DNA of 46,336 bases, from assembly GCA_021846565.1 (NCBI GenBank), contig JAJZWS010000022.1, forward strand, positions 1 through 46,336, read 5' to 3'. The notes below the pieces were generated by a model, which made no database searches, was not told the DNA's origin, and worked only from the letters and a program-made list of their open reading frames with translations. Position 1 is the first letter of the stretch; every line of letters starts with the position of its first letter. Both the position numbers and the translations under genes were made by a program. This stretch comes from Bacillota bacterium. GTDB taxonomy: Bacteria > Bacillota > Sulfobacillia > Sulfobacillales > JAIMBI01. Positions 1 through 46,336 of this stretch are shown one piece after another.

Positions 1-949
1 CTGCGCCTCGCGGACTGCGAGCGGCGCCCCGGCCGCGCCTGGCACCAAGAGGTCCACCTCCGAGGTTCCGCGTTGATAGGCCCACCCGCCCGCGGACAGG
101 GCCTCCCGGCGGATAAACCCGCACGCCGGCAGAAAGGAATCCCACTAGGCGGTCGAGGGGCATGCTTACACGCGGATACCCCACCGCAACCCAGCGATTG
201 CGTTCAATCTGAAACCGTGGCGCGGGTGCGGCCGCTTCCTTCACCACCTCACCTCACGGGCATCCGAGGCGGGCGAGTCACGGTCCGCCCGCCATGTCTG
301 CGCCTCGTCGATACGGAGCGCCGTCGTGACCAGGTCCAGCGTCGGCGCGGCAATCATCGGATCCAGCAGCACCCGCAGGCAGTCACTACCGTCGAGGAGG
401 CCCATCCGCTCACAAGCCGCTTGCGCCGAACCACCAAAGCGCCACATCAGCGCCTGCGATAGGGCCGGTTGCCAGCACCCTGCCGAGGGTTTCGCCCCGC
501 TTCTCGCCGCGCGCTCCGGCTGCTTCCCCGACTACATCCCAGGCGGACCGCCTATCGCGCGCCTCCTGCAACTACTCTAGCACCGCCTCCGCTAGGCGGG
601 TGCCACGGAAGCAGGGTCCGCGGATGCCGCATGTGCGGGGCCACCCGGACCGCGCGCTGACCGTGGCGAGGTCATGCATGGGGACCATGGCCCGACGTCC
701 AGCACGCGCTGACGGAATGCCTTTGGCGCTGACGACGCGCGTGAACAGGCTTAGCGCGTCACCTTTGCCGCCACCGACAGAGACGACACCGTAGGTGGCA
801 CCTTCACGATTCAGTCGGTGACTTCACCGTGGACGCCCGTGGCTGCTCCCTTGGCCTCCACCACACCACAAATTAATGGTCAGGCTCATCGCGCTCCCCC
901 TTGCCCGGTCGGTCGCTTCTTTCCTCAGGGGTCGGCACTCACCCTCCAA
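1..949. other. No intact gene; coding-like debris on the minus strand
   Basis: No open frame here shows a recognisable family from start to stop. Two minus-strand stretches look like former coding sequence. Around 640-830 a frame reads EGATYGVVSVGGGKGDAL and continues for about 55 residues. Around 240-540 another frame contains GSDCLRVLLDPMIAAPTLDL and ends with a stop near 241, but it reaches its likely upstream part only by changing frame near 440. They could be pieces of one decayed gene. I cannot name the family. The plus-strand frames in this stretch are arginine- and proline-rich, as expected of antisense reading in GC-rich DNA. Confidence 0.3.
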
Positions 950-1861
950 TCAGGAGCGGTCGACGGCATCTGGACCGGGTCCGCCCTCGGGGCTCTCGCA
1001 CAGCAGGACCTCAAGCCAGCGCTCCGCCTCGTGGTACAGGGTGGGGTTATTGGCCGGCGTGTAGTACGCCAGCACCGCCACCGCCTGCAAGGCCACCCAG
1101 CCGCGCGCCCGGGCCCAGGTGGCATCGTCCGTGGGCAATGCCGCACGAAAGGCGTCGCGGGCCGCTGCCGAGTGCAGCTTCCATGCCACCATCACGTCGC
1201 AGGCGGGATCCCCAACCCCCATCTCACCCCAGTCGATCACTCCCCGAATGCGCCCATCGCGCACCAGCCAGTTGCGTGCGTCGAGGTCACCGTGGTGCCA
1301 CACGGGCGGGCCCGGCCACGGCGGAGACGTCAGTGCCGCCGCCCACACGGCCGCCACGGCGGGATCGCCGTCAAACCTGGCCAGCCAATGCCGAAAGTCG
1401 CCATCGCGCTCGGCCAGCGGCACTCCGCGGCCGGCGGGTCCTCCCGCCAGATCAACCTGCTGGAGGGCCGCGACGAAGCTGGCCAGGTCCCGCGCGGCCT
1501 GGATGGCGTCAAGCGCTTCGACCGGAAGTGTTTCTCCCGCCACCCAGGTGTGGATGTCCCAAAACCACGGGTAGTCCCGGTTCGGTCGCCCCTGGGCGAC
1601 CGGAGACGGAATGTCAAGCGGCAACGCCGCGGCCAAGTGGGGCAGCCAGCGCGCCTCTTTGCCCCCACGGGCCGTCGGTCCGTCACGCCGCGCCAGCCGC
1701 ACGGACAGGTCCTCGCCCAGACGGAAGATGGCATTCACGGTGCCAGACGGCTCGACTCGGTGGAGCGGAAGGGCAGCCCACGCGGGAAACTGGTCCACCA
1801 GGAGCTGGCGCACCAGCGCTTCGTCAATCTCGCGCTCATCCGTGTGCATCTTGGCCGCCAT
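950..1861 (-). CDS. APH-family phosphotransferase (aminoglycoside/choline kinase fold)
   Basis: A 303-residue protein of the APH (PF01636) kinase-like fold. The catalytic loop HHGDLDARNWLV lies at residues 189-200, with the expected Asp192 and Asn197. It is followed by the metal-binding segment VIDWGEMGVGDPACD with Asp210. The N-terminal nucleotide lobe (about 38-75) includes RLGEDLSVRLARRD. The family transfers phosphate to aminoglycosides, macrolides, choline, homoserine or fructosamine, and the substrate cannot be read from sequence. The ATG at 1861 is preceded by a GAGGGGGC ribosome site five bases upstream, which supports this start. It lies downstream of glmS on the same strand, but a strong hairpin at 1987-2034 separates them, so it is probably a separate unit. 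There is no sign of damage. Calling it a resistance gene would be an over-reading. Confidence 0.82.
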   Translation of the reverse strand: MAAKMHTDEREIDEALVRQLLVDQFPAWAALPLHRVEPSGTVNAIFRLGEDLSVRLARRDGPTARGGKEARWLPHLAAALPLDIPSPVAQGRPNRDYPWFWDIHTWVAGETLPVEALDAIQAARDLASFVAALQQVDLAGGPAGRGVPLAERDGDFRHWLARFDGDPAVAAVWAAALTSPPWPGPPVWHHGDLDARNWLVRDGRIRGVIDWGEMGVGDPACDVMVAWKLHSAAARDAFRAALPTDDATWARARGWVALQAVAVLAYYTPANNPTLYHEAERWLEVLLCESPEGGPGPDAVDRS

Positions 1862-1986
1862 TCGGTGCCCCCTCGGCTAACCCAACCCCGCCCCATGCGT
1901 CTGGCTCCGAGACGGCACCCCGGGGACACGGTCGGCCTCTGGATGGACTCGGATCCACTATGCCACAGCGGGTGCGATGCCCGCTG

Positions 1987-2034
1987 ATCCAGCGCCCCGC
2001 CAGAAGCGGGGCGGCTTCGGGCGGGGCGCTGGAT
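1987..2034 (-). terminator. Terminator-like hairpin after glmS
   Basis: A perfect 15-base inverted repeat (ATCCAGCGCCCCGCC and its complement) with an 18-base loop begins 23 bases after the glmS stop. Part of the loop can also pair with the stem (CGCCCCGC/GCGGGGCG), giving an alternative fold. There is no T-run after the stem on either strand, so it is not a classical intrinsic terminator. Position and strength suggest termination or mRNA 3' end protection for the cdaA-glmS unit. Confidence 0.6.
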
Positions 2035-2057
2035 GATTCACTTGTGGGGAGTCCGCG

Positions 2058-3875
2058 CTACTCCACCGTGACGCTTTTGGCGAGGTTGCGCGGCTTGTCA
2101 ATGTCCACGCCCAGGTGTTTCGCCGTTTCATACGCCAACAGCTGCATCGGGAGCGCCATGAGAATCGGCATGACGTCCGGTGCCAGCGTGGGGACCGCAA
2201 TCACGTGATCCAGCACGTCCGCGAGGCCGTCGGCCAGCTCGTCCGCCACGATGCCCACCACATAGCCCCCACGGGCCCGCACCTCCATGATGTTGGAACG
2301 GGTCTTGGCCACCAGGGCCGGGTTCGACACCACCGCCACCACCGGAACGTCCTGCTCAATGAGGGCCAACGTGCCGTGTTTGAGCTCGCCGGCCGGATAC
2401 GCCTCGGCGTGAATGTACGTGATCTCCTTAAACTTCAGTTGGCCCTCCAGCGCCGACAGGTAGTCCTGCCCGCGACCCACGTAAAACACGCTGGGCGCCT
2501 GCGCGAGCCGACCGGCGATGCCGTCAAGGCCCGTGGGCGCCGCGAGCCAGGCCGCCCCCGCGGGCGGCAGGGCCTGGAGCGCGGCCGCGAGATCCGGGCG
2601 CGCCCGGCCGCGCGCCTCGGCCAGCGCCAGCGTCCACAGTGTGAGCAGCACGATTTGGCTGGTGTACACCTTGGTGGAGCAGACCGACACCTCGGGGCCC
2701 GCCCGGTTCAGGGCCACGCGGTCGGCTTGCCGCGCCAGCGTCGAGCCCACCACGTTGGTCACGGCCCACACCGGCAGTCCCCGTCGCTGCGACAGGTCGA
2801 CGGCCGCCAGCGTGTCCAGGGTTTCCCCCGACTGAGAAATGGCCCAGACGATGGTGCCAGCGGGGATGGCCGCCTCCCGGTACCGAAACTCGGAGGCCAC
2901 TTCGACGGTGGCGGGGATGCCCGCCACCCGCTCCAGCAGCTGCGCCGCCATCAGTCCCGCGTGATACGCACTGCCGGCCGCCACCACCCGGACATGCTCG
3001 ACTGCGGCCAAATCTTCCGGCGTGAGGCCGACCTGATCCCGCACCACGTGGCCGTCGGCCCCCAGCCGCCCCGCCATCGTCGCGCGCCACACGTCGGGCT
3101 GCTCTTTAATCTCCTTGAGCATGAAGTGGGGATGCCCACCGCGGGAGGCTTGTTCCCGATCCCAGTCGATGGGAAATGGCTCCCTTACCACGGCGGCCCC
3201 AGCCATGTCCCGCAGTTCCACCGAGTCGGCTCGAATCACGGCCATCTCGCCGTTGTCCAAAACGAGCGCCCGACGGGTGTAGGGCACCAGCGCCGTCAGA
3301 TCCGAGGCAACATACGTGCCACGCTCCGCCAGTCCAATCACCAGCGGACTGGCTTCCCGCACCGCGACCAGCGTCATAGGGTCGTCCGCCGCCACCGCCA
3401 AAAAGGCATACGCGCCCTCCAAGTCGCGCGCCGTGGCCGCCACCGCATCCCACAGATTTCCTCGATAGTGGTGCTCCAACAGATGGGGAATCACCTCGGA
3501 GTCCGTGTCGCTGACAAACTGATGCCCCGCGTCCTGCAGCATGCGCTTTAAGACCTGATAGTTCTCGATGATGCCGTTGTGCACCGCCGCCACCCGCCCG
3601 TGACAGTCGGTGTGGGGATGCGCGTTCACATCGGTGGGCGGGCCATGGGTCGCCCAGCGGGTGTGGCCGATGCCGCACTGCGCGGCGCCCGGCAGGCTCT
3701 CCACCACCCCGATGAGGCTCTCCAAGCGGCCCGCCTGCTTCACATGCGCAATGCCGTCCGCATCGACCACCGCCACCCCGGCCGAGTCATAGCCGCGATA
3801 CTCAAGTGCCGACAACCCTTCCAGCAAAAATGGCAGAGCCGCGTCGCGACCCACATACCCCACAATCCCACACAC
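2058..3875 (-). CDS. glmS: Glutamine-fructose-6-phosphate aminotransferase (isomerizing)
   Basis: Makes glucosamine-6-phosphate from fructose-6-phosphate and glutamine, the first step to UDP-N-acetylglucosamine and cell wall. The open frame runs upstream to 4136, but the true start is the GTG at 3875. It gives the obligatory N-terminus (M)CGIVGYVG, in which Cys2 becomes the catalytic nucleophile after Met removal, and it has a GGAAAGGA ribosome site nine bases upstream. The resulting 605 residues match the family. The N-terminal glutamine amidotransferase half includes GHTRWATHG and AHPHTD. Two SIS sugar-isomerase domains follow (ISQSGETLDT; CSTKVYTSQ), and the C-terminus DKPRNLAKSVTVE is diagnostic. 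It is the last gene of the cdaA-cdaR-glmM-glmS cluster and is controlled by the ribozyme at 4055-4194, with about 180 bases of leader in between. Confidence 0.97.
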   Translation of the reverse strand: MCGIVGYVGRDAALPFLLEGLSALEYRGYDSAGVAVVDADGIAHVKQAGRLESLIGVVESLPGAAQCGIGHTRWATHGPPTDVNAHPHTDCHGRVAAVHNGIIENYQVLKRMLQDAGHQFVSDTDSEVIPHLLEHHYRGNLWDAVAATARDLEGAYAFLAVAADDPMTLVAVREASPLVIGLAERGTYVASDLTALVPYTRRALVLDNGEMAVIRADSVELRDMAGAAVVREPFPIDWDREQASRGGHPHFMLKEIKEQPDVWRATMAGRLGADGHVVRDQVGLTPEDLAAVEHVRVVAAGSAYHAGLMAAQLLERVAGIPATVEVASEFRYREAAIPAGTIVWAISQSGETLDTLAAVDLSQRRGLPVWAVTNVVGSTLARQADRVALNRAGPEVSVCSTKVYTSQIVLLTLWTLALAEARGRARPDLAAALQALPPAGAAWLAAPTGLDGIAGRLAQAPSVFYVGRGQDYLSALEGQLKFKEITYIHAEAYPAGELKHGTLALIEQDVPVVAVVSNPALVAKTRSNIMEVRARGGYVVGIVADELADGLADVLDHVIAVPTLAPDVMPILMALPMQLLAYETAKHLGVDIDKPRNLAKSVTVE

Positions 3876-3997
3876 ACCGATCCGTCCTTTCCCCGAATGC
3901 CCTTCCCCGCATCCTCCGTTCCGTCGCCCTGCATATCCGAGGCGCATCCCCTGACTGGGAGTGCGCCGTCGGTGCCAGAGGCACGCGTTCGCCCCCC

Positions 3998-4020
3998 AGC
4001 AGCCCGCCGGGCGAGCTGCT
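3998..4020 (-). promoter_or_regulatory. Hairpin in the glmS leader between ribozyme and start codon
   Basis: On the glmS strand AGCAGCTCG-CCCGG-CGGGCTGCT forms a nine-pair stem (one G-T pair) with a five-base loop, extendable by the flanking bases. It lies in the roughly 180-base stretch between the end of the ribozyme and the glmS start, a second small hairpin (GTGCC-TCT-GGCAC) following it. No T-run follows. It may shape or protect the cleaved glmS mRNA; its function is not known. Confidence 0.4.
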
Positions 4021-4054
4021 GAAGACACCAGGAGACACCTATGAAAGGTGGTCG

Positions 4055-4194
4055 AGCTCGGCCTCACGGTTTTGTGGCGACATTGCTGTCGACCCTTTGT
4101 CCCGTGGTTGTCGGCCGCCGAGAAGCCGGAGGTCACCCGCCGAATGCTTCGAGATCCCTCTCCTCGTCAGCCCAGTTGCCTGGGCTCCGGCGCT
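4055..4194 (-). promoter_or_regulatory. glmS ribozyme (glucosamine-6-phosphate-activated self-cleaving riboswitch)
   Basis: Read on the minus strand, the sequence carries the hallmarks of the glmS ribozyme core. AAGCGCC contains the cleavage site. A 7-pair P1-like hairpin (4169-4186) is capped by a GCAA tetraloop. The invariant GACGAGG follows directly (4162-4168), then GGGATCTCGA, TCGGCGGGTGACC, and a 3' part with CACGG...CCGTG enclosing GGGTCGACAGC and GTCGCCACAAAACC, as expected for P3, P4 and P4.1. By homology with known examples, cleavage occurs 5' of the G at 4193. The base before it (4194) is the last A of the glmM TAA stop codon. Glucosamine-6-phosphate acts as a coenzyme for cleavage, and the cleaved glmS mRNA is then degraded, giving end-product feedback. 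The 3' border is approximate. Confidence 0.9.
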
Positions 4195-5549
4195 TAAGGC
4201 TCAGAGTTCGCCCGCACTTGTCCCGACGTCAGCGCTTGACGAACAACCGTGGTCAACCGGTCGGCCCACGACTCCACGACCGCGGCATCCCTCCCTTCTA
4301 TCATGATACGCAACAGGGGCTCGGTTCCGGAAGCCCGCACCACCAGCCGACCATCGTCACCAAGGGACGCCCTGCATTCCTGAAAGGCTTCGTCGACGCC
4401 GGACATGCGCTCCCAATGAAACCCGATGGCGGGCAGGCGCACGTTGTCGAGCCGCTGCGGGTAGTGAGGCATCTCGGCCACCAATTCGGATATCGTCCGT
4501 CCGACGCGGTGCACCTCCGCCAAGACCGCCAGCGCGGTCAAGAGCCCGTCGCCGGTCACGGCCCACTCCGACAAAATCACATGGCCCGATTGCTCGCCCC
4601 CGAGGGGAGCCATCCGGGTGGCCATAGCCTCGGCCACCCAGCGATCGCCCACCGGGGTACGGTGGAGCCGAATGCCTTCGGCCTGCAGCGCCCGCTCCAG
4701 CCCCAGATTGGCCATCACGGTGCCCACCACCTCGCCGCCGGGCAGGTGCCCGGTGTCTTTCAGCCCCCGCCCCAACAGGTAGAGAATACCGTCCCCATCG
4801 ATGACGCGGCCCTCTTGGTCGCACGCAATGACGCGGTCCGCATCGCCATCGAAGGAAAACCCCAGATCCGCCCCGAGCTCCTGCACCGCCTGGGCCACAA
4901 TCGCCGGATGGGTGGCCCCCACCCCCTGATTGATGCGCGCTCCTTCGGGCGCGCCGTTTAACACGGTCACCTCCAGACCCAGCGCCTGGAGGACGGCAGG
5001 AACTGTCGTGCTGGCCGCACCGAAGCCCAGATCCACGACGACGTGCATCCGCCCCACGCGGCCGCGGAACCCCGCCACCAGCCGTTCCCGATAGAGATCC
5101 ACGCGCTCCGCGCAGGGTTCCACCCGGCCCATCTGGTCCCATGCCGCCCAAGGCACCTCCGCCCCAGCCACCCGCGCTGCCACGGCCGCCTCGCGGGGAA
5201 GCGTCCACTTGCGACCCTCGGCGTCCAGCAGTTTCAGCCCGTTGTACTCCGGGGGGTTGTGGCTGGCCGAAATCACGACACCGGCCTGGGCCCCCAACAG
5301 GGGCACCAGTGCCGCCACGGCCGGGGTCGGCACCACGCCCAAGAGGCCCGCCGTGCCGCCCGCCGCCGTAATGCCCGCCACCACCGCCGCTTCCAGCATA
5401 GGTCCCGACACGCGCGTGTCACGGCCCACCAGCACCAGCGGCGCCCCGGGCAGCTCCGCCACGGCCGCCGCGCCCACCGCCAGCGCCAACGTGGGGGTGA
5501 GTTCACGAGGGGCCTGGCCCCTTAGGCCGTCTGTACCAAACAGTGCCAC
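4194..5549 (-). CDS. glmM: Phosphoglucosamine mutase
   Basis: Converts glucosamine-6-phosphate to glucosamine-1-phosphate, the step after GlmS. At 451 residues it has the family's normal length. It starts MALFGTDGLRG, matching the usual MxxFGTDGVRG. The active-site loop VISASHNPPEYNG has the phosphorylated Ser96, the Mg2+-binding loop FDGDADR is at 233-239, and the C-terminal phosphate-binding loop VRASGTEPLLRIMIEG is near 410-425. It lies 99 bases after cdaR and directly upstream of the glmS ribozyme, whose cleavage point abuts its TAA stop codon. In several Bacillota GlmM binds and inhibits CdaA, which is consistent with the cluster. No damage is visible. Confidence 0.96.
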   Translation of the reverse strand: MALFGTDGLRGQAPRELTPTLALAVGAAAVAELPGAPLVLVGRDTRVSGPMLEAAVVAGITAAGGTAGLLGVVPTPAVAALVPLLGAQAGVVISASHNPPEYNGLKLLDAEGRKWTLPREAAVAARVAGAEVPWAAWDQMGRVEPCAERVDLYRERLVAGFRGRVGRMHVVVDLGFGAASTTVPAVLQALGLEVTVLNGAPEGARINQGVGATHPAIVAQAVQELGADLGFSFDGDADRVIACDQEGRVIDGDGILYLLGRGLKDTGHLPGGEVVGTVMANLGLERALQAEGIRLHRTPVGDRWVAEAMATRMAPLGGEQSGHVILSEWAVTGDGLLTALAVLAEVHRVGRTISELVAEMPHYPQRLDNVRLPAIGFHWERMSGVDEAFQECRASLGDDGRLVVRASGTEPLLRIMIEGRDAAVVESWADRLTTVVRQALTSGQVRANSEP

Positions 5550-5648
5550 CCGTTGTCCCCCTACGTCCGCCGACTGTTGTGCTGAATCCGCGACGATGGC
5601 CCTTCAGGATCCCTATGACTATGCCCGCAGCTCGGCGCGGCGACGGAC

Positions 5649-6560
5649 CTACGGACCGATCGACACGGTCGCCCGGACGCTTGACGGCGACGCGGTCACG
5701 CCCGACGGCAGCGTCAGATTCACGCGCTTGGTAACCGAGGTGGTCCGCCCCGAAATGGTCACCGGGTTGGTGTCCACCGACGTCATGCCGGACAGCGTCG
5801 AGGCGGGCCCAAACACCGTGACCTGGCCGGGGTCTACGGAGATGGGCCCCACCACGAAGCCAGTGCCCGGCGTGCCGTGATACTTCACGATCACGGGCAG
5901 CGTCTTTTCGGGTGACACCGTCACCGCAACATCCATCAGGCTGGGACTCACCGTCACCTGCGGCACGGCGTGACCCGCCGCATTCACGGCCACCAGGGTC
6001 ACCTGGGCCTCCAGGTTGCTCGTCTGCCCGCTGACATTCACGCGGGCGACCACCTGCGCCACCGCGGCGACGTCATGCGACGGGCCCGAGACCTCTGCCG
6101 CTGTCGAGACCGGCGTCATCACCACGATGCCGTAGCCGCTGGCCACGTGGCCCTGGGGCACCGTCGTGATGCTAAATTTCTTGGCCGTGATGCTGTCCAC
6201 CGTGACGGTCACGTCAGTGGGCGTCACGGAGACGAGGCTCGTGCCGGGCGGCACCGAGGCGCTCACGGGCAACGAATAAGTGCCGGGTTTGGTAATGTGC
6301 GCCAGGTCCACCCAAGCCTCCGCATGAATCGACTGCGTCACCGTGGTGGGCGATCCCTTGATGAAAATCGTCACCGAGGCCGGGTGCATGCCCAGCACCG
6401 TGTAGTGGTTGGTGGCGGCCAGCCAGGTGACGGGCACCGGCCCCAGGCGGCGGTCCACCTGCCGGGGCACCCCGCTGTTGACCTGCACCCAAATGGCGAT
6501 GGCAATCAGCACGGAGAGAATCTTGAGCGCCGTGTCATTCTCCAGGAGCCGATCGGTCAT
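5649..6560 (-). CDS. cdaR: CdaA regulator, YbbR-domain membrane protein
   Basis: A 303-residue protein with a short cytoplasmic N-terminus (MTDRLLENDT) and one membrane segment at about residues 11-27 (ALKILSVLIAIAIWVQV). An extracellular part follows, built of YbbR-like beta repeats. Each repeat carries a variant of the P..V.V.GP pattern, for example VTVFGPASTLSGMTSVDTNP near 235-255. The family binds and modulates the diadenylate cyclase CdaA. The ATG at 6560 overlaps the cdaA stop by four bases (ATGA), indicating translational coupling. Sequence identity in this family is low, so the call rests on topology, repeats and gene order as well as sequence. Confidence 0.9.
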   Translation of the reverse strand: MTDRLLENDTALKILSVLIAIAIWVQVNSGVPRQVDRRLGPVPVTWLAATNHYTVLGMHPASVTIFIKGSPTTVTQSIHAEAWVDLAHITKPGTYSLPVSASVPPGTSLVSVTPTDVTVTVDSITAKKFSITTVPQGHVASGYGIVVMTPVSTAAEVSGPSHDVAAVAQVVARVNVSGQTSNLEAQVTLVAVNAAGHAVPQVTVSPSLMDVAVTVSPEKTLPVIVKYHGTPGTGFVVGPISVDPGQVTVFGPASTLSGMTSVDTNPVTISGRTTSVTKRVNLTLPSGVTASPSSVRATVSIGP

Positions 6561-7384
6561 CGCGCGCTGCCCCGCGTAAAGAGCTTAAACCCGTTGTAGG
6601 GGGCGCGGGCGCGATACAGCCGATTCAACATCTCGCGCAGCGTCCGGTCCTCCAGCCGGCGGTTCAGCTTGCCCTCGACGGCCAGTGAGATCCAGCCGGT
6701 TTCCTCAGACACCACCACCACCGCCGCATCCGACTGCTCGCTCACGCCCAGCGCGGCCCGGTGTCGACTGCCCAACTCGCTCCCGGGCCGGGCAGCATCG
6801 GTGAGCGGCAGGAACGCCGCGGCCGCCACAAGCCGGTCTCCGCGAATGATTACCGCGCCATCGTGCAACGGGGTGTTCGGCACAAACAAGTTTTCCAGCA
6901 GAGCCGACGACACTTTGGCCTCGATAGGCACGCCGGTGGCCACGTATTCATTGAGACCCGTCTGCCGCTCCAGCACCATGAGGGCCCCGGTGCGGCTCCT
7001 CGCCAGGTGGTCCGCGGCTCGCGCCACCTCGTCAATCACCTCGGACATGTCCACCGGCTCGTGGCCCAACAGCGGCTCCGAAAAGAACCGACCGTGCCCA
7101 ATCTGCTCCAGCGCCCGCCTGAGCTCCGGCTGAAACACGATCGGGATGGCCACGATCAGCATCGTTTGGATCGCTGCCAAAATCTCATGGGTGGCATAAA
7201 GGTGCAGATACTGAGACACCGGCACCGCCAGCAGAATGAGCACGATGCCTTTGATGAGCTGCACGGCGCGGGTGCCGCGAATCAAGCGAAACAGACGGTA
7301 AAATCCGTAGCTGACGATGGCGATGTCCACCACGGACAAAAGCCATTGGGACCACGTCATCGTTGTGATGAAAGAAAGCATCAC
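6557..7384 (-). CDS. cdaA: Diadenylate cyclase CdaA (membrane c-di-AMP synthase)
   Basis: Joins two ATP to make cyclic di-AMP, the second messenger controlling potassium, osmolytes and wall stress. It has 275 residues: three membrane segments in the first about 85 residues (roughly 12-34, 41-60, 69-84), then a DAC domain. The motifs are DGAVII at 175-180 and SRHRAALGVSEQSDA at 206-220; DGA and RHR are the catalytic signatures. It starts with tandem Met codons (7384 and 7381). It is the first gene of the cdaA-cdaR-glmM-glmS unit and faces the UbiB-family gene across 81 bases, so its promoter should be in that gap, though I see no convincing -10/-35 pair there. Confidence 0.96.
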   Translation of the reverse strand: MMLSFITTMTWSQWLLSVVDIAIVSYGFYRLFRLIRGTRAVQLIKGIVLILLAVPVSQYLHLYATHEILAAIQTMLIVAIPIVFQPELRRALEQIGHGRFFSEPLLGHEPVDMSEVIDEVARAADHLARSRTGALMVLERQTGLNEYVATGVPIEAKVSSALLENLFVPNTPLHDGAVIIRGDRLVAAAAFLPLTDAARPGSELGSRHRAALGVSEQSDAAVVVVSEETGWISLAVEGKLNRRLEDRTLREMLNRLYRARAPYNGFKLFTRGSAR

Positions 7385-7465
7385 GCACCACCCGGGTTTT
7401 CCGCTAATCCGTCCCGTCCCGGCGCGCTGGCCGCCTGTGTTACTCTAAACCGCGGAGGCGGCCGG

Positions 7466-9142
7466 ATGTCCACCGTGAACGAGCCTAGTATACCGCATTC
7501 GCCTGCCCACCGTGGGAGCCCGCCATCGCGGCCCGCGGTGCGCATCTACATGGTGCTGACGCTGTTTCTATCCATCTTGGTTGACTATTGGCGCCTGCGT
7601 TGGACATTTCGCGCATACGGTCCCACGGCGGCTGAGGCCCGTCTCGAGCGAACCATGCGGCGCCAAGCCATACGGATCCGCGAGACGGCGGAGCGCATGG
7701 GTGGCCTGGTCGTTAAAGTGGGCCAATTCCTGTCCAGCCGACTGGACCTGCTGCCGAAGGTGTTTATCCAAGAGCTGGCCACCCTGCAGGATCGGGTGCG
7801 ACAGGCGCCGTGGGACGAGGTGCGGGTGATCCTTGAGACCGAGCTCGGGCCGTTGGAGCAAGCCTTCTTGTCATTCGAAACCACGCCGATGGCGTCGGCG
7901 TCCCTTGGCCAGGTGTACGGGGCGGTCGACTGGGATGGCCGTCGGCTGGCAGTGAAGGTGCAACGGCCGCACATTGACCGCATCGTGCACGCGGACCTCC
8001 AGGCGCTGGGGCTGGTGGTGTTGCTGGCCACGCGGCTGACCAACCTGTCCCGGACGTTTGACCTGCCGCGCCTGTTGGCGGAGTTTCGCCGCACCGTCTT
8101 AGAGGAGCTGGACTACGAGGCCGAAGCCCAGAACGCCGCCCGCATCCGAGAGGAAACGGTGGAACTGGCCGATCTCAAGATTCCCCATGTGCATCGGGAC
8201 CGGTCCACCCGACGGGTGCTCACCATGGAGCGGCTGGACGGCATAAAAATCTCCGACGTCGCCGGGCTGGACGCCCTCGACATTTCACGCCAGGCCCTGG
8301 CCGAGCGCGTGATTCACCTTTATCTGCACATGGTGATGGACTCCGGATTCTTCCACGCCGACCCCCATCCGGGCAATCTCCTCGTGCAGCCTGACGGCAC
8401 GCTCGTGCTGTTGGACTTCGGCATGGTGGGACACCTCCTCCCGGCCGCCCGGCGGCAGATGCGCCGCCTCTTTGTCGGGTTGTCCGAGCGCCGGCCGCAG
8501 GTGGTGGTGGACAGCCTGTTTGCGCTGGGCGTGCTGCACCCCGACGCCGACCGCCGGCGGCTCCGGTCGCGGGCCGCCTACCTGCTGGAGCGCTACTATG
8601 CGGAAACACTCCAGGACATGCGCCAGACGGACGTGGAGGCCATGCTCACCGACGTGGAGCAGCTGGTGCGGGAAGAGCCGATTCAGTTTCCGGCCCAGTT
8701 TGCCTTTCTCGGGCGCGCGGTCAGCATGCTGGTGGGTGTGGCCACGCACTTGGATCCCTCGGTGAACCTCGTGAAGCTGTTCACCCCCTACGCCCGCCGC
8801 TTCGTAACCCAGGAGGCCGGTGGCACAGCCGGGTACGCGTGGAACCGCACGAAAGAATGGGGCCAGTCGGTCCTGGCCCTGCCACCCATGGCCACCCGCG
8901 TACTGCGCCGGATCGAGGACGGGGAACTGGAGGCCCGCATTCAGTGGCCCGATGGCCAGGATGCGCTGGGCCGCCTGGATCGCGGCGTGGACGCCGTGGC
9001 CGGCGCCATTTATACGGTGGGCCTGCTCGCGATCGGCATTTGGCTCACCCGCATGGGCTGGACGCTGTCGGCTTTATTGGCCTGGGCCGCAGCCGCGGCC
9101 CGCTTGGCGTGGCGGGCCTTGAGCCGCCGTCGCCGCCGCTAG
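7466..9142 (+). CDS. UbiB/ABC1/ADCK-family atypical kinase, C-terminal membrane anchor
   Basis: The frame is open far upstream (from 6761), but the start is the ATG at 7466, with a GGAGG ribosome site seven bases before it. This gives 558 residues. Family marks are KVGQFLSSRLDLLP (84-97, the KxGQ inhibitory motif), the Ala-rich loop MASASLGQVYGA (142-153) in place of a P-loop, AVKVQRP with the ATP-binding Lys164, the catalytic HADPHPGN (297-304), and LLDFGMVGH with the DFG motif (317-319). One or two hydrophobic segments near the C-terminus (about 510-550) precede a poly-Arg tail. UbiB-type proteins support isoprenoid quinone homeostasis. Here the likely quinone is menaquinone, so the ubiquinone-based gene name is not used. 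Its stop codon overlaps that of the opposite-strand flavoprotein gene. Confidence 0.92.
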   Translation: MSTVNEPSIPHSPAHRGSPPSRPAVRIYMVLTLFLSILVDYWRLRWTFRAYGPTAAEARLERTMRRQAIRIRETAERMGGLVVKVGQFLSSRLDLLPKVFIQELATLQDRVRQAPWDEVRVILETELGPLEQAFLSFETTPMASASLGQVYGAVDWDGRRLAVKVQRPHIDRIVHADLQALGLVVLLATRLTNLSRTFDLPRLLAEFRRTVLEELDYEAEAQNAARIREETVELADLKIPHVHRDRSTRRVLTMERLDGIKISDVAGLDALDISRQALAERVIHLYLHMVMDSGFFHADPHPGNLLVQPDGTLVLLDFGMVGHLLPAARRQMRRLFVGLSERRPQVVVDSLFALGVLHPDADRRRLRSRAAYLLERYYAETLQDMRQTDVEAMLTDVEQLVREEPIQFPAQFAFLGRAVSMLVGVATHLDPSVNLVKLFTPYARRFVTQEAGGTAGYAWNRTKEWGQSVLALPPMATRVLRRIEDGELEARIQWPDGQDALGRLDRGVDAVAGAIYTVGLLAIGIWLTRMGWTLSALLAWAAAAARLAWRALSRRRRR

Positions 9143-10335
9143 CCGGTGAGGCGCCCCCGGAGCCGGCTGCCGTCGCCCACCGGCTCCCCGTCCACGATCA
9201 GCGCGCGCGCCCGGTCCATCCGATCCCACAGGTCGACGGCCAGCACACCCACCACGTGCTGATCTTCGAGATAAAACACGACCCCCCGCTTTTGGGGCTC
9301 CACCCAGTCTTCCACCGTGGCGAGCTGGCTGTCCAGCCGCCCGACGGCCTCAAAGCCCAGGTCAAACAGGTCCGAGTAGAAAAACGGCAGATAGTCGTAG
9401 GCCTGTTCCTGCCCCGCCATGTTGGCGCCCACGCATTCGCCGTGCCGATTGGCATGGTCCTCGTGCTCCATCCGCATCCGACGACCCAGCGCAGGCGATG
9501 GGAAATTGGCCACGTCGCCCGCCGCATAGACAGCTTCCACGGCGGTCGCGCCCAGCCGGTCCACCACGATGCCGTCGGGACAGTCCACCCCGAGGGCAGT
9601 CATCAGATCTACGCGCGGCACGATCCCGAGGCCCGCCACCACCCCGGACGCATCCAGTGCGGCCCCCGCGTCCGTGACCACACGCCAGGAGTCGTCGCCG
9701 CGCGCCTCAACGTGCGTCACCTGATGCCCCGCATGCACCGTCACCCCGCGTTGGGCGTAGTCCTCGGTGATGGCCGCCGACAGGCTCGGGGGCAAGAGGC
9801 GGCTCAACACGCCCGCCTCGGGCAAGACGAGATGCACATGCTTCCCCGCCAGCGTTAAGGCCGCCGCCATTTCCGCTCCGATGAATCCGCCCCCCACCAC
9901 CACTGCCTCGTGACCCCCTAACATGGCGCGGCGCAGGCGAAAGTAGTCCTCCACCGTGCGGAAGTACGTCACGCCCCTGGGATGGCCTGCCAGCTCTCGC
10001 GGCGCACCTCCGGTGGCCAGCAGCAGGCGCTCATAGGGGACGCGCACGCCCCCCGCCAGCCAGAGCTCGTGTGCGGCCGCGTCAATACGCTCGGCGCGCA
10101 CGCCGAGCCGGAGGTCCACCCGCAGCTGGTTGTAGTCCAAGCTGCGCCAGACGTTTTCCACCCGGCCGCCCTGCTTCCACAGCCCCTTGGACAGGGGCGG
10201 CCGATCGTAGGGCGGAAAGATTTCTTGGGACACCATTAAGACCGTACCATTTGGGTCCTGGCCACGAATGCCGCGCAGGGCAGCATCCGCCGCCATGCCG
10301 CCCCCCACCACCACATATTTGTACGCCGCTGTCAT
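9139..10335 (-). CDS. FAD-dependent NAD(P)H oxidoreductase, ferredoxin/rhodocoxin-reductase type
   Basis: A 398-residue pyridine-nucleotide disulphide oxidoreductase-fold flavoprotein (Pyr_redox_2). The N-terminal FAD-binding motif is VVVGGGMAADAALRGIR (residues 8-24). The segment YDRPPLSKGLW (43-53) is typical of ferredoxin, putidaredoxin and rhodocoxin reductases. The central NAD(P)H-binding motif is VVVGGGFIGAEMAAAL, and the second FAD motif is VYAAGDVANFP. There is no CxxxxC disulphide. Members pass electrons from NAD(P)H to a small iron-sulphur partner or reduce monodehydroascorbate or nitrite. No ferredoxin gene is adjacent; the Rieske protein at 13640 is the nearest iron-sulphur protein, but linkage is not shown. 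The ATG at 10335 has an AAGGGGG site. It ends tail to tail with the UbiB-family gene, the two stops sharing the bases CTAG. Confidence 0.87.
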   Translation of the reverse strand: MTAAYKYVVVGGGMAADAALRGIRGQDPNGTVLMVSQEIFPPYDRPPLSKGLWKQGGRVENVWRSLDYNQLRVDLRLGVRAERIDAAAHELWLAGGVRVPYERLLLATGGAPRELAGHPRGVTYFRTVEDYFRLRRAMLGGHEAVVVGGGFIGAEMAAALTLAGKHVHLVLPEAGVLSRLLPPSLSAAITEDYAQRGVTVHAGHQVTHVEARGDDSWRVVTDAGAALDASGVVAGLGIVPRVDLMTALGVDCPDGIVVDRLGATAVEAVYAAGDVANFPSPALGRRMRMEHEDHANRHGECVGANMAGQEQAYDYLPFFYSDLFDLGFEAVGRLDSQLATVEDWVEPQKRGVVFYLEDQHVVGVLAVDLWDRMDRARALIVDGEPVGDGSRLRGRLTG

Positions 10336-10470
10336 GCCGCGCCCCCTTCGTCCTTAACCGGAAGGCCCCCAATCGGCTGCCCACCCGGCCATCCCACTGG
10401 TCGCCACCGTACCACAATCTGGAGCGTGAGCGCTGCGCGGCTGGGGCACACTTATGCGAGGGTGAGGACA

Positions 10471-11943
10471 GTGCCGCTGTGGTGGACGATGTTTTGGGCG
10501 GTCGGTGCGGCGCTGGCCGTGGCATCGGCCGGGTTTTTGATGTTCAATGGTCTGGTGGCCCGGCTCATGATGGGGTCGCTGTATCGCTACGGTATGCGAG
10601 AGCTCACGGGGGCTCGGTATCCTATGAATCTGGGGTCCATGCTGAACCTCTTGCGGCGGGCCGACCCCCAAGTCTTTTTGGAAAACCTGCTGAGAACCCG
10701 GACGGATCAGGCGCTGGACCGGCCCATGGGCGGTCCGGCCCGCACCTCTCCGTGGGGTCAGCTGGTGTTCAACCCCGCCCAGGTGGCCAAGTTGCCAACG
10801 CCGACGGCCGCGGCCATCGACATGCGGGTGACCCTCGGGCCGAAGGCGCAGCGACCCTTGCAGTGCGACATCCCCATCGTGATCACCGGCATGTCGTTTG
10901 CGGGCGCCCTCTCGGAGCGCACGAAGATTGCCCTGGCGGACGCGGCGGACGCGGCCGGCACCGCCACCAACACCGGCGAAAATTATCTGCCTGCGGAGCG
11001 TCACCATGCCAAGCGCCTCATCGTGCAGTACCACCGCGGGACGTGGCCAAAATCCGCGCAGAACTATGCGCCGTGGCTGGACCAGGCGGATGCCATCGAA
11101 GTGCAGTTGGGGCAGGGGGCGCAGGCGGCGGCCACCCGCCGCACCCCGTCTCGCCGGCTGACGCCGGAGATGCGGGCCGTCATGGGCTTGGCCCCCGGCG
11201 AGGACGCGGTCATTGAAACCCGGCTCAAAAACATTCACCACCCCGAGGATGTGGCGCAGCGGATTGCCGACCTGAAAGCCGGGCACCCGGTGCCGGTGGG
11301 CGTGAAGCTCGCCCCGTCCGCGCGCCTGTTGCAGGACCTTCACCTAGTGATGGCGGCCGAGCCGGACTTTATCACGCTGGACGGGGGGGAGGGGGGTACG
11401 CACGGGGGCCCGCCCATCCTGCAGGACGACTTTGGCCTGCCGCTCATGGCAGCCCTCTCGTGGACGCACCACTACCTCCAGGACCGAGGTCTCCGGCACC
11501 GCGTGTCCATCATTGCCGCCGGCGGGCTACGCACCCCGGGCGACTTTTTAAAGGCCATGGCGCTCGGGGCAGACGCCGTCTACATCGGCTATGCGGCGCT
11601 CATGGCCATGGCAGCCGTCGAAGCCCCGCAGGTGATGCCGTGGGCCCCCCCGGAAGCGTTGTTCTACGCGTCCGGTCCCTCGCGCCAGCGCATGCAGATT
11701 GGCCGCGCCGCGCAGGCGCTGACCCACTTTTTGAAAAGCTGCACCGCGGAGATGGCGTTTGGCGTGGAGGCGCTGGGGCTTACGCGCGTCGCCGACGTGG
11801 GCCCCGACGACGTCGTCGCGCTTGACCCCTGGACCGCCCGGCTGGCGGGCGTCTCGAGCCTCGTGGACCACCGCCCCCGGGTGGAACCCTGGGAACGCTC
11901 CCCGCGCCCCGAGCACCAGCCCGAACACGCTCCTCCCCACTAG
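10471..11943 (+). CDS. Membrane-anchored FMN-binding glutamate-synthase-like protein
   Basis: Resembles the central/FMN half of glutamate synthase (PF01645). Marks are TGMSFAGALSERTKIALADAA and NTGENY, then IEVQLGQGAQ, VGVKLAP, ITLDGGEGGTHGGP (flavin site), and the phosphate-binding loop IIAAGGLRTPGDFLKAMALGADAVYIG. The amidotransferase and GXGXG domains of true GltB are absent, as is the Cys cluster for 3Fe-4S. An N-terminal membrane segment (FWAVGAALAVASAGFLMF) replaces them. The frame is open from a GTG at 10426 (505 residues). The GTG at 10471 is preferred because GAGGG lies eight bases upstream, giving 490 residues. These stand-alone proteins are usually of unknown substrate, so glutamate synthesis should not be assumed. 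Confidence 0.85.
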   Translation: MPLWWTMFWAVGAALAVASAGFLMFNGLVARLMMGSLYRYGMRELTGARYPMNLGSMLNLLRRADPQVFLENLLRTRTDQALDRPMGGPARTSPWGQLVFNPAQVAKLPTPTAAAIDMRVTLGPKAQRPLQCDIPIVITGMSFAGALSERTKIALADAADAAGTATNTGENYLPAERHHAKRLIVQYHRGTWPKSAQNYAPWLDQADAIEVQLGQGAQAAATRRTPSRRLTPEMRAVMGLAPGEDAVIETRLKNIHHPEDVAQRIADLKAGHPVPVGVKLAPSARLLQDLHLVMAAEPDFITLDGGEGGTHGGPPILQDDFGLPLMAALSWTHHYLQDRGLRHRVSIIAAGGLRTPGDFLKAMALGADAVYIGYAALMAMAAVEAPQVMPWAPPEALFYASGPSRQRMQIGRAAQALTHFLKSCTAEMAFGVEALGLTRVADVGPDDVVALDPWTARLAGVSSLVDHRPRVEPWERSPRPEHQPEHAPPH

Positions 11944-12784
11944 GGCGCCCCGGTTCGCGCCGGATGTCACGGTGTTCGCGCAGCGCGGTTCTTCAGGAGC
12001 TGCCCGGCAACAAGGTCCGGACGCCTTGCGCCGGCGTGCGCCGCGGCTTACGATACCGGCCCCAGGGACAGCTCGTTCAGTCGGGTGCGCACGATGATCG
12101 GGTGGTCGTTCGCGCGCATGTCATGGACCCCTCCGCGTACGACGGGTGTGCGCATTAGCGGATCGCCCCATGTCCCCCCAGACCCAGTGGAAGTTCCGGG
12201 CCTAGTGGATGCCTGGCTTCAGCGCTGGAACACCGCGACCGGCTCGCATCCCATTGTTCGCGCGGCAGAGCTCCACAGCGCGTTCGTGGACGGTAACGGT
12301 CGCATGGCGCGGCTCCTCACCAACTTGGATCTTGTGCGGCAGGGCTTGCGGCCGCCTTGCTGCTTCCTTCCGAGCGATTCACGTATTACAGTGCGCTGGC
12401 AGACGCTCGGCAGCCGCGTTGGAACCCTCTGGTCGGTCATCTTGCGCTCGCGGTTCATCGGGCATTTCAGCACTATTGGGAACCGTATCTTCCCCCACTC
12501 CCACCGCGCGCACACTCTCCGGGTCGGCACCCGGAACCGGCGCTTCCGTGAGGGCCCACCGCGCCTCGACGGGTCACTCCCCCGTCAGGCCACGACCAGC
12601 GCAGGCGCCAAGCGCGGCATGATGTGTGTCGGGTGGTGGGCTGGATGGGAAAGGCCGCCGGGCCGGTCGGTCTGAAAGCGCCGCGTGGGTCTTTCGCGTC
12701 GGTCCGATTGCGACAGAGGGGGTGCTCTGGCGGCCACCGAGGTGGGCGGCAGGAGTTTGCGCACGACCGGCGAATCGTTAGGAC
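11944..12784. other. 841-base gap holding only the Fic remnant
   Basis: Between the FMN-protein stop and the YgjP-type peptidase start the only family-recognisable sequence is the broken Fic gene at about 12060-12520. The first 115 bases and the last 260 bases show no convincing coding frame, RNA gene or repeat. Open frames on both strands there are arginine- and proline-rich and look like GC-driven chance frames. Confidence 0.5.
12060..12520 (+). pseudogene. Fic-domain protein pseudogene
   Basis: Remnant of a Fic (filamentation induced by cAMP) protein, a family that transfers AMP or similar groups to target proteins. Three frames carry consecutive pieces. One frame has RAHVMDPSAYDG and ends at a stop near 12158. 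A second has VRISGSPHVPPDPVEVPGL, HPIVRAAELHSAFVDGNGR and MARLLTNLDLVRQGL (about 12138-12350). A third has LLPSERFTYYSALADA and AVHRAFQHYWEPYL from about 12357. In an intact Fic motif, ELHxxFVxIHPFxDGNGR, the catalytic His sits in HPF. Here about seven residues between ELHSAF and DGNGR are missing, removing that His. The pattern of two frame changes plus a lost active site makes a functional product very unlikely. Confidence 0.72.
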
Positions 12785-13525
12785 ATGCGCACGGACACGT
12801 CTTATCGGTACCAGGTGACCTTGAATGGTCTGCCTGTGTCCTATCGGGTCGAAGTGCGGCCGCGCCGGCAGCACGCCGCCATCCAAATTACGGCGCAGCG
12901 CGACGTGGTCGTGCTCCTGCCCCCCCAAGTGTCCCCGGAGCAGGCGGAGGCGCTGCTCCGCCAGAAAGCCGCGTGGGTCACGCGGCATCTGACAGCGCCC
13001 TCGCGTCCGGTGGGACCTGCGCCGTTGGCCGATGGCAGCCCCATCTGGCTCTTGGGCGTTCCGCTCGTGCTGCGGTTCGAGGCGGGCGGCGCCTGGCACT
13101 TGGCACCGGATCCGGACCACGGCCTCGTCCGCCTGATCGTGCCCGACGCTGCGCCGCCAGGGGACGCCGCTCGCGTGGCCCGAAGCCTGGTGCAGGAGTG
13201 GCTGGTCGCACGGGCGGCGGCGTCCTTCACCGACGAGGTGGCGCGATGGCAGCCGCGGGTGGGCGGTCCCGTGGTGACCGCGCTCCGCGTGCGCGATTAC
13301 AAGACCCGCTGGGGCGTGGCGAGGTCGGACGGCACGCTGACGTTCAACTGGCGCCTCATCCAAGCGCCGGCGCACTGCCTCACGTATGTGGTGGTGCACG
13401 AACTGACCCACCTCCGCCATCCCCACCACCAAGACGCCTTCTGGCGCGCGGTGGCGCGCGTGCTGCCCGCCTATCCCGAGAGCAAGCAGTGGCTCTCCGC
13501 ACACGGCCAGGAACTCTATCACTAA
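12785..13525 (+). CDS. YgjP-like (M48/SprT-related) zinc metallopeptidase
   Basis: A 246-residue YgjP-like metallopeptidase-domain protein (DUF45, PF01863). The zinc site is HELTHLRHPHHQDAFW at 205-220: His205 and His209 of HExxH and His215 as third ligand, followed by the conserved FW. The upstream stretch RVRDYKTRWGVARSDGTLTFNWRLIQAP (about 168-195) matches the family's RxRxxKxRWGSC...LxxNWRLIxAP signature. The N-terminal half is a beta-rich domain with RVEVRPRRQHAAIQI. In other genomes these genes sometimes flank restriction systems, but none is seen here. The following Rieske-protein gene is on the same strand, 114 bases downstream. The substrate is unknown. Confidence 0.88.
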   Translation: MRTDTSYRYQVTLNGLPVSYRVEVRPRRQHAAIQITAQRDVVVLLPPQVSPEQAEALLRQKAAWVTRHLTAPSRPVGPAPLADGSPIWLLGVPLVLRFEAGGAWHLAPDPDHGLVRLIVPDAAPPGDAARVARSLVQEWLVARAAASFTDEVARWQPRVGGPVVTALRVRDYKTRWGVARSDGTLTFNWRLIQAPAHCLTYVVVHELTHLRHPHHQDAFWRAVARVLPAYPESKQWLSAHGQELYH

Positions 13526-13639
13526 CAGGCCGCGGCGCCTCTACGTCCAAAGCCCGATGACACCCTCCGGTGCCCGCGCTAAAGTGCATCCAGAGTCACC
13601 TGCCCAGCCCAGGGCGGGCCCCGGAGAGGAGAGACCGAG

Positions 13640-15412
13640 ATGGCAACCACAACAAGGGTCACGAGCGCGCCGCCGGTCCCGGGATCGCGCTTGGTCGATG
13701 TCGGTGTGTCCCTGAACGATTTGCCCGATGGCGGCCATCGCGTCGTCACCGTGGCCCAAACCCCCATCATGCTGTGGCGCACAGGTGACATCGTGCACGC
13801 CATGGATTCACGCTGCCCGCACATGGGGTATCCGCTCACCAAAGGCACGGTGGAGGCCGGCATTCTGCGGTGCCACTGGCATCACTGGCGTTTCGACCTG
13901 GCGTCGGGGGGCTGCTTCACCGCCGGGGGCGATGACGTCCCCACCTATGACGTCGCTATCGACGAGGCCGGACGCATTTCGGTTGGCGCCGCGCCACGCG
14001 GCGCCACCGCCGACACCCAACGGCAGCACGCCTGGACCCGCCTCGAAGAAGGCCTCCGTGAAAACCGGTCGTTCCTGCGTGTGCGCTCGCTCGTCACCCT
14101 GATGGGCCAGGGCGCCACCCCGGCCGAGGTCGCGTCGCGGGCCACCCGCTTGGCGCTCCTGTACAGCCGGTCCGGTGTGTCCACCGGACTGGTGGTGCTG
14201 GCCAGCGTGCTGAACGTGCTGGACGCCACCGCCCTGACCCCGGAAGAGCAGGTGTTGGGCCTGGCACACAGCCTCGGTCACATTGCAGGGGACATCTCGG
14301 CCCGCTCGCCCAAACGTCCGGAGATGGGCCTGCCCGAGCCGTTGCCGACTCGCGACCAGCTGGCGGTCTGGTTCCAGGAATTTCTCGAGGAGCGCGAAAC
14401 CGCCGGGGCCGAACGTTGCCTGCGCACGCTGCTCGAGGACCCCGACGCCATCGAGGAAGCGCTGACTTGGCTGCTACAGGCGGCCACGCGGCACGTCTTT
14501 TTGTCAACCGGCCACGTGCTGGACTTTCTCAACAAGACGCGCGAACTGACCCACCACCTGTCCGGCGACCCCGCCACCGTGACCGAGGTCCTGGTAGGCA
14601 TGCTGACGCCCATTGCCGACGGCTTCCGGCACGAAGAAGACCTGGACTGGCAGGACCTGCTGCCGCTCCTGGCCGAGGCCGAGCGCGCCCCATCCCAGGC
14701 TCCCACACTGTCGGTCGCCGTCCTTTTGGGCGACGACCCGCACGCCCTCACCCAGGCCATGGCCGGTGCGTTCTTCGGCGGCACCCCAGTGGTGGAACTG
14801 GCCCGCCTGCAAGCCGAGGCCGCGATCCGCCGGCTGGGACGCTTCCCCGTGGCCAATGCGGACGACTGGGACACCGTGCACCACCTGGTCACAAACGCCA
14901 ACGGCGTCCTGGGACTGGCCGAGGCGCTGGGGGGCCGAGACCGGGACACCGATCGAGCGCTGTACCGGGCCGTGATGCACAGCGCGCTGTACGGCTATCT
15001 GAACCGATTTCTGAACATGCCGCGGCACTATCTGCCGGGCGAGAACCGCCCGGTGCGCCCCGACGGCGACCCCGACACCATCCGCGACCACTGGATGGCG
15101 GCCATGGCCAACGGCCAAACCGACGACGCCGCGTGGCGGGCCGCGGAACTCTTGATGAGTCAGCCAGCGGACAGCGTGGCCGCCACGTGGGTGCGGGCCG
15201 TGTGGCGCGAAGACCAAGGCTTCCACGCGATGCAAGCCTTGGACGCCGCCTTGTCACTGGAGCGGCGCCTGGCGAACCGTCTGGACGGACACTGGCCGCT
15301 GCTGGCGGGCACGCGGTTCACCACGGCCCAGCGCGACCGCCGACTGGTGCAGTGGGAAACGGACACCGCCTTTAAGCTGGCTCGGGGCGAGCAGCTCGTG
15401 GACCCGGAGTGA
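13640..15412 (+). CDS. Rieske [2Fe-2S] protein with large uncharacterised helical C-terminal region
   Basis: A 590-residue protein. Residues about 18-115 form a Rieske domain: CPHMGYPLTKG (Cys59, His61) and CHWHHWRFDL (Cys78, His81), the CxH...CxxH ligand set of ferredoxin- or dioxygenase-type Rieske domains. Residues about 130-590 are predominantly helical and not recognised. They contain repeated His/Glu-rich points (AHSLGHIAGDI, TGHVLDFLNKTRELTHHL, FRHEEDLDW, DTVHHLVTN) that could hold a metal or substrate. This is not the usual alpha-subunit ring-hydroxylase C-terminal domain: its 2-His-1-carboxylate signature is not visible. There is no signal peptide. The ATG at 13640 has a GGAGAGGAGAG site upstream. 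It is probably a soluble oxygenase or electron-transfer enzyme, but the function is open. Confidence 0.8.
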   Translation: MATTTRVTSAPPVPGSRLVDVGVSLNDLPDGGHRVVTVAQTPIMLWRTGDIVHAMDSRCPHMGYPLTKGTVEAGILRCHWHHWRFDLASGGCFTAGGDDVPTYDVAIDEAGRISVGAAPRGATADTQRQHAWTRLEEGLRENRSFLRVRSLVTLMGQGATPAEVASRATRLALLYSRSGVSTGLVVLASVLNVLDATALTPEEQVLGLAHSLGHIAGDISARSPKRPEMGLPEPLPTRDQLAVWFQEFLEERETAGAERCLRTLLEDPDAIEEALTWLLQAATRHVFLSTGHVLDFLNKTRELTHHLSGDPATVTEVLVGMLTPIADGFRHEEDLDWQDLLPLLAEAERAPSQAPTLSVAVLLGDDPHALTQAMAGAFFGGTPVVELARLQAEAAIRRLGRFPVANADDWDTVHHLVTNANGVLGLAEALGGRDRDTDRALYRAVMHSALYGYLNRFLNMPRHYLPGENRPVRPDGDPDTIRDHWMAAMANGQTDDAAWRAAELLMSQPADSVAATWVRAVWREDQGFHAMQALDAALSLERRLANRLDGHWPLLAGTRFTTAQRDRRLVQWETDTAFKLARGEQLVDPE

Positions 15413-15418
15413 TTTCCT

Positions 15419-15456
15419 GAGCGATCCCGACCCGTGGATTCCCAAGGGATCCGCTC
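15419..15456 (+). terminator. Terminator-like hairpin after the Rieske gene
   Basis: Seven bases after the stop, GAGCG-ATCCC pairs with GGGAT-(C)-CGCTC, ten pairs with one bulged base and a 17-base loop. A second imperfect hairpin (CGAACC...GGTTCG) follows at 15457-15484. No T-run follows. Confidence 0.45.
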
Positions 15457-15892
15457 GAACCCCGCGGCCCCCTGCGAGGTTCGATCGGATCGCGGGCGCC
15501 CAACGACGTTCACCGCCAGGGACGCGCGGACGGATGGTTACGCATGACGGCCAGCACCACACCACACTCCGCACGGCCACGAGGCACTGCGTCGGTAAAA
15601 CCGAAACGCTCCAGCCACACTGACCCAGTGGCCTCGACGATCCCTGACCGGCGGGCGTCTGGTTGCGCTGGCCGCATGGGTCCGCACCCTGGCGCACCGC
15701 TGGCTCCTACGGGGGTCCGGCGGCAGGCAGATCCTCCGGCGATTGACGCCCGGCGACCGCCCCACAACACACGGCGGTCCTGATGGGGAACGCCCAGGTG
15801 ACGGGTGATGGGCGGCTCTTTGCCAGGGCGGTCTCGAGGACACCAGGAGGCGGCGGCCGGACGCCGCCGCCTCAAAGTGCGTCTCCTGTTGC
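15457..15892. other. Gene-free stretch between the Rieske gene and the peptide-binding pseudogene
   Basis: Apart from the hairpins at 15419-15484 and 15847-15873 I see nothing supportable. Overlapping frames on both strands are Arg/Pro-rich, none with a family signature or good ribosome site. Confidence 0.4.
15847..15873 (-). terminator. Terminator-like hairpin after the peptide-binding protein pseudogene
   Basis: A perfect 11-pair stem (GAGGCGGCGGC and complement) with a five-base loop begins 19 bases past the 15893 stop. As with the hairpin after glmS, there is no T-run. Confidence 0.55.
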
Positions 15893-17604
15893 CTAGGGGC
15901 CTACCTTCCAGTTGTTGTACGCCTCATATCCGGACAGCGTGTTGTAGTCCGAGTTGACGCCATGCAACCCCTGTTTGGTCACCAGGAGGCCGGTGGAGGC
16001 CGGCAGCCACAACACCGGCACATGCTTGGCCGCGAACACCTGGTACGCGTCCATCCGCGCCTTGGCCTGAGCCACGGTCGAGGGCGCATGCGTGGCGGCA
16101 ATCAGCCGGTTCATCGTGGAATTGCTGTACAAGCCCGTATTGGCCACGGAGCCGGTGCCAAAGAGCGCCCCACCTGTGGGGTCCTCGGCGCCGTAGCACC
16201 ACCCGCCGCCCCACCAGATGAGCTGGAACTGGCTCGACGTCAGCGCCACCACCTGATTGAACGGCTCCTCACGAATGGTGGCGTCGATGCCTTCTTTGGC
16301 CCAGTCCTGCTTGATGAGCTGGGCGATGTTGTTGTCCGTGGTGGACCCGGAGGCCACTACCCACGTGAACGCCAGCTGCTTGCCCTGCTTGTTGGTCATC
16401 ACGCCGTTCTTCATCGTCCATCCGTTTTTCTCCAACAGCTTTACCCCGGCTGCCGGGTTGTACGGATAGGTCGGCACATTCGGGTCGTAGAACTGCGTCG
16501 CGGGCCGTACGGGCACCGGGCCGCTTTCCACCACCTCCAAGCCATGGAGCAAGTCCTTGACCCTGGCGGGTGATCGATGCCCATCTGCATCGCCTGCCGC
16601 ACCGCCAGCTGCTTGAGGATGGGCCCCATGCCGCCGGGCGTCTGCGAGGACATGTTGGGGACCATGTAGTTAAAGCAGAACGAGTACGGCGCGGTCCCGC
16701 GCACGTAGTACGACGGCAGGTCGTTGCGCTGGGCGTAGAACGAATTCGGAATCGACGCGGTGGCGTACGCCCCCCGGTGCATTTGCGCCCACTGGTTGGC
16801 CGTCGACGTTTCGTACTCGAACAGGAGTTTCGTGATATTGGCAACGTGGCCGCTGTAGTGGGAGTTGGCCACCATCGTCCACTGGCTGTTGTTGACGAAC
16901 GACCCTTCCTGATACGGGCCGTCGACCACGTGAAACGCTGGGTAGGCCGGTTGGTTCTGAATCTGGGCGATGTACGACAGCTCCCGGTTCCCGTGGCCGT
17001 ACTTATCAAAGGCGCCTTGGGAATCGGGACGATTTGCGCGATGCCGTTGTACTCGAACCACACCGGGTTCACCGCCTTGGTGGTGGTGATGACCAGCGTC
17101 GTCGGATTTGTGGCCACTACGCTTTTCCAGTCGGTGGGCACGCCCCCACTGCCGTCCGAACAGTAGGCCCAGGGCGCGTTGTTCTGGCTCGCGGCCAGCA
17201 TGATGTCCCAGGAATAGACGGCGTCACTGGCCGTCACGGGCGTGCCGTTGGACCACTTCCACTTGGGATTGAGCGTGACCGTGTAGACGGTGTCGTTTTT
17301 ACTCACGGTAATGCCCGACGCGAGCGAGTGGGTGAACTGGATCTGGTCATGGGGGTTCACGTAAACCAGTGGCACATACATGAGCGAGGTCACGGCGTAG
17401 TTCACCGTGGTGCACGTGCTGTCGGAGACGATCGGGAACCAGGAGTTCGGCTCCGTCGTCACCCCGCCCAACAGCGGAATGACTTTTCATTGAGGCCGGG
17501 AGCTACTTGGCCGGTGGCACCCCGCTGGCGGTCAACATCAGAGCCAGCCCGCTCACCGCCGCCAGTGCGACGCGGCGCCAGTGCGCCGTTTCAACGGACA
17601 TCAT
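15893..17604 (-). pseudogene. Oligopeptide ABC transporter substrate-binding protein (SBP_bac_5), multiply disrupted
   Basis: A family-5 extracellular solute-binding protein gene broken in at least three places. The gene starts at tandem ATGs (17604/17601) behind a GGGAGAAGGGG site and encodes a signal peptide (MMSVETAHWRRVALAAVSG, then LALMLTAS). A TAG stop lies at 17503-17505, and the mature part continues in another frame (LGGVTTEPNSWFPIVSDS, YTVTLNPKWKWSNGTPVTAS). It shifts frame again near 17015-17025 (to GAFDKYGHGNRELSYIAQIQ...GSFVNNSQWTMVANSHYSG) and once more near 16555-16575 (to KDLLHGLEVVESGPVPV...WKVGP). Together the pieces amount to about 560 residues, a normal length for the family. 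No transporter permease or ATPase gene is adjacent. Assembly error is possible, but neighbouring core genes show no such defects. Confidence 0.85.
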
Positions 17605-17748
17605 CCCCTTCTCCCGCGGCGGCGCGCGGGTTTTGCCTCTGGGACGACCGCCCCGAGGCAACCGTATCCACAACATTCGGTGTTCTTCGGCGAGATCCGG
17701 CCGTTCGGGGGTGAAAACTCGAACTGAGAATAGGACCGACCCGTGCCG

Positions 17749-18420
17749 TCACACGCGCGCCGTCTCGTGTACCTGCACGAAGTACGCCAGCGTCTGCAGT
17801 TCGATGGAAAGGTCGATATTATGAATGGTGACGGGCGGCCCGTCGTCAGCCGCGGGGGGCAGTGACAGCATCACGGGGGCGAAGTTCAAAAACCCGCGCA
17901 CGCCCGCGGCGGCCAGCCGGCGCGCCAGCGGCTCGGCCGCGGCCTCCGGCACGGCCAGAATGGCCACCGCCACTCGGAGCCGCTCCACCTCCCCCTCCAG
18001 GTCCACCAGGGAGGTGACGGCGGTCCCAGCGATTTCGCTGCCGGTTTTCTCGGGGTCGGGGTCAAAGATGGCGACGATGCGCACGTCGCGATGCGTGGCG
18101 GCCACGTAGCGCGCCAGGGCCGTGCCCAGGTGGCCGGCGCCAAAGAGCGCGGCCTTGAGCTCGCGGTCCAGTCCTAAGATGTGCCGAATTTCGCTGGCCA
18201 GATCCTGCGCGGGATAGCCGACCCCGCGAGTGCCGAACGCCCCGAAGTACGCCAGATCCTTGCGCACCTGCTCCGAGGAAAATCCGGTCAGCTCGCCCAG
18301 CGCCGCCGAGGTCAACCGCTGGCCCGCCTCCGCTTCGAGCGCGCGCAGGTACGCTGGCAGCCGCCGGATGCTGGCGTCCGGAATGCGCCGCGCGGTGCGG
18401 GGCACTGTATCTTTGCCCAT
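17749..18420 (-). CDS. rex: Redox-sensing transcriptional repressor Rex
   Basis: Rex binds DNA when NAD+ is high and leaves it when NADH rises, so respiratory and fermentative genes are induced. The upstream-open frame starts at 18567, but the family-like start is the ATG at 18420 (MGKDTVPRTARRIPDASIRR), giving 223 residues. Residues about 10-80 are the winged helix, with SSEQVRKDLAYFGAFGTRGV (49-68) as the hallmark. The Rossmann part has ALFGAGHLGTALA (91-103). The C-terminal swap helix ends in IELQTLAYFVQ. It lies one base after the polyprenyl synthase stop, so it is translationally linked and likely the last gene of the nuo transcript. A Rex-like operator sits at the nuo promoter (33507-33524). 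Confidence 0.96.
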   Translation of the reverse strand: MGKDTVPRTARRIPDASIRRLPAYLRALEAEAGQRLTSAALGELTGFSSEQVRKDLAYFGAFGTRGVGYPAQDLASEIRHILGLDRELKAALFGAGHLGTALARYVAATHRDVRIVAIFDPDPEKTGSEIAGTAVTSLVDLEGEVERLRVAVAILAVPEAAAEPLARRLAAAGVRGFLNFAPVMLSLPPAADDGPPVTIHNIDLSIELQTLAYFVQVHETARV

Positions 18421-18421
18421 C

Positions 18422-19405
18422 TCAAAAGTCCCGCGTGACCACAAAGGTGGCCAGCACATCCAACGCCCGGACGGCGGGCGACAGCGGCAGCACCGCCAAG
18501 GCGTGCGCGGCCCCGACCCGGTACCCATCGATCTTAGCGCGCACATAGTCGAGCGCGCCACTCTCATGAAGGATCAGGCGCACGCGCGGCAGATCGGCCG
18601 GATGGCCGCGCTCCAGCAACTCCTCCAGCTCTCGCGCGTCTCGACTTTCGGCCAGCGCATACACGACGGGCAGGGTCAGGACCCCCTGCCCGTAGTCGGC
18701 CGCCACGGCCTTGCCCAGCTTGTCGGGATCCGCCAACAGGTCCAACAGGTCGTCCACCAGTTGAAACGCCATGCCCACCTGCCACCCGAACTGGTACAGC
18801 GGCTCGGACACCTCGGGGCCGGCGTCAGACGCCAGTGCCCCCAGTCGACAGCAAATGGCTAAAAACGTCGCCGTTTTCGCCTCGATGCGGCTCAGGTACT
18901 CAGACTCGCTGGGACGTCGCCCGTGACCCAGGTGCTGGCGAATTTCCCCGAGGCACATCGCATGCACCACCTCGGCCGCCTCGGCCACCACGGCCGGGCG
19001 CCCGGTCGACGCCAGCAGCTGCACCGCCCGCGCAAACAGAAAGTCCCCCGCCAGGACAGCCACCTGGTCATTGGCCACGGCCCGCACCGACGGCTCCCCC
19101 CGGCGCCAGTCCGCCCGGTCCAAGATGTCATCGTGCGTCAAGGTCGCCATGTGAATCAGCTCGACGGCCGTGGCGGTCGGGAGCAGGATGGCGCTGGACG
19201 CGCCTGCCGCCTGGCCCGCCAGCAGCACCAGTGCAGGGCGCAGACGCTTGCCCGGTGCGGCCAAGAGCGCGTCCGCCACCTCCGCCACCAAGCGGTTCTC
19301 GTCGCGCACCACTGCCTCCAGTTGGCGCGCCACCAGTTGCATCTCCGGCTCCACCAGGCTAAACAGTCCAAACACGTCTGGGTCCGCGGCCTCCGGTTTA
19401 CTCAC
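18422..19405 (-). CDS. Long-chain polyprenyl diphosphate synthase (probable menaquinone side-chain synthase, large subunit type)
   Basis: A trans-prenyltransferase of about 327 residues. The first Asp-rich motif is DDILD (92-96) and the second is DDLLD (218-222), with the allylic-substrate motif GKRLRPALVLL at 52-62. The frame is open to 19444, but the GTG at 19405 is favoured by a GGGAGAGGAG site upstream. It condenses isopentenyl diphosphate onto an allylic primer to make a C30-C40 chain. Product length cannot be read from sequence, and no HepS-like small subunit is in the window. It lies 70 bases after nuoN and one base before rex, so it is probably cotranscribed with complex I, which needs the quinone this chain anchors. 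Confidence 0.9.
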   Translation of the reverse strand: MSKPEAADPDVFGLFSLVEPEMQLVARQLEAVVRDENRLVAEVADALLAAPGKRLRPALVLLAGQAAGASSAILLPTATAVELIHMATLTHDDILDRADWRRGEPSVRAVANDQVAVLAGDFLFARAVQLLASTGRPAVVAEAAEVVHAMCLGEIRQHLGHGRRPSESEYLSRIEAKTATFLAICCRLGALASDAGPEVSEPLYQFGWQVGMAFQLVDDLLDLLADPDKLGKAVAADYGQGVLTLPVVYALAESRDARELEELLERGHPADLPRVRLILHESGALDYVRAKIDGYRVGAAHALAVLPLSPAVRALDVLATFVVTRDF

Positions 19406-19475
19406 GACCGACTCCTCTCCCTGTGCGAGCGAACGGCCCGGCATACAGGTCCTCTAAGGTCCTCGTCCGTTTATC

Positions 19476-20867
19476 TTAATGCAGCCACGTGAACCGGGCC
19501 GACTGGATGACGGCGTGCAGCACCGGTTCAGGGTAGATGCCGATGAACAGCGTGCCCAGCGCCGCCACCGCGAGCACGATGCCTGTCCCCACCGTGAAGC
19601 GCCCCGTGGCGCCCTCGCCCGGCGCAAACATCTGCTGGACGGGCCGGAAGTACACGGCGAGGCCCACAATCGTGGCCACCACGAGCCCCATGGCCACTCC
19701 CCACTGATCGGCCGCAATGGCGCCCCGCACCAGGTAGAACTTCCCGATGAAGCCCGCGGTCAGGGGAATCCCCGCCAGCGACAACATCGCCACCAGGAAG
19801 CCTACCGCCAGCCAGGGCTGGCGGTACGCCAGCCCCTTTAAGCTGGCCAGCGTGACGGGCGCTGCCTCCCGCCCTTCCAGGATGCGTACCACCGTGAATG
19901 CCAGCAGGATCGCGAGGCCATACGGGAGAAGATAGAACAGCGCGGCCTGCGCGCCGACGACGTTGTGCGAGGCAATGCCCACCAGCACGTACCCGGCATT
20001 GCCCACACCGGACCATGCCAACAACCGCTTCAAGTCGCGCTGCGGCAGCGCCACCATGTTGCCGGCAATCATCGTGAGCACGGCCAGGTAGCCCAGCATC
20101 AAGCCCCACCACGCCGCCGACAGCGAAAAGCCGAACGCCAGCACGCGGAGCAGAGCGGCGGCCGCCCCCACCTTGGTGCCAAAGGCCATGAACGCGGTCA
20201 CCGGTGTCGGCGATCCCTCGTACACGTCCGGTACCCACATGTGAAACGGCACAATCGCGAGCTTGTACAACAGCCCCACCAGTAGCAAGCCCAGGCCAGC
20301 CGCCATCAGGCCGGGCACCACGTGCACGGCGGTGAAGTTCACAAACGTCATGCTGCCGGTGGCACCGTACAACAGCGCGGCCCCAAACAGCAGGATGCCG
20401 GAGGAGAACGCCCCGATCAGCAGGTACTTCAAACCCGCCTCGCCCCCCAGCGAGGTGCGCCGGGACGCGGCCAGCACATAGAGGGGCAGGCTTAAAAGTT
20501 CCAGCCCCAGGAACAACAGAATCAGGTTGCCGGCAAAGCCCATCACCATGGCGCCCACCCCGGCCAGCTGCATGAGCGCAGGAAATTCGGGACCGTAGCG
20601 CTCAGGGTCCCACGCCAGAAGCAAGCCCGCCATGACCGCCAACAGCGTGAACACCGTGACCACGATGCTGTAGCTGTCGCCCAGCACCGCCCCCCCATAA
20701 AGATGCGTGTGCTGCTGGAGGGTGAGTGCTCGCACCAGGGCGGCGGCGCTGAACACCAGCCCGAACCAATACGGCACGGTGGATCGCGGCCTCACCAGCA
20801 TGGCCGCTACCAGCGTGGCCAGAATGCCTACGGCGGCAATGATCTCGGGTTCGAGAAAGTGCATCAT
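19476..20867 (-). CDS. nuoN: NADH-quinone oxidoreductase subunit N
   Basis: An antiporter-like membrane subunit of complex I with 463 residues and about 14 predicted membrane helices. The conserved proton-channel stretches are VGLLYKLAIVPFHMWVPDVYEGSPTPV (broken-helix Lys and the HxWxPDVYEG signature) and LKRLLAWSGVGNAGYVLVG. It is the last of the 14 nuo genes, and its ATG overlaps the nuoM stop by four bases. The ending ...RFTWLH is normal for family length (about 460-490). Confidence 0.95.
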   Translation of the reverse strand: MMHFLEPEIIAAVGILATLVAAMLVRPRSTVPYWFGLVFSAAALVRALTLQQHTHLYGGAVLGDSYSIVVTVFTLLAVMAGLLLAWDPERYGPEFPALMQLAGVGAMVMGFAGNLILLFLGLELLSLPLYVLAASRRTSLGGEAGLKYLLIGAFSSGILLFGAALLYGATGSMTFVNFTAVHVVPGLMAAGLGLLLVGLLYKLAIVPFHMWVPDVYEGSPTPVTAFMAFGTKVGAAAALLRVLAFGFSLSAAWWGLMLGYLAVLTMIAGNMVALPQRDLKRLLAWSGVGNAGYVLVGIASHNVVGAQAALFYLLPYGLAILLAFTVVRILEGREAAPVTLASLKGLAYRQPWLAVGFLVAMLSLAGIPLTAGFIGKFYLVRGAIAADQWGVAMGLVVATIVGLAVYFRPVQQMFAPGEGATGRFTVGTGIVLAVAALGTLFIGIYPEPVLHAVIQSARFTWLH

Positions 20868-22330
20868 GCCCGCTCACCCCCTTTCCGGGCTGCGGCCTGC
20901 GCCGCCTGATGCACACCCGAGGGGGCCAGCGTGGGCAGGTGGCTGGTGACGCTGGCGGGCCAGATGCCCAGGACCAGCACCAACAACCCCAGCGCGCCAA
21001 TCAATCCCACCTGGGGCGTCGTGAGATCCCCCGGCGCCCGTCCCGGCGCCCGCGGTCCCTGCATGGCGCCCTGGAACAGGCGCAGCATGTACCACGCGGC
21101 CACCACCAGAATGACACCCGCCACGACCGCCACCGTCACGTTGCTTTGGATGAGCCCCTGAAAAATCATGTACTCGCCGGCAAAGCCCGGCAGGCCCGGG
21201 AGCCCCAGCGTCGCCAGCGCGAAAATTTGAAACCACACCGTGAGCTTAGGCACCGCCTGGTTCAAGCCCCCGAGTGTCCGGAGCTCCCGACTTCCCGTCC
21301 GGTCCTCGTACCAGCCCAGAATCAAGAACACGCCGCCCAGCATCACCCCGTGCGCCACCATGTAAAAGGTGGCGCCCACGAGACCCGCCTGCGTGAGGGT
21401 GAAGATACCCAGCGCCATCATGGCCATGTGGGAGAGCGACCCGTACGCGGCCACCATCTTGACGTCTTTCTGGCGCAGCGCCAGCTCAGCCCCATAAACC
21501 AGCCCCACGGCGGCCAGCGCCATCAGCCAGGGCTCCGCCTGGGCCATTTCCACATGAAACAGCGGCACCAGGATCCGCACCATGGCAAACACGCCCAGCT
21601 TGGACAGCACTCCGGAGATGACGGCCGTGACCGGCGCGGGCGCGTCGCTGTACGCCGGCGGCATCCACCCATGCAACGGCCACAACGGGGCTTTGATGAT
21701 AAAGGCAACCAGGAACGACAAGAACACCCACGGCGCCACGGCCGGCACCAGGGTGGTGTGCGCCAGGCTGGCCAGCTGGAACGTCAGGTGGCCCGTCTCT
21801 TGGGCATGGACGACGCCCAGCGCCACCACCCCGATAAGCATGAAGAGGCTCCCAAACAGGTTCATGATGAGCCACTTCAAGGCCGTGCGCCGCGCCGGAC
21901 CGATGGCCCAGCCCCCCAACAGGAAGAATACGGGCACCAGCACCACTTCCCAGAAGACGTAAAACGTCACCAGGTCCAGCGCGGTGAACACGCCAATGGC
22001 GGTAGACTCTGCCAGCAGCAGCCAGAAGTAATACGCCGCGCCCCGGTCCCGGGGCGACGTCAGCACGGCGGCCAGCGTGATGACCGTGGCCAGTCCCACC
22101 AGGAACAGGCTGAGCCCGTCGAGGCTCAGGTGAAAGTGCACGCCGAGACTGGGGATCCAGTTCCAGTCCACGGTCCCGAGGCTTTTGCCGACCGGCGCCA
22201 CGAGCGCCCGGGCAAACAGCAGCACCTCCACCAAGGCCAGCACGACCGCCCCGGCCTTTACCCACGCTTTGGGCAACAGGAACAGGGCCAACCCGATCCA
22301 CGGTATCAGCACCAGGAAAAACGCCAACAT
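20864..22330 (-). CDS. nuoM: NADH-quinone oxidoreductase subunit M
   Basis: A proton-pumping antiporter-like subunit of 488 residues. Conserved features are FYVFWEVVLVPVFFLLGGWG-like sequence with the essential Glu on helix 5, IIKAPLWPLHGWMPPAYSDAPAP-type broken-helix sequence with Lys, and AAYGSLSHMAMMALGIF. It lies 54 bases after nuoL, with an AGGGGG ribosome site in the gap, and overlaps nuoN by four bases. Confidence 0.96.
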   Translation of the reverse strand: MLAFFLVLIPWIGLALFLLPKAWVKAGAVVLALVEVLLFARALVAPVGKSLGTVDWNWIPSLGVHFHLSLDGLSLFLVGLATVITLAAVLTSPRDRGAAYYFWLLLAESTAIGVFTALDLVTFYVFWEVVLVPVFFLLGGWAIGPARRTALKWLIMNLFGSLFMLIGVVALGVVHAQETGHLTFQLASLAHTTLVPAVAPWVFLSFLVAFIIKAPLWPLHGWMPPAYSDAPAPVTAVISGVLSKLGVFAMVRILVPLFHVEMAQAEPWLMALAAVGLVYGAELALRQKDVKMVAAYGSLSHMAMMALGIFTLTQAGLVGATFYMVAHGVMLGGVFLILGWYEDRTGSRELRTLGGLNQAVPKLTVWFQIFALATLGLPGLPGFAGEYMIFQGLIQSNVTVAVVAGVILVVAAWYMLRLFQGAMQGPRAPGRAPGDLTTPQVGLIGALGLLVLVLGIWPASVTSHLPTLAPSGVHQAAQAAARKGGERA

Positions 22331-22384
22331 GCCACGGCCCCCTAAATTGACCCTCGGAAATGCGAACTCGACTCACGAATCCCG

Positions 22385-24253
22385 CTAGAAGCGGACCAAA
22401 AAGTACGCCAGCAGCACAAAGGTGCCCACCATCACCGACAGCAGGTAGCGCCGGACCAGCCCGGTCTCGATGGGCCGGAGCTCGTCCGCCCACGCCATGA
22501 CCCCGCGGCCCACGCCCACGAGCGATCCCACGATGGAACGCTCCACGCCCGTGAGCCAGTCGCCCAGCACCTGGAGCGGCAGAACAGTCGTCCACGCCCA
22601 GGCCGTGTCGCTCCCCCACGACGCGGCCGCCCATCGGCCCGGGGCCCGCTCGGTGCCGGCCTCCACCGACCGCGCCTGAACCAGATAGAGCCGCCAGGCA
22701 ATCCCGATGCCCGCGATAGCCAGCGCCACTGCCACCGCCGTCGCCCACTCCGGGCCCGTTTGCAACCCAAAGTGCGCCGCGCCCACGTAACGGGTGAACG
22801 TCGGCGTGAGCCACGTGTTGAGCCCGGTTCCGAAGTACCCCCCGATGATGGCCAGGACCGACAGCACCACCACCGGACCCGTCATCACCCACGGTGCCTC
22901 ATGCGCGTGCTCGTACAGGTGCTGGTCACGAGGCTTGCCCAAGAACGTGAGGAAGAACACGCGAAACATGTAAAATGCGGTCAGTCCGGCGGTGAATGCC
23001 CCCACCGCCCACAGCCACGGATGGCCCATATTGAGCGCCTGGCCCAAGATCGCCTCTTTGGAGAAGTACCCGGAGAAACCCGGAATACCCGAAATGGCCA
23101 ACGTGGCGGCCAAAAAGCCCGCGGCGGTCCACGGCATCTTTTTCGCAAGGCCGCCCATCGCCCCCATGTCCTGCTCCCCTGCCAGCGCATGAATCACGCT
23201 GCCGGCGGCCAGGAACAGCAGGGCCTTGAAAAAGGCGTGCATCATGAAGTGAAAGACTCCGGCCACATACGCCCCAATGCCCACCGCCATAAACATGTAG
23301 CCCAGCTGGCTCACGGTCGAATAGGCCAGCGCCCGCTTGATGTCTTTCTGGAAGATGGCGACGGTGGCGGCAAACAGCGCGGTCAGCGCCCCAATCGTGG
23401 CAATGGCCTCCCCCACCCCCGGCGCCAGCGCCAGCAGCGGATACAGCCGCGCGATTAAATACACCCCGGCCGTCACCATGGTGGCCGCATGGATCAGGGC
23501 CGACACCGGCGTCGGACCCTCCATGGCGTCGGCGAGCCAGATGTGCAGCGGAAATTGCGCCGACTTGGCCATCGCGCCCAGGTACAGCAGGAGCGCCACC
23601 CACGTATAGAACATGGGAGCCGGCGCCGCATGGGCAAACGCGGAGAACAACCCCTGATAGGACAGGGTGCCGAACCGCTCGTACAGCAACACGATGGCCA
23701 GCAGGATCCCCACATCGCCAACGGTGTTCACGACAAACGCTTTCTTGGCCGCCCGCACAGCGGACGGCCGGTCGTACCAGAAACCAATGAGCAGGTAGGA
23801 CGACAGGCCCACCAGCGCCCATCCAATCAGCAGCACCAGGAGGTTGCCCGCCAGCACCAGCAACAGCATGGAGAAGATAAACAAGTTCAGTTCGGCAAAA
23901 AAGCGGCCACGGTCCTTGTCCTCCGCCATGTATCCATTGGAGTACACGTGAATCAAAAAGCCGACGCCCGTAATAATCAGCGTCCAGACGGACGCCAGCG
24001 GGTCCAGGTAAAGCGCCCAGTGAATGGCCGGCCCAAACCCCTGGGTCCAGACAAACAGGCTGCCAGCCAGCACGCGGTGGGCGGCGGGCAGCAGTGCGAG
24101 CCGATCCTTGGCGGCCCAGCTCAGGAGAAACGCGCCCAGCACCAACAGGCTCGCCCAAATTCCCGGGAGCACCCGGGGCAGGACTGACTTGAACACCGAA
24201 AGCGTCACGGCCCCCAGGAGCGGCAGGGCCAAAATTTCTACCAGCAGCGTCAC
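22385..24253 (-). CDS. nuoL: NADH-quinone oxidoreductase subunit L
   Basis: The largest antiporter-like membrane subunit, 622 residues, in line with the family. Visible features are WALVGLSSYLLIGFWYDRPS (essential Glu replaced by the usual W/G context of helix 5), AQFPLHIWLADAMEGPTPVSALIHAATMV (signature of the pump core), and ALAYSTVSQLGYMFMAVGIG. The C-terminal region after about 480 carries the lateral helix and terminal anchor (LLSVMVGTFVLLAYFLVRF). The start is GTG at 24253. A strong hairpin (24302-24331) lies in the 97 bases between nuoK and this start. Confidence 0.96.
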   Translation of the reverse strand: MTLLVEILALPLLGAVTLSVFKSVLPRVLPGIWASLLVLGAFLLSWAAKDRLALLPAAHRVLAGSLFVWTQGFGPAIHWALYLDPLASVWTLIITGVGFLIHVYSNGYMAEDKDRGRFFAELNLFIFSMLLLVLAGNLLVLLIGWALVGLSSYLLIGFWYDRPSAVRAAKKAFVVNTVGDVGILLAIVLLYERFGTLSYQGLFSAFAHAAPAPMFYTWVALLLYLGAMAKSAQFPLHIWLADAMEGPTPVSALIHAATMVTAGVYLIARLYPLLALAPGVGEAIATIGALTALFAATVAIFQKDIKRALAYSTVSQLGYMFMAVGIGAYVAGVFHFMMHAFFKALLFLAAGSVIHALAGEQDMGAMGGLAKKMPWTAAGFLAATLAISGIPGFSGYFSKEAILGQALNMGHPWLWAVGAFTAGLTAFYMFRVFFLTFLGKPRDQHLYEHAHEAPWVMTGPVVVLSVLAIIGGYFGTGLNTWLTPTFTRYVGAAHFGLQTGPEWATAVAVALAIAGIGIAWRLYLVQARSVEAGTERAPGRWAAASWGSDTAWAWTTVLPLQVLGDWLTGVERSIVGSLVGVGRGVMAWADELRPIETGLVRRYLLSVMVGTFVLLAYFLVRF

Positions 24254-24301
24254 GCCCGTCCCTCCGTCACGGTACCCGTGTTGTCAACGCTCGGCCCGTG
24301 A

Positions 24302-24331
24302 GCCCAAGCGCTTGCGCTCGGGCGCTTGGGC
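24302..24331 (-). repeat. Hairpin in the nuoK-nuoL gap
   Basis: A perfect 10-base inverted repeat (GCCCAAGCGC/GCGCTTGGGC) flanks a 10-base spacer. It is inside the operon, so it is more likely an mRNA processing or stability element, or an attenuator that lowers nuoL-N, than a full terminator. No T-run follows. Confidence 0.5.
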
Positions 24332-24350
24332 CCGGTCCGCCGTTGTGCCA

Positions 24351-24662
24351 TCAGCCTTTCATCTCCGACACGTCATCCACGTCCAGACGCGGGCGGCGGT
24401 GGTACACCCACACAATCAGGGCGAGGCCAATGCCCACCTCGCCGGCGGCCGTGGCGATGATGAGAAAGGCCATGAGCTGGCCCTGCATCTGATGCCAGTG
24501 GGCGGCGTACCCGATGAACGCCAGCGCGGCCGCATTCCACATCATCTCGGCCGACATGAACATGATGAGCGGGTTCTTGCGCACCAAGACGCCCACGGCG
24601 CCGACGGCAAACAGCGCCGCCGCGAGTCCCACCACCCAGCCGATCGGCACCGCGCTCGTCAT
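24351..24662 (-). CDS. nuoK: NADH-quinone oxidoreductase subunit K
   Basis: A 103-residue membrane subunit with three helices. It begins at the ATG at 24662, which overlaps the nuoJ stop by four bases. Key residues are in FMSAEMMWNAAALAFIGYA (the conserved Glu of helix 2, GxELxxNAxNL-type motif) and AAGEVGIGLALIVWVYHRR (Glu on helix 3). The C-terminus is short and charged. The length is exactly typical (about 100). Confidence 0.95.
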   Translation of the reverse strand: MTSAVPIGWVVGLAAALFAVGAVGVLVRKNPLIMFMSAEMMWNAAALAFIGYAAHWHQMQGQLMAFLIIATAAGEVGIGLALIVWVYHRRPRLDVDDVSEMKG

Positions 24663-25213
24663 GAGGGATCCTCCTTCGCCATCTGTGCGGCCGCAGCACC
24701 CGGTGCCCTGGGCCGCGGGTCGTCCGCCGCCCGATTCAACACCAGCACGGCCAGCGCCGCAGTGAGCAGCATCAGTGCCACCACGGCCAGATAGTCGAAG
24801 TCGGGACCCCACAGCAGGCGGCCCATGGCCGCAAGCGACCCGTAGCCCGAGGAGAACCGAGTGACCGACGGCCCCGCACTGTAGCGCACGGCGACACCGG
24901 CCAGCAGCACGCCCGCGGCGATGGCCAAAAATCCCGACAGCGCGCGCTGCCCGGCAAGCGACTCGGGCCGCTCCCGCTCTTCTTTGCCGGCGGTCAGAAG
25001 CGTCACCACAAACAGGAACAGGACCATGATGGCGCCCGCATAAACAATCACCTGGGCGGCCGCCATGAACTCGGCATTCAGCAGCAGGTAGAACACCGCG
25101 AGCGTGACCACGTTCCCGATGAGGTACAGCGCGCTGTGCACCGGCGTGCGCGCCGCCACCACGCCCACCGCGGACGCAAAGCTCAGAGCCGCCAAGATGA
25201 TAAAGCCCACCAT
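24659..25213 (-). CDS. nuoJ: NADH-quinone oxidoreductase subunit J
   Basis: A 184-residue membrane subunit with five helices, of normal family length. The signature AAQVIVYAGAIMVLFLFVVTLL (about 52-73) includes the conserved Tyr-Ala-Gly-Ala-Ile of the pi-bulge helix. The tail after residue 165 is Pro/Ala-rich. The start ATG has a GAGGGAAG site. The 85-base gap to nuoI upstream contains a 12-base tandem repeat. Confidence 0.95.
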   Translation of the reverse strand: MVGFIILAALSFASAVGVVAARTPVHSALYLIGNVVTLAVFYLLLNAEFMAAAQVIVYAGAIMVLFLFVVTLLTAGKEERERPESLAGQRALSGFLAIAAGVLLAGVAVRYSAGPSVTRFSSGYGSLAAMGRLLWGPDFDYLAVVALMLLTAALAVLVLNRAADDPRPRAPGAAAAQMAKEDPS

Positions 25214-25230
25214 TCTTCCCTCGTCTCCTT

Positions 25231-25260
25231 CGTGTCATGCTCCGTGTCATGCTCCGTGTC
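25231..25260. repeat. 12-base tandem repeat, 2.5 copies, in the nuoI-nuoJ gap
   Basis: CGTGTCATGCTC occurs twice in direct succession (25231-25242 and 25243-25254), and the first six bases recur at 25255-25260. On the nuo strand each unit reads GAGCATGACACG, placing a GGAG next to an ATG upstream of the real nuoJ ribosome site. It could be replication slippage with no function, or it could tune nuoJ translation. Confidence 0.8.
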
Positions 25261-25298
25261 GCGCGGATCCCGCATCTGCTGGCGCCGCCCAGACGACC

Positions 25299-25736
25299 CT
25301 ACTTCCGAATTGCGGGCGCCAGCAGCTCCTCTTTATCGGCCACCATGTCCAACCGGCTGTAGGCGGCCAGTTCGTTGAACGGGGTGAGCCGCACAGCGTT
25401 CGTCGGACACGCCTCCTCGCACATCCCACAAAAGATGCAACGAATCAGGTCCACTTCGTAGTCCACTGCGTAGCGCTCGGTCCATGACACGGGGCGCCCT
25501 TCGCCCGCGCCGGCGGCCACCACCCGAATCGCGTGCGCCGGGCAGACCGCCTCGCACAGCCCGCAACCCACGCACAGCTCGTGGCCGTCTTCGTCCTGCG
25601 CCAGCATGTGCTTGCCGCGGAACCGCGGCGAGTACTCTCGCCGCTTTTCAGGGTATGGGATCGTATCCCGAGGTTCTTTCAGCATCTGCAACGTTGTCTT
25701 GAGCCCGTTCGCGATGGCTCGAAACCCTGCCAGCAT
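25299..25736 (-). CDS. nuoI: NADH-quinone oxidoreductase subunit I
   Basis: A peripheral-arm ferredoxin-like subunit carrying clusters N6a and N6b. Start choice: the frame opens with a TTG at 25760, but the ATG at 25736 directly follows AAGGAGG with five bases of spacing, giving 145 residues. The two 4Fe-4S motifs are CVGCGLCEAVCP (Cys55, 58, 61, 65) and CIFCGMCEEACP (Cys100, 103, 106, 110). It passes electrons from the NuoG/NuoD side toward N2 in NuoB. It lies 33 bases after nuoH. Confidence 0.96.
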   Translation of the reverse strand: MLAGFRAIANGLKTTLQMLKEPRDTIPYPEKRREYSPRFRGKHMLAQDEDGHELCVGCGLCEAVCPAHAIRVVAAGAGEGRPVSWTERYAVDYEVDLIRCIFCGMCEEACPTNAVRLTPFNELAAYSRLDMVADKEELLAPAIRK

Positions 25737-25769
25737 GCTCCCCCTCCTTTCCGTTGCCAAATGCTTGCG

Positions 25770-26762
25770 CTAGATGGCCCCACTGGCCAGCGCCGCCGTG
25801 GCCAGCACGTACACAAACGCCAGCGGCACCAGCACCTTCCACCCGAAGTTCATCAGGCGGTCGTAGCGAAAGCGCGGCAGCGTGGCGCGAATCCAGATGA
25901 ACACAAAGATAAAGGCGCCCACTTTTAGCAAAAACCAAACGATGGGCGGGAGAAAGGACCAACCCGACCAACCGCCGAAAAACAGCGTGACCGCCATGCC
26001 GGAAGCGGTGATCATGTTGATGTACTCCGCCATGTAGAACATGGCGAACCGAATCCCGGAGTACTCGGTGTGGTACCCCGCCACCAGCTCGGATTCGGCT
26101 TCCGGCAGGTCGAACGGAATCCGGTTGGTTTCAGCAATCGCCGTCGTAAAAAACACGAAGAACGGAATGACCTGGGTGAACACAAACCACCAGTGGTGCG
26201 CCTGAAACTGTACGATGGTCTCCAGGTTGGCGCTGCCGACGGTGATGAGGATGCCCAGGACGGACAAGCCCATCGCCAATTCGTAGGAAATCAGCTGGGC
26301 CGACGACCGGACCCCGCCCAACAGCGAATACTTGTTTTGCGAGGACCAACCCGCCAGCACGAGGCCGTACACACCCAGTGAACTGAACGCAAACACATAC
26401 AGCAACCCAATGCCCGGATTGGCGATGTCCAGGCTGATGGTGAGGCCGAACAGGTGAATGGGCGCGCCAAACGGAATCACCGCGTCCACCGCCAGCGCGG
26501 CAAACAGGGCGACGACCGGGGCCAGGCGAAACACCAGCGGGTCCGCGGCCGACGGCAGCAGGTCCTCTTTGGTCATCATCTTGATGGCGTCGGCCAACGG
26601 CTGCAGAAAGCCCATCGGGCCCACCCGATTGGGTCCCAGCCGCAGCTGAAAGAATCCTAAGAGCCGCCGCTCCAGCAGCATGGTGTAGGCAAAGCCCGTC
26701 ATGAGGATGCCTATCAGCAGGATGACCTTCACTACCGTGATGACAATCGACAGCAGAATCAT
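25770..26762 (-). CDS. nuoH: NADH-quinone oxidoreductase subunit H
   Basis: A 330-residue membrane subunit with eight helices, forming much of the quinone-entry channel. Conserved loops are YTMLLERRLLGFFQLRLGPNRVGPMGFLQ (about 27-55, with ERR and RxGPNRVG) and the Glu-rich loop AETNRIPFDLPEAESELVAGYHTEYSG (about 208-235). Both are intact. It overlaps nuoG by four bases at its start. Confidence 0.96.
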   Translation of the reverse strand: MILLSIVITVVKVILLIGILMTGFAYTMLLERRLLGFFQLRLGPNRVGPMGFLQPLADAIKMMTKEDLLPSAADPLVFRLAPVVALFAALAVDAVIPFGAPIHLFGLTISLDIANPGIGLLYVFAFSSLGVYGLVLAGWSSQNKYSLLGGVRSSAQLISYELAMGLSVLGILITVGSANLETIVQFQAHHWWFVFTQVIPFFVFFTTAIAETNRIPFDLPEAESELVAGYHTEYSGIRFAMFYMAEYINMITASGMAVTLFFGGWSGWSFLPPIVWFLLKVGAFIFVFIWIRATLPRFRYDRLMNFGWKVLVPLAFVYVLATAALASGAI

Positions 26763-29038
26763 TGGGCGGCCACCTCTTCATGCACGGGGTTGGCCACGGC
26801 CACCTGCACGCCCGCGGCGCGGTTCAGCCGATTGACCGGCATCTCCGCCAATCCCCGCGGCACGAACAGCCGGCCCGCGGGGATCCGCGCGTCGCGGCGC
26901 GCCCCGGCCACAAACCGCCGCTCCGCCTGCGACACCGCGATGGGTCCACCCTCGGGGGCGAGGCCCAATCGGTCCGCGTCGTCCGGGTGAAGGCGTACCG
27001 GGAACCTCTCGCGACTGCGCTCGGAAATCTCCGACGGAGGATGGCTCACCGCCACCACCTCCCCGGTGATGATTCGCCACTCCCCGTCCGCAATCAGGGT
27101 GGGTGCCGGCGCGGCGGCTCCCTCCGGCGACTCAGGCGCCGGCGGCCGCACGATGCGATCTCCGTCCTGCTCCGCAAACGGGTCAAAGTCCTCGCCCAGG
27201 CGCAACGGCTGGCCAAACGCCCGCGCCAGCGCCGTGACCAGCGGCCGCACCGGGCGCGCCGGGCCCGGCGCCGCCGCCGCTCCATGCGCCACCTGGAGGC
27301 GGCCCTCCATGTTGACATAGGTCCCGGTCACCTCGGCCCACACGGCGGTCGGGAGAATCGCCGACAGCGCATGGCGCGGCTCGGGCGCAAATCCGCCCAT
27401 AAAGTACACGGCGGGCACACGCTCCAATGCACGCGCGGCCAAATCGCCGTCCGGAAAATCGCGCACGGGGTCGGCGCCCAGGAGAATCAGGGCGGCGAGC
27501 CGCCCTTCGGCCGCGTCCTCCAGGATGCCGCGCGTGACGGCATGGTCGGCGGAGATCCCCGCCCGCACCGCTCCCAGCCAGTTTCGCGGGCCGTGGGTGG
27601 GCAGCACCGTCGTCGGTCCCTCCCGCCGCGCGGCTAGCCGGCGCAACAGCGCCGCCGCGTCCGGGTCGGCCCCGTCCCACAGCACCACCAGGCGTTCGGT
27701 GGCCGCCAGTTCCTCGCGCAACGCGGCCCAGCGCTCGTCCAGATCCCCGTCCCCCAACACGGCGGCCAGTGCGCCGGCCACGCGGCCCGGTTCCACGACG
27801 AAGTCCTCACCGTCAAGCGTGGCGCGCGTGAGCCCGCGGTCGCCCAGGCCCCACACGGTGACAGCATGGGCACGCCGCGCCTCGCGGAGCTTCAGGTGCA
27901 CCACCGGCGTCGTCTCGTAGGGGTCGGACCCCAACAGCAGCACGCCGGTGGCGGCCGCCAAGTCACCGAAGGTACCCAACAGCTCCAACGGCAGGTCGCC
28001 CGCCACAGGTTTCAGTACGCCCAGGCGGGTGGTGCCGAGCACCTCTTTCGCGAACCGCGCCAGCGCCCATTCTTCCTCGACCGTGTGCACGCCCCCCGTC
28101 AGCACGCCCACGGACTCGGCCCCCGACTCCGCCACGGCACGCGCCAATCGCTCGCCCACCGCCGTGATCACGGCGCTGGGGCTTTGGGGCTCGCCGTCCA
28201 GCTCGGCCGCCGTGAGGCGGGTGGGATGGTACGCATAGTCATACGTGAACCGGCCGTGGTCGCACAGGAACCCGTAATCGTTCAGGTCGGGCTGAGGCCG
28301 GCCCTCCAGCCGCACCGCCCGACCGTCGCGCCCCGTGACCAGGCTCGAGCAGCCCACGGGGCACACACTGCACAGTGTCTCCTCCCGTTCGATGTTCCAG
28401 GGGCGCGCCTTGAAGTGATAGGGCTCACTTAAGAGCGCCCCCACGGGGCACAGGTCAATGACATTGCCGGCATATGGCGAGGTGGCGGGCTGGCCCTCGA
28501 CGGTGGACACCACCGTGTGCACGCCGCGGCCGTCCAGCATCAGCTGTTCTTCGCCCACGTACTCGCCCAAGAACCGGATGCAGCGCTGGCACAGCACGCA
28601 GCGCTCCTGGTCCAAAAGAATATAGTCGCTCACGGGATAATCCTTGCGGCGCTGGATCTTGGACTCTTCGAACCGGTTCTTACCGTTTCCATACCAAAAC
28701 GAGTAGTCCTGCAGGAAGCATTCGCCACCCTTGTCGCACACGGGGCAGTCCAAGGGGTGGTTGATCAGCAGAAACTCCAAGATGCCCTGGCGGCCCTTGT
28801 CCACCGCCGGGCCCCCGGTGCGCACCACCATACCCTCGCGGACCGCCGTGGTGCACGCGGTTTGCAGCTTGGGCATCTTTTCGATTTCCACCAGGCAGAT
28901 GCGGCACGCCCCCAGCGGGCCCAGCGCCTGGTGGTAGCAGTAAATGGGGACGTCAATCCCCAGTTTGGCGGCGGCATCCACCACCATCGTGCCCTCGGGC
29001 ACCGAGATTTCGCGCCCATCAATAGTTAACTGTATCAT
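26759..29038 (-). CDS. nuoG: NADH-quinone oxidoreductase subunit G
   Basis: An iron-sulphur subunit of the peripheral arm with 759 residues. The ATG at 29038 (MIQLTIDGREISVPEG) is chosen over the longer open frame because a GGGGCGAGG site precedes it. It overlaps nuoF by 20 bases. The clusters are 2Fe-2S Cys34, 45, 48, 62; His94/Cys98, 101, 107 (N5-type His ligand); 4Fe-4S Cys147, 150, 153, 197; and an additional CxxCxxxC...C set, Cys223, 226, 230, 259, which matches the N7 cluster kept in only some bacteria. The rest is a molybdopterin-oxidoreductase-like domain that is structural here. The C-terminal part, up to ANPVHEEVAAQ, contains the MopB-type beta barrel. Confidence 0.95.
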   Translation of the reverse strand: MIQLTIDGREISVPEGTMVVDAAAKLGIDVPIYCYHQALGPLGACRICLVEIEKMPKLQTACTTAVREGMVVRTGGPAVDKGRQGILEFLLINHPLDCPVCDKGGECFLQDYSFWYGNGKNRFEESKIQRRKDYPVSDYILLDQERCVLCQRCIRFLGEYVGEEQLMLDGRGVHTVVSTVEGQPATSPYAGNVIDLCPVGALLSEPYHFKARPWNIEREETLCSVCPVGCSSLVTGRDGRAVRLEGRPQPDLNDYGFLCDHGRFTYDYAYHPTRLTAAELDGEPQSPSAVITAVGERLARAVAESGAESVGVLTGGVHTVEEEWALARFAKEVLGTTRLGVLKPVAGDLPLELLGTFGDLAAATGVLLLGSDPYETTPVVHLKLREARRAHAVTVWGLGDRGLTRATLDGEDFVVEPGRVAGALAAVLGDGDLDERWAALREELAATERLVVLWDGADPDAAALLRRLAARREGPTTVLPTHGPRNWLGAVRAGISADHAVTRGILEDAAEGRLAALILLGADPVRDFPDGDLAARALERVPAVYFMGGFAPEPRHALSAILPTAVWAEVTGTYVNMEGRLQVAHGAAAAPGPARPVRPLVTALARAFGQPLRLGEDFDPFAEQDGDRIVRPPAPESPEGAAAPAPTLIADGEWRIITGEVVAVSHPPSEISERSRERFPVRLHPDDADRLGLAPEGGPIAVSQAERRFVAGARRDARIPAGRLFVPRGLAEMPVNRLNRAAGVQVAVANPVHEEVAAQ

Positions 29039-30320
29039 ATTGCCTCGCCCCCAGCGGGCACCGCTGCCCCGTGATGTGCTCCACAAACTCCTCGCGGAAA
29101 TGCTTCAGCGCTGAAACCAAAAACCCCACGGCTGCGTCCCCCAGCGGGCAGAACGCCTTGCCGTTGATGTTGTCGGACACGTCCAGCAGCGTGTCGAGGT
29201 CGCGCATCTCGCCGTCACCCCGCTCCAGGCGGTCCATGATGTCCGTGAGCCAGTACGTGCCTTCCCGGCAAGGGGTGCACTTGCCGCACGACTCGTTTCG
29301 ATAAAAGCGCACCACCCGCGCCACGGCCCGCACGATGCAGGTGCTGTCGTCCATCACAATGCATCCGCCCGACCCCAGCATGGAACCGGCCTCGATCAGC
29401 GCTTCATAGCAGATGGGGGTGTCCAGTTGCGAGGCTGGCATGCACGGCATCGAGCTGCCGCCAGGGATGACGGCCTTTACGGTATGGCCGGTGCGCACCC
29501 CGCCCGCCGCCTCGATGAGCTCTGCCAGCGTCCAGTCCAGCGGCACCTCGTAGTTGCCGGGGCGGTTCACGTGGCCCGACACTGACATGACCTTTAAGCC
29601 GGGGCTTTTCTCGGTACCCCACTGGCGGTACCAGTCCGCGCCCTCCAACACCAGCGGCGGCAGGTTCATGATCGTCTCTACGTTGTTGACCACGGTGGGC
29701 CGTCCGTACAAGCCCGCCACGGCCGGAAACGGCGGTTTGGAGCGCGGGTTGCCCCGCTTGCCCTCCAGCGACTCCAGGAGTGCGGTTTCCTCCCCGCAGA
29801 TGTACGCCCCCGCCCCGCGGTACACAAACATGCGGTGCGAGAAGTCATGGCCCATGACGCGCTCCCCCAGGATCCCCGCAGCTTCGGCTTCCTGGATGGC
29901 CGCCGTCAGCCGCTCGTAGCCCTGCAGGAACTCGCCCCGGATGTACACGTAGGATTCCGGGGCCCCAATGGCGAAGCACGTGATCATCATGCCCTCGATC
30001 AGCTGATGGGGGTTGCCCTCGATAAGCTCGCGGTCCTTGAACGTGCCCGGCTCCCCCTCGTCCGCGTTGATCACCAGCACGCGGGCCCGCCCGTCCTTGG
30101 GGAGAAAGCTCCACTTCATGCCCGTGGGGAAGCCGGCCCCGCCGCGGCCCCTAAGCCCGGACGCCTTCGCGAGCTCCACCAGCTGGTCCGGCTGGTTCGC
30201 CTCTAGGGCCTGCTGCAGTGCCGCGTAGCCCCCGTGCTCGCGATACACCGCAAGCTGGTGAACGTCCGCCACGTCCCGCTGACGCAGCAGGTAGTGGCGG
30301 TTTGGCAGTGCACTACCCAC
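29019..30320 (-). CDS. nuoF: NADH-quinone oxidoreductase subunit F
   Basis: The NADH- and FMN-binding subunit, 433 residues. GLRGRGGAGFPTGMKWSF (about 55-72) is the Gly-rich NADH site, NADEGEPGTFKDRELIEGNPH binds FMN/NADH, and the N3 4Fe-4S cluster has SCGKCTPCREGTYWL plus a later Cys in AFCPLGDAAVG. The start is GTG at 30320, overlapping the nuoE stop by eight bases. This is the electron entry point of the complex. Confidence 0.97.
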   Translation of the reverse strand: MGSALPNRHYLLRQRDVADVHQLAVYREHGGYAALQQALEANQPDQLVELAKASGLRGRGGAGFPTGMKWSFLPKDGRARVLVINADEGEPGTFKDRELIEGNPHQLIEGMMITCFAIGAPESYVYIRGEFLQGYERLTAAIQEAEAAGILGERVMGHDFSHRMFVYRGAGAYICGEETALLESLEGKRGNPRSKPPFPAVAGLYGRPTVVNNVETIMNLPPLVLEGADWYRQWGTEKSPGLKVMSVSGHVNRPGNYEVPLDWTLAELIEAAGGVRTGHTVKAVIPGGSSMPCMPASQLDTPICYEALIEAGSMLGSGGCIVMDDSTCIVRAVARVVRFYRNESCGKCTPCREGTYWLTDIMDRLERGDGEMRDLDTLLDVSDNINGKAFCPLGDAAVGFLVSALKHFREEFVEHITGQRCPLGARQYDTVNY

Positions 30321-30852
30321 GATTTGTCGCCTTCCTGGCCTCCGGCGTGGTGGGAGGGGCCCACTCGTCGGGCTCCGGCACAGGCACCTCGAGCAGCTCG
30401 CGAAACGCTTCGGGCGCCACCGGTCCGCGATACACCAGGTTCACCTGGGCCGCAGGCGCTAGGTCGCACGCCGCCAGGCACTCCGCCTCCAGCAGCGTGA
30501 CCGCTCCGTCGCGCGTGGTTTGGCCCTCGGCGATGCCCAGATGATGCTCCAGGTTCTCCATGAGGGTATCGGCGCCGGCCATCATGCACGACAGGCCCAG
30601 GCACACGTGAATGGTGCGCCGCCCGGTCGGCTCGCATCGAAACAGCGTGTAGAATGACACGACCGAATCCACATGCTGCCGCGTCATCCCCAAAAGATCC
30701 GCCGCAGCGTCCAACGCCTCGGGCGGGAGCCAGCCCCGCTGGCTGCGCACGCGGTGCAAAAACGGCATGAGTGACGACTGGGCGTTGGGAAACGTCGCCC
30801 GCGACGCTTTGGCCCACTCCTGCCACTCGACCGGCCACTTGCGATCGCTCAC
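30313..30852 (-). CDS. nuoE: NADH-quinone oxidoreductase subunit E
   Basis: A thioredoxin-like 2Fe-2S (N1a) subunit. The frame is open upstream, but the GTG at 30852 overlaps the nuoD stop (GTGA) and gives 179 residues (MSDRKWPVEWQEW...), near the family norm. The cluster ligands are CLGLSC and CLAAC, i.e. CxxxxC...CxxxC. The helical N-terminal domain has SVVSFYTLF. The C-terminal tail is Pro/Glu-rich. Confidence 0.95.
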   Translation of the reverse strand: MSDRKWPVEWQEWAKASRATFPNAQSSLMPFLHRVRSQRGWLPPEALDAAADLLGMTRQHVDSVVSFYTLFRCEPTGRRTIHVCLGLSCMMAGADTLMENLEHHLGIAEGQTTRDGAVTLLEAECLAACDLAPAAQVNLVYRGPVAPEAFRELLEVPVPEPDEWAPPTTPEARKATNRG

Positions 30853-32075
30853 TTGTCCACGTCCCCCAACACGATGTCGATGGTCCCAATCGCCACGATC
30901 ACGTCCGCCACCAGGCCGCCGCGCGTCATGGCCGGCATCGTCTGCAAATTGTAGAAGCTGGGCGTGCGCGCCCTCCATCGGTACGGGCGCGCGCCACCAT
31001 CGGACACGATGTAAAACCCCATCTCGCCCTTGGGGCCCTCAACGCCCTGGTACACCTCGCCCTTCGGCACCCTAAACCCGCCGCTCACCAGCTTGAACTG
31101 GTGAATCAGCGCCTCCATGTTTCCGTAAATCTCCTCCCGGGGCGGCAAGGAGACTTTGCGATCGGTGGTCGTGTAGGCGCCCACGGGCTCGATCTTGGCC
31201 AGCGCCTGGTTCATGATGCGGACGGACTGCTCCATCTCCTCCATGCGCACCCAGAACCGGTCGTACGAGTCCCCGCCGGTCCGCACCGGCACGTCAAAGT
31301 CAAACTCGTCATAAAAGCAATACGGCGCCGACTTTCTGAGGTCCATCGGGACGCCTGACGCCCGCAGGATCGGGCCGGTGGCGGACAGCGCCAGCGCGTC
31401 CTCCTTACTCAGGCGGCCGACCCCCTTGAGCCGGTCCTCGATGAGGGGGTTGCCCTGCACCAGGTTCTTGTACGACTGCATCCAGCGCGGGAATCCGTCC
31501 AAAAAGCGCTGGCAGTTTTCGTGAAAGCCCTCCGGCAGGTCGTACGCCAGCCCGCCCACCCGAAAATAGCTTGGGTTCATGCGCACACCGGCCGTCTGCT
31601 CGATAAGATCCAGGATCAGCTCCCGCTCGCGCAGGCAGTAAAACAGCAGGCTCATGGCACCCAGGTCCATCACGTGGGTCCCTAGCCACACCAGGTGGCT
31701 GCCCAGCCGGCTGAGCTCGCTGAACAGCACGCGGATGTACTGTGCCCGCTTGGGCACCTCGATGTCCATCAGCTTTTCGACGGCCAACACGTACGCCAAG
31801 TTGTTGGTCAGCGGCGACAGGTAGTCCATCCGGTCGGTGAGGGTGTTGGCCTGCTGATAGGTGTGCGTCTCCGCCGTCTTCTCAAAGCCGGTGTGCAGGT
31901 AGCCAATCACCGGCTCCGCGTGCAGCACCGTCTCTCCATCCAGCGTGAGCCGAACCCGCAACACGCCGTGCGTCGCGGGATGCTGGGGGCCAAGGTTCAA
32001 CACCATGCTTTCGCGCGACAGCGACGACTCGAGGCCCGTGGCAAACAGGTCGTCGGTCTTCACGTCTTGGGCCAT
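30849..32075 (-). CDS. nuoD: NADH-quinone oxidoreductase subunit D
   Basis: The 49-kDa-type subunit lining the quinone pocket, 408 residues from the ATG at 32075 (GGGAGG site seven bases upstream). Markers are LNLGPQHPATHGVLRVRLTLDGE (the QHPATHG quinone-site loop), GYLHTGFEKTAE, GVRMNPSYFRVGG, and the C-terminus ...FDIVLGDVDK-type ending GTIDIVLGDVDK. It overlaps nuoE by three bases. It is the hydrogenase-large-subunit homologue with the metal ligands lost, as usual. Confidence 0.97.
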   Translation of the reverse strand: MAQDVKTDDLFATGLESSLSRESMVLNLGPQHPATHGVLRVRLTLDGETVLHAEPVIGYLHTGFEKTAETHTYQQANTLTDRMDYLSPLTNNLAYVLAVEKLMDIEVPKRAQYIRVLFSELSRLGSHLVWLGTHVMDLGAMSLLFYCLRERELILDLIEQTAGVRMNPSYFRVGGLAYDLPEGFHENCQRFLDGFPRWMQSYKNLVQGNPLIEDRLKGVGRLSKEDALALSATGPILRASGVPMDLRKSAPYCFYDEFDFDVPVRTGGDSYDRFWVRMEEMEQSVRIMNQALAKIEPVGAYTTTDRKVSLPPREEIYGNMEALIHQFKLVSGGFRVPKGEVYQGVEGPKGEMGFYIVSDGGARPYRWRARTPSFYNLQTMPAMTRGGLVADVIVAIGTIDIVLGDVDK

Positions 32076-32106
32076 CAGGCGCCTCCCTTCCGGACGAGCG
32101 GTCTCA

Positions 32107-32571
32107 TCAGTCGACCCGGGGACCGGCCACGGGGTAGTCCTTGCGCAGCGGGTGCCCCTCCCAGTCCTCCGGCATGTAGATGCGGTGCACCTCGCCCCGG
32201 CCCGAGAACACCACCCCAAACAAGTCGTAGGTTTCGCGCTCCGGCCAGTCGGCACCCGGCCACACGCCCATCACGCTGGGCATCTCCTCGTTCATGTGGC
32301 ACCAGCTTTTGATCCGGACCCGCTCCATCGTCTCGGGGTTCAGGAGATGATAAACCAACTCGAACCGCGGGCGGGCCGGAAACCAATCGACCGCCGTCAC
32401 GTCTACCAACAGGCTCATGCCGAGATTGCGTTTGGCAAAGTCCATCAGCGCCAAGAGCATCTCTTTGGGCGCCTTCACCGTCGGCTGATCAATGGCCGGC
32501 ACCACCTCGAGGCTCCCCGGAAACCGGGCCTCCAGCGCGTCAAGCACCGGTGCTTGGGTGATGAGCGTCAT
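32107..32571 (-). CDS. nuoC: NADH-quinone oxidoreductase subunit C
   Basis: The 30-kDa-type subunit, 154 residues from the ATG at 32571, which overlaps the nuoB stop by four bases. The conserved C-terminal signature is [39 protein letters not shown], matching [37 protein letters not shown] with a slightly altered [10 protein letters not shown] segment. It is not fused to nuoD, unlike in enterobacteria, and lies 31 bases upstream of nuoD. Confidence 0.96.
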
Positions 32572-33101
32572 GCCCGCCCTCCTGCCGCCGCCAGCTCGCG
32601 GTACTTGGGCGGAATGCCCTGTGTGATTTTCTCCTGCAGCTTTAAGATGCCAAACAGCAGGGCGTCCGGCGTGGGCGGACAACCGGGCACGTACACGTCC
32701 ACCGGCACCACATGGTCCACCCCCTGCACGATGGCGTAGTTGTCAAAGACGCCCCCCGAGGACGCGCAGGCACCCATCGAGATGACCCACTTGGGTTCCG
32801 GCATCTGCTCCCATACGGTACGCACTACCGGCGCCATCTTCTGACTCACCCGGCCCGCGACAATCATGAGGTCCGCCTGGCGGGGCGAGGCGCGAAACAC
32901 CTCCATGCCAAATCGGGCCAAATCAAAGCGCGAGTTGGTCACGTTGATCATTTCGATGGCGCAGCAGGCCAGGCCAAACGTTGCCGGCCACAGCGACGAC
33001 TTCTGCGCCCAGTGCGTCATCTTCTCCACCGTCGTGGTGAGAATCCCGCGCTCCGCGGCCGCCTGCTCCACACTCTTCACCGGATCCTCGTTCAGTCCCA
33101 C
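32568..33101 (-). CDS. nuoB: NADH-quinone oxidoreductase subunit B
   Basis: Carries cluster N2, the last before quinone. Ligands counted from the preferred start are Cys46 and Cys47 (GLACCAIEM), Cys112 (MGACASSGG) and Cys141 ([12 protein letters not shown]). Start choice: the frame opens at a GTG at 33122 with no ribosome site. The GTG at 33101 follows GGGGGGA and gives 177 residues starting [10 protein letters not shown], so it is preferred. It overlaps nuoA by ten bases. Confidence 0.95.
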
Positions 33102-33442
33102 TTGAATCCCCCCCGTCGCCACACATAGGCAAACGCCACGGCAATCACCAGCAAAAAGAACAAAGCTTTGAAAAACCCGGCGGCGTGCAACGAGGCCAGG
33201 CTCGTAGCCCAGGGGTAAAGCGCCATGACGGCCACATCAAACACCAAAAACAGCATCGCAACCCGGTAGAACCGGATGGAGAAATGCATCACCGGCATCT
33301 CGGGCACGTTGCCCGACTCGTAGGTCACGCGCTTTAAGCCGCCGGGCGCCCGCGGTCCCAGCCGCTGGGAGGTAAACGAGATGCCCGCCGCCAGCACTCC
33401 CGCCACCAGCAGATAAATTAAGAGCGCCGCATATTGGGACAT
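33092..33442 (-). CDS. nuoA: NADH-quinone oxidoreductase subunit A
   Basis: A 116-residue membrane subunit with three helices, the first gene of the operon. The motif [42 protein letters not shown] contains the YESG, R(F)Y and FD(V/I)E-type segment; here the usual FDxE reads FDVA. The start ATG at 33442 has a GGGAGGC site and an 80-base leader from the predicted promoter at 33522-33556. Confidence 0.95.
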
Positions 33443-33506
33443 GCTCTGCCTCCCGACCGCGTTGCCATCCAGTCTCTCACGCGGGGTCCGAAGCCACTCG
33501 CCGCTT

Positions 33507-33524
33507 TTGTGCCCGCGTTCACAT
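33507..33524. promoter_or_regulatory. Candidate Rex operator at the nuo promoter
   Basis: TTGTGCCCGCGTTCACAT matches the Gram-positive Rex consensus TTGTGAA-N4-TTCACAA at 11 of 14 defined positions. It overlaps the predicted nuo start point (about 33522), where a bound repressor would block transcription. rex itself lies at the far end of the same gene run. Confidence 0.5.
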
Positions 33525-33556
33525 GCCGATTATACTCTTCTTAGTGTGTGTGGCCA
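33522..33556 (-). promoter_or_regulatory. Predicted SigA-type promoter of the nuo operon
   Basis: On the minus strand a perfect -10 TATAAT (33529-33534) is preceded at 16 bases by TGGCCA (33551-33556, 4 of 6 matches to TTGACA). The start point would be near 33522, about 80 bases before nuoA. The -35 element lies inside the last codons of vapC. Confidence 0.55.
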
Positions 33557-34008
33557 CCGTCGGACGGCGTCGAATTTTGCGCTGGATCGGGGACGCCCCC
33601 TGGAACCAGCATCGTCCCCCGGACATACCGGCGGGGATCCACCGACCGCACGTCGGGAAAGTGCCGCAGGTTGGACGTGGCCAGGATGGCCCCTGCCTCC
33701 AGTGCAGCGGACGCCTGCAGAAGATCGGGGAGGGGCAAGCGGCGGCCCGAGCGCTCGTGTTGCCAGAAGAGGCTCGCGGCGTGCATCGAGGCGGTCCGGG
33801 TCAGTTCCGCCCAGCCGAAGTCGGCCAACAGAGGGGCGACGCGGTCACGGTCTTTCGGCTCCAGGCCAGCCAGCACCTCTGCCACGGTGATAGAGGTTAC
33901 CATCAGGAGAGCCCCGCCCGCCACCGCATCGGCCAGCCACGCCACCACGGCGCCGCGGCCCCGGAGCCAGTCAATCACAGCCGTACTGTCCAGCAGATAG
34001 GACGTCAC
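33541..34008 (-). CDS. VapC-type PIN-domain toxin
   Basis: A PIN-domain ribonuclease, toxin of a type II toxin-antitoxin pair. The GTG at 34008 overlaps the antitoxin stop (GTGA) and gives 155 residues starting MTSYLLDSTAVIDWLRG. Acidic residues are Asp7, Glu44 (VAEVLAG) and Asp95 (LPLPDLLQASAALEAGA). The fourth position is Asn113 (ATSNLRHF), as in many active members. The last about 30 residues (VPGGVPDPAQNSTPSDGGHTH) go beyond the normal PIN end and are encoded over the nuo promoter region. Such toxins cleave tRNA or rRNA, but the target is unknown. Confidence 0.85.
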   Translation of the reverse strand: MTSYLLDSTAVIDWLRGRGAVVAWLADAVAGGALLMVTSITVAEVLAGLEPKDRDRVAPLLADFGWAELTRTASMHAASLFWQHERSGRRLPLPDLLQASAALEAGAILATSNLRHFPDVRSVDPRRYVRGTMLVPGGVPDPAQNSTPSDGGHTH

Positions 34009-34271
34009 GGCTGGCCCCGACCCCACTCACCGCGCAGAGCGCGCACCCAGCGGTCCACCTCGCGGTCTGAACCCCAGGGCCCATCGCGGTCTGCTAACAA
34101 GCCGGCTCCTCGGTCCAGCGCCTCGCGGAGGCGGTGAAGACGCACATACTCGCGAAGCGCCTCGACAATGACGGCGCTTCGCCGGCGTCCACCCGCCTCC
34201 GCGTCTATCTGCCGCAGGACCTCATCCGGTACACGGACATGTATCAGAACACCTTCTGCCACATGTATCAC
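34005..34271 (-). CDS. Ribbon-helix-helix antitoxin (VapB-like)
   Basis: An 88-residue partner of the downstream PIN toxin. VLIHVRVPDEVLRQIDAEAGG RRRSAVIVEALREYV has the pattern of an RHH DNA-binding domain (short beta strand, two helices), followed by a toxin-neutralising tail ending LRGEWGRGQP. The open frame begins at GTG 34271. The first eight codons arise from a 24-base duplication spacing (IHV-AEGVL-IHV), so the working start might be further in. A promoter-like pair at 34282-34308 would make a nearly leaderless mRNA. Confidence 0.75.
   Translation of the reverse strand: MIHVAEGVLIHVRVPDEVLRQIDAEAGGRRRSAVIVEALREYVRLHRLREALDRGAGLLADRDGPWGSDREVDRWVRALRGEWGRGQP
34237..34270 (-). repeat. 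Paired 10-base repeats over the antitoxin start (possible operator)
   Basis: TGATACATGT occurs twice on the minus strand (34261-34270 and 34237-34246), 24 bases start to start, each containing the palindrome ACATGT. RHH antitoxins often bind such half-site arrays to repress their own operon. The copies fall inside the first codons of the antitoxin frame. Confidence 0.5.
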
Positions 34272-34274
34272 CGT

Positions 34275-34308
34275 ATGCTACAATATAGTCGGCGCGGTGC
34301 TCCGTCAA
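34275..34308 (-). promoter_or_regulatory. Promoter-like elements upstream of the antitoxin gene
   Basis: On the minus strand TTGACG (34303-34308) and TATATT (34282-34287) are 15 bases apart, each 5 of 6 to consensus. The predicted start point is near 34275, only a few bases before the GTG at 34271. Confidence 0.45.
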
Positions 34309-34607
34309 GGGTTGCCCGGAGCGTGGTGTGTTCGTCAGGGCGGAGCGCATGGGACTTTCTGGTGCACCGCGCACGGGCGTGCTCGACGACCCAGATGGCC
34401 TTCTTGGCCATCGTTGCCCCCGTTAAGTCTGGCGAGCATGCGGACGGCCCCATTGGCGCCGCGGGGATGAATTTTTTGCCTGACGGCGGTGCTAACTTGG
34501 GGACAGGACATGACTGGCTCCGCCCGCCGCTGCCGCTGGTGGAGGTGCATTCTTGATGGGATACGCCAGCCCATGCCCAGGGTCTCGTGCGGCCGCGATG
34601 CCGCACG
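34309..34607. other. Gene-free stretch upstream of the GNAT remnant
   Basis: No frame here has a family signature, and no RNA gene, repeat or clear promoter beyond the antitoxin elements was seen. The adjacent GNAT remnant may once have begun here. Confidence 0.4.
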
Positions 34608-35091
34608 AGACCTCATGCGCGCCGATCATGCCTCGCGGGTGCTTGCCTTCGAGGAGGCGAATCGGTCCTATTTCGGCCTGGGTGCCCGATCGCGGGGACG
34701 ACTACTTCGCCGGGTTTGACGAACAGCATCGTCTATCACTAGCATCGCCGGCGTGGACTGTGATGGTTCGATCGTGGGCTGGGTCAACCTGTACCAGGTT
34801 GCCGACGGCGCGGGCGACCTGGGGTGCCGGATCGCCCAACGGTCCTCGGGACGCGGCCTAGCCACGGCCGCGGTCCGCATGTTATGTGCGCTCACCGTCT
34901 CCGATTATGGCCTGACCGTACTGTATGCATCGGCCCGAACGGAGAACGTGGCGTCCCTGACGGTACTCAGCGGGACGGGGTTTGTCGCCATCGGGGATGT
35001 TTCGCGCTCCGGTCGCCCTGGCATCCGGTACCGGCGGGAACTCGCCAGCCAGCCACGGGCTGACCCGCCGCGTGCTGGGGGCGCCCTTTAG
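34608..35091 (+). pseudogene. GNAT-family N-acetyltransferase pseudogene
   Basis: Three consecutive plus-strand frames carry a GNAT fold in order. The first is DLMRADHASRVLAFEEANRSYF from about 34608. The second is VPDRGDDYFAGFDEQH near 34685-34730. The third, from 34753, is DCDGSIVGWVNLYQVADG, then the acetyl-CoA loop AQRSSGRGLATAAVRML, then VASLTVLSGTGFVAIGDVSR and a stop at 35089-35091. The family acetylates amino groups such as ribosomal protein N-termini (RimJ/RimL-like). Two frame changes break it, leaving no start-linked product containing the whole fold. Confidence 0.75.
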
Positions 35092-35109
35092 CAGGTGCCG
35101 TACGGGCCC

Positions 35110-35527
35110 CCAGATCCGAACCCATCACCACAAAATTTCTCAGCGGGCACCCGATAAACGTTCGATCACGGCTCACCAGCGTGAGCTCGTAGTGAATGGC
35201 TTGCGAAATCAGCAACCGGTCAAACGGATCCTGATGCGCTGCGCGCAGGCTCGCGACGCCCATGACCTGAGGCAACTCACATCCCCCACCGCAAGAGATT
35301 GGCTCGCGACCAGGGCAGGCGCCAAAGCCGCCACGCCCCCCTCCACTGCGATGCGCTCGAGCGCCTCCTTCGTGACGAGCTCACTGACACTACGGTCGTC
35401 TTGACGCGGTTGCGAGGGTCAGCCCGCGCTCGGAGGGTTCGGGCGGACAGATGCCTCGGATCCTGGGCCCGCCCCAAGAGGGCATGCGTGTCTGGCAGAA
35501 GGTCTAGCTCTTGGGCCACGGAGTAAA
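35110..35527 (-). pseudogene. Second PIN-domain (VapC-like) toxin pseudogene
   Basis: The minus strand carries LDLLPDTHALLGRAQDPRHL then SARTLRARADPRNRV (35527-35420), the typical LLLDTHALLWW...LSxxAREALADPxNRV start of a PIN toxin. The sequence then changes frame (SELVTKEALERIAVEGGVAA) and reappears as SLRAAHQDPFDRLLISQAI and HYELTLVSRDRTF (about 35250-35150), the family's HRDPFDRLLIAQA...LVTRD end. At least two frameshifts separate these. No intact antitoxin gene precedes it. It is a different subfamily from the intact VapC at 33541. Confidence 0.72.
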
Positions 35528-35589
35528 CCACTCCTCGGGCAACGGGTTGACTCCCATCGGCAAGTCAAGCGGACCCGCCGACTAAACGG

Positions 35590-35606
35590 GGGAACCCAGG
35601 GTTCCC
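35590..35606 (-). terminator. Terminator-like hairpin after whiA
   Basis: GGGAACC-CAG-GGTTCCC, seven pairs with a three-base loop, lies four bases past the whiA stop. It is followed on the minus strand by CCCGTTTAG, with only three T. Confidence 0.5.
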
Positions 35607-35610
35607 TGAC

Positions 35611-36477
35611 TCACCGCCGACTCTGCCGTCCTCGCACCCCCGCTGGCGGTCTCTTCTGTGGGGGGACGCCGGTGAGCATCCGCCGCAGCCGATAGGCCAC
35701 ACTCGGCTTGCTCAAAGGAGGCATCATCGCGCGGCCCAGTTGCTCCAGCGTCCAATCGGGGTGGTCCAGCCGCAGTTGGGCCAACCGTCGAAAGGCCTCC
35801 GGCCAGGCGTCCCAGCCCCCCTGGCCGCCCAGCGCCAGCAGTGCATGTTCCTGCGCCACGCCGGTCTCTACCGCCCGGCGCAGGTTTGACGCCTCGCCGT
35901 TCACGCGCCGGTTGACCTCGCCTTTCATTGAGCGCACGACGAACTCGGCCTCCAGCCGGAGTTGCGCCCGATGCGCCCCCAAGTGCGCCAAGACCGCCGC
36001 CACCTGGTCGTGGTCCTTGACATACACGACCGGGCGCTGGCGCCGGGTGGCCACCGGGGCGGAGATGCCCAGCTGCGCCATGGCTGCTTGCAGGACCGAT
36101 GCCCACTCGGCCGACGGCGCCACCACCTCCAGATGATACGGTCGGCCCGGGGCCGCCACGTAGCCCCGGGCCAAGACCGCGCCGCGAACCAGCGCCCGTG
36201 GCTCACGACCCGTCGGATGGTGCAGGGGGTAGCGCGACAGGGTCACAGTGTAGCGGCGCCGACCGGGTTCCGACAGCAATTGCGGCGCCAGGCCCACCGC
36301 CTTGGCCAGAGCAAAGGCGCGCCGGGCGACAACGGGCGAAGTCAGTGTGACCGGGCCATCGGCGCCCAGCGTGCCCAAAAGACCGGCCAACTCCGCGCGC
36401 GCCTCATCGACGCGTTTCCACGCGACCCGGCTGAGTTCGGCCTTCACCTCGCGGGTGTGGGACCAATCCGTACGCAT
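35611..36477 (-). CDS. whiA: Sporulation/division regulator WhiA family protein
   Basis: A 288-residue WhiA. It starts MRTDWSHTREVKAELSRVAW, matching the usual (S/T)xEVKxELxxV opening. Two degenerate LAGLIDADG-type halves follow (ELAGLLGTLGADG near 28-40; RALVRGAVLARGYVAAPG near 93-110). The C-terminal helix-turn-helix is QLRLDHPDWTLEQLGRAMMPPLSKPSVAYRLRRM, the conserved LRxxHPDxSLxELGxxLxPPLSKSGVNHRLRRL-type end, with SVAYRL in place of SGVNHRL. The start is set by an AGGAGGAGG site; it lies inside yvcK, overlapping it by 74 bases. Its role is DNA binding in division and chromosome segregation, and in sporulation in actinobacteria. Confidence 0.93.
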   Translation of the reverse strand: MRTDWSHTREVKAELSRVAWKRVDEARAELAGLLGTLGADGPVTLTSPVVARRAFALAKAVGLAPQLLSEPGRRRYTVTLSRYPLHHPTGREPRALVRGAVLARGYVAAPGRPYHLEVVAPSAEWASVLQAAMAQLGISAPVATRRQRPVVYVKDHDQVAAVLAHLGAHRAQLRLEAEFVVRSMKGEVNRRVNGEASNLRRAVETGVAQEHALLALGGQGGWDAWPEAFRRLAQLRLDHPDWTLEQLGRAMMPPLSKPSVAYRLRRMLTGVPPQKRPPAGVRGRQSRR

Positions 36478-37777
36478 GTGCGTCCTCCTCCTGTGCCTGC
36501 CTGAGGCGCTGGTCCAACATGAGGCCCTCCCAGGGGCGCCGCCGGGCCCAGTCCGGTTTGAGCCGCAACAACAGCCGCAGTGTGGCGCGGGCTACGCGAT
36601 CCGAGTTGTGACGCACCACCCCCGCCACCTCCAGCAGCGGGGCGTGGACCACGACCACACGACGCGGAAACCCGGTGCCGCGCCCCACCGGCTCCGCTCC
36701 GCTGGCCCGGTAGCGGTCCAACACTTCGTCGGGCGCCGGCTCATCGTTGATGAGCACCGCGTCAATGATGCCCGGGCCCACGTGGTCCTCCACTGCCTTG
36801 AAGTGATCATAGGCCGAGTAGCCGCCGGTTTCGCCCGGCTCCGTCATCACGTTGGCCACATACACCGTGGCAGCCCGGGTTTGCCGCACCGCTTCGGCAA
36901 TGGGCCCGATCAAGAGGCTCGGGATGACCGACGTATAGAGACTGCCCGGCCCCAGCACCAGGAGGTCCGCGTTCAGGATGGCCCGGACAGCTTCCACCGG
37001 CGGCGTGGCATCCCCGGGATTCAGCCACACCCGTTTGATGCGCTCCGGACTCTGTCCAATCACGCTCTCCCCCCGGCGCACTGAGCCGTCAGCCAGCTCC
37101 GCCACCAACTCGACGGAGTCCAGGGTGGCGGGAAACACATCGCCGCGCACCGCCAGCACGCGCGACGACGCGCGCAGCGCTGTGACGAAGTCGCCCGTGG
37201 TTTCCCGCATCGCGGCCAAAAACAAGTTGCCAAAGCTGTGCCCGCTGAGCTCGCCCTGATCAAATCGATACTGAAACAAGTCGCGCATCAAGGGCTCCGC
37301 GTCTGCGAGCGCCACCAAGCAGTTGCGCAGGTCGCCCGGCGGCAGCATGCCCATCGCGCCGCGCAGCCGTCCCGAACTGCCCCCGTCGTCCGCCACCGTC
37401 ACGATGGCCGTGAGATTCGCGGTGTAGTCTTTGAGTCCTCGGAGCAACGCCGGCAGGCCCGTGCCCCCGCCCACAGCCACCACTTTGGGTCCGCGGGCGC
37501 CGCGCCGGCGCACCAACAGCATGCGCGCCAGGGAATCCTCGGAAACATCAAACGCCTGCGCCAGCGATCGGACCAGCTGCAGCGAGCCTACCAGCACGAG
37601 GGCGATGCCCAAGAGCAGCACCCACACCAGCAGGTCGCCGTGCCGGGTCCACGCCCGAAACGGCGCGGTGATTTCGCCGGACTCGAGCGCAATGGCGGCG
37701 CCCACGGCCAGCAGGCCCACGCCCACCATGGCAAGGTAGCGCTTGAGGCGCAGCCCCGGGGCCAGCCAACGCCACAC
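36404..37777 (-). CDS. yvcK: YvcK family protein (gluconeogenesis factor; UDP-sugar-binding, CofD-like fold)
   Basis: A 457-residue protein. Two N-terminal membrane segments (about 12-31 and 48-66) precede the CofD-like domain, with KVVAVGGGTGLPALLRGLK (98-116), TVADDGGSSGRLR (127-139), GDLRNCLVALAD, SGHSFGNLFLAAM and LGPGSLYTSVIPSLL. The family binds UDP-sugars and supports wall synthesis and carbon-source switching. The membrane-anchored form is longer than the about 320-residue soluble B. subtilis type. The start is GTG at 37777, sharing one base with the rapZ stop. The C-terminal about 25 residues are Arg/Glu-rich and encoded over the whiA start. Confidence 0.94.
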   Translation of the reverse strand: MWRWLAPGLRLKRYLAMVGVGLLAVGAAIALESGEITAPFRAWTRHGDLLVWVLLLGIALVLVGSLQLVRSLAQAFDVSEDSLARMLLVRRRGARGPKVVAVGGGTGLPALLRGLKDYTANLTAIVTVADDGGSSGRLRGAMGMLPPGDLRNCLVALADAEPLMRDLFQYRFDQGELSGHSFGNLFLAAMRETTGDFVTALRASSRVLAVRGDVFPATLDSVELVAELADGSVRRGESVIGQSPERIKRVWLNPGDATPPVEAVRAILNADLLVLGPGSLYTSVIPSLLIGPIAEAVRQTRAATVYVANVMTEPGETGGYSAYDHFKAVEDHVGPGIIDAVLINDEPAPDEVLDRYRASGAEPVGRGTGFPRRVVVVHAPLLEVAGVVRHNSDRVARATLRLLLRLKPDWARRRPWEGLMLDQRLRQAQEEDAHAYGLVPHPRGEGRTQPGRVETRR

Positions 37778-38667
37778 TACCGCCGGCTCCCAAGGCTGTC
37801 GTCGCCGTCGGGCGGGGTTCCGATGTCACGGTGCTCCACCTCAACCGGCACGCCCTGCCGCTCCAAGTAACTGGCCAGACGGTCGGCCACCACCACCGAC
37901 CGATGGCGGCCGCCGGTACACCCGATGGCCACCGCGAGCGATGCCTTGCCCTCGTGACGATAAAGCGGCACCAAGAAGTCCAACAGTTCCGACAGACGCG
38001 CCAGCGTACCCTGGGTCACTGGCCAGTTGAGGACGAAATTTTGCACGGCGGGGTCGGTGCCGATGCGGGGGCGGAGCTCCGCCTCGTAGTGCGGGTTGGG
38101 CAGGAAGCGGACGTCAAACACCAGGTCCGCATCCAACGGCAGCCCGTGCTTGTAGCCGAAGGACACCACCCGCACCTGAAACGGCAGCCCTCCCGGGTCA
38201 AGCGCAAACAATTGCGCGACCCGGTCGCGTGCCTGGTGCGGCGTCAGGCTGGATGTATCGAGCACCACGTCGGCGCGCCCGCGGAGATCCTCCAGGCGCG
38301 CCCGCTCCTGGCGGATGGCTTCGGTCAGCGACGTGCGGGACCCGAGGGGATGGGCCCGGCGCGACGCTTTGTAGCGGTGAATGAGCACGGTCTCCTCGGC
38401 CTCGAGAAACAGCAGGGAATACGGCTGGCCAGCCTCGGTGAGATCGTCGAGTGCCTGCTCCACGTCCTGAAAGAAGTTCCCGCCGCGGACGTCGATGACG
38501 ATGGCCGCCCCCACCACTTCCGGCGCTTTTCGAACCAGCTCCGCAAACCGCAGCAACAGCGCGGGGGGCAGGTTGTCCACACAGAAGTAGCCGAGGTCCT
38601 CAAACGCGCGCAGAATGAGCGTGCGGCCGGCCCCCGACTGCCCCGTGATGATGAGAAGCCGCGCCAT
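37777..38667 (-). CDS. rapZ: RapZ/YvcJ family nucleotide-binding protein
   Basis: A 296-residue P-loop protein from the ATG at 38667 (GGGAGGTGGGG site). The Walker A is GQSGAGRT (9-16), with Arg in place of the usual Lys, followed by FEDLGYFCVDNLPP. The C-terminal part has VVSFGYKHGLPLDADLVFDVRFLPNP and AIGCTGGRHRSVVVADRL, both family hallmarks. In E. coli RapZ senses glucosamine-6-phosphate and controls glmS mRNA; Gram-positive members are less understood. The organism here also has a glmS ribozyme. It is the first gene of rapZ-yvcK-whiA. Confidence 0.95.
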   Translation of the reverse strand: MARLLIITGQSGAGRTLILRAFEDLGYFCVDNLPPALLLRFAELVRKAPEVVGAAIVIDVRGGNFFQDVEQALDDLTEAGQPYSLLFLEAEETVLIHRYKASRRAHPLGSRTSLTEAIRQERARLEDLRGRADVVLDTSSLTPHQARDRVAQLFALDPGGLPFQVRVVSFGYKHGLPLDADLVFDVRFLPNPHYEAELRPRIGTDPAVQNFVLNWPVTQGTLARLSELLDFLVPLYRHEGKASLAVAIGCTGGRHRSVVVADRLASYLERQGVPVEVEHRDIGTPPDGDDSLGSRR

Positions 38668-38807
38668 TCCCCACCTCCCATCCCCACAATTATCGCCCAA
38701 ACGGGTCGGCTGCGCGACGTCGACCCCCCCAAAGTCCAAGCCGTCGACGAATTCCATAGCGATTTCCAACGCGATCCCGGAGTCCAAGCATGACAGGAGG
38801 CTGTTTC

Positions 38808-39836
38808 ATGAGTATGCGAACTACGCTCGGCCTGTTGGCCGGAGCCACCCTGCTCGCGGTGCCAGCGTTGTCAACGGTGGCGTTTGCCCACCCGTCACCC
38901 GGGATGAGCGTGTGGGGGCAAAGCCGTTATGCCGGCGGCTCGGCGGCACTGACCGCCGCCGGTGGGGTGCAGGGGGCCACGCACTCCACCACCCAGGCTA
39001 GCGCGCCCATGGCGCAGGTGGAGGGAGTGCTCACCGCGCCGGTGGCGGTGACAGCCACCACCAGCACCTCGAGCTCCTTGCAAAGCTCCTCCACCTTTTC
39101 TGGGAACGTGGCTGGGCTGATCGTGATGTTTGGGGGACAAGCCAACGTCCGGCCACTGCTCACCGTCACCACCCTATCTTCGGTGCAGTCCACCGCGACC
39201 CTCACGCTGGCATCAGGCGCATCGTACACGATGGCGGCCAACGCCACGGTGACCTACCAGGGACAAGCGTACGCGGGCACCATGCTGTTCCCCGGTGAGC
39301 GCGTGCACCTCACCCTCAGCCAGGGCATGGTGACCGCCATCCAGTTGCAAAGCACCAGTGCGTGGGAGACGTACAAGGGCATGTCCACCGGCAGCGTGCA
39401 GTTGTCTTACGCCGGGGGCACGACGTTCACGGCCCCGTTGGCCGCGTCCGCCATGGTGCGCACCGCGTCGGGCACGACGGCGGTGGCCTCGAGCACCCTC
39501 ACCACCGGTACGCTGGTGCGCGCGGTGTTCAACGCCCAGGGCCAGGTGGTGCTGCTGCAGGAAACCGGCCGCACCAAGGCGCCGGCAGGCCAGACGTCCA
39601 CGTCGGCCTCGGGTCGAGCCAACGCCAGCACCAAAAGCCAGGCATCCTCGAAAGGCCAGGGCGTGGCGAATGCCTCACCCCAGGGCCAATCGGCGGGCTC
39701 CACCCACAGCCAGGCCAGCGCGCACGCCCAAGGGGCCGCACACGCCAACGCCCACGCGAAGGGCCACGGAGGCTTGGCCCTGGGACTGTCTGCATCCGCC
39801 AGCACCAACGTCGGGGGCAACCTCGGCTCGTCATAA
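38808..39836 (+). CDS. Secreted low-complexity protein of unknown function
   Basis: 342 residues from the ATG at 38808 (AGGAGG site seven bases upstream). The signal peptide is MSMRTTLGLLAGATLLAV then PALSTVAFA, with likely cleavage after AFA (residue 27). The mature part up to about 255 is Thr/Ser/Ala/Val-rich and probably beta-structured, with two similar segments (SGASYTMAANATVTYQGQAY and GGTTFTAPLAASAMVRTASG) suggesting a duplicated domain. The last 85 residues are disordered-looking and rich in Ala, Ser, Gln, Gly and His (QASSKGQG, HSQASAHAQGAAHANAHAKG). There is no sortase motif and no membrane anchor. It could be a surface or matrix protein; no homologue was recognised. It is divergently transcribed from rapZ. 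Confidence 0.7.
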   Translation: MSMRTTLGLLAGATLLAVPALSTVAFAHPSPGMSVWGQSRYAGGSAALTAAGGVQGATHSTTQASAPMAQVEGVLTAPVAVTATTSTSSSLQSSSTFSGNVAGLIVMFGGQANVRPLLTVTTLSSVQSTATLTLASGASYTMAANATVTYQGQAYAGTMLFPGERVHLTLSQGMVTAIQLQSTSAWETYKGMSTGSVQLSYAGGTTFTAPLAASAMVRTASGTTAVASSTLTTGTLVRAVFNAQGQVVLLQETGRTKAPAGQTSTSASGRANASTKSQASSKGQGVANASPQGQSAGSTHSQASAHAQGAAHANAHAKGHGGLALGLSASASTNVGGNLGSS

Positions 39837-39859
39837 CCCCGCGGCGCATCCACCGCACC

Positions 39860-39887
39860 GACAGCGGGCCCCTCGGGGTCCGCTGTC
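39860..39887 (+). terminator. Terminator-like hairpin after the secreted protein gene
   Basis: GACAGCGGGCCC-CTCG-GGGTCCGCTGTC forms a 12-pair stem (one G-T pair) with a four-base loop, 23 bases past the stop. The sequence after it (TCGGTGTGATCGG) has no T-run. Confidence 0.6.
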
Positions 39888-40243
39888 TCGGTGTGATCGG
39901 CCCGTCACCGGGGCGCGTCGGCCGTTGGGGAAGCGCCGACAGCAAAATGGCATCCGCCGTCGCGGACATAGGCGTGGAGCCCGCCTTGCCGACGACGGTC
40001 AGCTGGTAGGACACCCCTTGGTACCTTGTCTGCACCGTGATGCTGGGCTCACCGGTCCCCACCGTGAGCGCCTGCGACGGAAATCGTGTGCCCATCAACG
40101 ACCGACGCCGTGACGCCGGCCCCCCCAATCTGCATGGGGAGGGCGGTTTCCATCAGCTGAAAGATCCCTGCCGCGGCCTGGTGATCCTGCATGCTTTCCG
40201 GCCACGACCGGCTCCATGCGATTGCAGAGGAGGAACCGTCATA
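39888..40243. other. Gap with possible remnant of a minus-strand secreted protein gene
   Basis: On the minus strand two frames read protein-like in order: QAAAGIFQLMETALPMQIGG (about 40190-40130), then FPSQALTVGTGEPSITVQTR and GVSYQLTVVGKAGSTPMSATADAILLSALP (about 40080-39930). They might be one decayed gene joined by a frameshift near 40100. I cannot name a family, and no intact start is present. Confidence 0.3.
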
Positions 40244-41180
40244 ATGGACGACACCCACCGGCGCCTGGCTTTAGTGGGGTTTGGTTTCGGCCTCGTCATC
40301 CTGGCCGAGTGTTGCCGGACCGTGGACGCGCTCCAGCCCTCAGCGGCAGCGGCCGCGGGGCTGTGGCTCCGCATCGCGGAAGTGTCCCTGCACATGGGCG
40401 CGCTTACGTGCACGGCATCAGCGCCGGCTCGCCGCCAGAGACCCGGTGGCGTGCAGACATCAGCCAAGCCTGGGCGCTGGTGCTCATGGGTTGTGGCTCG
40501 CGAGCCCACCGCATGTTTTAAGGCGTTGCCGACGAGGCCTTGGGGCTGGGCTGCGCGGTCTGGGCGTCCCATGCGTTGAGCAATGGGGTTTGGCATCGCG
40601 ATCCGCGCGTCGGCGACGCCCTCGCGCGATTCCTGAAGGCCGGGGCATTGGTGCAGGGCGCCGGCGACGTTGCATCTGCGGCCGCCGCTCGACTCGGGGC
40701 GGGGCTCATCGCCGCATCCGGTGAAGACCCAACCGGACTGATGGCCATGCGCCGGGCGCGGCTGTCCTTTCAGGGGGTCGGCCAGGTCATGGCGTTCGCG
40801 CGGGCCGCTCGCCTGGAAATGTTCGCGCTCCTGATCCTCGACCGCGTGGAGAGCGCACGGGCACTGGGTCGCGAGGTCTTGACCCACCTGCGCGACCGGG
40901 ACGGATCGGTGCTGACGGCGTGGATCCGCGACCCGCTGGCTTTGGCCGGCACCTGGGACGGGTCCTCCGACAGCACTATCCAGGAGACGCTCGCCGAATC
41001 TTGGGGTGTATCGCGCCTTGCACCTCGGGCCCGACGCCCGGTGCGCCACCACGGCGCGGAACATGCTCACCGCGGGCGGCTCACCCGCGCTGCGCCAGTG
41101 GGTGCAGCGCACGCCGGCCGCCGCCTGGTGTTGGCCGATTTCCTCCAACACCAATTTTATAGTGCATCTGCAAGGCGAGG
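40244..41180 (+). pseudogene. Helical (possibly TPR-like) protein gene, disrupted
   Basis: It starts at the ATG at 40244 (AGGAGG site) with DDTHRRLALVGFGFGLVILA. It changes frame near 40405 to HGISAGSPPETRWRADISQA, meets a TAA stop at 40519-40521, and continues in that same frame with GVADEALGLGCAVWASHALS, DVASAAAARLGAGLIAASGE and ARLEMFALLILDRVESARAL. Near 41005 it changes frame again to VYRALHLGPDARCATTARNM. The pieces are alanine-rich helices of the kind seen in tetratricopeptide proteins, but no domain is assigned. It was probably transcribed together with the ATPase gene that follows, which is also broken. Confidence 0.55.
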
Positions 41181-41189
41181 AGGAACTAC

Positions 41190-42304
41190 GTGGCGGATAC
41201 CCTGTTCCCCATTGGGATCTCGGCCGGCAGAGAGCACGTGGTCGACCGCGAGCAGTTCGGGGACAGGCTGGCTCAACAGCTTGCCGACCGGGTCAGCCTC
41301 GTGCTGTCGGCGCCCCAGCGTACGGGAAAAACGTCCGTGGCGCTCGAAGTGCTGCGGCGCCTGAAGTCGGGCGGCGTCCTTACTGGGGCGATCGACTCGG
41401 CCGGCGTCACCTCGACCGAAGATTTTGCAGACCGGCTTTCCACCGAGTGTCTGCACAAACTGCCCCCTGCGGGTCGCCTGTCGCGCGCCGCGGGCCGCGG
41501 GTGGCGCGAGTTGCTGACGCACCCGGAAATTCGTGTCCGGCTCCACGATCTGGAGCTGGCCGCCTCGTGGCGCGGGTGGGAGGAGAGGGATCCCTTGGAC
41601 AAGCTGGACACCGCGTTGGGCTTGCCCGAGGTCATCGGGGCCCGAACGGGACAGCGTTTCGTGGTCATGATGGACGAGTTTCAGCTGCTGCGGGATCTGG
41701 GATCGGCGGCGCTGATGCGGCGCATGCGCAGCATTCTCCAGCTGCAGCAGCACACGGCGTTCCTGTTCCTGTTCCTGGGCAGTCGGGCGGCATCATGCAT
41801 CAGCTGTTGGAATCCCGCCAGCAGCCGTGCTTCCGATACGCCCTAGGCCAGGAGCTGCCCGCCATTCCGGGTCCGGCCTGGCGCACCTATATCCAGGCGC
41901 GCCTGGCGACTTGAGGCCGCACGATCGAGGACCGCGCGCTTGATGCCGTGCTGGAGGCCACCGGCGGCCACCCCTACGACACCATGGAAGTCGCGTACTA
42001 CGCCTACCTGCTGGGGCGCGACCGTCCGAATCCTTTCGACCGGGCGTTGGTCATGGCCACCATTGACCAAACTGAAGACATGCTGGCGCCCGTCTTCGCG
42101 GCTGAACTGGACAGCTGGGGGGCCAAGGCTCGCCTGGTGCTGGCGCGGCTCGCGCAGGGGCAACCCCGGTGTGGGCGGGAGGGATCCAACTCGGCCATTC
42201 GAAATGCCCTTCAAGACCTCCTCCCAGCCGGAGGGCTGGTCCGCTTGCGCCGGGGACGCTACGCGTTTGGCGAGCCGATGCTGTGGCGCCACCTAAGGCG
42301 ATAA
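41190..42304 (+). pseudogene. AAA-type (archaeal-type ATPase family) protein gene, disrupted
   Basis: It starts at GTG 41190 (GAGGAGG site). Walker A is LSAPQRTGKTSVALEVLR and Walker B is RFVVMMDEFQLLRDLGSA. The reading frame is lost near 41780 (…FLFLFLGS, then in another frame GGIMHQLLESRQQPCFRYAL), and a TGA at 41912-41914 interrupts the second frame. The C-terminal part (ALDAVLEATGGHPYDTMEVA...NALQDLLPAGGLVRLRRGRY, then FGEPMLWRHLRR) is otherwise open to 42304. The overall layout resembles the PF01637 ATPase family with its C-terminal winged helix, found mainly in archaea and in scattered bacteria. With one frameshift and one stop, a full-length product is not made. Confidence 0.72.
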
Positions 42305-42314
42305 GGCGCCGATG

Positions 42315-43352
42315 TCAGGGGGTGCGGCCCACCTTGGCCAGGCAATACAGGGCTCGGCTCACGTTCCCGCCGGCCGACAACAGGCGGCCCGCCGGTGCGC
42401 GGAGAGCGCCCCGCACCTTCCGGTCGGACAGATAAAATCCCAGCAGGCCCTCAGCGACATAGCGGTGAAATGCTTGGTCGGCCAGCCCCTGGGCCCGAGA
42501 CTCTGCTTCCCGTTGGAGTCGCCCAATGCCGGAAACCGCCGCCGCCTCACTGGGATAGCACATGACAAAGTTGAAATCGCCGTGCGCTAGGTCTTCATCC
42601 TGATCCACGAAGTAGTCCAGCAGGATGTGGAGCGCCCCCATCCACGGAAAGTACACGGACTCCAGGCGTCGAGCGCGTTCGGCGCTGACGGGGTGGGTGG
42701 CTTCGTGCCACAGTGCGAAGATGCCCAGGGTCGATCCGGTCGCGGCCGCAAATTCCCACCACGCCACGTCCCACTCGGGTTCGCGGTAGGTGGCGGCCCA
42801 GTGTTCCAGGGCGCCGGCCCGGTCCGCCTCGCTCCCGGGCGCGTGCTTCAAGCTCTGCAGGTCGACGTACCGATCGGCCAGCCACGCCGCGCGGTCCGCC
42901 ACGGCACCGTAGTGCGGCAGGCTGGCCAACACCGCCTGACAGTCGTTCACCAGCCAGGCCAGGTAGCCGCCGTCGTCCTGCGGGTGGCCCTCCCAGTAGT
43001 CCTGCAAGGCGGCGTCGGGGACGAGCGCGTCGCCGAGCGACCGGTGCAGCGACCGAATGACCTGGGACGGCACTTCGGGCCCCCGATCCGTGATGGTGTC
43101 CAGGTAGTCGCAGAGGCTCTGGTAAGCCACCACCGCCCGCACCAACTGGGGCGCCGCCCCCACCAGCACGGCGCCCCCCTCGCAGTGAAAGCGCTTGGTC
43201 GTCAGCGATTCGTGCGCCATGGCCCGCACCGCAGGGTCGGGGATGTGCGCCGCCTGGGCCTCGACACGCCTGAGCGCCTGGTGCACCAGGGGCCGGATCC
43301 GAAAATAATAGTACAGGGCCCAGCGCGACGTGCCCCCCCCTCGCATCATCAC
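42315..43352 (-). CDS. YtpB-like tetraprenyl-beta-curcumene synthase family protein (DUF2600)
   Basis: 345 residues, the full length of the DUF2600/YtpB family of large class-IB terpene synthases that cyclise or ionise C25-C35 prenyl diphosphates. YQSLCDYLDTITDRGPE (78-94) contains the Asp-rich DYLDT motif that replaces DDxxD. A second metal-binding region is HILLDYFVDQDEDLAHGDFNFVMCYPSE. FHCEGGAVL (55-63) is also typical. The likely substrate is a long-chain prenyl diphosphate such as heptaprenyl diphosphate; the synthase at 18422 could supply it. The start overlaps the HAD gene stop by four bases. The product is not predictable. Confidence 0.85.
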   Translation of the reverse strand: MMMRGGGTSRWALYYYFRIRPLVHQALRRVEAQAAHIPDPAVRAMAHESLTTKRFHCEGGAVLVGAAPQLVRAVVAYQSLCDYLDTITDRGPEVPSQVIRSLHRSLGDALVPDAALQDYWEGHPQDDGGYLAWLVNDCQAVLASLPHYGAVADRAAWLADRYVDLQSLKHAPGSEADRAGALEHWAATYREPEWDVAWWEFAAATGSTLGIFALWHEATHPVSAERARRLESVYFPWMGALHILLDYFVDQDEDLAHGDFNFVMCYPSEAAAVSGIGRLQREAESRAQGLADQAFHRYVAEGLLGFYLSDRKVRGALRAPAGRLLSAGGNVSRALYCLAKVGRTP

Positions 43353-44206
43353 CGGCTCCTCTCGGCCAGCACGTATTGTTCCAGGCCCACCGCCGCACCA
43401 TCATCAGCCACGGGCGGCAGCACCACGTTGGCGGCCCTGAGCGCCGCCGGGTGTCCGCCGCCCATCGCCATGCCCCAGCCGGCCCACGCCAGCATCTCGG
43501 CGTCGTTCTCGCCGTCCCCAACGGCCGCCACCGCTTCTCGGACGACCCCGAGCCGCTCGGCCACCCGGGCCAAGGCGCGCCCCTTGGTGGCCGCTTGCGG
43601 CAGCACTTCGAGATAGTCGGTCTGACTGTTCACGACGCGGACGCCGGACGCGGCCGCCCACGGCGCCATCTGCTCGCGCAACCGCGCCAGCGTCGCCGGT
43701 TCGTCCTGAATCAAAATCTTAATCGGCGGCTCGGGCCAATCTAAGATGGCCGGGCCGGGCTTGATTTCGGCCGGGATGTGATTGGCTTCCACATACGCAC
43801 GCACGCGCGGGTCATCGCGCGTCACCCACAGCCCGTCACCGATGTACACCTGGGCCAGGTGGCCTCCCGCCAGCACCAGCTCCATGGCACGGCGGGCAGC
43901 ACTGTCGGGCAGCCGGTCTACAAACCAGCGCTGGCCGCCGGGGAGATCCAGCACCTCGGCACCGTTGTAGCAAATCATGGGGCCGGCGGGGAGCGCCCAG
44001 CGCTGACGAAACAACTCGACCGAGCGGGCCGTCCGGCCGGTGGCAATCGCCACGCGGATGCGGGCGGCCACCAGTTGGTGCAGGGCTGCCAGCACCCGCG
44101 GATGCACCTCGTCCCCGTGGGCAAAAATCGTCCCGTCCAAGTCGACCGCCACCAGCTCAATTCGTGTCCCGGGCCGCGCCGCCGCCCGGCTTAGCGAATC
44201 ACCCAA
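43349..44206 (-). CDS. HAD-superfamily (Cof-type, subfamily IIB) phosphatase
   Basis: 285 residues. Motif I is VAVDLDGTIF (20-29, Asp22/Asp24), motif II is IATGRT, motif III Lys is in ATKGRALARVAERLG, and motif IV is VGDGENDAEMLAWAGWGMAMGG (near 230-250). The Cof-type C2 cap lies between. Members dephosphorylate sugar phosphates, FMN or phosphorylated cofactors. The start is TTG at 44206, supported by a GGGGGTGG site and overlapping the preceding small membrane protein by 16 bases. It is translationally coupled to the YtpB-like gene (ATGA), so a phosphorylated terpenoid or precursor is a conceivable substrate; this is inference. Confidence 0.88.
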   Translation of the reverse strand: MGDSLSRAAARPGTRIELVAVDLDGTIFAHGDEVHPRVLAALHQLVAARIRVAIATGRTARSVELFRQRWALPAGPMICYNGAEVLDLPGGQRWFVDRLPDSAARRAMELVLAGGHLAQVYIGDGLWVTRDDPRVRAYVEANHIPAEIKPGPAILDWPEPPIKILIQDEPATLARLREQMAPWAAASGVRVVNSQTDYLEVLPQAATKGRALARVAERLGVVREAVAAVGDGENDAEMLAWAGWGMAMGGGHPAALRAANVVLPPVADDGAAVGLEQYVLAERSR

Positions 44207-44529
44207 TTAGCCACCCCCGACACCAGTCCCAAAATAACGGCCCCCTCCAGCGCGGGAACGAAGCCCGCCACATGGAACCCGGGCACAAGCGCGCTGGTGA
44301 GCCACAGCATCAGTCCCGACACCACCCACCCAAACAACCCCAGCGTCAACAGGTTCAATGGCAAGGTCAACAGCGCCACCAGCGGCCGCACGGTGAGGTT
44401 CACCAGCGCCAGCACCACCGCCGCCTCTAGCAGCGGGACGAATCCGGCCGCGGAGATGCCGATGCCCAGATGCGCGACCAACAGCAAAGCCAGGACCTGG
44501 ATCGCCCATCCAATTATACGCCGTCTCAA
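44191..44529 (-). CDS. Phage holin family 4 / YvlD-type small membrane protein (PF04020)
   Basis: A 112-residue protein of four membrane helices with the conserved pattern LVNLTVRPLVALLTLPLNLLTLGLFGWVV (about 42-70). It starts at TTG 44529, which overlaps the uvrC stop (TTGA) and has GGGGAGGG nine bases upstream. Despite the family name these are common chromosomal membrane proteins of unknown function, not evidence of a prophage; no phage genes are nearby. Confidence 0.85.
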   Translation of the reverse strand: MRRRIIGWAIQVLALLLVAHLGIGISAAGFVPLLEAAVVLALVNLTVRPLVALLTLPLNLLTLGLFGWVVSGLMLWLTSALVPGFHVAGFVPALEGAVILGLVSGVANWVIR

Positions 44530-46336
44530 GCCTCCGATCCCTCCCCGGATGCCCCAGTGGGACTGGCCGATGAGCCAGCCAGTGCCTCCAGCCGACGAAA
44601 GTGCTCCTTTAGGGATTCGGCCGCCGCCACTGTCATCCCAGGCACCTGCGCCAAGTCCGCCACGTCGGCGGCGGCCATGGCGTCGACCGTGGCGTAGGCT
44701 TTCAACAATTGGCGCTTGCGCGTCGGCCCGATGCCCGGCACGTCGTCCAGCAGGGATCTGAGATTGCGCTTGGTGCGCAGCTGGCGGTGAAACGTAATGG
44801 CAAATCGGTGGGCCTCGTCGCGCAGGTGGCGCAGAAGTTTCAAACCGGCTGAGTTCATGTCCAGCACGATGGGGTCCGGGCTTTCGGGGGCATACAACCA
44901 CTCGTGCTGCTTGGCGAGGCCAAAAATCGGGACGTCCACCTGCATGCGCTGCAGCGCCGCCACCGCGCTGGAAAGCTGCCCCTTGCCTCCGTCCACCACC
45001 ACCAGATCGGGCCAGGCGGCAAACCGCTTCACCTGCGGGTCGTCGCTGGCTTCCGCCAGCGCTTGGTGCTCGAAGCGGCGGGTCAGCACTTCCGCCATCG
45101 ATGCGAAATCATTCGCGCCCACCACGGTCCGAATCCGAAACCGGCGGTACTGGGATTTGTCCGGCGCCCCATTCACAAACACCACCATTGACGCGACGGA
45201 CTCGGTTCCCTGGGTGTTGGAGATGTCGTAGCACTCCATGCGGGTCGGCAGCCTCAGCAGGCCCAGGCTATGCTGGATTTGCAACAGGGCCTGCCCCCGG
45301 TCCCGCTCCCCCACGGCCTGGCGGCGCAAGGCCTCATCCCGTGCCCACACGGCATTTTCCCCCACCATCTCCAGCAGCCGCCGCTTTTCGCCCCGCTCGG
45401 GCACCCGGATGTGCACCCGCTGGCCACGCCGCGCCGTGAGCCATTCCTCCAATAGCGGGGCGTCGGACGGTGCGACCGGCACCAAAATTTCACGCGGCAC
45501 GCGCTGCGCCCGTTCGTAGTACTGGGTCAGAAACGCGCGGCTGAGCTCACTTTCCGACCCATCCGCAAGGCCTTCCAGTCCCTCCAGCTGGAAGCCCTCG
45601 CGCCCCTGGAGCCGCCCGTCCCGCACCATGAACACCTGCACCTCAGCTCCGTTGCCCGCCGCCGCCCAAGCCACCGCGTCCAATTCCCGGCCCGCCCCGC
45701 CCGCCACTTTTTGTTGTTCCTGCAGCACCGTGAGCGCCCGCACCTGATCCCGAAGTTCCGCTGCGCGCTCAAATTCCAGCGCCGCCGCCGCCGCCGTGAG
45801 CTGCCGCGTGAGGTCGCTGACCACTTCGTCGGACCGCCCTTCCAACACCCGCTCCATGCGCCGCACGTTCCTGCGGTACGCGTCTGGATCCACCAAGGCC
45901 TGGCAGGGAGCTTGACACCGCCCGATGTGGTACTCCAGGCAGGGACGCGCTGCGTTCTTGAATTTCTGGTTCGTGCAGTTGCGGATGGGAAAAACGCGCC
46001 GCAGGAGGCGGATGGTTTCGTGGACGGCGCCCACGCGGGGGTAGGGCCCGAAGTAGCGGCTGCCCTCGACGGAGGGACGGCGGGCCAACAGCAGGCGGGG
46101 AAAGGATTCCTCCCAGGAGATGCGGAGATAGGGGAACGCCTTATCGTCCTTGAGTTGAATATTATATTTGGGCTGGTGGCGCTTCACGAGCGTGGCTTCT
46201 AAAATCAGGGCTTCAATCTCGGTGTCGGTGACGATCACCTCGACGTCGGCCACCTTGCGCATGAGCGCGCGCACTTTGGCATCCAGCCGCTCAAACGGTT
46301 GCAGGTACGACCGGACGCGCTGCCGGAGCGACCGCG
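44526..46336 (-). CDS. uvrC: Excinuclease ABC subunit C (5' end outside the window)
   Basis: Incises DNA on both sides of a lesion held by UvrB. The frame stays open to the window edge at 46336 (upstream residues read SLRQRVRSYLQPFERLDAKV), so the start and the extreme N-terminus are missing. Visible are most of the GIY-YIG domain (ALILEATLVKRHQPKYNIQLKDDKAFPYLRI), a Cys motif (CTNQKFKNAARPCLEYHIGRCQAPC), the UVR helix pair (FERAAELRDQVRALTVLQEQ), the RNase H-like domain with ECYDISNTQGTESVASMVVF and VVVDGGKGQLSSA, and a C-terminal double helix-hairpin-helix (DDVPGIGPTRKRQLLKAYATVDAM). It is the first visible gene of a four-gene overlapping run. Confidence 0.96.
   Translation of the reverse strand, partial: RSLRQRVRSYLQPFERLDAKVRALMRKVADVEVIVTDTEIEALILEATLVKRHQPKYNIQLKDDKAFPYLRISWEESFPRLLLARRPSVEGSRYFGPYPRVGAVHETIRLLRRVFPIRNCTNQKFKNAARPCLEYHIGRCQAPCQALVDPDAYRRNVRRMERVLEGRSDEVVSDLTRQLTAAAAALEFERAAELRDQVRALTVLQEQQKVAGGAGRELDAVAWAAAGNGAEVQVFMVRDGRLQGREGFQLEGLEGLADGSESELSRAFLTQYYERAQRVPREILVPVAPSDAPLLEEWLTARRGQRVHIRVPERGEKRRLLEMVGENAVWARDEALRRQAVGERDRGQALLQIQHSLGLLRLPTRMECYDISNTQGTESVASMVVFVNGAPDKSQYRRFRIRTVVGANDFASMAEVLTRRFEHQALAEASDDPQVKRFAAWPDLVVVDGGKGQLSSAVAALQRMQVDVPIFGLAKQHEWLYAPESPDPIVLDMNSAGLKLLRHLRDEAHRFAITFHRQLRTKRNLRSLLDDVPGIGPTRKRQLLKAYATVDAMAAADVADLAQVPGMTVAAAESLKEHFRRLEALAGSSASPTGASGEGSEA

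Follow-up and report, generated by a model that had tools for sequence, protein, structure and literature searches.

A glmS ribozyme abutting glmM in a cdaA-cdaR-glmM-glmS operon: coincidence of the glmM stop codon with the predicted cleavage site as a probable outcome of C-terminal drift

The window, by which we mean the entire 46,336-nucleotide stretch of DNA that was analysed, carries on its minus strand the genes cdaA, cdaR and glmM, a glmS ribozyme and the gene glmS, in this order. The neighbours of the ribozyme are those named in the original prediction, the four proteins being matched by the models TIGR00159 (CdaA), PF07949 (CdaR), TIGR01455 (GlmM) and TIGR01135 (GlmS). The product of GlmS, GlcN6P, is the ligand of this type of ribozyme. 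The features of the locus, all on the minus strand, are as follows.

6557..7384, minus: cdaA, diadenylate cyclase, first gene of the operon (TIGR00159, 252 bits above cut-off)
5649..6560, minus: cdaR, YbbR-like CdaA regulator (PF07949, 90.4 bits), with a 4-nt overlap (ATGA) with the cdaA stop
4194..5549, minus: glmM, phosphoglucosamine mutase, GTG start, 451 aa (open reading frame; TIGR01455, 474 bits above cut-off)
4194..4196, minus: glmM stop codon TAA, its last base (4194) being A-1 of the ribozyme (translation and Rfam alignment)
4194/4193, minus: predicted scissile bond A-1/G+1 (Rfam alignment; A-1 and GCGCC invariant in the order)
4054..4193, minus: glmS ribozyme body, from G+1 to the end of the Rfam match (RF00234, 63.5 bits; helix covariation in P1, P3 and a P4.1-type helix)
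4169..4186, minus: P1 hairpin AGCCCAG-GCAA-CTGGGCT (97% paired, 5 of 7 pairs changed on both sides)
3876..4053, minus: extra glmS leader, from the ribozyme to the start codon (family alignment; fold z -2.67)
2058..3875, minus: glmS, GTG start (MCGIVG...), 605 aa (TIGR01135, 717 bits, above cut-off)

The leader at 3876-4053, by which the ribozyme is separated from the glmS start at 3875, exceeds that of sister genera by about 150 nt in the window's genus and is variable in sequence; it folds better than shuffled sequences (z -2.67) and contains a GC-rich hairpin (CAGCAGCTCGCCCGGCGGGCTGCTG) lacking a U-run. The glmS frame is also open upstream of its start codon across most of the ribozyme (4136-3876, minus strand, with a GTG at 4136), which is probably due to chance in GC-rich DNA. 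An open reading frame of 303 aa at 950-1861 (minus strand) shows weak similarity, far under the cut-offs, to aminoglycoside/macrolide phosphotransferase families, and to judge from its sequence it is probably a generic APH-fold kinase.

The claim that the element preceding glmS is a glmS ribozyme is borne out by Rfam cmscan, in which the covariance model RF00234 matched the minus strand from 4205 to 4054 over its full length (model positions 1-167, not truncated) with 63.5 bits (E 2e-12), the curated cut-off of the family being 37 bits. This was the single Rfam match at gathering thresholds in the whole window, and also the only glmS ribozyme in the Rfam scan of the full 3.4 Mb genome. Between positions 3700 and 7700 the scan gave no other RNA element at E values up to 1, and the idea of an additional RNA element near the ribozyme was rejected on this basis. 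In the Rfam alignment, position 12 of the model (A-1) falls on 4194 and position 13 (G+1) on 4193, and the A-1/G+1 site is followed in the window by GCGCC and by the GACGAGG core; A-1, GCGCC and GACGAGG are invariant in all 33 members of the window's order. P1 (in the window, 4186-4180 pairs with 4175-4169) and two further helices are 97-99% paired in these 33 sequences, with 4-5 pairs in each altered on both sides, and the covariation test on the same sequences gave 107 cells changed on both sides, as against 27 for shuffled and 10-25 for slid controls. One helix drawn by us, at columns 134-138/173-177, fits only 48% of the cells and is probably misaligned or differs among subgroups, while the columns of the double-pseudoknot core (P2.1, P2.2) are mostly invariant in the order alignment and thus uninformative for covariation. 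Based on these sequence comparisons, the element is an ordinary member of the glmS ribozyme family, with an identity far beyond chance, and self-cleavage is predicted for it.

The register between the two elements likewise proved to be as claimed, to the nucleotide: the TAA of glmM (4196-4194) follows the codons for ...NSEP, and the predicted scissile bond lies between its last base (A-1, 4194) and G+1 (4193). The glmS ribozyme of B. subtilis (RF00234), reportedly treated by Winkler (2004) and Collins (2007), shares with that of the window the RNA family, the downstream gene, the cdaA-cdaR-glmM-glmS order and the A-1/G+1 register. However, the window differs from B. subtilis in lacking a spacer between glmM and the ribozyme, the last base of the stop codon being A-1 itself. 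Upon accumulation of GlcN6P, the ribozyme would cleave the common transcript at the 4194/4193 bond; the glmS fragment would acquire a 5'-OH and then decay, and the cdaA-cdaR-glmM fragment would end with the glmM UAA as its final three bases. From the family membership of the ribozyme and from B. subtilis, we infer that, in the window's organism, GlcN6P triggers the cut and the glmS fragment then decays. The corresponding glmS fragment of B. subtilis is degraded by RNase J1 (PMC3997798; PMC11780869).

This sequence of events presumes that a shared message exists, and the original prediction had set against it an independent glmS promoter located downstream. By a consensus scan, no promoter-like site is found between 5395 and the ribozyme; this part of the expectation therefore stands, although as weak evidence, and a glmS promoter beside the ribozyme was rejected since the scan offered no candidate there. 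As there is no promoter-like site in this stretch, co-transcription of the operon is weakly favoured, and we infer that it takes place in this organism. If, instead, glmS possessed its own promoter within glmM, then most RNAs bearing the ribozyme would not be polycistronic and the overlap would be inconsequential for glmM. Consensus scans in a GC-rich organism can miss a promoter inside glmM, and one promoter-like site was seen at 5422-5395. However, this single site is near chance (0.3 expected), the stretch from 5395 to the ribozyme is empty, and the same operon is co-regulated in B. subtilis, where the ribozyme feedback is established (PMC6171935); a separate promoter is thus unlikely in our assessment.

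The significance of the exact coincidence was assessed from the distribution of the offset d, counted from A-1 to the final base of the glmM stop codon, in the window's relatives and 299 genomes of the phylum, which yielded 179 glmS ribozyme loci with glmM upstream; the counts ignore relatedness, and several of the genomes are MAGs. In the window's order all 33 loci have d between -19 and +27, the majority lying from -19 to -8, whereas for the 146 loci outside the order the median d is -101 and only 14 of the 146 are at -20 or closer. The contrast originally drawn with ribozymes residing in a free leader is therefore valid, as most loci outside the order have more than 50 nt between glmM and the ribozyme. 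Compared for the same overlap, as the original prediction had suggested, the members of the order share the abutment (33/33) but not the exact coincidence (2/33). On the aligned loci, abutment of ribozyme and glmM is a lineage trait of the order. Six genomes of the same order (G014, G016, G018, G026, G030 and G032), all at least 95% complete, have no RF00234 match, and in these the ribozyme may have been lost or have diverged. Elsewhere in the phylum, long P1 insertions (about 100 nt or more) after G+1 are seen in L227, L232, L272, L237 and L238; in L237 and L238 the Rfam match begins well inside the element, and the offset of L237 was set by hand to -17.

The two order members with d=0 are the window and a sister species (a congener, also a MAG, whose GlmM is 93% identical to the window's; L045/L082), and d=0 is seen once elsewhere, in another lineage (L227). 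In the congener L025 a 1-nt difference shifts the frame and d is -14, while in the congener L035 the window's TTAA has become CCAA, so that the glmM stop lies in the P1 loop and d is +18. The offsets within the genus are thus 0, 0, -14 and +18, and where glmM stops with respect to the ribozyme is not conserved even at this level. Sister-genus loci vary similarly: d is -14 in L038, +1 in L044, where the scissile bond falls within the stop (TA/G), and +27 in L049, where glmM terminates on the TGA within the core TGACGAGG. Among loci from outside the order, d reaches +1 (L272, L228) and +8 (L263, L265). Altogether the glmM stop is split by or lies beyond the cut in 7 of the 179 loci (+1 in three, +8 in two, +18 and +27), and it is at or past position -1 in 12 of the 179, spread over at least five families; coding regions that run up to or into a self-cleaving riboswitch are thus recurrent. 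Such overlap is found in 6/33 loci of the order and 6/146 of the others (p 0.01), a comparison that ignores kinship and is not relied on here. The exact coincidence as a conserved feature is rejected, being present in only 2 of 33 order members, and with congeners at -14 and +18 the proposed coupling of stop codon and ribozyme is not supported as a selected device.

An explanation for the coincidence is suggested by the C-terminus of GlmM. In most members of the order the protein ends with ALESAKA or a similar sequence, about 10-19 nt before the cut, whereas the window's GlmM extends several residues past this usual end, to ...NSEP, and in its genus and family the C-termini are variable beyond the common AL.S end. 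The edge of the ribozyme can itself supply stops, through the conserved A-1 and G+1 and the frequent U/A at -3 and -2 (UAA/G, UA/G, with the slash marking the cut). Stop triplets ending at d=0 are present in 15% of the ribozymes of the order and 13% of the others, and those ending at d=+1 in 18% and 20%, respectively, as compared with an upstream-flank background of 5-6%; at +8 they are found in 19% of the ribozymes outside the order. Because this edge is rich in stop triplets, a glmM frame deprived of its own stop will often end there; the exact coincidence is therefore unsurprising and requires no special function, and, given that the two elements abut, the stop-cut register does not exceed chance expectation. 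In the window's family, an older upstream stop of glmM would have been lost in several species, the C-terminus would then have shifted by drift as far as stop triplets located at the ribozyme or within it, and the exact coincidence in the window would be one result of such drift, for which the evidence comes from a handful of species of one family. We hold it to be very probable that the locus contains a glmS ribozyme-riboswitch of the ordinary kind, set in a cdaA-cdaR-glmM-glmS operon, and that its exact coincidence reflects C-terminal drift. This account leaves the order-wide tight packing unexplained, and selection on the packing could be involved.

The geometry by which a ribosome terminating on glmM would sit on the 5' strand of the ribozyme, as envisaged originally, is valid, since a ribosome whose A site holds the stop codon covers about 12 nt beyond it (PMC3834316); in the window these are positions 4193-4182 (GCGCCGGAGCCC), which comprise G+1, the GCGCC strand, itself invariant, and the larger part of the P1 5' strand, so the first strand of the ribozyme would be covered. 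Terminating ribosomes could then delay folding and cleavage, such that glmS is spared during heavy translation of glmM and cut when translation slows. The terminating ribosome reaches G+1 (d of -11 or more) in 12/33 loci of the order versus 7/146 elsewhere, kinship being ignored, and interplay of translation with riboswitches has a precedent in the B12 riboswitches of M. tuberculosis metE and ppe2 (PMC11260477). There, too, translation of an upstream frame and a riboswitch share one leader RNA; however, that case involves short uORFs and termination-reinitiation with no self-cleavage, whereas here a full metabolic gene ends at the predicted cut site of a ribozyme. Against such shielding, the stop lies 12-19 nt upstream in 21 of the 33 order members, where the edge of the ribosome would not pass A-1, the stop position varies even inside the genus, and occlusion would last no longer than termination itself. 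Competition between ribosomes and ribozyme folding is thus possible but draws no support from positional conservation; its weight depends on the time taken by termination relative to that of folding plus cleavage, and as a regulatory explanation we consider it improbable.

Cleavage at such a site could also affect the upstream gene by making its message a poor template, a feedback that would lower GlmM as well as GlmS. Wherever glmM stops across or past the cut, as in 7 of the 179 loci, its message would lose the stop on cleavage and become a true non-stop mRNA for tmRNA-SmpB. The classical substrate of trans-translation is a ribosome at the 3' end of an mRNA within a few nt of the P site, and the likeness to tmRNA-SmpB rescue lies in this position; however, the 3' end here would be produced by a metabolite-triggered ribozyme, and only some relatives lose the stop, which the window keeps. 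In the window the cut would place the stop at the very 3' terminus; there tmRNA could contend with release factor, and the loss of even a little 3' sequence by trimming would abolish the codon. The predicted cut leaves exactly 3 nt beyond the P-site codon, within the range of 0-6 nt for which tmRNA transfer is fastest (PMC3834316); the genome of the window has smpB next to ssrA, and tmRNA is present in G003, G005 and G006. However, release factors should still read an intact UAA in the A site, the processed upstream fragment might decay regardless, and the arrangement with the stop across the cut is sporadic. A literature search on trans-translation with ribozymes and non-stop mRNA found nothing. 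Regulation of glmM in this manner is, in our estimation, quite unlikely, and we regard as more doubtful still the combined proposal that the ribozyme, where it overlaps the 3' end of glmM, affects both of its neighbours, with the cut lowering GlmS and also GlmM (through non-stop or bare-stop messages and tmRNA-SmpB) and glmM translation shielding the ribozyme.

No account of a coding region that terminates at or within a self-cleaving riboswitch was found in the papers searched, although this is weak evidence of novelty, as the search was thin on subscription journals and on the main class surveys. In the textbook view, the glmS ribozyme regulates only its downstream gene, and if cleavage renders glmM non-stop in the loci concerned, this view would need to be extended. 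Offsets from -19 to +27 occur in nature and provide a set of variants ready for testing. If glmM is not made non-stop, the locus still illustrates how an upstream gene whose end drifts can obtain stop codons from the edge of a conserved RNA.
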